Source: Lentisphaeria bacterium
GTDB taxonomy: Bacteria > Verrucomicrobiota > Lentisphaeria > Victivallales > Victivallaceae
Direction: 5' to 3'
Assembly (NCBI GenBank): GCA_017456285.1
Contig: JAFTJQ010000036.1
Location: 1 to 39,665, forward strand
DNA length: 39,665 nt
Shown here in pieces: positions 1 to 39,665 of the stretch. Numbering within the stretch: the stretch's first letter is position 1; each line of letters opens with the position of its first letter. The notes beneath the pieces are model-generated. The model was not told where the DNA came from. It was given only the letters and a program-made list of their open reading frames with translations, and made no database searches. A program made the translations under genes and the position numbers.

Positions 1-3000
1 AAATTAATTAGGGTTATGGTGTTGCCGTTATAACGTATGGTATCTGGAAGGGTCAAATCCACCTCTGCAACTCCGATAAAATTCAAAGTTACTGTACCAT
101 TATAGTAAATAACATCGTTTCCCCAGTTTGCTTCAAAAACAAAGGTATTTGCTTGACTTCCGCCGACAAGTGTATCATCACCCAAACCGCCATGAATGAT
201 ATTATCCACGCTGTCATTTGCCCAGATAATGTCATTACCGCTGCCGCCGTAAATGGTCATTTCACTGCCTGAATAATCAAACTTATTACTGGTTAAGTCA
301 ATAATATCATCGCCGTCGCCTGCTTGAATTTCTTTAATTTGAGCAAGTCGGCTATTGCTTTCACCAAAGTTATCAAATGAAGCACTGTAAATGTCATCAA
401 TAAATAACGCATCCCCGTTTTTGTCATTGGTTAAAAACAAACTGTTGCTATAACTTGACCCAACAAAAATATCACAAATCTTATTTTTCCCCTTGAGGAT
501 AACTTTAGCTTCGACATCAGCACTTCCCTGATATTCCGCCCTCATCAAACTCCCCCAAACACCATTTGTACGAGCCTGAAATTCCGTTTCAGAACTTTCA
601 GCAATGAAATATTCGGCTTTGGATAATTTACTGTTTTTTAATACGGAATCGCTCCAGACCACTGCCTTATCGTGTGTAACGGACTCGACACTCAAATAAT
701 AACCATCCTCTTTTCGGATAATTCTCACAATTTCTTCAGCATTCAAATACCGATAGCCATTATAAGCAATAGACCAAAGTTTATCTGCGGTATCGACCTC
801 AATTTTTCCTTTGAAATTACCTAATTCCTCGGCAAGTTTGACATTAATATCTTTCAAAGATTCAGCGGTAAACTTTATTACGCTATCACCCAAATTATTG
901 AGAGAATTAAAGAGATAATCTGCATTATTATGCTCGCTTAAATCAAACTTAAATTCGCAATCATTGAAACGGAATTTATCTCCGATACTGATACTGTCTG
1001 ACAACTCAAAAACAGTATTTTGTGCTGTACCGTCGCTTAAAATTAATTTACCGCCCTGCTCGACTTTGCAGCTGTCAACCAATTTGCCACCATTAATTTC
1101 CAACACTTTGCCCTGCCCGACTTCGGCATTTGAAAGCATGTCGCCTTTAACCAGATAGTGATAATTTGCATTGCTATCGAACTCGATTTCGGTCTCAACA
1201 ATTTCTAAATTGATTGTATCTTGCGAATAATTGCTATACTCGGGGATAATTCCATCTCCTGAAACTACTGCATAAAATTTGAAATTTCCTGATAATTTTT
1301 CTGGAATACTCCACTCAAAACTGCCACTCGTGCTTGTTCCGATTAAACTACCGTCATAACCGCCCCCGTTGCGGTCATAATAGAAACTGACATTGACATT
1401 TTCGGGTAAAGCCGAAGTAATTTCAAGCGTAACTTTTCGTTCAAGAGAGTTATATTCAATTGCCAATTCGGGATTAATTGCCGACTGACTGAATGCAGAA
1501 ATTTCCATAGACTCATCGGTATAACTCAATTTAACGACATCGTTTTTATCGGCTTTAACTGCCAAAACTCTTGTGGTGCTGTCTGATTTGATTATTTCAA
1601 ACGCAACTGCTTCATCGTTAAGGCTTAACAAATAATTTTCATCGCTAATTTCACTTGCAGACGCTATTGACACAATAATAATTCCTGCCTCATCAATAAC
1701 CCACTGCTTATTTTGCACTGCCGGACTGGTGCGTCGCAGACTGAAAGTTGAAATCGGTTCTTCAGTAACGGCAGTTAACTCCTCGCCCCACATAATTGAA
1801 TGACTTTTGTCAAACCCGAACTTCATGCCGATTGAACGGGTCATACCGAAAAATTCCACTTCGCCCCAAGTTAAAATATAATCATTATTCGCAATACTGT
1901 CGTTACTGTACTGCAACAAGACATTAGATGAAACCGTATAGGATAAACCATATTGAGAATAATCTATCATGGTTGTTCCCGAAAGCGTAATCGTTTTTTT
2001 GGTAACCGTCATAGTTGATTCAATCGAGGCAATACCGAACATTAAATCAAAACCGCCTGAAATTTCAGCAACTCCATCAATCATGTCAATAGAAATATTA
2101 ACATCTGCTCCGCCGACAAAACCATCTAAAATCACCAAATCAGCAACTCCGTTAAGTTCTTTGGCACTTACTGAACCCTCCAAAGTTAATTGCAACAACG
2201 CAACATCTAAAATTTCCGGACCGAAAGAAAATTTCATTTTTCCACTAAGTTCCAATTTAGCAGGAGTTGCGATATTTTCTACTCCGCCCTCAATGCTGTT
2301 CAAGAAAAATCCGCTCGCACCCAAGGCAATATTAAGGTCATCTGCTCCTACCGAAATTGAATCAACTTTGCCATCATCAACTTCAAAACTCCCTGAAATT
2401 TCCGCACCCTTTAAGAATGAAAATTCGCAACTTACTTCGCCGCCCCAAGAGTTCTCCTCGGTATTAACCGAAATCGCACCTTTGATGAGATTAAAGCCTG
2501 CCCCCAGTGAAAAGTTTTCAAATCCCATTTCCCCTACTATATCAATTTTGAGCGAAGCAAAATCGTGCGGAGTAGTTAGTTTAATGTATTTTTCCTCTCC
2601 GCTCTCTTCATCACTTGAGCCGAAGTCAACAACCAATTTCGGGCGATCATCAGCGGAAGTTGTCGGATTAAAAATCGACAAAGCAATTTTGCTTCCAAGC
2701 TTAAATTCATAGTCACTCCCCGTATCCGTCACCGAAGCAGATAAATCAGACATTTCCGCTTTAATTCCAAAAAGTTCAAATGCCACATCATTGAAAGATA
2801 AGGCAAAAGTATTTTCATCTTCACTCTCATTAACTCGTCTCAAAACATACTCAATTACATCTGTCATAGAAAATTTATATTTATCTATATCTCCGGTAAT
2901 CAAGTCAGGAATAACCGTCATTGCCAAAACAACTTCTTGTACCATATTCACATTGTCTAATGCCTTGATAATAACTTCGGTTTTCCCATATCCGCTGGCA

Positions 3001-4928
3001 GAGTCAGGAATTTGTCCCACAATTCCTCTCAAAGTGCCGGTTGTTTCGTCAATAGCAATCCATGCGGGGTGATTGGAGATAGTATATCGCAAATTTTCTC
3101 CATCAAATATTTCAGAATTAAGATCAAGGGTAAAATTAGTTCCGCCTCGCATTACAGTTTTTCTTTCCGAAACCGCAGAAGCTGCAATTGTTAAGCAAAG
3201 TACATTGTCAGAAAAGAAACCTAATGAATACGATTTGCCCTTCACATTCAAAGGCGCATCAACTGTCAGATTCCCTAAAATGCTTCCGACACTATTTTTT
3301 ATAGTAATTGTTTTATCAAAAGCAGCGGCATTTCCTATTAAAGAATATGTGCCATTTGCCTGATTACTATTTACGGTAATGGTATATTTCCCGTTTTCGT
3401 CTGAAATTTTATCATAACGATTAATGAGAGCAGTTGATTTTTTATCTGCACGGTTACTTAAATTTAAATCTATAGTCCCATCATTTGTAATCAGTGTTTT
3501 AGTATTGTTGGTTAAATTGATTTCATTATGGAAAGAAACAACTGCATCACTTTTAATTGTCAAAACTCCGCCGTAAGCAGTCGTGTTGTAACTATCAAAA
3601 AAAATAACACTTTTATTAACAATAATTTCTCCACCGTTTGCTATCGGTGCATTAAAAACACCATCCCCATTGATAGTAAAACTTCCCATATTATCATCTT
3701 TTAGAGAATGATAATTATTTACATGGGTCTCGCAATTATTAACGATTAAAGTTCCACTATTGCGTAACGCTCTCTTGGTAGAAGTGCCAACAAAATCCAC
3801 ATCTTTTTCAAACGTAATCGCAGCATTGCTCGCAACATTTAGACTGCAACCCGCATTATTATCGACGCTGCAATTACCATAGACATCCAAAATTGCATTG
3901 TCTAAACTTGCTATGGAATTATCATCACCTGCAACAGACAATTTTCCGCCGCTATAAACATAAATACCGCTCCCTCTCTCAATATATGCCGAACCGCCTT
4001 GGTAAATATTTATATTATCTACACTTCCCGTAAACTGTCCTGATTCATAAACTTTGACATTATTTACATGAGATTCAGAATCATAAACATACATACTGCC
4101 CAATTCATATAAAGAAATATTAGTTGCTGTCGTTCCACTGGAAATATACACTTTCCCACTTGTTACATTCATATTTTGCAATATCCCGCCGGAAGTTTTC
4201 ACTTCACCGCCTGGACCGACATCAGTATTTTCTATAACTCCTCCGGAATACATTATTACTTGATTTCCAATTATCCCATCGCTAATTTTGCCGCCATCAT
4301 AAACGTATCCTCTGGCATCATTGTTTATTGATAAATTACTTCCATAATAAATATTTTTTGTCGGAGTATATTCCTCTATCCAAACCCCACTTGAAAAATA
4401 TGTTACAGTGGCATTATAATGAGCTGTAACCGCATTGGAAAAAGGATTATGAAGCACATTCGCACTTCCTTTATCTCCAACATAAACAGAACCCTTATAA
4501 TTGGTAACCTTGTCGGCTTTCCCATATATTTCAAGATAACCGCCGGCGGAAACATAAACTTCTCCAACCGCTCCGTCAGCACGGACAAAACACTCATCGC
4601 CACTGCCGAGTTCAAGATTTTCGATATAGTTACCCTTGCTGATCAATCCGCTATTTATATTGCCATAGTACACGCCAGCATCAGCTGAAGCATAAGTTAT
4701 TTTTGCTCCCGTAGAAGAAACAACTGTACCTCTCCATGGGTCATAAGTTATATTCTCAACTTTGCCACCGGATAAAACTTGTAATTCAGCCCCCCTGCTG
4801 ACAGTAATATTAGATACTGAACCATATTGAGAAACATACATAGACATGCCTGATTCCAGCACGATATCGCTTAACTCATCACCTGAAGATATTAGATTAC
4901 CATCTTTATAAATTTCTACAGTCGACAT
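1..4928 (-). CDS. Giant RTX/AIDA-repeat adhesin-like secreted protein (partial, C-terminus outside window)
   Basis: One uninterrupted reading frame runs from an ATG at 4928 to the window edge, about 1640 codons with no stop, so the 3' end is missing. A ribosome site (AGGAG, 4935-4939 on this strand) fixes the start. Residues ~1-420 are rich in short SGG-type repeats (for example SGGxIxNxxV units), like the AIDA repeats of passenger domains. Around residues 585-680 lies an Ig/cadherin-like (He_PIG-like) stretch containing WIAIDETTGTLRG. Residues ~1530-1605 carry RTX-type calcium-binding nonapeptides (AGDGDDII, GGSGNDII, GGLGDDTLVGG) followed by NTFVF, the usual end of an RTX block. There is no N-terminal signal peptide, which fits type I secretion by a C-terminal signal (inference). 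Probable role: surface or extracellular adhesin or matrix protein. Several long frames on the opposite strand here are shadows of this gene. Confidence 0.85.
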   Translation of the reverse strand, partial: MSTVEIYKDGNLISSGDELSDIVLESGMSMYVSQYGSVSNITVSRGAELQVLSGGKVENITYDPWRGTVVSSTGAKITYASADAGVYYGNINSGLISKGNYIENLELGSGDECFVRADGAVGEVYVSAGGYLEIYGKADKVTNYKGSVYVGDKGSANVLHNPFSNAVTAHYNATVTYFSSGVWIEEYTPTKNIYYGSNLSINNDARGYVYDGGKISDGIIGNQVIMYSGGVIENTDVGPGGEVKTSGGILQNMNVTSGKVYISSGTTATNISLYELGSMYVYDSESHVNNVKVYESGQFTGSVDNINIYQGGSAYIERGSGIYVYSGGKLSVAGDDNSIASLDNAILDVYGNCSVDNNAGCSLNVASNAAITFEKDVDFVGTSTKRALRNSGTLIVNNCETHVNNYHSLKDDNMGSFTINGDGVFNAPIANGGEIIVNKSVIFFDSYNTTAYGGVLTIKSDAVVSFHNEINLTNNTKTLITNDGTIDLNLSNRADKKSTALINRYDKISDENGKYTITVNSNQANGTYSLIGNAAAFDKTITIKNSVGSILGNLTVDAPLNVKGKSYSLGFFSDNVLCLTIAASAVSERKTVMRGGTNFTLDLNSEIFDGENLRYTISNHPAWIAIDETTGTLRGIVGQIPDSASGYGKTEVIIKALDNVNMVQEVVLAMTVIPDLITGDIDKYKFSMTDVIEYVLRRVNESEDENTFALSFNDVAFELFGIKAEMSDLSASVTDTGSDYEFKLGSKIALSIFNPTTSADDRPKLVVDFGSSDEESGEEKYIKLTTPHDFASLKIDIVGEMGFENFSLGAGFNLIKGAISVNTEENSWGGEVSCEFSFLKGAEISGSFEVDDGKVDSISVGADDLNIALGASGFFLNSIEGGVENIATPAKLELSGKMKFSFGPEILDVALLQLTLEGSVSAKELNGVADLVILDGFVGGADVNISIDMIDGVAEISGGFDLMFGIASIESTMTVTKKTITLSGTTMIDYSQYGLSYTVSSNVLLQYSNDSIANNDYILTWGEVEFFGMTRSIGMKFGFDKSHSIMWGEELTAVTEEPISTFSLRRTSPAVQNKQWVIDEAGIIIVSIASASEISDENYLLSLNDEAVAFEIIKSDSTTRVLAVKADKNDVVKLSYTDESMEISAFSQSAINPELAIEYNSLERKVTLEITSALPENVNVSFYYDRNGGGYDGSLIGTSTSGSFEWSIPEKLSGNFKFYAVVSGDGIIPEYSNYSQDTINLEIVETEIEFDSNANYHYLVKGDMLSNAEVGQGKVLEINGGKLVDSCKVEQGGKLILSDGTAQNTVFELSDSISIGDKFRFNDCEFKFDLSEHNNADYLFNSLNNLGDSVIKFTAESLKDINVKLAEELGNFKGKIEVDTADKLWSIAYNGYRYLNAEEIVRIIRKEDGYYLSVESVTHDKAVVWSDSVLKNSKLSKAEYFIAESSETEFQARTNGVWGSLMRAEYQGSADVEAKVILKGKNKICDIFVGSSYSNSLFLTNDKNGDALFIDDIYSASFDNFGESNSRLAQIKEIQAGDGDDIIDLTSNKFDYSGSEMTIYGGSGNDIIWANDSVDNIIHGGLGDDTLVGGSQANTFVFEANWGNDVIYYNGTVTLNFIGVAEVDLTLPDTIRYNGNTITLIN

Positions 4929-4934
4929 AATACA

Positions 4935-4939
4935 CTCCT
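4935..4939 (-). promoter_or_regulatory. Ribosome binding site of the RTX protein
   Basis: AGGAG on the minus strand, 6 bases before the ATG at 4928. It decides the start of a gene that has no signal peptide to mark its N-terminus. Confidence 0.7.
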
Positions 4940-5058
4940 ATAACATTAAAGACTGTCTTTTTTATATTTATCAAGGTTAATATAACTCCTTAAAAACCAA
5001 AAAGCAAGCAAATTTTTTATCAAACCACAAAAAAATATAAGTGTCCTATAAAATTAAG

Positions 5059-5257
5059 AATTAAGAATGCATCCTCCGTCGCCAAAGGCTATGGAGGACA
5101 GGAGAATTATAAATTATTGTAGGTGTCGCTCTTTAGAGCGACAAAGTGCGAGCCTGACGGCTCGTAGACTGGATGCTTCGTCGCTTTCGCTCCTCTGCAT
5201 GACGGTTATATATTGTGCCACGGAGGCAAAGACAAACCCAACTCGTCATTCAGAGAG
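5059..5257 (+). repeat. Intergenic modular repeat, copy R1
   Basis: This stretch matches 12937-13180 at most positions: both contain ATTAAGAATGCATCCTCCGTC, the CTATGGAGGACAGG block, ATTATAAATTATTGTAGGTG, a GTGCGAGCCTGA block, a GGATGCTTCGTCGC block, TATATTGTGCCACGGAG and AACTCGTCATTCAGAG. It includes the hairpin TCGCTCT-TTAG-AGCGA and lies between the divergently transcribed RTX gene and addB. A frame of 86 codons crosses it, but it is repeat sequence read in a chance frame, not a gene. The rest of the 456-base gap (4929-5384) holds AT-rich leader sequence for both neighbours. Confidence 0.85.
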
Positions 5258-5323
5258 AGAGATACTCGATTTTTTAATTATGAAATATTTAATAAAAATA
5301 TTTCTTAAAAGCCGTTTTTTTAT

Positions 5324-5351
5324 TTGACTTTTGAATTTTTCATGTTATTAT
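5324..5351 (+). promoter_or_regulatory. Probable promoter of the addB-addA-cca operon
   Basis: TTGACT, a 16-base spacer, then TATTAT, ending 33 bases before the addB start. It resembles a sigma-70 promoter with 5 of 6 matches in each box. Confidence 0.55.
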
Positions 5352-5384
5352 TTCAAATAGATAGTAAACATCAAAGGAAGCAAC

Positions 5385-8366
5385 ATGAATAATATGAAAA
5401 TTAAATCTTTACAGAAAAACAATAATAACTACAAAGTACTTTTAGAAGCAGTTACCGATTTGCTTACTGAAATTGCAGCTGAAGATCCGTCTCTCAAAAG
5501 CAATAGTTTAATCGACTTCAGCAAATATCTTTTTGTTTTACCCACGCAGGAAGCATCGCGTATTTTTCGAGAAAAAATTGCCGAACTTTTTGCACCTCAA
5601 GGCGGAGTTTTATCGCTTAATACAGTTTTACCTGAATATTTTATTTACAATCAAATTCCCAATAAACAATCACTCTCTCAAGAAAAAACTCTGGAAATAT
5701 GGTATCAAGTTTTAGATAAAATGCAAAACAACTTCGGTGAAAATATCTTCAAAAATAACATTTGGGATAGACAAAAAAACAATACCGCTTGGAAACTTGC
5801 TGTCTGCAAAATGTTCCAGCACTTACGGAAAGATATTGCTCTGGAACAAGGACTTAACTGCCGTGATTTTTATGATGAAAACAAAAATAAACCATGGGAT
5901 TCAGAGGCAGAGAGGAACTTCAGATTTGAAGAGTTTTTGCAGTATGAAGAAAAATTCATTGAACTTAAAACTGATAATTTCTGCGATGAAGCAGATCTGA
6001 TTTTGTGGAATATCAATCAAACGCAATTAACTGATAAAAATATCAAAAAAATTATTTTGCTTGACTGCTGTGAACTTAAAAAAAGTGTAATTAATTGCTT
6101 AAACAATCTAAAGGATGTCGAAATTGAATTGTACCTGAATGTCTCAAAAAGCGAACTTGGACTTTTTGACGAATTCGGACATGTAAAAATCGATGAAATA
6201 AGAAAAATTAAACTCAATTTGGACTTTGAAACACAAATAGCAGAATACGACAAGCCCATTGATATGGCTAAAAAAATTTATAATTTCATAAGTGACAGCT
6301 CAACGCAATCTTTGCCGTCATGTATCGGGGTGTTATCGTCTGAAATTATCCCCTATTTGGAATATTTGCTTAAAAACTCTGCTGATAATCAAATCAAAAT
6401 ATATTCGCCCCACAGTGCTAAATTAAGCACTTGTCCGTGGACAAATCTATTTCTGGAAATTTTGTCACTGAAAACTGATATTTATAATGTATCATTTGAA
6501 CAGACGGCAAAATTGATTCGTAATGGTTTAATCAGCAATTACTTATCTTGCAAAATTGAAAATTTTAACTACAAAAAACTTTTAGAAACTTTGGATAATT
6601 TGCAAGCAGATCACCTGCTTGACTCTTTCACAAATTTGGAAAAATTTGCAGAAAAAGATGAATTAGTCCTAAAAGTTTTAGCTGAAATAAAATCATGGAA
6701 TAACATTTTAAATAAAAATGATGACACGTTGATAGCGGCTTGGTCTATTTTAACTCAAATCGGCGAAGAAAATGATTTATCTAATTTAGATATTGACAAG
6801 TCCGAACAGGAACTTAACGAACTCAAAAAATTAATTACAGAATTTGCAAAATTGCAAGATGAAGAACTTAAACTTGAGTTGCTTAAATTTGCTTTGAGAG
6901 ATAAAGAATTGACTTTCAAAGGCGACAACGGCGAAGCAATTAACTTAGCAGGTTTTTTGGAACTCTCGTGGGCTGCGGATAAAAACCTTTTAATCGCCGG
7001 TATGAATGAGCAAAACTTCAACTGCTCGGAGTCAAATAACCTCTTTATCCCGGAAAAAGTCAGAGAAGCACTATCATTTACCTCGCAGAAAAACCGTCAT
7101 GCAACCGACATCTATCGCTTTTATGCTTTGACAAAAGCTCACAACTTGGGGATTATGATTGGCAGAAGCAACAATGCGGGCGATATTTTGAAGCCTGCCC
7201 GTTTGCTTTTCTACCTCGATGATGATGCTTTGATTAATAGTTGCAACTTGTTATTTTCAGGCAAATTATATGAAAATATTACCGATAAATCAAACAACAA
7301 AAATAAAGAATATTTCAAGTATTATCCCCACATTGCTGATTTGCAGAAAAACACTATAAGCGTTTCAAGTTTAAAAACTTATTTGGATTGCCCCTACAAG
7401 TTTTATTTGCAGGAAACTTATCGCAATCAAGAGATTAATGACCGCAATTCAGAATTGGAAAATAATCAAACAGGAACAATTATCCATGAAGTTTTGCGAG
7501 AAGGTCAAAACGACTTAAATTCCACTATAAGCGGGGAAAAACTTGAACGTCTTTTAGAGACTTCTATGAGAAAAAATTACGGAAACTTGCAGAATGCTTT
7601 AATTGAAATTCAAAAAGCCAATATGTTAAAAATATTGTTCAATTTTACAAGACACCATACTGAATATTTGCAAAATAAAGACAATTTCCATATCATTGCA
7701 ACGGAATTACCTTTCAAAATTCCTTTGGATAAATTTGTCGGCAACCAAAAGTTTGCCAATATCTTTTTTAAGGGGCAAATTGACCGAATCGATTACTTCG
7801 AGGAAGTCGATAATTTCGGAATAACTCGCAAGGTTATTCAATTATTAGATTACAAAACAACAACCAAAGAAAAAAATCCATTCACTTCGCATATTTCCAA
7901 GGTTACAAGCAAAGATGAATCCGAGTGGCGTAATTGGCAATTTTTTGAGTTAACTGATGACGGCATAGAACTTAATACTCGTTTCGGCAACACAGAAAAA
8001 ATTCCGGAAAAATGGTATTTTTCAGACGTGCAATTACCATTGTATGCGGCTATTATAAAAAATAATCCCGAACTCATTGAAGAGCAAATGAAAAAAATCG
8101 ACTGCAATTTCAATATTAATAACTATGAAATTAGAACGGCATATTTTACACTCTCGGCAAGTGAAGAACTGGGCGGTGAAAAAAGATTTTTCAAAGTAAA
8201 TTATTTTGTACAAGATGCCTTAACAATATTAGAAAAAGCTGCAACCAAAATATTTCTTGAACGAAAATTCTGGGAACCGAACTTCAATGCAAAATACAAA
8301 GCCGAGATATTGGAACTGCTCGGCAAAGTATCAATGGAAAATTTTGCAGAGCCGAACTTTAAATAA
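5385..8366 (+). CDS. addB: AddB-like PD-(D/E)XK nuclease subunit of a helicase-nuclease
   Basis: A 993-residue protein with the C-terminal nuclease layout of AddB/RexB: a LDCPYKFYLQ segment (Cys669), GTIIHEVLREG near residue 695, GQIDRID near 797 and LLDYKTTT near 820, which are the H, D and D-x-K elements of the RecB-type nuclease fold. The N-terminal half is a degenerate helicase-like region with no Walker A motif visible. With AddA it should unwind and resect double-strand breaks for RecA loading. The four-cysteine iron-sulfur staple of Bacillus AddB appears absent, since no cysteine occurs in the last ~40 residues. Two in-frame ATGs (5385, 5394) are possible; AGGA about 7 bases upstream favours 5385. 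The 42-base gap to addA implies one transcript. The family is clear, while the exact AddB versus RexB label is less so. Confidence 0.85.
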   Translation: MNNMKIKSLQKNNNNYKVLLEAVTDLLTEIAAEDPSLKSNSLIDFSKYLFVLPTQEASRIFREKIAELFAPQGGVLSLNTVLPEYFIYNQIPNKQSLSQEKTLEIWYQVLDKMQNNFGENIFKNNIWDRQKNNTAWKLAVCKMFQHLRKDIALEQGLNCRDFYDENKNKPWDSEAERNFRFEEFLQYEEKFIELKTDNFCDEADLILWNINQTQLTDKNIKKIILLDCCELKKSVINCLNNLKDVEIELYLNVSKSELGLFDEFGHVKIDEIRKIKLNLDFETQIAEYDKPIDMAKKIYNFISDSSTQSLPSCIGVLSSEIIPYLEYLLKNSADNQIKIYSPHSAKLSTCPWTNLFLEILSLKTDIYNVSFEQTAKLIRNGLISNYLSCKIENFNYKKLLETLDNLQADHLLDSFTNLEKFAEKDELVLKVLAEIKSWNNILNKNDDTLIAAWSILTQIGEENDLSNLDIDKSEQELNELKKLITEFAKLQDEELKLELLKFALRDKELTFKGDNGEAINLAGFLELSWAADKNLLIAGMNEQNFNCSESNNLFIPEKVREALSFTSQKNRHATDIYRFYALTKAHNLGIMIGRSNNAGDILKPARLLFYLDDDALINSCNLLFSGKLYENITDKSNNKNKEYFKYYPHIADLQKNTISVSSLKTYLDCPYKFYLQETYRNQEINDRNSELENNQTGTIIHEVLREGQNDLNSTISGEKLERLLETSMRKNYGNLQNALIEIQKANMLKILFNFTRHHTEYLQNKDNFHIIATELPFKIPLDKFVGNQKFANIFFKGQIDRIDYFEEVDNFGITRKVIQLLDYKTTTKEKNPFTSHISKVTSKDESEWRNWQFFELTDDGIELNTRFGNTEKIPEKWYFSDVQLPLYAAIIKNNPELIEEQMKKIDCNFNINNYEIRTAYFTLSASEELGGEKRFFKVNYFVQDALTILEKAATKIFLERKFWEPNFNAKYKAEILELLGKVSMENFAEPNFK

Positions 8367-8408
8367 GACAAAATAAAGATAATTTAGAAATAACGGAGAC
8401 AAGTAATA

Positions 8409-11400
8409 ATGACCGATAATACCACAATTCCATCTATGGCAATCAAAGCATCAGCAGGTTGCGGCAAAACTTACACTATGACATTGCGACTTTTAGCAAT
8501 GTTTATTAAAGAACGCAAATTGAATACAGATTTTTTTCATAGTGCAAATACCATGACTTTTACCAAAGCTGCAACGGCAGAAATTTACACTAAACTATTA
8601 GAGCATGTCTATAAAACACTCAAAAATAATAGTTACGATGAATTGAATTGCAACTTAAAAAAATTAGGATTTGATGTACCGGAAATTAATCGCGAGGAGA
8701 TGCTGGATATATTAAAAGAATTACTTTATCACATGAGCATTCTCAAAATTAATACCATTGACAGTTTTATGAATTTAGTAGTTCAAAGTTTCCCCTTTGA
8801 GCTCGGTTTGCCCGGCAATTGCACCATTGTCGATAGCGAGATGAAAAATTATTTAAAGAAAAAAATAATTCGCAAACTTTTCGGAAATAAATCCGATAAA
8901 GCATTAATCAAAATGATACAGGAAAGTTATCAATTGGCACAAACAGGCGAGAAAAATAAAAATATTTTTGATACGGTTGATAATTTGCTAAAAATGATGG
9001 ATGCTCTCTATATTAATCACCCGAACTTTGAAAATATTGCTTATCCCGATAAATTAGATAATGCGGCAATTAAAGCAAGGCAAAAACAATTGCAGCAAAA
9101 TGACTGTTTTACTATATGCGACAATCATTTTCAAGATATTAAGAAATATAAAAACAGCACCAAAAAAGAAGCATCCTTAAAAGAACTTTTAGATAAAATT
9201 GTCAATGGTAATTTGACAATAGATACTATTTTTTCTGTCAAAGAATTGGCAACTCTGCGTATTTTTTTCGCAAACTGGGAAGCATTACTGCAGGATAAGC
9301 CGATTGATGGCTATAAAACAGGCTGGCATTTCGCTCCGGTAAAAAAAGAATTTATTGCCATTTTGAGTTTGGCAAGAGATATTTTAATTACCCAAAGTGC
9401 AATCAAAGCAGAGGGAATTGTCGATATTTATAACAAATACCGAGAGCTCTACAAAGAGGAATTTTACGATAAAGGCTACATAACTTTTGAAGATTTACCG
9501 AAATTACTTGCCCCCAAAGATAATGATTGGGCTCAAGATGTTGCTTACCGTATGAATATCAAATGCAAGCACTGGCTGATTGATGAATTTCAAGACACCT
9601 CCAGACTGCAATGGCAGGTATTGAGCAACATGATGGGAATTGACGAGGAACGCAGTATATTTTTAGTCGGCGATACCAAACAGGCGATCTATTCTTGGCG
9701 AGCAGGCGACAAAAATCTTTTCGGCGAAGCAAGCGAGGAAATGATGTTAGATGCTTCACAATCTTTAGCAACATCCTATCGCTACGGCAACAATATCTGC
9801 AAAGCAATAAATCAGATTTTTAATCCTGAATATGTCAAAAAGCAAATAGATTTACCGCAAAATACAATCACTGAATGGAGTGATATTTTTGAAGAACATC
9901 AATCAAGTAAACCATACAAAAGTTTTTTCATTGCCAAGCAGGTGACAGCAAAAAATGCACTTGATACTTACGCAGAAATTATCTATTCAGAAATCAACAG
10001 ACTGGAAATTTTGCAAAAAGGCTACAGCTGTGCGATTTTAGTTAAAAACAACAATCACGGGATAGAGTTACAAAAAAAACTTTCAGAATTTGATAATTTA
10101 AAAAATAAAGTCGTTTGGGAAGGCAGCGAGAGTATTTCAGAAAATAATTTCTTAAAGGCAATCGCTTCGCTTTTGATATATCTGCAACACCCTGCATCGA
10201 CGATGCACTACGAACATGCTTCCATGGATATGGCAGTGCGACATCTCCTGCCGCAAAGCGAAGAGGAATTCCGCTCGCTGAATGAGGAATTAAATAATTA
10301 CGGTATCAGCCGCATAATTATCAAATTTATTGAGAAATTAAAATCTCTGCACCGAATTTACGGTGCTGATAATGCTGAAACTCAAGCGATTAGTGACTAT
10401 TTAACTTTAGCTAATCTCGATAACCTTTTAAGTGTAGCAAATGCTTTTGAACATCATAGTTCTCGCTGCGACACTCTCGAATTTGCTGAATTTATCAAGG
10501 CACATGAAAGCAGAAATGTGGCAGGAAGCGGCAAAATCAGAATGATGACGGTATTTGCCTCCAAAGGCTTAACCTTTGATTTTTGCTTCTATGCTGCTGA
10601 TTGTTCGACAGAAAAAATTAATGACATAGATTATAAACATCCTGATTATCTTTATGATACAGAGAATAAAAATCTTTTTTATCCATTTCGAAATGAACAT
10701 TTGACTTGTGACACAACTAAAAAATTGATTGATAAAAAATGCGAAGAAAAATCTTTTGAGTCTCTGTGTATTGCCTATGTTGCATTGACTCGTGCCAAAT
10801 ACGGAATGTATGCTCTGCTTAATACTAATGGCGATACTTACACTATTTCCAAATTTATCGCCGGATCTCTCAGCTTTGACGCAACTGCCACTTGCATTAT
10901 CGGTTTGGAAGACCTCTATGAAGACATGTCGAAGTGGCAAGCTGAATATCCGATTGAGCGAAATAAACAATCAGATGCAGAAAAAACAGAGAAAGTTTTA
11001 GAGTTCTCTTTTATTGACGAGTCAAGCGATAAAAGTAACCACTTGCGAAGAAAAAGAATCAACCCTTCCAAACTTGATGGAAGCGAACCGAGTGATTCAG
11101 GCAAAAAACGACTTTATTTCAACTTGCCGAAAGAAAACACCGCAAGCAATTTGGGCAATAAAGTGCATGAAATTTTAGCTCAAATTACCAATATCAACGA
11201 TTTTAAACTACCGGAAAATATCAACGATGAAGTAAAAATCAATATTCAAAATTGCATGGATAGCCCGGAAATTCGAGAACTTCTTACAAGTTCTAATACC
11301 AAGGACATTTGGCTTGAGAAAAAATTTGATTGTATCGTCAATAATTGCTGGGTCAGCGGTTGTTTCGACCGCGTAAATCTGATTCGAGACAAGTCAAATA

Positions 11401-11594
11401 ATGTGGTAGCAGCCCAATTAATTGACTACAAAACTAGTATCGTAGATGAAGCAACTTATGATACCAAACTGCAATCATACAAACAGCAGTTAGAGTTATA
11501 CCGTACAGTTTTAGCTCAAATATTAAAAATTACCGTCGCCGACATTAAGTGTTTTATAATCTTCAGTCGTTGCGGAAAAGTGGAGAAATTTTAA
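8409..11594 (+). CDS. addA: AddA-like UvrD-family helicase-nuclease
   Basis: A 1061-residue superfamily I helicase with all expected motifs: Walker A ASAGCGKT (residues 14-21), Walker B LIDEFQDTS (Asp392-Glu393), GDTKQAIYSWR near 420, motif V TVFASKGLTFDF near 710 and motif VI YVALTRAKYGM near 790. A complete RecB-type nuclease domain closes the protein: GNKVHEIL near 912, GCFDRV near 980, LIDYKTS near 998 and a QQLELY motif near 1025. It is therefore a helicase plus nuclease, the partner of the upstream AddB. The ribosome site CGGAGA (8394-8399) supports the ATG at 8409. Its stop codon overlaps the cca start by one base (TAATG), showing translational coupling. Confidence 0.92.
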   Translation: MTDNTTIPSMAIKASAGCGKTYTMTLRLLAMFIKERKLNTDFFHSANTMTFTKAATAEIYTKLLEHVYKTLKNNSYDELNCNLKKLGFDVPEINREEMLDILKELLYHMSILKINTIDSFMNLVVQSFPFELGLPGNCTIVDSEMKNYLKKKIIRKLFGNKSDKALIKMIQESYQLAQTGEKNKNIFDTVDNLLKMMDALYINHPNFENIAYPDKLDNAAIKARQKQLQQNDCFTICDNHFQDIKKYKNSTKKEASLKELLDKIVNGNLTIDTIFSVKELATLRIFFANWEALLQDKPIDGYKTGWHFAPVKKEFIAILSLARDILITQSAIKAEGIVDIYNKYRELYKEEFYDKGYITFEDLPKLLAPKDNDWAQDVAYRMNIKCKHWLIDEFQDTSRLQWQVLSNMMGIDEERSIFLVGDTKQAIYSWRAGDKNLFGEASEEMMLDASQSLATSYRYGNNICKAINQIFNPEYVKKQIDLPQNTITEWSDIFEEHQSSKPYKSFFIAKQVTAKNALDTYAEIIYSEINRLEILQKGYSCAILVKNNNHGIELQKKLSEFDNLKNKVVWEGSESISENNFLKAIASLLIYLQHPASTMHYEHASMDMAVRHLLPQSEEEFRSLNEELNNYGISRIIIKFIEKLKSLHRIYGADNAETQAISDYLTLANLDNLLSVANAFEHHSSRCDTLEFAEFIKAHESRNVAGSGKIRMMTVFASKGLTFDFCFYAADCSTEKINDIDYKHPDYLYDTENKNLFYPFRNEHLTCDTTKKLIDKKCEEKSFESLCIAYVALTRAKYGMYALLNTNGDTYTISKFIAGSLSFDATATCIIGLEDLYEDMSKWQAEYPIERNKQSDAEKTEKVLEFSFIDESSDKSNHLRRKRINPSKLDGSEPSDSGKKRLYFNLPKENTASNLGNKVHEILAQITNINDFKLPENINDEVKINIQNCMDSPEIRELLTSSNTKDIWLEKKFDCIVNNCWVSGCFDRVNLIRDKSNNVVAAQLIDYKTSIVDEATYDTKLQSYKQQLELYRTVLAQILKITVADIKCFIIFSRCGKVEKF

Positions 11595-12988
11595 TGCAAA
11601 AAGTATCACTGAAATATCCCGACACCCCGATTTTTCAAGGTGCGAAAAAATTGATTGCTGAAATTAAAAAAAATGGCAGCAATGCCTACATTGTCGGCGG
11701 AGCAACAAGAAATTTATTGCTTAATAAACCAATTAAAGACATCGATATTGTGGCAAATTGCAACTTTGACGAACTCTTAAAAATTTTCCCCGAAGCGGAA
11801 AAAGTCGGTGCCGCTTTCGGAGTAGTAATTGTCAAATGCGGTAACTTCAATTATGAAATTGCCAGTTGCCGTGCCGAAAGAAATTATATGGATGGACGTC
11901 ACCCGCAGGAGATTAAATTTACCGATAGTTTCGAAGTCGATAGTCTCCGCCGGGATTTTACTGTCAATGCTATGCTTTTTGATGTATTTAATGAGGAAGT
12001 AATTGATTTTCATAATGGCATAGATGATTTGTACAAGGGGATAATCCGCACTGTCGGCAGTCCGATGCAGAGATTTTCCGAGGATTATTTGAGGATTCTG
12101 CGAGCAATCAGATTTGCAGGAAGTTTGGGATTTGCCATCACCGAAGATACGATGACAGCAATTAGGAATTTAAGTTCAAAATGTGCTGAAATTTCCACCG
12201 AAAGAGTAAAATCTGAATTAGACATGATGCTGCTTAATGACAATCGGGAATACACCATGCGATTACTGCAAAAAAGCAGAGTTATGAAGTACATTCTCCC
12301 CGAAGTGTACGAGCTTGAAAATGTGAAGCAAAACCCAAAATTCCACCCCGAGGGCGATGTTTTTGAACACACCATGATTATGTTACGCCATACAGTATTA
12401 AAAGATTTGAATTTGATTTGGAGCGTGTTACTGCATGACATCGGCAAAAAAGAGACCTTTTCATGCGACGAAACCGGCATTCACTTTTATTCACATGAAA
12501 TGGCAGGAAGCGTACTTGCAGAGAAACTCATGCAGAGATTGCGATTTGCTAACGATTCAATGCAGAAAATTAAAAAGGCAATTCAAAATCACATGCGATT
12601 TGCTAATATTCCGCAGATGAAAGAGGCTAAAGTTCTGAAAATAATCGGCGATCCGAATTTCACTCTCGAACTTGAACTGAATCGAATTGACTGCATAAGT
12701 TGTCACGGCGACTTAAAAAGTTTTAATTTATTGCTTGAGAAAGTAATTGAGTTGTCAGGAAACACCCAATTGCCGGAACCCTTTATTTTGGGGCGAGATT
12801 TGATAAAATTAGGTTATCAGCCAAGCAAAAACTTTAGTCTGATTTTGAGCGAAGTCTATGATCTTCAATTGAATAAGGAATTAAACTCCAAAGAAGAAGC
12901 AATTGAGTACATCGGCAATAAATTCCCTGCACAAAAATTAAGAATGCATCCTCCGTCACCCAAAGTTATGGAGGACAGGAGAATTTAG
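11594..12988 (+). CDS. cca: CCA-adding enzyme / tRNA nucleotidyltransferase with HD domain
   Basis: A class II nucleotidyltransferase of 464 residues that should add or repair the 3' CCA of tRNAs. The signature GG motif is at residues 35-36 with R39, the catalytic D-x-D (DID) at 49-51, ERNYMDGRHP near 95 and RRDFTVNAM near 118, followed by the RNA-binding helices (RFSEDYLRILRAIRF). An HD-type phosphohydrolase domain follows: FEHTMIML, LLHDIGKK, YSHEMAGS and NHMRF. I chose the ATG at 11594, which overlaps the addA stop and is preceded by TGGAGA, over a GTG 45 bases upstream. The last ~16 residues (MHPPSPKVMEDRRI and its lead-in) are encoded by the intergenic repeat that begins at about 12937, so the C-terminus is repeat-derived. 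A poly(A) polymerase role is possible but less likely. Confidence 0.9.
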   Translation: MQKVSLKYPDTPIFQGAKKLIAEIKKNGSNAYIVGGATRNLLLNKPIKDIDIVANCNFDELLKIFPEAEKVGAAFGVVIVKCGNFNYEIASCRAERNYMDGRHPQEIKFTDSFEVDSLRRDFTVNAMLFDVFNEEVIDFHNGIDDLYKGIIRTVGSPMQRFSEDYLRILRAIRFAGSLGFAITEDTMTAIRNLSSKCAEISTERVKSELDMMLLNDNREYTMRLLQKSRVMKYILPEVYELENVKQNPKFHPEGDVFEHTMIMLRHTVLKDLNLIWSVLLHDIGKKETFSCDETGIHFYSHEMAGSVLAEKLMQRLRFANDSMQKIKKAIQNHMRFANIPQMKEAKVLKIIGDPNFTLELELNRIDCISCHGDLKSFNLLLEKVIELSGNTQLPEPFILGRDLIKLGYQPSKNFSLILSEVYDLQLNKELNSKEEAIEYIGNKFPAQKLRMHPPSPKVMEDRRI

Positions 12989-13347
12989 AATTATCCTCCT
13001 TCGCCAAAGGCTATGGAGGACAGGGGAATTATAAATTATTGTAGGTGTTGCTCATTAAAGAACGATAAAGTGCGAGCCTGAACGGCTCGTGGCTGGATGC
13101 TTCGTCGCTTCGCTCCTCTGCATGACGGCTATATATTGTGCCACGGAGACAAAGACAAACCAAACTCGTCATTCAGAGCGAAGCGAAGAATCCAGAATTA
13201 TAATAGCAACCACCGCCCTCACGACCTTTCAACGGATTTTTTGAAAGCAGGTGTCGAGATGTGAAAATTTGAAAAATTTTCGCATCTCTTTTGGTCAAGG
13301 TCGCTGACCTTGCGTGGGGGTGTGGGGGCGGCGTTAGTCCCCACAAA
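12937..13347 (+). repeat. Intergenic modular repeat, copy R2
   Basis: This copy begins inside the 3' end of cca and fills the 362-base gap to tsaE. The first part matches R1 (5059-5257), with the CATCCTCCGTC...GGAGGACAGG unit present twice in tandem (12945-12978 and 12991-13023). Then come the AACTCGTCATTCAGAGCGAAG module (about 13163-13197) and a three-hairpin module at 13222-13342. That module contains a near-palindrome GAGATGTGAAAATTT / AAATTTTCGCATCTC, CAAGGTC-GCT-GACCTTG, and GTGGGGGC-(7)-GTCCCCAC. Compared with R3 it lacks about 80 bases between two GAGA direct repeats, as expected from slippage or recombination. Confidence 0.85.
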
Positions 13348-13350
13348 AAA

Positions 13351-13785
13351 TTAGAGTTTATAGATTTTTCTTGAACCGTCGGTTTGGTGTTCAATCATAA
13401 TTTTTATGGTATCGGGGGGAAGAATATCTTCAATTCTTTCGGGCCACTCGACCAAGGAGTATGAGTTTCGGTCATTCAGGTACTCATCAACTGCGAATGC
13501 CAGTGCATCACGCGAATTATTTATGCGGTACAGATCCAAGTGATAGAGGTAACTGAATTGTCCGTCAAGTTTGTACTCCTGAATTATGGTGTAGGTCGGA
13601 CTGCTTACGTTCTCTTTGACTCCGATTGCTTTGGCAAATGATCGTGAAAATACGGTTTTGCCTGCACCCAAATTACCGTACAAAGCAATAACCGTTCCGG
13701 GGCTGACCATTTCAGCAATTTTTTTAGCAAAATCAGCAGTATCCTGTTCGTTTTTACTGATAAAAGTTTCAAACTCAATGTTCAT
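13351..13785 (-). CDS. tsaE: tRNA threonylcarbamoyladenosine biosynthesis ATPase TsaE
   Basis: A 144-residue P-loop ATPase with Walker A GNLGAGKT at residues 37-44, SSPTYT near 60, HLDLYR near 81 and the VEWPER motif near 113, the pattern of TsaE (YjeE). It would drive the TsaB-TsaD-TsaE complex that makes the universal t6A37 modification of ANN-decoding tRNAs. The start overlaps the end of thiL by 11 bases; an AGGTG about 9 bases upstream, within thiL, serves as its ribosome site. It is the last gene of a four-gene operon, and its stop lies next to repeat copy R2. Confidence 0.93.
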   Translation of the reverse strand: MNIEFETFISKNEQDTADFAKKIAEMVSPGTVIALYGNLGAGKTVFSRSFAKAIGVKENVSSPTYTIIQEYKLDGQFSYLYHLDLYRINNSRDALAFAVDEYLNDRNSYSLVEWPERIEDILPPDTIKIMIEHQTDGSRKIYKL

Positions 13786-14695
13786 ATCCTAAATCACCTG
13801 TAGTTATAATGTTATTATTTTGATCGTAAATTTCAACTTCATTATTTTTTATAAATTCTCCGATACACGTCAGCGGTGCAAAATCGCTTTTCCACGTTTG
13901 TTTCAAAATTTCTGTTCGCTCTCTCGGCACGGCAAAAAGCAACTCATAATCCTCTCCACAACTTATCTGCTTATAATTTAACTCCTTATTTCGTAAAGGC
14001 AAATGTGATAGATTAATTTTTGCAGAAATATTTGACAGTCGGCACATCCGCTTCAAGTCAAGCAGCAGCCCGTCGCTTATATCCATCATGCAGCAGCTAA
14101 AATTATTTTCGGTCAGGAATTGCCCCTCCTGCAATCGTGGAGTGAAGTTTAAGTGATGCTCATTTGCCAATGATTCGCCCACTGTGCCGGTAATAAAAAT
14201 TAAGTCCCCGTCCTGTGCATTTTGGCGGCAGGCAACTTTTTGCTCATCAGCTTCGCCGATGATCGTTAAAGACGCCACGAGTGAACTTGATTGTGCCGAA
14301 CTCCCTGCAACAAAGTGTCCCGTATCTCCGCCGATAATCAAAATATCGTACTTTCCAGCTTCCTCATTAATTCCCTGCATAAATCGATAGAGATAATCCG
14401 AATCGCATCCCCCATTGGCGATATTCACAAGTGCATACAAGCCCTTACCGCCCATTGCCGCAATATCGCTTAAATTTCGTTTAAGCAACTTTGCACCGAC
14501 TTTTTCGGGCGGAGTTGAGTTCTGGAAATAGTGGACATTGCCGATTATCTGGTCGGAAGCCAGCAATAGAATTTTATTCGCACCGTCAATTTTTACTCCG
14601 GCACAATCATCGCCGGGCGGGATGATCACATTTGCGGAAGTTTTAAGCAACGGCAAAACTTTATTCAGAAATTCAGCTTCAAATTTATTCGGCAT
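13775..14695 (-). CDS. thiL: Thiamine-monophosphate kinase
   Basis: A 306-residue member of the AIR-synthase/PurM-like ATP-binding superfamily. Motifs of ThiL are present: PPGDDC at residues 26-31 (metal-binding Asp pair), KRNLSDIAAMGG, GGDTGHF, MDISDGLLLDL and GEDYELLF. It phosphorylates thiamine monophosphate to thiamine pyrophosphate in the cytoplasm, the last step of cofactor synthesis. It overlaps coaC by 11 bases upstream and tsaE by 11 bases downstream. No other thiamine gene is in the window, so the grouping is one of housekeeping functions rather than a pathway operon. Confidence 0.93.
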   Translation of the reverse strand: MPNKFEAEFLNKVLPLLKTSANVIIPPGDDCAGVKIDGANKILLLASDQIIGNVHYFQNSTPPEKVGAKLLKRNLSDIAAMGGKGLYALVNIANGGCDSDYLYRFMQGINEEAGKYDILIIGGDTGHFVAGSSAQSSSLVASLTIIGEADEQKVACRQNAQDGDLIFITGTVGESLANEHHLNFTPRLQEGQFLTENNFSCCMMDISDGLLLDLKRMCRLSNISAKINLSHLPLRNKELNYKQISCGEDYELLFAVPRERTEILKQTWKSDFAPLTCIGEFIKNNEVEIYDQNNNIITTGDLGYEH

Positions 14696-15218
14696 ACTTC
14701 ACAATTTCGTTATAAATTTCTGAAACTTCTGACATCCTGCCGACACCGTCTTTGCCACAGGCAACATGCCCTGAAGCAGGTCCTATGAAAATAACGCTGT
14801 CATTTTTCAAGGTTTCACAATTTCGTTGTACCGCAGGATTTTGCCACATTTTTGGATTCATGGCAGGAGCAATTAACTTAATGGAATCGCAGGTGATTGC
14901 AAAAGTTGAGATCGCATCATCGGCTATCCCATTTGCCATTTTGCCGATAAAATTTGCAGTAGCCGGTGCAACGACGAAAAGTTCGCACCATTCCGCTAAA
15001 TTCACATGCTCAGGCTTCCAGTCGTCAATATCAAAAAGTTCGACGGCAACCTCATTTTTGGAGAGAGTCTGAAATGTCAAAGGAGTAACGAAGCGAGTTG
15101 CGTTTCGGCTCATAATTACTTTGACTTCAAAACCGTTTTTAACGAGCATACTGCACAATTCGGCACTTTTGTAAGCCGCAATTCCGCCGGTAACACCGAG
15201 AACGATATTTTTTTTCAT
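14685..15218 (-). CDS. coaC: Phosphopantothenoylcysteine decarboxylase (stand-alone CoaC)
   Basis: A 177-residue flavoprotein of the HFCD family. GGIAAYK is at residues 11-17, with active-site His71 in PEHVNLAEW, Asn121 in PAMNPKMW and Cys154 in HVACGKDGVGRM. These positions correspond to the catalytic H75/N125/C158 of the E. coli Dfp decarboxylase domain. It decarboxylates 4'-phosphopantothenoylcysteine on the way to coenzyme A. The CoaB (ligase) half found in the usual CoaBC fusion is absent: the protein stops right after the decarboxylase domain, so CoaB must be encoded elsewhere. Its ATG overlaps the gmk stop by one base (TGATG). Confidence 0.92.
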   Translation of the reverse strand: MKKNIVLGVTGGIAAYKSAELCSMLVKNGFEVKVIMSRNATRFVTPLTFQTLSKNEVAVELFDIDDWKPEHVNLAEWCELFVVAPATANFIGKMANGIADDAISTFAITCDSIKLIAPAMNPKMWQNPAVQRNCETLKNDSVIFIGPASGHVACGKDGVGRMSEVSEIYNEIVKYAE

Positions 15219-15829
15219 CAGAAAGGCTCCTTGGTAAATTTTTTGCTTTGCAGCGAAAAGTTTTTGATTATCGAGAGAAGTTCACTTGCCGCAATTTCCA
15301 CATCCTTATTTGCAATGATGTAGGAGTACTCGTGCCAGAAGGACAACTCATGCTTTGCCTTGCTCAACCGCAATGAAATTTGCTCTTCGGAATCAGTCGC
15401 ACGACCTCTTAAACGGCGTTCAAGTTCCTCCAATGACGGCGGCACGATGAAGATAAATTCGCAGCAACGGGCAAGTTTTTCATCCGCTACGCACGCATCT
15501 TTAATCTGCAATGCCCCCTGAACATCAATATCAAGCAGGACATTTTCACCCTTTTCGGCAATTGAAAGCACTTCGCTTTTCAGAGTGCCGTAGTAATTTG
15601 CAAAAACTTCGGCAGTCTCCACAAATTCATTATTCTCCCGACGGCGGATAAATTCTTCTTTGGTCAGGAAGTGGTAGTCCACATCATTGACTTCGCCGAC
15701 TCTCGGCGGTCTGGTGGTGCAGGAGACCGAAAAACGCAAATCGGGTAATTCCTGACGGATCGCCTTGATCAGAGTTGATTTGCCAACTCCGCTCGGGCCC
15801 GATAAAATAATAATATTTCCTAAATTCAT
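15218..15829 (-). CDS. gmk: Guanylate kinase
   Basis: 203 residues that convert GMP and ATP to GDP and ADP. The P-loop SGPSGVGKST is at residues 10-19, then SCTTRPPRVGEVNDVDYHF (GMP-binding), the GTLKSEV element, LLDIDVQGA and the lid RLRGRATDSEEQI. I chose the ATG at 15829 because AAAAGG lies 8 bases upstream; the frame is open to a GTG at 15853, which has no ribosome site. It is the first gene of the gmk-coaC-thiL-tsaE operon. Confidence 0.95.
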   Translation of the reverse strand: MNLGNIIILSGPSGVGKSTLIKAIRQELPDLRFSVSCTTRPPRVGEVNDVDYHFLTKEEFIRRRENNEFVETAEVFANYYGTLKSEVLSIAEKGENVLLDIDVQGALQIKDACVADEKLARCCEFIFIVPPSLEELERRLRGRATDSEEQISLRLSKAKHELSFWHEYSYIIANKDVEIAASELLSIIKNFSLQSKKFTKEPF

Positions 15830-15851
15830 AATGTAATTCCTTTTTTTATTC

Positions 15852-15880
15852 ACTATACTTTAACCCCGAAATAGAAAAAA
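15852..15880 (-). promoter_or_regulatory. Possible promoter of the gmk operon
   Basis: TATAGT (15852-15857 on this strand) stands about 22 bases before the gmk ATG, with TTGATT some 21 bases further upstream, or a weaker TTTTTC at a better spacing. An inverted repeat AATCAA-CTC-TTGATT lies directly upstream. The spacing is not ideal, hence low confidence. Confidence 0.35.
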
Positions 15881-15912
15881 TCAAGAGTTGATTTTATTTT
15901 ATTAGAAAATTT

Positions 15913-16173
15913 TTGAAATGTTCATTATATGCTTCTTATAATTTGGGGAGAAAAAGTTATTTTATATATTTTTTTGTTGGAGACAACTTAAATATTAAAA
16001 CACTTATTCTTAAAATTCATACTATAATCATAGACGCCGCCGTAGCAAAAGATAATCCTTTATTTCCTGATATTATTCTAAAGACCAGCCGTGAATCGTT
16101 AAATAATAATAAAAAATTGCAGCAAATCATCTCCAATCGCCAGAAAAAACTTGAAAATATCGTAAAAAATTAG
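15913..16173 (+). pseudogene. Weak open frame, possible gene remnant
   Basis: An 86-codon frame that could start only at TTG, with no ribosome site and no internal ATG before the conserved-looking part. The second half (DAAVAKDNPLFPDIILKT onward) reads like soluble protein, the first half does not. It sits in the 425-base gap between gmk and the toxin gene. I recognise no family. It may be a decayed gene or chance. Confidence 0.2.
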
Positions 16174-16203
16174 AAAAAATATCAAAAATATATCAAAATC
16201 CAC

Positions 16204-16232
16204 TTGAAAAAATTGATATATTATGCTATATT
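16204..16232 (+). promoter_or_regulatory. Promoter of the toxin-antitoxin operon
   Basis: TTGAAA, a 17-base spacer and TATATT with an extended TGC before the -10 box, ending 22 bases before the toxin ATG. GAAGGA at 16241-16246 is the ribosome site. Autoregulation by the antitoxin at this site is expected of the family but not shown. Confidence 0.65.
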
Positions 16233-16254
16233 ACAGTAAAGAAGGAAAAATAAT

Positions 16255-16518
16255 ATGTATAATGTAACAATAAAAAAGAAAGTTTCGAAAAATCTAAAAA
16301 AATTACCGTCAGAAGTTACAACGCTTTTTCGGGCATTGGCAATAGATTTAGCAACCGAAGGACCGATACAAACTTCTTGGCATAACTATTCAAAACTTGG
16401 CGAAAACAAGCACCATTGTCATTTGAATTATCACTATGTTGCTTGTTGGACTTATGAAAATGAAACTATAACAGTGGAGGTTTATTATGTTGGCTCTCGT
16501 GAAAACGCCCCGTATTGA
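16255..16518 (+). CDS. RelE/HigB-like mRNA interferase toxin
   Basis: 87 residues with the layout of a RelE/ParE-fold toxin: an N-terminal helix pair rich in lysine (KKKVSKNLKKLP), a conserved SWHNYSKLGENKHHCHLNYHYVACW strand region and a final VEVYYVGSRENAPY. The Lys/Arg/His-rich face and the near-terminal Tyr-Tyr and Arg fit a ribosome-dependent RNase. The toxin gene comes first and overlaps the antitoxin gene by 32 bases, the HigBA-type order. It could also be a ParE-type gyrase poison, but the order and the HTH partner favour HigB. Confidence 0.8.
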   Translation: MYNVTIKKKVSKNLKKLPSEVTTLFRALAIDLATEGPIQTSWHNYSKLGENKHHCHLNYHYVACWTYENETITVEVYYVGSRENAPY

Positions 16519-16861
16519 GTTATCTCTCGCAGGAAATAACAAGGGTATTAATGAAATTATTAAATACTTGCAGAAAGAATATCAGGTTGAAGTATTGGTT
16601 GATTCTGAAAACATCATCGATGAAGCAATTAATGTTTTTGATAGTGAACTTTTTGCAGATATTAAGCCTGGTGAAATGGTTGCTTCTTATCGCTTAAAAC
16701 ACGGTTTAACCCAAAAAGAACTTGCAGAAAAAAGCGGTATTACTCAAACTAATATTTCTGCTTATGAGTCAGGCAAACGCAATTTAACACGCAAGGCTGC
16801 TGAAAAATTGGCAAATGCCCTTGGGGAAAATGCAGATAAGTTTTTTATGGCAAAAAAATAG
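16487..16861 (+). CDS. Xre-type HTH antitoxin
   Basis: 124 residues. The C-terminal part is a classic helix-turn-helix of the Cro/CI type (VASYRLKHGLTQKELAEK, then ITQTNISAYESGKRNLTRKAAEKLANAL). The N-terminal ~60 residues should bind the toxin. A strong GGAGG lies inside the toxin gene 7 bases before the ATG at 16487. It would neutralise the upstream toxin and repress the operon. A terminator follows. Confidence 0.88.
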   Translation: MLALVKTPRIELSLAGNNKGINEIIKYLQKEYQVEVLVDSENIIDEAINVFDSELFADIKPGEMVASYRLKHGLTQKELAEKSGITQTNISAYESGKRNLTRKAAEKLANALGENADKFFMAKK

Positions 16862-16896
16862 GCTTTATTAGTATTAAATAATTTAATTTTCTTATC

Positions 16897-16930
16897 AGCA
16901 CTTGCTATTAGTGATAGCAGGTGCTTTTTT
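16897..16930 (+). terminator. Rho-independent terminator of the toxin-antitoxin operon
   Basis: The stem AGCACTTGCTAT / ATAGCAGGTGCT (12 pairs, one G-U) with a 5-base loop is followed by six T. It lies 36 bases after the antitoxin stop. Confidence 0.85.
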
Positions 16931-16934
16931 ATTG

Positions 16935-16967
16935 ACATCTCTTTTTAATTAAAAAAGGAGATGTTTT
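16935..16967 (+). terminator. Second hairpin with T tract; also overlaps the ribosome site of a mini-ORF
   Basis: ACATCTC-TTTTT pairs with AAAAA-GGAGATGT, followed by TTTTT. It is either a second terminator or a leader hairpin, because its right arm contains the AAGGAG of the mini-ORF at 16969. Confidence 0.5.
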
Positions 16968-16968
16968 T

Positions 16969-17061
16969 ATGTTATTTAATATCGGTGTGATGAATGCAGC
17001 CGTCACTTTTTATGGCTCTAAATTTTTGTTTCATGAGTCTTCTGCTGCCAAAGCTTCATAG
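16969..17061 (+). CDS. Possible 30-residue small protein
   Basis: An ATG preceded by AAGGAG with 8 bases spacing opens a frame of 30 codons (MLFNIGVMNAAVTFYGSKFL...) ending at TAG. The ribosome site is as good as those of nearby real genes, but the peptide has no recognisable family and the site is buried in the hairpin at 16935-16967. It may be a fossil 5' end of a lost gene or a leader peptide. Confidence 0.2.
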   Translation: MLFNIGVMNAAVTFYGSKFLFHESSAAKAS

Positions 17062-17200
17062 TCTACCAAACTTTTCCCCATGATAGTAATTTGCGTTAGG
17101 AGATGTGATGACGATGATAGTCCCCCCCCCTAAAAAAAGCAAATAATCTACTGGGAAAAGGTTTGTTTATAAACGTATTATTTTTTGTATATTCGTGCTA

Positions 17201-17228
17201 TTGCAAATGTATTTTTTTGTAGTATAAT
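17201..17228 (+). promoter_or_regulatory. Promoter-like site
   Basis: TTGCAA, a 16-base spacer, TATAAT. It is a good match to a sigma-70 promoter about 270 bases upstream of the GH123-like gene, so it could be a distal promoter or serve a lost gene. Confidence 0.45.
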
Positions 17229-17417
17229 AAATTATATCGGGTGATGGTATTTTAATGAAATGAAAAATTGAAATATCGATTTAAGAAAAATAAAACGGAA
17301 GGAGTTAGGTGGATAACAAAAAAATTAAAGTTGTTACTTATTAATCGATTATAGCTATTAAAAAGCAAATATTGTGTTTTTGTGCATAATTGTATTATTT
17401 ATTGCATTTTTCTCATA

Positions 17418-17446
17418 TTGTCAAAAGTCATTTTATATGCTATAAT
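17418..17446 (+). promoter_or_regulatory. Main promoter of the glycan-degradation operon
   Basis: TTGTCA, a 17-base spacer ending in TGC, and a perfect TATAAT. Transcription would start near 17453, leaving a leader of about 50 bases before the ATG at 17504. The AT-rich block just upstream (17340-17415) is where the AraC-type regulator might bind. Confidence 0.75.
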
Positions 17447-17503
17447 ACTAACAAAGACATTAGGGATTTATAACTTAACCTAATTTATTTTAAGGAGATG
17501 ATT

Positions 17504-20434
17504 ATGAAAAATTTTAGAAAATCAGTTTTCACAGTCGCATTTATTATGATTTTGGGAGCAGTTTCTGCTTTTGAATGGAAGTTCAATGACGGCGGTAATT
17601 ATAAGCGGGTGAAGGAAAATACCAATCCTGCAATGAATGGACAAATTTATCAAAGTGAGTTTTCTCAATGGGCGAGAGAGGATGATCGTGGTTGGTTTCT
17701 GACTATGCAGAATGGCGGTAGAGTCGTAGTTGCCGATACTCCTGAATTGGCATTTAATGACGGATTTTATCTGTCTTGCCGTTTTATGGTTGACCTATCC
17801 AAGATTAATAAATCACAATTTGCGAATTTGGTAACTAAAGGCGACAACTTTGATCAAGGTTATTCCGTAATGGTTTACCGTGACGGAAGAGTGCTTATCT
17901 ATTTGAAGGGCATAACCCCGGCGTATGCACTCAGAAGCAAAATCAAAATTAATTCAATGCGTGAATACAAACTTGAAATTTTTGCCGGCAATGGAGAAGT
18001 TATCACTTATTTGGACGGCGAAGAAGTTGACCGTTACAAGTACACCGGAAATTTTGACTTCAATAACGGCAAGCCTTTGCGAATCGGACAAATGGGCGGA
18101 TATGCTTTTACCGGAGCGTTTTACAACTTGATTCTTGAGCCGTACAAAGCTCCCGCAAAAGTCGAAACTGTAAAAAAAAAGTCTCGAGTAATCCCTGATA
18201 ACCCGGAAGGTACTGTTTGGGTAAACGATTTTACCAAATTTAATGAACAGCAAAAAATCCAAATCGTTACCGGACCCGGCACTGAAAAAAAGTGGAGTAT
18301 CCGCAATAAAAATTTTTTCTTGAAAGATGGAAAAACTGTCTTGCACCCGCCGAGAGATATTAATATCGGGTCAATTTCATATAATCCCAACTTAAAGGGT
18401 AATTATGATATTTACATGGGAATGAGAATTTCCGGTGAATATGGGTCTGTCAAATTCAGTTTGAGTGATAATCAAAATATTGCAATCGTCAGAACTTTGA
18501 AAGCCGATGGGCAGAATCACTTTAACCATGAAATTCCGCTTTTCAAAAATGTCAAAATGGATGATGTCACATTGACTTTGACGCCGACGGGCGAAAATGC
18601 TTACATCGGATACATCAAATTTGTTCCTGCGTCAACTCGCAAAATCGAACCGCAAGCAGAGGAAAAAGTACAAATTTTTAAGGGCAACGATATTGAAAAA
18701 TTTGATTCAATCAAAGATGCGGAAATTGCCAAGCAAATTAAAAGCGGATACTTTTCTGAACGTCATTATGTTGACAAAACTCCAATGCCGAAAATTTCTG
18801 CTGCTTCAGAGCAAAGAGGTTTCGTCGTTGCTGAAAATAATTACATGGATTTAATTTTTGATAACTCCATTCCCAAAGTTGATAATCCCGAACTTACTTT
18901 AAGTGCTAAAACCGCCAAAGGTGAATTTGAAAATATCGCATTCAGCATTTTTGCACTTAAGGATTTGAAAAACATCTCGATTGAATGGAAAAAAAGTTTC
19001 CCGAAATCTATTCAAGCAGAACTTTTTGCCGTTAAAGCAACTCCGAAAAGAGTGAGTAACTATTATGGTCCGGGGGAGTTCATCAATGCTCCGCAATATT
19101 TGGAACAATTCAGCGATGTTGAATTAAAGAAAAATACTAATTTGCCGCTTCAAATTGTCTGTCAAGCCCCTGAAAATATCCCTGCAGGTACTTACAGTGC
19201 GGAATTATTGATCAAAGCAGATAATTCCGAGATGCTTTTGCCCGTGTCATTGACTGTTAGAAATTTCTCACTTGCTCAAGCAAAAGGGTATGATTTAAGT
19301 TTTTGGATTGGCTTTGACGGCAAAAGTGATGCAGAAATTGAAGCTGAAATTAAAAGTTTAGCTGACCATAATTTTACTTCATTGGTGGTAATGAACTCAA
19401 TTAATTTCAAAAATGATGCGGCAGGGAATAAGGTTATTGATTTCGAGAAATCTCCGTTAATTACGGCGGTTAAATATATGAAAAAATATAATCTTCACGG
19501 TCGATTGCATATCGGGACAACTGAAATTCACCTTGCTGACCCTGACCGCTACAAAGAACTCATGCAGTCGCTTGAGGATTACGCAAATAAGCACGAGTGG
19601 CCTGCTCGGGTCTATACTTGCTTTGATGAAGTAAGTTCTCACCCGGAAACATTTCCTCAACTTACTAAAAGATTGCAGGATTTGAAAGATATGAATTTAA
19701 CCACCCATGTCGATCATATTTATTACAAAACTACCCGACCGATTCAAAAAGAGATTGATGCAATGAGTCATTTAGTGGATGTTTTTATTCTCCGCTACAA
19801 TACCAGAGGAATTTTCTATGCTGACAAATGGGATGAAATTGAGCAGAAAATTACCGAAAACGGCAAAGAACTTATTGCTTATAATTCAAATAACGGCTTA
19901 ACTTTTACCCAGCCTGCGATGATGCGTTTTGCTAATGGTTGGTTTTTCCGCAGTTTCGGAAAAAATACCAGAGGTCAATTCACTTGGGCGTGGAATTGGT
20001 ATTCAGGGAATCCCTACACCGATTTGGACGGGAGCGTCGATTGGGTCTATATTTTCCCCGCCAGAGGCAATAAAAAGGGCGGAGTTGCCCTCAATTACGA
20101 ACTTATGCGAGAGGGTATTGATGATTTGCGTTACATCATTACTTTGGAGAATTTAATTGCTGAAGCGAGAGCGAAAAATTTGACCGCTCAAGCAGATGAA
20201 GCTCAAAAACTTCTTGACGATATTGCAGGAAGTTTCGATAAAAAAACTTTTGAGGCAAAATCAGTTTTCATTGACTCCAAATTTGAGGAGTACGGAACTA
20301 ATGCAAAAGGGCAATTGTACGCTTCAGGAGAGTTTAACTTGCCGAATGGTTGGAAAAATTCCGATTACGGTAAAGCAAGAGAAAAAGTAGCAAATATGAT
20401 TGAAAAACTTATAAAAATTGTCGGGAGCAGATAA
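17504..20434 (+). CDS. Secreted GH123-like (DUF4091) glycoside hydrolase with LamG-like domain
   Basis: 976 residues. A signal peptide of ~22 residues ends at VSA. Residues ~85-212 form a LamG/concanavalin-like fold (GFYLSCRFMV ... GAFYNLILEP). The C-terminal ~400 residues match the DUF4091/GH123 barrel style: a CFDEVSSHPETFPQL segment with an Asp708-Glu709 pair, where GH123 beta-N-acetylgalactosaminidases keep their substrate-assisting Asp and acid Glu, then FTWAWNWYSGNPYTDLDGS and REGIDDLRYI near the end. The predicted role is removal of GalNAc-type sugars from host glycans outside the cytoplasm; the specificity is inference. AAGGAG 6 bases upstream favours the ATG at 17504 over the one at 17498. 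The stop overlaps the next start (TAATG). Confidence 0.82.
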   Translation: MKNFRKSVFTVAFIMILGAVSAFEWKFNDGGNYKRVKENTNPAMNGQIYQSEFSQWAREDDRGWFLTMQNGGRVVVADTPELAFNDGFYLSCRFMVDLSKINKSQFANLVTKGDNFDQGYSVMVYRDGRVLIYLKGITPAYALRSKIKINSMREYKLEIFAGNGEVITYLDGEEVDRYKYTGNFDFNNGKPLRIGQMGGYAFTGAFYNLILEPYKAPAKVETVKKKSRVIPDNPEGTVWVNDFTKFNEQQKIQIVTGPGTEKKWSIRNKNFFLKDGKTVLHPPRDINIGSISYNPNLKGNYDIYMGMRISGEYGSVKFSLSDNQNIAIVRTLKADGQNHFNHEIPLFKNVKMDDVTLTLTPTGENAYIGYIKFVPASTRKIEPQAEEKVQIFKGNDIEKFDSIKDAEIAKQIKSGYFSERHYVDKTPMPKISAASEQRGFVVAENNYMDLIFDNSIPKVDNPELTLSAKTAKGEFENIAFSIFALKDLKNISIEWKKSFPKSIQAELFAVKATPKRVSNYYGPGEFINAPQYLEQFSDVELKKNTNLPLQIVCQAPENIPAGTYSAELLIKADNSEMLLPVSLTVRNFSLAQAKGYDLSFWIGFDGKSDAEIEAEIKSLADHNFTSLVVMNSINFKNDAAGNKVIDFEKSPLITAVKYMKKYNLHGRLHIGTTEIHLADPDRYKELMQSLEDYANKHEWPARVYTCFDEVSSHPETFPQLTKRLQDLKDMNLTTHVDHIYYKTTRPIQKEIDAMSHLVDVFILRYNTRGIFYADKWDEIEQKITENGKELIAYNSNNGLTFTQPAMMRFANGWFFRSFGKNTRGQFTWAWNWYSGNPYTDLDGSVDWVYIFPARGNKKGGVALNYELMREGIDDLRYIITLENLIAEARAKNLTAQADEAQKLLDDIAGSFDKKTFEAKSVFIDSKFEEYGTNAKGQLYASGEFNLPNGWKNSDYGKAREKVANMIEKLIKIVGSR

Positions 20435-21507
20435 TGACAAAGGCAAATATCATATTCTCTGGTTTAATTAATAGCGATAATTCATACCACGGCTGGCCTA
20501 CTTTAATTAAAGGCAATGGTGAAAATGAATTGATTGCCGTCTGTTCAGGGGGGCGGGAGGCGCATATTTGCCCTTTCGGCAGAGTCTATATGTATCGCTC
20601 TATTGACGGCGGCAAAAACTGGAGTATGACAGCAAAACTCTCCGATGGACCACTGGATGACCGCGATGCAGGGCTCTGCAAAACTGCTGACGGAAGATTA
20701 TTAATGAACTATTTTACCAATATTCTGGCGTTATCCTGCAATTTGGATAAGCGTCCGGAGTCTTGGCGAGATAAATTAAAAGAGATTACGCTTGAAACTT
20801 TGTCTCGAGAACATGGGTTTTGGATGCGTTATTCTGATGACAATGGAGTTACTTGGAGCGAAAAGTATTCTATTGCTGCCAATAATCCCCATGGGGCTTC
20901 ACTTTTAAGCGATGGTTCGCTTATTTTGGTCGGGCGGCAGCAATCAAATTCTTTTGCTTACATGTATGAAGGGTCTCGACTCGGAGACAAGATTGTGGCC
21001 ATTAAATCATTTGATAACGGGAAAACATGGGAAATTATCTCTGAATTGCCGATTGCCGAGGGGCATTCAGTAAGCAAATGTTTTGAACCATACGCAATTG
21101 AGGCGGCAGATGGCAGAATTATTGCAGTGATCAGGGATCAAAATGATTTCAGTAATATTCGCACCTATCAAACGATTTCAAGCGACGGAGGGCGAACTTG
21201 GAGTTGTCCGAAAGTGGTTTCAGAGGGAGGGTATCCGGCTCATTTGCTGAAATTAAAAAACGGTAAATTGCTTATGAGCTACGGTTATCGCAATGCTCCT
21301 TATGGAATCAGGTGCAGAATTTCTGAAAATTCAGGGGATTCATGGGGAGAAGAAATTGTTCTTTATGATAAAGGAGTAAGTAATGATTTGGGGTATCCGA
21401 CAACTGCGGAATTGGATGACGGTAAATTTATTACGATGTATTACGAAGCAAGTTCGCATTCGCAGTCAGATATAAAATATTGTATCTGGGAACTTGCGGA
21501 TGCTTAA
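20434..21507 (+). CDS. BNR/Asp-box sialidase-like beta-propeller protein
   Basis: 357 residues with at least five Asp boxes of the S-x-D-x-G-x-x-W type: SIDGGKNWS, SDDNGVTWS, SFDNGKTWE, SSDGGRTWS and the variant SENSGDSWG. These mark the six-bladed sialidase fold. The N-terminal motif is YHGWPTL rather than the F/Y-R-I-P of classical GH33 sialidases, so one Arg of the arginine triad is not evident; a DDRDAG motif follows near residue 68. There is no signal peptide, so it should act in the cytoplasm unless exported another way. It is translationally coupled to the GH123-like gene. It may be an exo-sialidase-like hydrolase of different specificity. Fold assignment is strong, activity is unsure. 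Confidence 0.82.
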   Translation: MTKANIIFSGLINSDNSYHGWPTLIKGNGENELIAVCSGGREAHICPFGRVYMYRSIDGGKNWSMTAKLSDGPLDDRDAGLCKTADGRLLMNYFTNILALSCNLDKRPESWRDKLKEITLETLSREHGFWMRYSDDNGVTWSEKYSIAANNPHGASLLSDGSLILVGRQQSNSFAYMYEGSRLGDKIVAIKSFDNGKTWEIISELPIAEGHSVSKCFEPYAIEAADGRIIAVIRDQNDFSNIRTYQTISSDGGRTWSCPKVVSEGGYPAHLLKLKNGKLLMSYGYRNAPYGIRCRISENSGDSWGEEIVLYDKGVSNDLGYPTTAELDDGKFITMYYEASSHSQSDIKYCIWELADA

Positions 21508-21567
21508 GTGAATTTAGCAGTGCATTCGGTACTGTTAAAGAGGAGAAGTTAAAAAAAAACTTTTCCG

Positions 21568-21598
21568 CTTGCAATCAGGACGGTATTCCGTTTGCAAG
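21568..21598 (+). promoter_or_regulatory. Stem-loop in the BNR-to-prepilin gap
   Basis: CTTGCAA pairs with TTGCAAG and, inside it, ACGG pairs with CCGT around a TATT loop. There is no T tract, so it is more likely an RNA processing or stability element than a terminator. It lies 36 bases before the pseudopilin start. Confidence 0.4.
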
Positions 21599-21634
21599 TT
21601 GTATAAAATGTCTAAACAATAAAGGAGACAAAAA

Positions 21635-22288
21635 ATGAAAAAAATTATGAATTTCACCCTTATTGAGTTGTTGGTAGTAATCGCTATTATCGCAATTTTG
21701 GCAGGCATGCTGCTCCCCGCACTCAACAAGGCCCGTGAAAAGGCTCGTGCAATCACTTGCACAAACAACTTGAAACAGATCGGTACTTATGTCATGTTCT
21801 ATACCCAGGACAACAATGACTATCTGCCAATGGTTCAAATGCCGTGGAAAGATCCTGCCAAATGGTGTACCAGCGTGGTTTTTCCGGTCGGAGAGTATCA
21901 TATTCTGTCATGCCCGACCCAGGAAGGAGTTTTCAAAGGAGTTGAAAATTACGGTAAATACTGGGATCTTTCTGACAATTCACAGTATGGTGTAATTTGT
22001 TACATTCCGAATGGTTTGGTTTTCGGATATTTGAAAGAAGCAGGCAAAAATAACTTCGTTTCTTTAGGTCAAATTAAAAACGCTTCAGGGATTACTATGA
22101 TTGCAGATAAGCACAAAAATTCAGCGGCTAATACAGGTCATAGTTTTACTACTGAAGCTCAAGCCGGCCCCACCGACACCAGCCGTGTCGCTTATCCGCA
22201 CAATGACTTCACCAATATTTTGTGGGTTGACGGTCATGTGGAAAGCAGAAAAGAAATTGAAATTGAAGACATCAATCCTGCGTTGTAA
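21635..22288 (+). CDS. Type II secretion-style pseudopilin with H-x9-DG motif
   Basis: 217 residues. The N-terminus [20 protein letters not shown] is the prepilin methylation/transmembrane helix with Glu5 of the mature form, then [12 protein letters not shown] and the CTNNLKQIG segment seen in DUF1559-type proteins. Near the C-terminus [12 protein letters not shown] is an exact H-x9-DG motif. This class is massively expanded in Lentisphaerota and Planctomycetota. The residue before the Phe is Asn (MN-FTLIE), not the Gly that classical prepilin peptidases need. AAAGGAG supports the ATG at 21635. Its location among glycoside hydrolases suggests a role in envelope handling of glycans or enzymes; the actual function is unknown. 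Confidence 0.93.
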
Positions 22289-22289
22289 A

Positions 22290-24215
22290 ATGTCTGATAT
22301 TTCTTTTCGCAAAGCCAAAGCAATATGGTATGAAAATTGTGATAAAAAGCAAAATTCCGCCATATTGCTTTTTGCTGAACTGCCGTCAGGGAGTTTTAGT
22401 TTCCAAGTGGCGGCAAGTTCATTGTATCGATTGAAAATCAATCAAGAAGTTATCCAATACGGCCCTGCCAGAGCGGCGAATAATTATGCCAGAATTGATT
22501 GCGTTCAAGTTGATTTAGAAAAATCAAAAAATTTAATTGAATTTGAAATAGTTTATTACAATTGTGATAGTTTCTATACCAATTCAAATCCCCCTTTTGC
22601 CGCAATTGAAATTTCCGATCAGTCAGGAATGGTAATTAAATATACTGACGCAAATAACAAACACTTTTATGCGATAAAACATCCTTATCGCAGTTTTTCT
22701 GAATTTAAGCACTCTGGGGCAAGACACTATATTGAAACTTACGATTTTTCTCAAAATCTTGCATCTGCTTTAACTCTGAAAAATATTGAGGATGATTTTA
22801 CTTTTTTAGCGAGGAAATCACCTTTGCCTGATCTCTCTCAAATGTATCATGCAGAATTTTTTTCTACTAAAATTTATGTAGAACTTCCTCTGCCTGAAAT
22901 GCCGAAAAACGATTTTGTTAAATATTACTGGCATGGGCGAAACGAAGAACTGCAACAATTTATTTTTCATGGCAACCACACAGGTTTTTTAGGTTTCTCT
23001 ATTACTGCGGAAATGGATTGTACATGCAGAATTGTTTATGATGAAATTATTATCAAAGAACAAATTCCTTCTTTTCGCTCATGGTGGGCAAATAACATTA
23101 TTGAATTGAAACTTAAAGGTGGGGAAACTATTAATTTTGAAACTTTTGAAGTCTATACCATGCAGACTTTTGCTGTAATTGCCCCCGCAGGAGCAGTGAA
23201 AATTAAAGATGGATATTTAAGAGAATACGCTTTTGATAAAAAATTAATAAAAGCTCCCCCATTTGATAATATTGTTTATCAGGCAGCCGTTGAAACTTTC
23301 CGACAAAATACACTTGATGTTTTCATGGATTGTCCTGATAGAGAACGTGGCGGCTGGCTTTGTGATAGCTTTTTCATGGCGAGGGCAAACTTTTTTTTGA
23401 CAGGGAATTTAGGGATAGAGGAGGATTTCATTGAAAACTTTTTAATTGCTGAAAAATTTCCAGATTTACCCAATGGCATGCTGCCAATGGTTTACCCGTC
23501 AAATACAGATATTTTTATTCCTCAATGGCCGATGTGGTTGATTTTACAAATTGATGAATATCGCAATAAGCGTCATGGCAAAAGAGAGTTTGAACTTGAA
23601 TTTGCGGAGAAAATTAAACAATTTATTGCTTTTTTTGCTCCGTATATAAATCAATATGGCCTTTTGGAGAATCTGCCCGGCTGGAATTTTATAGAATGGT
23701 CAGAGGCTAATAATTATACCCACGGAGTAAATATACCTACTAATTTTCTTTTTGCAAAAACATTAGAAATCGTTTCCGTATGGTATAATAATTGCGAATA
23801 TTTGGAGCAGGCGAAAAGGATTAAAAATTTTATAACTTCACATGCCTTTGACGGCGAAAAATTTTTTGATAATCTACATGATAAAACCTTTAGCGAAACG
23901 GGGCAATATTATGCTCTATTCCTCGGAAGTAATCTCAATAGAGAACATGAGTTAAAATTGGCAAATTCACTTTTTGGGCGAACTCATATTGCTTGCAAAC
24001 AAACACCATCAGCGATGTTTATCGGAATGTTATTAAGATTGGAACTTTTGGCACAATATCATTATTATTCACAACTGCGAGATGAAATCAGTTATGACTA
24101 TGCCTTTATGGCAGAACAAACTGCGACTTTGTGGGAGAAAACTATTGTTGATTCAAGCTGTTGTCACGGATTCACTGCTGAAATCGCCAGACTTTATGCC
24201 GAGGCACAGAGATAG
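22290..24215 (+). CDS. GH78-like (alpha-L-rhamnosidase family) hydrolase
   Basis: I start this gene at the ATG at 22290, one base after the pseudopilin stop; the frame is open further upstream but overlaps the pseudopilin gene. 641 residues. An N-terminal beta-rich part is followed by an (alpha/alpha)6 barrel containing MDCPDRERGGW at residues 346-356, the counterpart of the GH78 DCPxRxERxGW motif with the acid at Glu352, and GWNFIEWSE with Glu469 as a candidate base. No signal peptide is present. It probably releases rhamnose or a related sugar in the cytoplasm; some GH78-like proteins act on other linkages. There is no clear ribosome site, so translation is likely coupled. The stop is 2 bases from the stop of the converging transporter gene. 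Confidence 0.78.
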   Translation: MSDISFRKAKAIWYENCDKKQNSAILLFAELPSGSFSFQVAASSLYRLKINQEVIQYGPARAANNYARIDCVQVDLEKSKNLIEFEIVYYNCDSFYTNSNPPFAAIEISDQSGMVIKYTDANNKHFYAIKHPYRSFSEFKHSGARHYIETYDFSQNLASALTLKNIEDDFTFLARKSPLPDLSQMYHAEFFSTKIYVELPLPEMPKNDFVKYYWHGRNEELQQFIFHGNHTGFLGFSITAEMDCTCRIVYDEIIIKEQIPSFRSWWANNIIELKLKGGETINFETFEVYTMQTFAVIAPAGAVKIKDGYLREYAFDKKLIKAPPFDNIVYQAAVETFRQNTLDVFMDCPDRERGGWLCDSFFMARANFFLTGNLGIEEDFIENFLIAEKFPDLPNGMLPMVYPSNTDIFIPQWPMWLILQIDEYRNKRHGKREFELEFAEKIKQFIAFFAPYINQYGLLENLPGWNFIEWSEANNYTHGVNIPTNFLFAKTLEIVSVWYNNCEYLEQAKRIKNFITSHAFDGEKFFDNLHDKTFSETGQYYALFLGSNLNREHELKLANSLFGRTHIACKQTPSAMFIGMLLRLELLAQYHYYSQLRDEISYDYAFMAEQTATLWEKTIVDSSCCHGFTAEIARLYAEAQR

Positions 24216-24217
24216 TT

Positions 24218-25585
24218 TTAATGAATTACAGGTGATTGATAATTTGCTTTGCCACCATATTTTTTCCACTCTTTATAGACAATTATGAGGGAGAAAGTTG
24301 CAAGCAAGGTTATTGTAAAATCCCAGATAAACATAACTCTGTATCCATACAAATCGGTAAAATATCCACCCAGCATGGCTCCGAAAAATACTGCCGCCGA
24401 GTTTACCATGGAGTTCGCACTGCTGAATTGACCGTACTTATCCTGCGGTAAAAGGCTGATTAGAAGCGGCACACATGCTAAATTCTGCATGCCGTAAACA
24501 ATTTGAGTTGCCACTCCGATTATGGCGAAACTTTTGGGCGTATTGATGAAAAAATATCCGACCGCACTTGCCATAATTACCAGCACTCCGCCTAAAAAAT
24601 AGATTAACATCGGATGGGTTTTATCCATTAATTTTCCGAGAAAAAATACTGCAATCATTGCACAAATTGCTCCGATTCCCATGACTTTGCCGTAAAAATC
24701 ACTGCTCATGCCGATGTCTTTGGTGGCAAAAAGCACATTGTACATCAGTCGGCAAATAGTTGAAGCATTATTCAATCCGGTACAGATAAAGAGAAATATA
24801 AAAATTTTGTGCTGAAAACATTGACGGAAGAACATCGTCAAATATTCATAAGTTTTAACCGCGGTATTTTTGCTTTTATCAATTTTATCGGTAATCGGAG
24901 GATATTCACCCTCTTTAACAAAAATGAAGAGCAGTAAATAGGCAATTAAATACAGCACGCCAAAAACAATAAAAGTTATTTTTACATGCTCCACTGCAAA
25001 TTTGAAGATGAAAAAGTTAAATAAAAAGTTGCAAGCCGATCCCAAAATGGTCGAAATAGACATATATCTGCCGATACACTCTTTGGGAATAACATCGGCA
25101 ATTAAATAGTAAACTACAGAACCGGGGAATAGATACAAAAGTTGAAAAAAGAGAATCAGAGAAGCCATTACAATCAATGGCATGTTATAGGAGGCAAGTG
25201 ACGGAATTATTTTGGCAATAGCATTCCCGATTTCAGAAGCGTAAGCAATTAATACGCAAGTGATTGTGATTAATGGTGCAGTGATAATCAAGTATGGCAT
25301 TCTTCGCCCGAAACGACTTCGGGTTTTGTCACTCATCGTACTGATTATCGGGCAAACAATTAAATTAACCAATTGCGGAATAGTACCGATTACCAGTGCA
25401 ATTTGTTTGGCATTCGCCCCTACTCTATCGAGCAGGATTGGCTTGATATTACCTGCCAGACAATAAACAACTAAAGCAAGCATCTGTACCGCCATAAGCA
25501 TCATAAATGATACAATTATTAACTGCTTGAGATTATATTTTAAATTATTTATTTGATAAATTTGATTGTTTTTAAGAAAATTCAT
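24218..25585 (-). CDS. MFS sugar transporter (GPH-like cation symporter)
   Basis: 455 residues with about 12 hydrophobic segments. The loop between helices 2 and 3 carries SDKTRSRFGRRMPYL (residues 85-99), the GPH/sucrose-transporter form of the MFS A motif. It should import a sugar or oligosaccharide set free by the exported hydrolases, using a cation gradient. Its start (ATG at 25585 with AAAGGA upstream) faces the AraC-type gene in a divergent arrangement, and its end meets the GH78-like gene tail to tail. Confidence 0.88.
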   Translation of the reverse strand: MNFLKNNQIYQINNLKYNLKQLIIVSFMMLMAVQMLALVVYCLAGNIKPILLDRVGANAKQIALVIGTIPQLVNLIVCPIISTMSDKTRSRFGRRMPYLIITAPLITITCVLIAYASEIGNAIAKIIPSLASYNMPLIVMASLILFFQLLYLFPGSVVYYLIADVIPKECIGRYMSISTILGSACNFLFNFFIFKFAVEHVKITFIVFGVLYLIAYLLLFIFVKEGEYPPITDKIDKSKNTAVKTYEYLTMFFRQCFQHKIFIFLFICTGLNNASTICRLMYNVLFATKDIGMSSDFYGKVMGIGAICAMIAVFFLGKLMDKTHPMLIYFLGGVLVIMASAVGYFFINTPKSFAIIGVATQIVYGMQNLACVPLLISLLPQDKYGQFSSANSMVNSAAVFFGAMLGGYFTDLYGYRVMFIWDFTITLLATFSLIIVYKEWKKYGGKANYQSPVIH

Positions 25586-25646
25586 TTTATTTTTTCCTTT
25601 TTTTTAATTTTGTTTTTGAAAAAATATAAACTTTGATTATATTAAT

Positions 25647-25675
25647 ACTATAGCACAAAATTTCAATTCTGTCTA
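25647..25675 (-). promoter_or_regulatory. Promoter of the MFS transporter gene
   Basis: On the minus strand, TAGACA, a 17-base spacer ending in TGC, and TATAGT, about 62 bases before the ATG. It lies in the 143-base divergent region shared with the AraC-type regulator, so control by that regulator is likely (inference). Confidence 0.55.
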
Positions 25676-25728
25676 TGGGTGAAAAATGATATAAATAATA
25701 TAATTATGAACAAAAAAAGTTTTGGATT

Positions 25729-26586
25729 ATGGCGTATTCACAGGAATCTATAATTGCAGTTTTGGAGAAAATTCTTGAGAGGAATTATTTTGCCGGAGTT
25801 GAAGTTGCCGACAGCTTCCTCGGAGATGATAAAATGCCGGGGTATGCACTCTCTTTTAATCGCATAACCTATGTGGCAAACGGGACTTTGCAGTTAGATG
25901 TCGGGAGCGGTCGTGATTATACGGCAAAAGAATTTAATGCAGGACAAACTCTGGCTATGAAACCTTTTGTGAAAACTAACGGTCGCTGGGACAAACCATA
26001 CGAAACTATTGCAATTGTCAGCCACTCCAATTACTTGCGTATTACCCATGCTAATCATAAGGAAATCGGTACACCCCATTATATTCCTGATAGTTACTAT
26101 CACTTGCAGGATTCATTGCGAAAAAATACTGTTGACACGGTTAATTTAATTTGTAATTTGCAAGTTGATGAGGCAGCAAGTCGAGTCGGGTCGGAACTTA
26201 TGCACGTTCTTTTTGCTATGCTTCTCCGAGATATAAAAAATTCCAAGTACTCAGAATATGGCAAGGCGAATGCTTTGTGGCACAAAATAATTGATCTATT
26301 GGCACAATTGCCTTTTGAAGACCAAAATCGTCCTGCGGTGGCGGCTTATTTCAAGGTTACAGAGAGTTATGTTTCTCGAATTTTTCAGCAATTTTCGAAT
26401 ATGACCTTTACAGAATACGTCAGATCCGAGCGGTTAAAAAAGGCAGTTCAGATGCTTAATGAAACTGATTTAACTATTGATGAAATAGCATGGCATTGCG
26501 GATTCCAGTCAAGTTCATATTTTATAAAACTCTTTAGAAAAACTTATCACACTTCACCGGGATTCTATCGTCGTTTGAAAAAATAA
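25729..26586 (+). CDS. AraC-family transcriptional regulator
   Basis: 285 residues. The N-terminal ~150 residues look like a cupin-type sensing domain. The C-terminal ~100 residues are a double helix-turn-helix: VAAYFKVTESYVSRIFQQF and the second motif with DLTIDEIAWHCGFQSSSYFIKLFRKTYHTSPGFYRR, the AraC signature. It is divergent from the transporter and central to the glycan locus, so it most likely activates these genes in response to a released sugar. No good ribosome site precedes the ATG at 25729 (only a weak TTGGA). Confidence 0.92.
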   Translation: MAYSQESIIAVLEKILERNYFAGVEVADSFLGDDKMPGYALSFNRITYVANGTLQLDVGSGRDYTAKEFNAGQTLAMKPFVKTNGRWDKPYETIAIVSHSNYLRITHANHKEIGTPHYIPDSYYHLQDSLRKNTVDTVNLICNLQVDEAASRVGSELMHVLFAMLLRDIKNSKYSEYGKANALWHKIIDLLAQLPFEDQNRPAVAAYFKVTESYVSRIFQQFSNMTFTEYVRSERLKKAVQMLNETDLTIDEIAWHCGFQSSSYFIKLFRKTYHTSPGFYRRLKK

Positions 26587-26659
26587 TTTAATCAAATATT
26601 TTCTGAATATTTTTTACTTCGTTCTGCATAACGTTGAAAGAGTTTTGCAACGGCGGCAG

Positions 26660-27026
26660 AGCGATTCCAAACTCGTCATTCAGAGCGAAGCGAAGAATCC
26701 AGAAAAAACAATCATGCTGATTATGGGGACATTCGTACTTTTGTCCTGTCAACGTTTTTTTTGAAAGCAGGTGTCGAGAGGCGAAAACTTTTTAACTTTT
26801 ATGCAATTATTTGCAGGAAGTTGAAAAAGTTGTTGCCTTCGTCCATGAATATGGATAAAAATTTTGAGATGTGAAAATTTGAAAAATTTTCGCATCTCTT
26901 TTGGTCAAGGTCGCTGACCTTGCGTAGGGGTGTGGGGACGGCGTTAGTCCCCACAAAAAAACAAAACTTCGACCAACGAAGTCACGACCTTTCAACGGAC
27001 ACACCATGCCTCCATGCGTCCATGCC
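26660..27026 (+). repeat. Intergenic modular repeat, copy R3
   Basis: It fills most of the 454-base gap between the AraC-type gene and the metallophosphoesterase gene. From left to right: AACTCGTCATTCAGAGCGAAG (26668-26704), GTCCTGTCAACG, GAAAGCAGGTGTCGAGAGGCG, the ~80-base AACTTTTTAACTTTT block missing from R2, then the same three-hairpin module as R2 (GAGATG near-palindrome, CAAGGTC-GCT-GACCTTG, GTGGGGAC-(7)-GTCCCCAC) and a CATGCCTCCATGCGTCCATGCC tail of small direct repeats. Confidence 0.88.
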
Positions 27027-27040
27027 TCAAATGATAATTT

Positions 27041-28738
27041 TTAATTCTGCATTATTTTTTTTCGGACAACTACTTTGTCGAGAAGTTTTTTCTCTGCTCC
27101 GATTACGGTAATTTGCAGTTCATTTCGAGTTTTTTCAATTGCCATAAAACCGCCGAATTCACAACTTAATATCGGAAAATTCCATGGTTCAGTTTTTTTG
27201 ACATTGTTCCAACGGCTGTTTGTGGAGTACAATTTATCCTTGAGCGGTTCAACTTTGATGTACTGGTGGACGTGTCCTGCAAGCATTAAATCAAAAGCAT
27301 TACGTTGTGTTTCGCTGATACTTCCCATGAGTTCCCATGCCTCTTTGCCGCCGCCGTAGCGAGTGGATATAAGCGGAAAATGGCTTAAAAGCACTCGATA
27401 TTCAGCATTTTTGAATTCGTTGCTATTTACTACATTTTGAAACCATTGACGCTGTTCATTGAAATATTCATCACCGATTTTCACATCACCGTCCGTGTCA
27501 ATGATGACGAAAAACACTCCTTTGTGAGAAAATGACTGATAGGATTTGCCGTTTTTAGCAAACATATCAAAATAGCTTGACGGCGAATTTCCTCTGTATT
27601 CGTGATTACCACGGCTGTAGTAGAATGGTTTAGCCCAATTTTTTACCAGTGTATCTAAAAAACCGTTATAGATAATTCCCCGTCCTGACATACCGCTTAC
27701 CATATCGCCGATTAGGAAAATCATATCGGCAGTTTGATTTTTTTTGTCAGTTAAAATTGCTTCTAAAGTTTTGCTTTTTCCATGCAGGTCGGAGAGCATT
27801 AAAAAACTGAAATTTTCACTTTTGCTGCTCAAAGTTTTGAAAGTTCGTAATTTCCCGTCTCCCAAGTGATATTCATAAACTTGATTGTTTTGCAAATTTT
27901 TTAATTCCACATGGTGCAAAGTTGCGTTGCGATCCGCAGTTCTTCCTTGAGTATTCGCAGGAACTTGATGAAAATCTTTTTCGCCCTTGGCTCGATAAAA
28001 GATACTTTGTCCGACTTTCCCTGCGGTTTCCCAGCCGAAAGAGGCACAGTTTTGCTGTACATTGTAACACCATGGCCCATAAATGATTTCATTTTCAGGA
28101 GTGAAAATTGAGAGAAACCCGAATTTATCCAAATCGGTGGAGTAACTTAATTTTTGCCATGAATGCGATTCTTTGATTGCCGGACGGTGGCGGTAAAAGT
28201 GAAAACGCAGGGAGTCTTTTTCAAATTTACCGAGTTTTGCAAGCGGAATTATTAATTCGGCAGAGTAGTGATTTTTGCCGACATGAGTTGCCAGAGTGTA
28301 GTCGTTTTCATCAATATACTCATTGTACCTGATCCCGTTTACGGCAAAGGCGATCTGATTGTACCAATCGCTTGTCGGACTATCCAAACCTGCGAAGAAA
28401 ATTTCCATGCTGTCGCTGTGCCAAAAACGGCTGTTATCATTTATCGGTGCAGAAATAATTCCCGTCGGCTCCTGGCAATTGATTCCGATATAAACATTAG
28501 TCGTGTCAAAGAACATTAATAATTTAGTGTCTTTGTCGGTTACTTTTTCGTGGGTTGAAGTTTTCACCAAATTATCGAAAACAGCAGCTTTTTGCCAAAC
28601 AGGTTCATCGAGTTTGCCGTCTGCAGTAATTTGCACATTGTAGAGTTTCGGCACAAGGATTCGATTTTCATAGCCGAAGCAGCATATTGAAATTATAAAA
28701 ATCGCAAATGGAAGTGTAATAACTTTGGTTTGTTTCAT
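27041..28738 (-). CDS. Secreted CBM9-like / calcineurin-like metallophosphoesterase fusion
   Basis: 565 residues with a signal peptide (KQTKVITLPFAIFIISICCFG). Residues ~30-210 resemble a CBM9/DOMON-like sugar-binding beta sandwich: ITADGKLDEPVWQKAA, LLMFFDTTNVYIGI and DSMEIFFAG. Then a fibronectin-like segment as in purple acid phosphatases, and a metallophosphoesterase with all metal ligands: SDLHG (Asp317, His319), GDMV (Asp345), GNHE (Asn378, His379), SHFP and GHVH (His489, His491). It may dephosphorylate a glycan-linked or extracellular phosphoester. The architecture links glycan binding to phosphate removal. The substrate is unknown. Its stop codon lies about 15 bases from repeat copy R3. 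Confidence 0.85.
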   Translation of the reverse strand: MKQTKVITLPFAIFIISICCFGYENRILVPKLYNVQITADGKLDEPVWQKAAVFDNLVKTSTHEKVTDKDTKLLMFFDTTNVYIGINCQEPTGIISAPINDNSRFWHSDSMEIFFAGLDSPTSDWYNQIAFAVNGIRYNEYIDENDYTLATHVGKNHYSAELIIPLAKLGKFEKDSLRFHFYRHRPAIKESHSWQKLSYSTDLDKFGFLSIFTPENEIIYGPWCYNVQQNCASFGWETAGKVGQSIFYRAKGEKDFHQVPANTQGRTADRNATLHHVELKNLQNNQVYEYHLGDGKLRTFKTLSSKSENFSFLMLSDLHGKSKTLEAILTDKKNQTADMIFLIGDMVSGMSGRGIIYNGFLDTLVKNWAKPFYYSRGNHEYRGNSPSSYFDMFAKNGKSYQSFSHKGVFFVIIDTDGDVKIGDEYFNEQRQWFQNVVNSNEFKNAEYRVLLSHFPLISTRYGGGKEAWELMGSISETQRNAFDLMLAGHVHQYIKVEPLKDKLYSTNSRWNNVKKTEPWNFPILSCEFGGFMAIEKTRNELQITVIGAEKKLLDKVVVRKKIMQN

Positions 28739-28775
28739 CGTTTTCTCCTGTTTTATAAAATTTTGTTATGGAGAT

Positions 28776-28804
28776 ACTATAACTCCGAAAATATAATTTA
28801 TCAA
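28776..28804 (-). promoter_or_regulatory. Promoter of the metallophosphoesterase gene
   Basis: On the minus strand, TTGATA, a 17-base spacer and TATAGT, 37 bases before the ATG at 28738, with CAGGAG as ribosome site. It lies between the fucosidase stop and this gene, so this gene can be transcribed on its own. Confidence 0.65.
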
Positions 28805-28851
28805 TATCATAAATATGCAAAAAATGCAACAAATATCAAAATTTTTTAGTT

Positions 28852-30111
28852 TTATTCGGCAGTAAGTTTGAGGACTCTGACACAATATTGAGTGCCTGAT
28901 TCGAAAACTCCTGCGTCAAAAGCGAATGTTTTATTTTCGCAATTCTGGGTGAATTTAATTTCTGCTCCATTGTCAAGCCATTTTGCCGAGAGAATTTTAT
29001 CCTCAAGCCCGGTAAACATTCTTAAAGAATTTGCTTTGCCGCCGACTACATGTTCATTGGCAGCTAATTGTAAATCAAAAGCAAAATAGTAGTAATTTTT
29101 ACCGTTTTTCAAGAGGAAATCACGACCTTGATACTTCATATTTGCAAGCGGTTTTGTTTCATAAATTGCTTCACCGTTGAGTTTAACCCAACGCCCGACA
29201 ATTTCCAATACTGCCTTTTCGTAATTCGGGATTGCTCCTTGTGCATCAGGGCCGATGTTGAGAAGATAATTAGCCTCGCAACCGCGACTGTGACAGAGTT
29301 GTTCAATGACATTTCGAGGGGACATGTAATCAAAATCATTGTCCGCTTTGCCCCAATGGTTATTCATGGTTTTGCAAACTTCGGCTGCCAGATATTTTGA
29401 CATCCCCTGTCGGTTTATCGGCTCGGCGGCATTATTCTCATAGGTAACGGAGTCGATATATGGATTCCCGGTTTTACCGAGAGCGAAAAGTCCGGTGTTG
29501 TTAATAATCATCGCATCGGCTTGATATGATTTAATCATGCTGTACAATCTATCTTCCTGCCAATCAGAATCAGGTCGGCTCCAGTTGCCGTCAAACCAGA
29601 AACCGCCGATTTTGCCATAATTTTTACAAAGGATTTCGACAGATTTATAGAGATAGTCCAAGTACTCACTAAATTCTTTGTCGTCCAAATCATTAGTCTT
29701 TTTGCCATGCCATGACCAATCAAGTGTGGTGTGGTAAAAAAATGGTTTGATACCGTAAAAGTTGCAGGCGTCAACAAATTCTCTGACTAAATCTCGGTTG
29801 GCAGGAGAGTGCGGTGCATCAAAATCATTCAGCCCGCAGGTATCGTAAAGTGAAAAGCCCTCATGGTGTCTGGTGGTTAGAGTAATGTATTTAATTCCCG
29901 TTTCTTTCGCCATTCGAGCAATCGCCATTGCATCGAAGTTGCAGGCGGTGAAAGACTGCATTAATTTTCGATATTCGCTTTGGTCAATTTCGTGGGTGTA
30001 TTGAGCCCATTCGCCGATTCCGAGTTGCGAATATAATCCCCAGTGCATAAAAAGTCCGAATCCCAATTTTTCAAATTCAGCGACATAGGGCAAAGGTTTT
30101 GGAATAGTCAT
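28852..30111 (-). CDS. Alpha-L-fucosidase, GH29
   Basis: 419 residues. The N-terminal catalytic barrel has the GH29 hallmarks: FGLFMHWGLYS near residue 17, TTRHHEGFSLYDT near 78, DWSWHG near 131 and the nucleophile Asp174 in GGFWFDGNW. NYLLNIGPDAQG near 280 and a short C-terminal beta domain follow. It removes alpha-linked L-fucose. No signal peptide is present, so it is expected in the cytoplasm, acting on imported fucosylated oligosaccharides. TAAGGAG stands before the ATG at 30111. It lies upstream of the metallophosphoesterase gene in the same direction, 113 bases apart. Confidence 0.93.
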   Translation of the reverse strand: MTIPKPLPYVAEFEKLGFGLFMHWGLYSQLGIGEWAQYTHEIDQSEYRKLMQSFTACNFDAMAIARMAKETGIKYITLTTRHHEGFSLYDTCGLNDFDAPHSPANRDLVREFVDACNFYGIKPFFYHTTLDWSWHGKKTNDLDDKEFSEYLDYLYKSVEILCKNYGKIGGFWFDGNWSRPDSDWQEDRLYSMIKSYQADAMIINNTGLFALGKTGNPYIDSVTYENNAAEPINRQGMSKYLAAEVCKTMNNHWGKADNDFDYMSPRNVIEQLCHSRGCEANYLLNIGPDAQGAIPNYEKAVLEIVGRWVKLNGEAIYETKPLANMKYQGRDFLLKNGKNYYYFAFDLQLAANEHVVGGKANSLRMFTGLEDKILSAKWLDNGAEIKFTQNCENKTFAFDAGVFESGTQYCVRVLKLTAE

Positions 30112-30199
30112 TTTTTTCTCCTTAAAATAATGCAGTTAAAAGTTTGTAGCAGTAATTTAGACCGTAAAAAAACAAATTACAAGTAATAATGTCACAAAA

Positions 30200-30229
30200 T
30201 TGCTATCAAATACAGAAAACTGCTATAAT
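30200..30229 (+). promoter_or_regulatory. Promoter-like site in the fucosidase upstream region
   Basis: TTGCTA, an 18-base spacer ending in TGC, and TATAAT on the plus strand. The TGCTAT half is repeated 20 bases earlier. It could drive rightward transcription toward the structured RNA, or the repeated TGCTAT could be regulator half-sites for the fucosidase gene on the other strand. Confidence 0.4.
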
Positions 30230-30267
30230 TTTTCAAAGATATTAAAATAGCTGTCTGTATAGCTGTA

Positions 30268-30350
30268 TGATAAAAATCAGCGGTGTTGCACGTGAAGTAC
30301 AAAAACACCGACACTCCATGCCTCCATTAATAATTTGTAATTTTTTTTAA
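30268..30350 (+). repeat. Intergenic modular repeat, copy R6 (short)
   Basis: CGGTGTT and AACACCG form a hairpin, followed by CACTCCATGCCTCC and ATTAATAATTTGTAATTTTT, which recur almost unchanged at 33295-33350. Confidence 0.75.
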
Positions 30351-30367
30351 TATTTTTATTTTTTTAA

Positions 30368-30395
30368 TTGATTTTTTATTTTTTTATGTTATATT
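30368..30395 (+). promoter_or_regulatory. Promoter of the structured RNA
   Basis: TTGATT, a 16-base spacer and TATATT. A start near 30403 would coincide with the first base of the 5' hairpin of the RNA. Confidence 0.55.
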
Positions 30396-30640
30396 GTGTT
30401 TTGTATTGAGCAAATTGTAGTTTGTTCAATACAGTTCGTTAACAACCGTTATATTTCAGCAAATATACCCTAAATCCGCCAAATTGAATGTTTATTTGCT
30501 ATAACCTTAGGTGAAGTGTATCTGGTGAGATTGTGTCTACACATCTTGCCGGACGTTCTTTTGCATGGTTATAGCAGGTTCTTGGCGGAACCTAGGGTAT
30601 AGTGTTTTGGGGCGTTCGGTATTTTCTTTCGATCATTCCC

Positions 30641-30696
30641 ATTGCTGGATTTTGCGATAATAAATTGTAAAATCAGCATAGCAATATGATTTTTTT
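30641..30696 (+). terminator. First terminator-like hairpin after the structured RNA
   Basis: ATTGCT pairs with AGCAAT and, inside, GATTTT pairs with AAAATC, followed shortly by seven T (30690-30696). Confidence 0.5.
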
Positions 30697-30712
30697 GTTT
30701 TTTATAAATTTA

Positions 30713-30755
30713 ACAGTCGCAAAATTCAACAAAAGTTTATTGCGGCTGTTTTTTT
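30713..30755 (+). terminator. Rho-independent terminator before the orphan gene
   Basis: ACAGTCGCAA pairs with TTGCGGCTGT (one G-U) and is followed by seven T. It ends 39 bases before the next ATG, so it either ends the RNA or acts as an attenuator of the gene at 30795. Confidence 0.7.
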
Positions 30756-30794
30756 ATTTTTAATCAACAATAATAAACAAAAGAAAGGTAAAAA

Positions 30795-32741
30795 ATGAAA
30801 AAAATTATTATTGTTATTGCATTATTGTTATCGTTTTTTTCTTATGGGAATGAACAAGCGGTACGACGTGTAATTAATCAAGCTTTTGAATCTTTAGCAT
30901 ATGGAGATTATAATGGTTATTTAGAATTATTAACAGAAGATTATGAACAAAAAATCACTTTTGGAAAACAATCAGAAGTTGTTAATTACAATTCACTTAA
31001 AGGAGTTTTTTTAGTTATTTCCGGCAATTGTACGAAAGATACTCTCATAGATTTATGCGATAGCTATAATATTTCAAAAGAAGTTGCAGAAGAAATAAAA
31101 AATAATTATGATCAAGAAGCATTTGATAAATTAGCTGAATCAGTTAAAAAAAGTTACAAATATAAACTTAATACACTTGTTATTAAGAATATAACTGTTT
31201 ATAATGCTCATGCAACTGGTACATATGAATGTAGTGATTTAGAGATAGGTGGTCATAATATTTTTTCATGTAAGGGTATTATGAATTTAAGAAGAGAAAA
31301 TGGTATATGGAAAATAGAAAAAGAAGAATTGTTTATAGAGGCATTTTCAGCACAACAATATTTTATTGATTCAGCACAAATTTTAACCGAAGTATTATAT
31401 GTCTTAGAAAAAACCGGGCGTTTTGATATTGCAGAGAAACAAATTTTAAATTATTTAAATATAGGAAAAATGCCAGAGGAATTAAAAGGTATAGCAAAAC
31501 GTATTTTGGATCTTTGCCAACAAGGCAAACTTTCATTATTAAGTCAAAATGTCGCTAGTGATGAATTCGAACTTGAAACAACAGGAATATGTTTTAAAGC
31601 AGGATATAGTCTAGGCAATTCTATTGCAATGGAAGATCCAATTGCCGCGATATGGGCTATTTATTCAGGAGTTGCAGAATATAGTAAAGCTACCAGCAAA
31701 CATAATCAAAAAATTAAATCTATATATTTGCAATATGAGTATAGATTAAATTCAGATAAGTATGATTTAAGAAATAGCATTACAGAAAATGCTTCTAAAT
31801 ATGGAATTAATTCTGATCAAATTATTACATTTGATGTTTTAGAAGAATTTGAAAAAGTTCTTCCGGAAATTTATAAAAATCCTTCTGTAATTTATCAATA
31901 TATTGAAAAATATCCTTATTATGACAAATTCAAGTGTCATGCCATTAATATTCAAGCAGGAAATAATTATCTGGATTTATTGCCTAGTATTATATTAAAT
32001 AAAAATTCTATACTATTAGTAGATAATAATAAATTAAATATGTGTGCAAAATTATTACAGGATTATACTTTGTCGTTATTGGTAGGCGACAAAACAGAGG
32101 TTGCGTTAAAATTGATGCCTATTTTAATTGAATATGGTCTAAAAAATGGAGGACACTCTTCTCCTGTTTTTTATTTTTATAGAGGCGTAGTTAATTCATA
32201 TGCACAATATTACAAATTAACTAAAATGTCAGAAGATAGTATTTTTAGTGATTTAACAATGAATAAACCATTAGATAATGGTGAGTTTATGCGTTATCAA
32301 TCACTTTGGCTTGCATGTTATATATCTAAATTTTGTAATGATGATTCTTCAAAAAGATTATTAACCATCTATATTAAAGCAGCATTACAGCATTGGTCTC
32401 CGACTACAGTAATGAATGTTAATATATTTAATAGAACAACAGATGCACAAAATGTGTACAAAAAAATTATGGAAAAAAAATGGAAAGTTCGGATTGTGTG
32501 GGGATGGTTTGATGATGATATTGTTTTAGAAAATAATTCTCAAATTTCTCTTTCTAATGTAAAATTGAATGTGACAATATATGATAAATTATCTAATCAA
32601 ACTATAAAAAAAGAATTGAAATGTGATTTGATTGAGGCGGGAAAAACGCATAAATGGGTAGATATTATCTCTATTCCAAACGGGAATGATGATAATGTAA
32701 CAATAAACGCAACATTATCCTGTGATGAGGATAATATTTAA
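30795..32741 (+). CDS. Secreted orphan protein with NTF2-like N-terminal and FxLyD-like C-terminal regions
   Basis: 648 residues starting with a signal peptide (KKIIIVIALLLSFFSYG). Residues ~20-180 read like an NTF2-like domain: helix AVRRVINQAFESLAYGDYNGYLELL, then a strand with MNLRRENGIWKIEKEELF, the typical last strand of that fold. The middle ~350 residues are helical and unrecognised. The last ~90 residues (NNSQISLSNVKLNVTIYDKL ...) resemble a small beta sandwich of the FxLyD type. AAAGAAAGG precedes the ATG. It is more AT-rich in codon use than the glycan genes or adhE, hinting at later acquisition. The position just after the structured RNA and its terminator suggests possible attenuation. 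Function unknown. Confidence 0.75.
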   Translation: MKKIIIVIALLLSFFSYGNEQAVRRVINQAFESLAYGDYNGYLELLTEDYEQKITFGKQSEVVNYNSLKGVFLVISGNCTKDTLIDLCDSYNISKEVAEEIKNNYDQEAFDKLAESVKKSYKYKLNTLVIKNITVYNAHATGTYECSDLEIGGHNIFSCKGIMNLRRENGIWKIEKEELFIEAFSAQQYFIDSAQILTEVLYVLEKTGRFDIAEKQILNYLNIGKMPEELKGIAKRILDLCQQGKLSLLSQNVASDEFELETTGICFKAGYSLGNSIAMEDPIAAIWAIYSGVAEYSKATSKHNQKIKSIYLQYEYRLNSDKYDLRNSITENASKYGINSDQIITFDVLEEFEKVLPEIYKNPSVIYQYIEKYPYYDKFKCHAINIQAGNNYLDLLPSIILNKNSILLVDNNKLNMCAKLLQDYTLSLLVGDKTEVALKLMPILIEYGLKNGGHSSPVFYFYRGVVNSYAQYYKLTKMSEDSIFSDLTMNKPLDNGEFMRYQSLWLACYISKFCNDDSSKRLLTIYIKAALQHWSPTTVMNVNIFNRTTDAQNVYKKIMEKKWKVRIVWGWFDDDIVLENNSQISLSNVKLNVTIYDKLSNQTIKKELKCDLIEAGKTHKWVDIISIPNGNDDNVTINATLSCDEDNI

Positions 32742-32804
32742 ATTTTTGTTTTAATTTAATTAATTGTAAATAGCAGTAAATAATTAGAGAGATATTGCAA
32801 GTAT

Positions 32805-33350
32805 TATGAATTCTGGATTCTTCGCTTCGCTCTGAATGACGTCGGTTTTTCTTTGCTTTGGTGGCACAGATGAGCCAAACTCGTTATGCAGAGCTTTGTG
32901 ATGACTGACCAAAAGAAGTCAGTGCAAAAAACTTCATGCGAAGCATCCAGTTTATTATTCGTTGTACTTCATCATGCGACACCTGCCGGAAACCATGATT
33001 CCATATGTCAGGTCATTTTCTATGCAGCAGAACATTGATGATTAGGCGGATTGGGTAAAAGTTTTTGAGTCGAGAATTCAACTGTCTGCTATCGCAGACG
33101 GGCGGTGGACGGCAGCATGCTTGCTGCCTTTTTTTCTCAGCCACCGCCTTTTTTTGAGGGTTCTGCACCCTCAAACTCCGCACAAGGTCAGCGACCTTGA
33201 CCTAAAAGATGCTTGCCGCATCTTATCACGCTCACGCACTCGTCAGAGTTGTCGGGGAGTTTAACTCCACCGCAGTCATGACCTGTCAACGGACACTCCA
33301 TGCATCTATACATCCATGCCTCCATTAATAATTTGTAATTTTTTTTAATA
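32805..33350 (+). repeat. Intergenic modular repeat, copy R4 with hairpin array
   Basis: The left end has the CGTCATTCAGAG module in reverse orientation (32809-32841). The right part is a series of short perfect stem-loops: GTCTGC-TATC-GCAGAC (33084), GGCAGCA-TGCT-TGCTGCC (33111) nested in GGCGGTGG...CCACCGCC, GAGGGT-TCTGC-ACCCTC (33156), CAAGGTC-AGC-GACCTTG (33183) and AAGATGC-TTGCC-GCATCTT (33206). The end (33280-33350) has CCTGTCAACGGACACTCCATGC and the tail shared with R6. No gene is present in this 746-base gap. Confidence 0.85.
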
Positions 33351-33386
33351 TCTACGATTTTTTTTGATTTTTTTTGGTTTTTTTAC

Positions 33387-33414
33387 TTGATTTTTTTGTG
33401 ATTTTGATTATATT
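33387..33414 (+). promoter_or_regulatory. Promoter of adhE
   Basis: TTGATT, a 16-base spacer and TATATT, 73 bases before the adhE ATG. Confidence 0.55.
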
Positions 33415-33422
33415 AATAGTGT

Positions 33423-33468
33423 TAGATAAAAAAATATCTATATTTTAATATCTATAAAAAAATATCTA
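33423..33468 (+). promoter_or_regulatory. Candidate adhE operator: TATCTA repeats with 14-base period
   Basis: TAGATA at 33423 faces TATCTA at 33435 as an inverted repeat, and TATCTA recurs at 33449 and 33463, exactly 14 bases apart. The block lies at or just after the expected transcription start, where a repressor or an RNA hairpin could act. It does not match the Rex operator. Confidence 0.4.
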
Positions 33469-33487
33469 AACCATGGGGAGGTGTGAT

Positions 33488-36097
33488 ATGAAAAAAGACG
33501 TGGGAAATGGCGTCGATGTCGAGTTGCAATTAAAACAACTTGAACAAAAAATCGCCAGAGTTAAAAAAGCTCAGGCTATCTATGCGGATTTTACCCAGGA
33601 ACAAGTGGATAAAATTTTCGCAGCAGCGGCTCTCGCTGCCAATAATGCCCGTATTCCGTTGGCAAAAATGGCGGTCGAAGAGACTCAAATGGGAATAATT
33701 GAGGATAAAGTGATCAAAAATCACTTCGCTTCCGAATTTATTTACAACAAATACAAAAATCTTAAAACCTGCGGTGTATTGGAATCCGATGAAGCAGGCG
33801 GAATTGAGAAAATCGCTGAACCGGTCGGAATTATTGCCGGAGTTGTGCCGACTACCAATCCGACTTCAACTGCGATCTTTAAGTCGCTTCTGGCTCTTAA
33901 AACCAGAAACGGTATTATTTTCTCTCCGCACCCGAGAGCTAAAAAATCAACCGTAGCGGCTGCTATGGTGGTTCTAAAAGCCGCTGTGGAAGCAGGTGCT
34001 CCCGACGGATTGATTGAGGCAATTGAAGAGCCTTCAGTCATGTTGTCAAATCACTTGATGAGCCACAAGGATATTGATGTTATTTTGGCAACCGGTGGTC
34101 CCGGTATGGTGCATGCGGCTTATTCATCAGGTACTCCGGCAATCGGGGTAGGAGCAGGAAATACTCCTGCGATTATTGACGAAACTGCGGATATAAAAAT
34201 GGCGGTAAGTTCAATTTTGCAGAGCAAAACCTTTGATAACGGCATGATCTGCGCTTCAGAGCAATCAATTGTCGCCGTTGCCGCCGTTTATGATGAAGTC
34301 AAAGCAGAACTGCTTAAACGCGGTGCCTACATTTTATCAAAATCAGAGTGTGAGAAAGTCGGCAAAACTGTGATTATTGACGGCAAACTCAATGCCGCTA
34401 TCGTCGGTCAGAGTGCCTACAAAATCGCAAAACTTGCAGGCGTGGATGTTCCTGAATCTGCAAAAGTTTTGGTCGGAGAAGCCGACAAAGTCGGGGCGGA
34501 ATACCCGATGTCTTATGAGAAACTTTCACCTGTTTTGGGACTTTTTAAGGCAAAAGATTTTAACGGAGCTTTGGACAAGGCGTCAAGCTTGCTTACTTTC
34601 GGCGGTTTGGGACACACCAGTGTACTTTATACTGATTTTGCCAATACCGACAGAATTGAGGAATTCGGTCATCGCATGAATAGCGGTCGAACATTGATTA
34701 ACATGCCGTCAAGTCAAGGCGCAATCGGAGATATTTTTAACTTCCGTTTGATGCCGTCACTGACACTCGGCTGCGGTTCATGGGGCGGAAACTCTGTGAG
34801 CCAGAATGTCGGCCCTGAACACTTGATTAATATTAAAACTATTGCGAAACGGAGAGAAAATATGTTGTGGTTCCGAGTCCCGGAGAAAATATACTTCAAG
34901 TACGGTTGTCTCTCTGAGGCAATGAAGGATTTGAGCAATAAAAAACGTGCATTTGTGGTTACTGACAAATTCTTGTACTCAAGCGGTGCGGTAACTCCGG
35001 TGCTTAATACCCTCGAAGCCCAGGGAATTAAATTTGAAATTTACGGCGATGTCGAGCCTGACCCGACCCTGGAAGCCGCTTTGGAGGGCGTCGAAAGAAT
35101 GAATAACTTTAAGCCCGATTTGATTGTGGCTTTTGGTGGCGGTTCTGCAATCGATGCCGCTAAAATCATGTGGTTGCTCTATGAACACCCTGAAATCGAG
35201 TTCAATGATATTGCAATGCGTTTCATGGACATCAGAAAACGTATTTTTACCATCCCGAAACTCGGCGAAAAGGCGATGATGGTCGCAATCCCGACAACTT
35301 CAGGTACCGGATCAGAGGTAACTCCTTTTGCGGTGATTACCGATAGCAAAACCGGTAATAAGTATCCGCTTGCGGACTATGCTTTAACCCCGAATATGGC
35401 GATTGTTGATACTCAATTTGTCATGGGAATGCCGAAACGCTTGACCGCTAATAGCGGCTTCGATGCGATAAGTCACGCCTTTGAGGCTTTGGCTTCTGTG
35501 ATGTCTTCAGACTATGCCGACGGTTTGGCGAAAGAGGCTTTGAGATTGCTTTTCAAGTATCTCCCGAGAGCCTATGCCGACGGTGCAAATGATGAAATCG
35601 CTCGTGAAAAAGTGCATCATGCGTCAACCATGGCAGGTATGGCATTTGCAAATGCTTTCCTCGGAGTCTGTCACTCAATGGCTCACAAAATGGGCGGTGC
35701 TTTCCATGTGCCGCACGGCTTGGCGAATGCGATTTTGTTGAATGAAGTTATTAAGTTCAATGCTTCTGACCGTCCGACCAAGCAGGGGACTTTCTCTCAA
35801 TATAAGTATCCGAATATGACAGAACGCTATGCAGATATTGCCGAAATGCTCGGATTTGAGGGAAAAACTCAGGAAGAATCTATTGAAAACTTGCTTAAGG
35901 GCTTGGATGATTTGCGAGATAAACTCGAAATTCCGAAAACCTTTAAGGAAGCAGGAGTAAGCGAAGTCGAATTTTTGAAGCAGCTTGATGAAGTTGCTGA
36001 AAAGGCTTTTGACGATCAATGTACCGGCGGTAATCCGCGTTACCCATTGATTTCTGAAATTAAAGCCATCTTGACTAAGTGTTATTACGGTGAATAA
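33488..36097 (+). CDS. adhE: Bifunctional aldehyde-alcohol dehydrogenase AdhE
   Basis: 869 residues, the usual length. The N-terminal half is a CoA-acylating aldehyde dehydrogenase (GVVPTTNPTSTAIFK, GVGAGNTPA, catalytic Cys255 in FDNGMICASEQS). The C-terminal half is an iron-dependent alcohol dehydrogenase (GGGSAIDAAK, PTTSGTGSEVTPFAVI, FDAISHAFEA and the metal-binding HSMAHKMGGAFHVPHG). It reduces acetyl-CoA to acetaldehyde and then ethanol, regenerating NAD+ in fermentation, and probably forms spirosomes. GGGGAGGTG directly upstream makes the ATG at 33488 the likely start, rather than an ATG at 33473. Codon use is less AT-rich than in the flanking orphan genes. It is transcribed alone and followed by a strong terminator. 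Confidence 0.97.
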   Translation: MKKDVGNGVDVELQLKQLEQKIARVKKAQAIYADFTQEQVDKIFAAAALAANNARIPLAKMAVEETQMGIIEDKVIKNHFASEFIYNKYKNLKTCGVLESDEAGGIEKIAEPVGIIAGVVPTTNPTSTAIFKSLLALKTRNGIIFSPHPRAKKSTVAAAMVVLKAAVEAGAPDGLIEAIEEPSVMLSNHLMSHKDIDVILATGGPGMVHAAYSSGTPAIGVGAGNTPAIIDETADIKMAVSSILQSKTFDNGMICASEQSIVAVAAVYDEVKAELLKRGAYILSKSECEKVGKTVIIDGKLNAAIVGQSAYKIAKLAGVDVPESAKVLVGEADKVGAEYPMSYEKLSPVLGLFKAKDFNGALDKASSLLTFGGLGHTSVLYTDFANTDRIEEFGHRMNSGRTLINMPSSQGAIGDIFNFRLMPSLTLGCGSWGGNSVSQNVGPEHLINIKTIAKRRENMLWFRVPEKIYFKYGCLSEAMKDLSNKKRAFVVTDKFLYSSGAVTPVLNTLEAQGIKFEIYGDVEPDPTLEAALEGVERMNNFKPDLIVAFGGGSAIDAAKIMWLLYEHPEIEFNDIAMRFMDIRKRIFTIPKLGEKAMMVAIPTTSGTGSEVTPFAVITDSKTGNKYPLADYALTPNMAIVDTQFVMGMPKRLTANSGFDAISHAFEALASVMSSDYADGLAKEALRLLFKYLPRAYADGANDEIAREKVHHASTMAGMAFANAFLGVCHSMAHKMGGAFHVPHGLANAILLNEVIKFNASDRPTKQGTFSQYKYPNMTERYADIAEMLGFEGKTQEESIENLLKGLDDLRDKLEIPKTFKEAGVSEVEFLKQLDEVAEKAFDDQCTGGNPRYPLISEIKAILTKCYYGE

Positions 36098-36127
36098 ATT
36101 ATAGTAAAGTCCTTTCCTTGTTATATG

Positions 36128-36168
36128 GGGCAGTTGCTTAAAAAAAATTAAGCAGCTGCCCTGTTTTT
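36128..36168 (+). terminator. Rho-independent terminator of adhE
   Basis: GGGCAGTTGCTTAA pairs with TTAAGCAGCTGCCC (one G-U mismatch position) and is followed by a T tract, 30 bases after the stop. Confidence 0.92.
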
Positions 36169-36390
36169 GTTGCGGGGACTAACGCCGTCCCCACGCCCCT
36201 ACGCAAGGTCAGCGACCTTGACCAAAAGAGATGCGAAAATTTTTCAAATTTTCACATCTCAAAATTTTTCCTCACATCCGTGAGCGAAGGCAACAACTTT
36301 TTCAACTTTTTGCAATTAAAAATTTGCAGAAAAGTTAAAAAGTTTTCGCCTCTCGACACCTGCTTTCAAAAAAACCGTTGACAGGACGAA
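36168..36390 (-). repeat. Intergenic modular repeat, copy R5 (inverted)
   Basis: The reverse complement of R3 (about 26745-26960): the GTGGGGAC hairpin, CAAGGTC hairpin, GAGATG near-palindrome, the AACTTTTTCAACTTTTT block and the GAAAGCAGGTGTCGAGAGGCG end all recur in opposite orientation. It fills the gap between adhE and the P-loop gene, which converge here. Confidence 0.9.
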
Positions 36391-36403
36391 ATTACTTCGG
36401 TCA

Positions 36404-36928
36404 CTATAAGCGATTATGCTTGAAGTTGTCTGATTGGTCTGATTCTTTAAAATTATAATTTTTTTGTAAAATATACAATAATAAGTTCCAAACATTTTTA
36501 GTCTGAATTGCTTTTATTACATCAAAAGAGGAATCATCCGCTAAAAATTTTGAAGGCAATCCAAAATAATTATTAATTGTTCCAATTTGAATAATATCAT
36601 GTTGATTTTTAGCAAAATGGTATAAATAATCTACACCCTGCCCCTTTGTTCTGGTTGTTTGGATAAAAATATCTACTTTTGCACTATCGGCATTTTTACA
36701 ATTTTGTTCAACTTGACTTACAAAATCTCCATCCAACCCAAAACCAATAATTGTATTTAATTCTTTAATCTTAAAAATTTTGAAATTACCAACCAATGTA
36801 TACTCCTGACTAATATCCAAAACAGAATAACCTTTTTTATTTGATTCGATTTTCAAAATTTCAATTAATTGCTTTACTGTTGTAGTTTTCCCAACATTGG
36901 CATGTCCGCTTATTGCGATGATATTCAT
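36404..36928 (-). CDS. Small P-loop NTPase of unknown function
   Basis: 174 residues. The N-terminal IIAISGHANVGKTTT (GHANVGKT, residues 8-15) is a clear Walker A motif; KVDIFIQTTRTKGQGVDYLYHF near residue 85-106 may replace Walker B and bind the base or effector. The rest is not recognised, and no G-protein NKxD motif is visible. AAGGAAG precedes the ATG. It lies 52 bases downstream of the lipoprotein gene in the same direction, so they probably share a transcript. The sequence is AT-rich. Its stop is next to repeat copy R5. Confidence 0.75.
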   Translation of the reverse strand: MNIIAISGHANVGKTTTVKQLIEILKIESNKKGYSVLDISQEYTLVGNFKIFKIKELNTIIGFGLDGDFVSQVEQNCKNADSAKVDIFIQTTRTKGQGVDYLYHFAKNQHDIIQIGTINNYFGLPSKFLADDSSFDVIKAIQTKNVWNLLLYILQKNYNFKESDQSDNFKHNRL

Positions 36929-36980
36929 GATAATATACTTCCTTTTTTTTATCTATTCGTAAAATTAATAAAAATAATTA

Positions 36981-38930
36981 CTAAAAATCTAAAGATTTTT
37001 GTTTTTGCTTTAACTTGCCGGCTTTATTATATTCTTTAATTTTGTCTGCAAATTTCTTTTTTAATGCTCCTCGATATTGCATAAGTTTTTTATCTTTTAT
37101 CGTAATTTTCAGTGTATCTGAAACAGAATATTTTTTATATATCTTTGCATTATCAATATCAACAGAATATTTATAACTCCAATCTTTTGTAAAACAAATT
37201 TCAATATTATCATTTGAAAGTCTTAAAAACTCATAAGGCTTATCTAAACGATCTTTTCCTATACCATACTCTAAAGCAACATAAGGGTCGTAAATAGCAG
37301 TTAAAATTGCAGTAGACAGCATTTTCTTTTTCTGTTCTGGAGTATATTTTACGATTCCTCCTCCCACACTTAATTCTTCCATTTGCACAATTTCATGAGC
37401 TGCATCCAGTAATTGTTTCGGAATATCATAAGAATAGATAATATTTTCAGGGTTTGGCGTAATACTATCTTCAACCTTTAATTTGGGATAAGTTTCTTGG
37501 AATTTTTTCACATAATCTCCAATAGTTGCCGCATTGTCAGATAATTTAACTTCTAATTCCACTCCCAATAAAAAATAAAATCCCTCATTTTTAGCTACTT
37601 TAATAATATCTCCATTTTTATTCAAAACTACATAATCATTACTGCCATATTCATTTATCGAAAAATCATCCATGGACACATTAAATAAAATACTTTCCCA
37701 TATCAATGAGGGGAAATTATTAAGTCCTTGCGGCTTTTGATAATATTTTTTACATAATCCGGAGTAATAGTCTTTATATAATTTTTGCGGGGTATGCACA
37801 CTCCCTTTTAACGGGAATCTGGCTTTTTCCAAAGCTAATCTTTCTTCTTCTTTGCGTTTCTCTTCGGCGATGCGGCGTTCTTCAGCCAATCTTTTTTCCT
37901 CTGCGACACGCTTTTCCTCGGCAATGCGACGCTCTTCAGCTAAACGTTTTTCTTCTGCAAGGCGCTTCTCTTCTGCAATACGAATTTCCTCTTCTTTTTG
38001 CTTAACAATATTTTGATATTTTTCAAACTCTTGTTTTTGAAGATCTTCCGATATAGCAATTTTATTGACTGACTTAAAATCAGGGGAATAAATTTTTACT
38101 AATGCCTTACATGCTTCTAAATCATAATCTCCAAACCTTTTTAAGCGGTCAATTACTAATAATAAATCATATTTCGTTGCAAATTTATTATTAAATAAGC
38201 CCAACAAATAATCTATTTCTTCTGTGGATTGAATTGTTGAAGCAAAGTGAAATAAATTATTTGAATCAAGAGTAAATTCTGCATTTGAGTTTTGAATTGA
38301 AATCGTAACTTGTTTTTGTTGATTCGGTTGCGGGTTTTCAAAAGCAAGTTCGCAAAGTTCATACATTGAAATATCACTTTTAACAGAATGTTCCTCCCCT
38401 GCAATATTTACAATCATATTAATCGAATCAGAAAGGACTTTAGAAACTGTTTTTGTTCGATTTTCTTCTATAAAAGTTGAATTATCTATATTTTTTTCAA
38501 TACTATCGGCTTCTGCTCCGGGAGCCATTAAAATATTAAAATAATTCCAAAATTGTCTGCCGCCGCTATATACATATTGATTTCCTTCAAACTCAACAGT
38601 CTCTGCACTCATTGTTAAAATTGCGACAGGAGAAATTGCTAACAATATTGGAGAAAAAATAATATGCCCGATTGCCTGATTTTTATCTGTATAAATGTAT
38701 TCTTCAATCTCATCAACTCGAACATTTTGAATATAATCAATTGCCTTTATCTCTGTAATTTCAAATTTATTATTCTTGAGAGCTATATCATAATCAATAT
38801 TAGAAACTTTTTCTTTTTTTACATCTAAATCAATATTTTCGGAATATTCCCGATAACCTTTATAAGTTCTGCATCCTGTCAACGAAATGATAAAACTTAA
38901 TGCTAAAATATAAATTAACCTTTTTTTCAT
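36981..38930 (-). CDS. Lipoprotein with a long charged helix, unknown function
   Basis: 649 residues. The N-terminus KKRLIYILALSFIISLTGC is a lipoprotein signal with lipobox LTGC, so the protein is anchored to a membrane by Cys20. Another hydrophobic stretch is near residue 100 (IIFSPILLAISPVAIL). Residues ~310-370 form a highly charged repeat of EEKRLAE/EERRIAE units, a TolA-like single helix that could span the periplasm. The C-terminal ~270 residues are mixed and unrecognised. I chose the ATG at 38930 (AAAAGG upstream) over one at 39005, because only this start gives a proper lipoprotein signal. It probably forms an operon with the P-loop gene. Confidence 0.8.
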   Translation of the reverse strand: MKKRLIYILALSFIISLTGCRTYKGYREYSENIDLDVKKEKVSNIDYDIALKNNKFEITEIKAIDYIQNVRVDEIEEYIYTDKNQAIGHIIFSPILLAISPVAILTMSAETVEFEGNQYVYSGGRQFWNYFNILMAPGAEADSIEKNIDNSTFIEENRTKTVSKVLSDSINMIVNIAGEEHSVKSDISMYELCELAFENPQPNQQKQVTISIQNSNAEFTLDSNNLFHFASTIQSTEEIDYLLGLFNNKFATKYDLLLVIDRLKRFGDYDLEACKALVKIYSPDFKSVNKIAISEDLQKQEFEKYQNIVKQKEEEIRIAEEKRLAEEKRLAEERRIAEEKRVAEEKRLAEERRIAEEKRKEEERLALEKARFPLKGSVHTPQKLYKDYYSGLCKKYYQKPQGLNNFPSLIWESILFNVSMDDFSINEYGSNDYVVLNKNGDIIKVAKNEGFYFLLGVELEVKLSDNAATIGDYVKKFQETYPKLKVEDSITPNPENIIYSYDIPKQLLDAAHEIVQMEELSVGGGIVKYTPEQKKKMLSTAILTAIYDPYVALEYGIGKDRLDKPYEFLRLSNDNIEICFTKDWSYKYSVDIDNAKIYKKYSVSDTLKITIKDKKLMQYRGALKKKFADKIKEYNKAGKLKQKQKSLDF

Positions 38931-39072
38931 AATAAAATACCTTTTTTGTTTTTTTGTTAAATTATTTTTTCTCTTCAATATCATCGAAAAGCCACTGAGT
39001 TCCAAAACGTTTTTATGAGCATTTGGAGCTCTGCGGCTATCATAATATCTTATTAATTAGCACCCAGTCTTT

Positions 39073-39665
39073 TTAAAGCTGCTCTACCGCCTTGACCGCT
39101 TCGGTTAAATCTTCCTTTACACCATAATCTTCTAACAACAATTGAGCATATGCATTTCCTTGCTCTGCTGCCTTGCGATACCACTTCACTGCCTCGGTTA
39201 AATCTTTCGCTACACCATTGCCATTAGCATAGCAAAGGCCTAAACTTACTTGAGCATATGCATTTCCTTGCTCTGCTGCCTTGCGATACCACTTCACTGC
39301 TTCGGTTAAATCTTTCGTTACGCCTATGCCATCAGCATAGCAATCTCCTAAAGTATATTGAGCCTCTGCATATCCCTGTTCTGCCGCCTTGCGCCACCAT
39401 TTTGCCGCTTCGGCATCATCTTTCGCTACGCCTACGCCAGTTGCATAGAAATCTCCTAAAATATGTTGAGCTATGGCATTTCCTTGTTCTGCCGCCTTGC
39501 GATACCATTTTGTCGCCTTGAGATACCATTTTGCCGCTTCGGCATCATCTTTCGCTACGCCTATGCCATTAGCATAGCAAAGGCCTAAACTTACTTGAGC
39601 ATATGCATTTCCTTGCTCTGCTGCCTTGCGATACCACTTCACTGCTTCGGTTAAATCTTTCGTTA
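39073..39665 (-). CDS. Sel1-repeat (TPR-like) protein, partial at 5' end
   Basis: The frame runs off the right edge; 197 codons are visible. It is built of Sel1-like repeats of about 36 residues with the consensus AAKWYRKAAEQGNAxAQxxLG and xxYAxGxGVAKD. At least five units are seen, several nearly identical at the DNA level (the units around 39138, 39249 and 39600). One unit is irregular: KWYLKATKWYRKA repeats the KWY start within 12 residues. Sel1 proteins are protein-interaction scaffolds. A GTG within the repeat at 39642 is not a credible start. Upstream of the lipoprotein gene by 142 bases. Confidence 0.88.
   Translation of the reverse strand, partial: TKDLTEAVKWYRKAAEQGNAYAQVSLGLCYANGIGVAKDDAEAAKWYLKATKWYRKAAEQGNAIAQHILGDFYATGVGVAKDDAEAAKWWRKAAEQGYAEAQYTLGDCYADGIGVTKDLTEAVKWYRKAAEQGNAYAQVSLGLCYANGNGVAKDLTEAVKWYRKAAEQGNAYAQLLLEDYGVKEDLTEAVKAVEQL

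Follow-up and report, generated by a model that had tools for sequence, protein, structure and literature searches.

A structured RNA family of Lentisphaeria with two competing conserved folds: a candidate cis-acting leader of accessory genes

The RNA locus and its predicted fold

The window analyzed here, a stretch of 39,665 nucleotides from the genome of a Lentisphaeria bacterium (contig JAFTJQ010000036.1, assembly GCA_017456285.1), contains a strongly folded region upstream of an open reading frame at 30795..32741 (plus strand, as are the RNA features described below). This frame, the presumed target of the RNA, encodes a predicted secreted orphan protein of 648 amino acids, for which neither a Pfam match nor, among 77 related genomes, a homologue was found. 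A promoter is predicted at 30368..30395 (-35 box TTGATT, 16-nt spacer, -10 box TATATT) by a consensus scan and by its position within the family. It is followed by H0, a 13-bp 5' hairpin at 30403..30432 seen in the fold, whose sequence varies across the RNA family, and by the conserved core at 30444..30624, defined by a match to the covariance model, the homologues being also found by blastn without any model. Further downstream lie an intermediate hairpin at 30644..30677 and a second intrinsic-terminator-like hairpin at 30713..30755, recognized in the sequence and having counterparts in part of the family; the 13 nt at 30646-30658 in the former could pair with the 5' arm of the latter.

The minimum free energy of 30403-30756 on the plus strand is -117 kcal/mol, compared to -73.5 ± 4.7 kcal/mol for 100 dinucleotide shuffles (z = -9.3), none of which folded as well. 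Folding is also strong on the minus strand (z = -7.9), as is to be expected of any inverted repeat. The RNA was assigned to the plus strand because of where the promoter lies, because of the T-tracts and the genes that follow, and because of the alternation of A-U and G-U in the pairs of homologues, whose minus-strand equivalent would be A-C. A preliminary description of this locus had proposed a strongly folded RNA of unnamed class, to be checked by an Rfam scan and by a search for compensatory changes in relatives. The z-score and the results of both checks given below bear this out, and all helices that it listed (the 5' hairpin, two outer stems, an asymmetric bubble, a 9-10 bp stem and an apical stem) are present in the fold and the sequence. 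Its boundaries, 30403-30756, hold for the folded region, whereas the conserved core is narrower; similarly, T-tracts occur at both of its two terminator sites (30620-30629 and 30713-30755), but the second is a separate hairpin found in approximately half of the family.

Several other repeats were observed in the window. The region 33036-33335, between the orphan gene and an aldehyde-alcohol dehydrogenase gene, is a repeat of about 200-300 bp with about 20 more copies in the genome (80-95% identity), many of them at contig ends. The right end of the window (39062-39665) consists of five tandem copies spaced by 108-129 nt within a minus-strand ORF. Finally, a 155-nt repeat occurs in opposite orientations at 26807-26961 and 36165-36319 (91% complementary, 9.2 kb apart), with related copies at 13256-13350.

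Comparison with known RNA classes

No match to Rfam 15 was found in the whole window at the gathering thresholds, and a permissive scan of 30300-30820 produced only chance-level matches, the best of which was dfrA-dnaX with E = 0.41. In four homologous loci the RNA was likewise not matched, one tRNA being the only Rfam match. Acido-Lenti-1 RNA (RF01687, PMC2864571) is also a structured RNA from Lentisphaerae, but the window copy does not match its model at any threshold used. The 6S covariance model (RF00013) does not match the window copy either. The same model had no match in seven Lentisphaeria genomes (the window genome and six relatives), a result of little weight, as it also misses 9 of 14 control genomes. 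The 6S RNA of Lentisphaeria may be divergent. Among open-licence papers we found none linking Victivallis or Lentisphaerae to such an RNA. The family is uncatalogued.

Distribution of the RNA family

A blastn-type search of 61 relatives identified matches in 24 of them, often in multiple copies, over approximately 30440-30630. The covariance model (R1) was built from 25 of these matches; the window copy, itself a member of the training set, scores 180.8 bits against it (E = 1.2e-43). At E <= 0.001, the model detects the RNA in 83 of the 137 Victivallales genomes searched, with 0-8 copies per genome, and near-complete genomes without it exist in the sample. A class-wide search added one positive family (two genomes), and in a sample of the phylum the model had no match outside the class Lentisphaeria. 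When 84,980 species genomes were scanned with an exact pattern, the matches came from Lentisphaeria, among them the isolate Victivallis vadensis DSM 14823 (copy on QEKH01000025), and from one Thermoguttaceae bin; an exact motif pattern had no match in viral contigs. The RNA is nearly confined to Lentisphaeria, and the family has well over 100 members.

Another copy in the window genome (G000:C8:14308-14507) is divergent. The contig binned as Thermoguttaceae (Planctomycetes) carries a copy that scores strongly (167 bits; L112, positions 2248-2425), possibly because of transfer or mis-binning.

Fold A: the rod

The core can form a rod (fold A, 30465..30600) of four helices: P1 (30465-30472/30593-30600), P2 (30476-30482/30582-30588), P3 of 9-10 bp (30497-30506/30567-30576), and P4 (30521-30531/30543-30553), which forms the apical stem at 30521-30553. 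RNAalifold, applied to the MAFFT alignment, did not recover P1 and P3, as their variable arms are out of register there. These two helices were instead examined in an alignment-free way, by comparing the pairing of each copy's own arms with that of swapped arms in the 76 copies with locatable flanking motifs. The own-arm scores of P1 and P3 (20.7 and 22.7, or 8.7 and 9.8 bp) far exceed those of swapped arms (10.2 ± 0.35 and 10.9 ± 0.37), and pairing is kept among 60 distinct 5' arms of P1 and 69 of P3. P2 is paired in 99% of copies with exchanges between CG and GC and between AU and GC, and P4 also covaries, the apical stem appearing in the minimum-energy structures of 90 of 96 copies. Compensatory change thus proves the rod P1-P4, a receptor-like conserved structure of the kind expected in a riboswitch or attenuator.

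Fold B: a competing structure

A model-free scan of all column pairs of the MAFFT alignment first revealed a different set of complementarities: TATATTTCA/TGAAATGTA, GCAAATA/TATTTGC, and a 13-bp stem ACCGGACGCTTC/GAAGCGTTCGGT ending at a T-run. In the window these form a 5' hairpin (30444..30524), in which TATATTTCA (30450-30458) pairs with TGAAGTGTA (30512-30520), and GCAAATA (30459-30465) with TATTTGC (30493-30499), with an optional helix between ACCG (30445-30448) and the 5' strand of P4. They also form a terminator-like stem (30549..30629) of CCGGACGTTC (30549-30558) and GGGGCGTTCGG (30609-30619) followed by a T-rich stretch (30620-30629). A small hairpin AGGTTC/GAACCT (30576..30593) holds the 3' arm of P2 in its loop, and a loop-loop contact in fold B is possible.

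Both parts of fold B covary. Among 100 copies, 12 of the 16 pairs of the 5' hairpin and all seven pairs of the terminator stem have changed on both sides (75 cells versus 15.9 ± 6.1 and 62 versus 19.7 ± 8.6 in shuffles, respectively), in an alignment (A4) fitted to fold B, so that the counts lean to this fold, and with P2 absent from the model. The preliminary description did not include the competing fold, which is an addition to that picture.

GCAAATA overlaps P1, TATTTGC overlaps P3, and CCGG is common to P4 and the terminator stem, and because of these overlaps fold B is incompatible with the whole rod. Two partners for the same bases kept through evolution are the mark of a switch, and a terminator stem followed by a U-tract and incompatible with part of a second conserved fold is, as far as sequence can tell, the arrangement of an attenuator. 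On average, the rod is approximately 18 kcal/mol more stable than fold B, whose helices occur in just 2 of the 96 minimum-energy structures; fold B would thus have to act before the rod is formed or be held by a factor. In minimum-energy structures of prefixes of the window transcript, the 5' hairpin appears at a length of about 100-110 nt and persists up to 170 nt; prefixes of about 180 nt or more contain the rod.

The same complementarities could be read as tertiary pairing in a compact pseudoknotted RNA, in which the rod is kept and both the 5' and 3' flanks, indeed complementary to the P3-P4 internal loop, pair with this loop, a strong bend at the asymmetric bubble bringing them near. However, the helix GCAAATA/TATTTGC covaries despite occupying bases of P1 and P3, and the full terminator stem has CCGG in common with P4, which makes such a static structure quite unlikely. 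Even less credible is the idea of a mobile repeat, inserted with its promoter in front of genes that it does not regulate through the RNA fold. It would account for a dispersed multi-copy family with unrelated neighbours, for several copies at contig ends, and for the common extra flank with GCAA repeats present in some of them, but the dozens of compensated P1 and P3 sequences and the two covarying folds indicate selection on RNA structure, and an unsystematic look noticed no transposase or target-site duplication.

Promoters, terminators and gene orientation

The window promoter, already claimed in the preliminary description, is weak on consensus score alone; its position agrees with that in the family. 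The best promoter scores of family members exceed those of sequences with shuffled bases, and the end of the -10 box mostly falls 30-65 nt ahead of the core, which suggests that the copies tend to bring promoters of their own at this distance. The 60 nt upstream of the core fold with a family mean of -14.7 kcal/mol (-9.2 in shuffles). A T-run immediately follows the terminator-like stem in nearly all copies. A further terminator-like hairpin is found within 330 nt in 41 of 92 copies, compared to 3-9 in shuffles and to 12 of 83 further on. The evidence for an alternative, antiterminator-like pairing of this second terminator is weak (18.2 for own versus 16.2 ± 0.6 for swapped sequences), and we make no family-wide claim. 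A 102-bp AT-rich block occurs both before the leader (30315-30416) and before the dehydrogenase gene (33313-33414) with 73% identity; it may be a species-typical promoter module.

Neighbouring ORFs were compared for 98 copies. Downstream, the closest ORF shares the strand of the RNA in 79 cases and lies on the opposite strand in 13, whereas the upstream ratio is 50:43; ORFs were called by a simple longest-first rule, and several of the 13 opposite-strand ones look spurious. A location 5' of a gene on the same strand is that of riboswitches and attenuators. The own promoter, the same-strand bias downstream and the random orientation upstream argue for a cis-acting 5' leader. Thus, the element previously described as an RNA between two genes is better understood as belonging to the downstream gene, as a 5' leader capable of two alternative folds. 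An attC or integron-type element was also considered, and was ruled out by the random upstream orientation and the conserved apical sequence.

The overall shape had been compared to 6S RNA, and the RNA could be a stand-alone small RNA, 6S-like or trans-acting, that has a promoter and tandem terminators to itself and precedes the gene only incidentally. Like 6S RNA (RF00013; 6S-flavo, RF01685), it is a rod of approximately 180 nt with a large asymmetric central bubble; a promoter, a U-tract and often a second terminator of its own would suit such an RNA, and 6S RNA is unaccounted for in the seven Lentisphaeria genomes searched with the poorly sensitive model. In contrast to 6S RNA, it has no Rfam match, retains a conserved alternative fold, and keeps a fixed orientation to the downstream gene (79:13, versus 50:43 upstream). 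Its copy number, patchy at 0-8 per genome with near-complete genomes lacking it altogether and only 83 of 137 positive, differs from the one or two copies of a housekeeping 6S RNA. In the window, the gap between the second terminator and the start codon is about 40 nt, which leaves little if any room for another promoter and makes expression of the target from one unlikely. We therefore reject the likeness as an identity and consider a stand-alone RNA unlikely.

Downstream genes

The genes following the RNA encode AIDA-type adhesins, glycosyltransferases, WYL regulators, Mrr and GmrSD nucleases, a caspase-LRR protein, a trypsin-like protein, Sel1 and zinc-ribbon proteins, a permease, a GDPD enzyme, and many proteins without a family; PADLOC families are matched by single members. 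Their Pfam families reveal no common pathway, and this diversity does not point to a ligand. Targets sharing a pathway are typical of metabolite riboswitches, but not obligatory for attenuators. The common theme is accessory genes, not a pathway. The targets are on average AT-richer than their neighbours (40 of 55, p = 0.002). An excess of signal peptides, predicted by a simple rule, is not significant (25% versus 15%, p = 0.085), and an all-against-all comparison of ORFs detected no shared neighbour gene of the mobile element or toxin-antitoxin type.

Behind the leader, six or seven of the copies (L035 8006-8458, L038 1-491, L126 2001-2500, L127, L131 and L146) have an additional conserved, ORF-like stretch of approximately 220 nt, MRMITATTAFKMP...SANEVSASKQAS. 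In L035, L038, L126 and L131 it runs into (GCAA)n with 5, 9, 13 or 23 units, where several contigs stop. Such loci look like phase-variable contingency loci.

Very long adhesin or glycosyltransferase genes and AT-rich genes are typical targets of processive antitermination. Both occur among the targets, the adhesins of AIDA type being very long, and the RNA could accordingly resemble the put and EAR RNAs, which also precede adhesin- or polysaccharide-type genes with terminators downstream: polymerase modified by the leader would pass terminators behind it and inside long or AT-rich acquired genes. The structure of put and EAR differs from that of the window RNA, and no homology to them was seen. 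Moreover, many of the targets are short single genes, and the element ends in its own terminator-like stem with a conserved competing fold, which a put- or EAR-like RNA does not need; we thus regard processive antitermination as improbable.

A possible regulatory mechanism

Taken together, the data suggest that the RNA is probably a cis-acting 5' leader in which the choice between two folds decides whether the following gene is transcribed; a transcription attenuator or a switch resembling a riboswitch is the most likely type, not a stand-alone RNA of the 6S type. Transcription would start near 30403, and the 5' hairpin of fold B would form as the first 110-170 nt or so emerge. If it persists, CCGGACGTTC would be free to pair with GGGGCGTTCGG before the U-run, and the resulting intrinsic terminator would keep the gene off. 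If the rod is formed, it would break the 5' hairpin and bury one strand of the terminator in its apical part, allowing read-through. The decision between the folds would presumably depend on a cellular signal, such as a small molecule, a protein, or a change in polymerase pacing.

Several observations argue against a leader switch: the stability advantage of the rod, which makes fold B dependent on kinetics or a bound factor; the targets without a shared pathway, unusual for a metabolite riboswitch; and the second terminator in about half of the copies, which would also suit a stand-alone RNA with fail-safe termination. Among the nearest known systems are the orphan riboswitch and leader candidates of the Breaker-Weinberg type with a terminator platform (reviewed, for example, in PMC7266159), which likewise have a structured 5' leader with a conserved core, competing terminator and antiterminator pairings, and a downstream gene on the same strand. 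The window RNA differs from them in matching no catalogued class, in having targets without a pathway, and in being nearly restricted to Lentisphaeria. It would be an attenuator- or riboswitch-like leader in kind and a new class in detail.

Lentisphaerota are common gut and rumen bacteria, and to our knowledge almost nothing is known about their gene regulation. We tentatively propose, with considerable reservation, that the family may be a phylum-specific class of switch RNAs that places dispersed accessory genes (adhesins, surface polysaccharide, defence-like and orphan genes) under a single common signal, which may be a novel signalling molecule or direct control of the polymerase, with some loci coupled to phase-variable (GCAA)n repeats. 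As the targets have no common pathway, a simple end product is an unlikely signal. With a cultured host (V. vadensis DSM 14823), more than 100 members and two covarying folds, the mechanism and the signal are directly testable, and the latter could reveal a global regulatory input.
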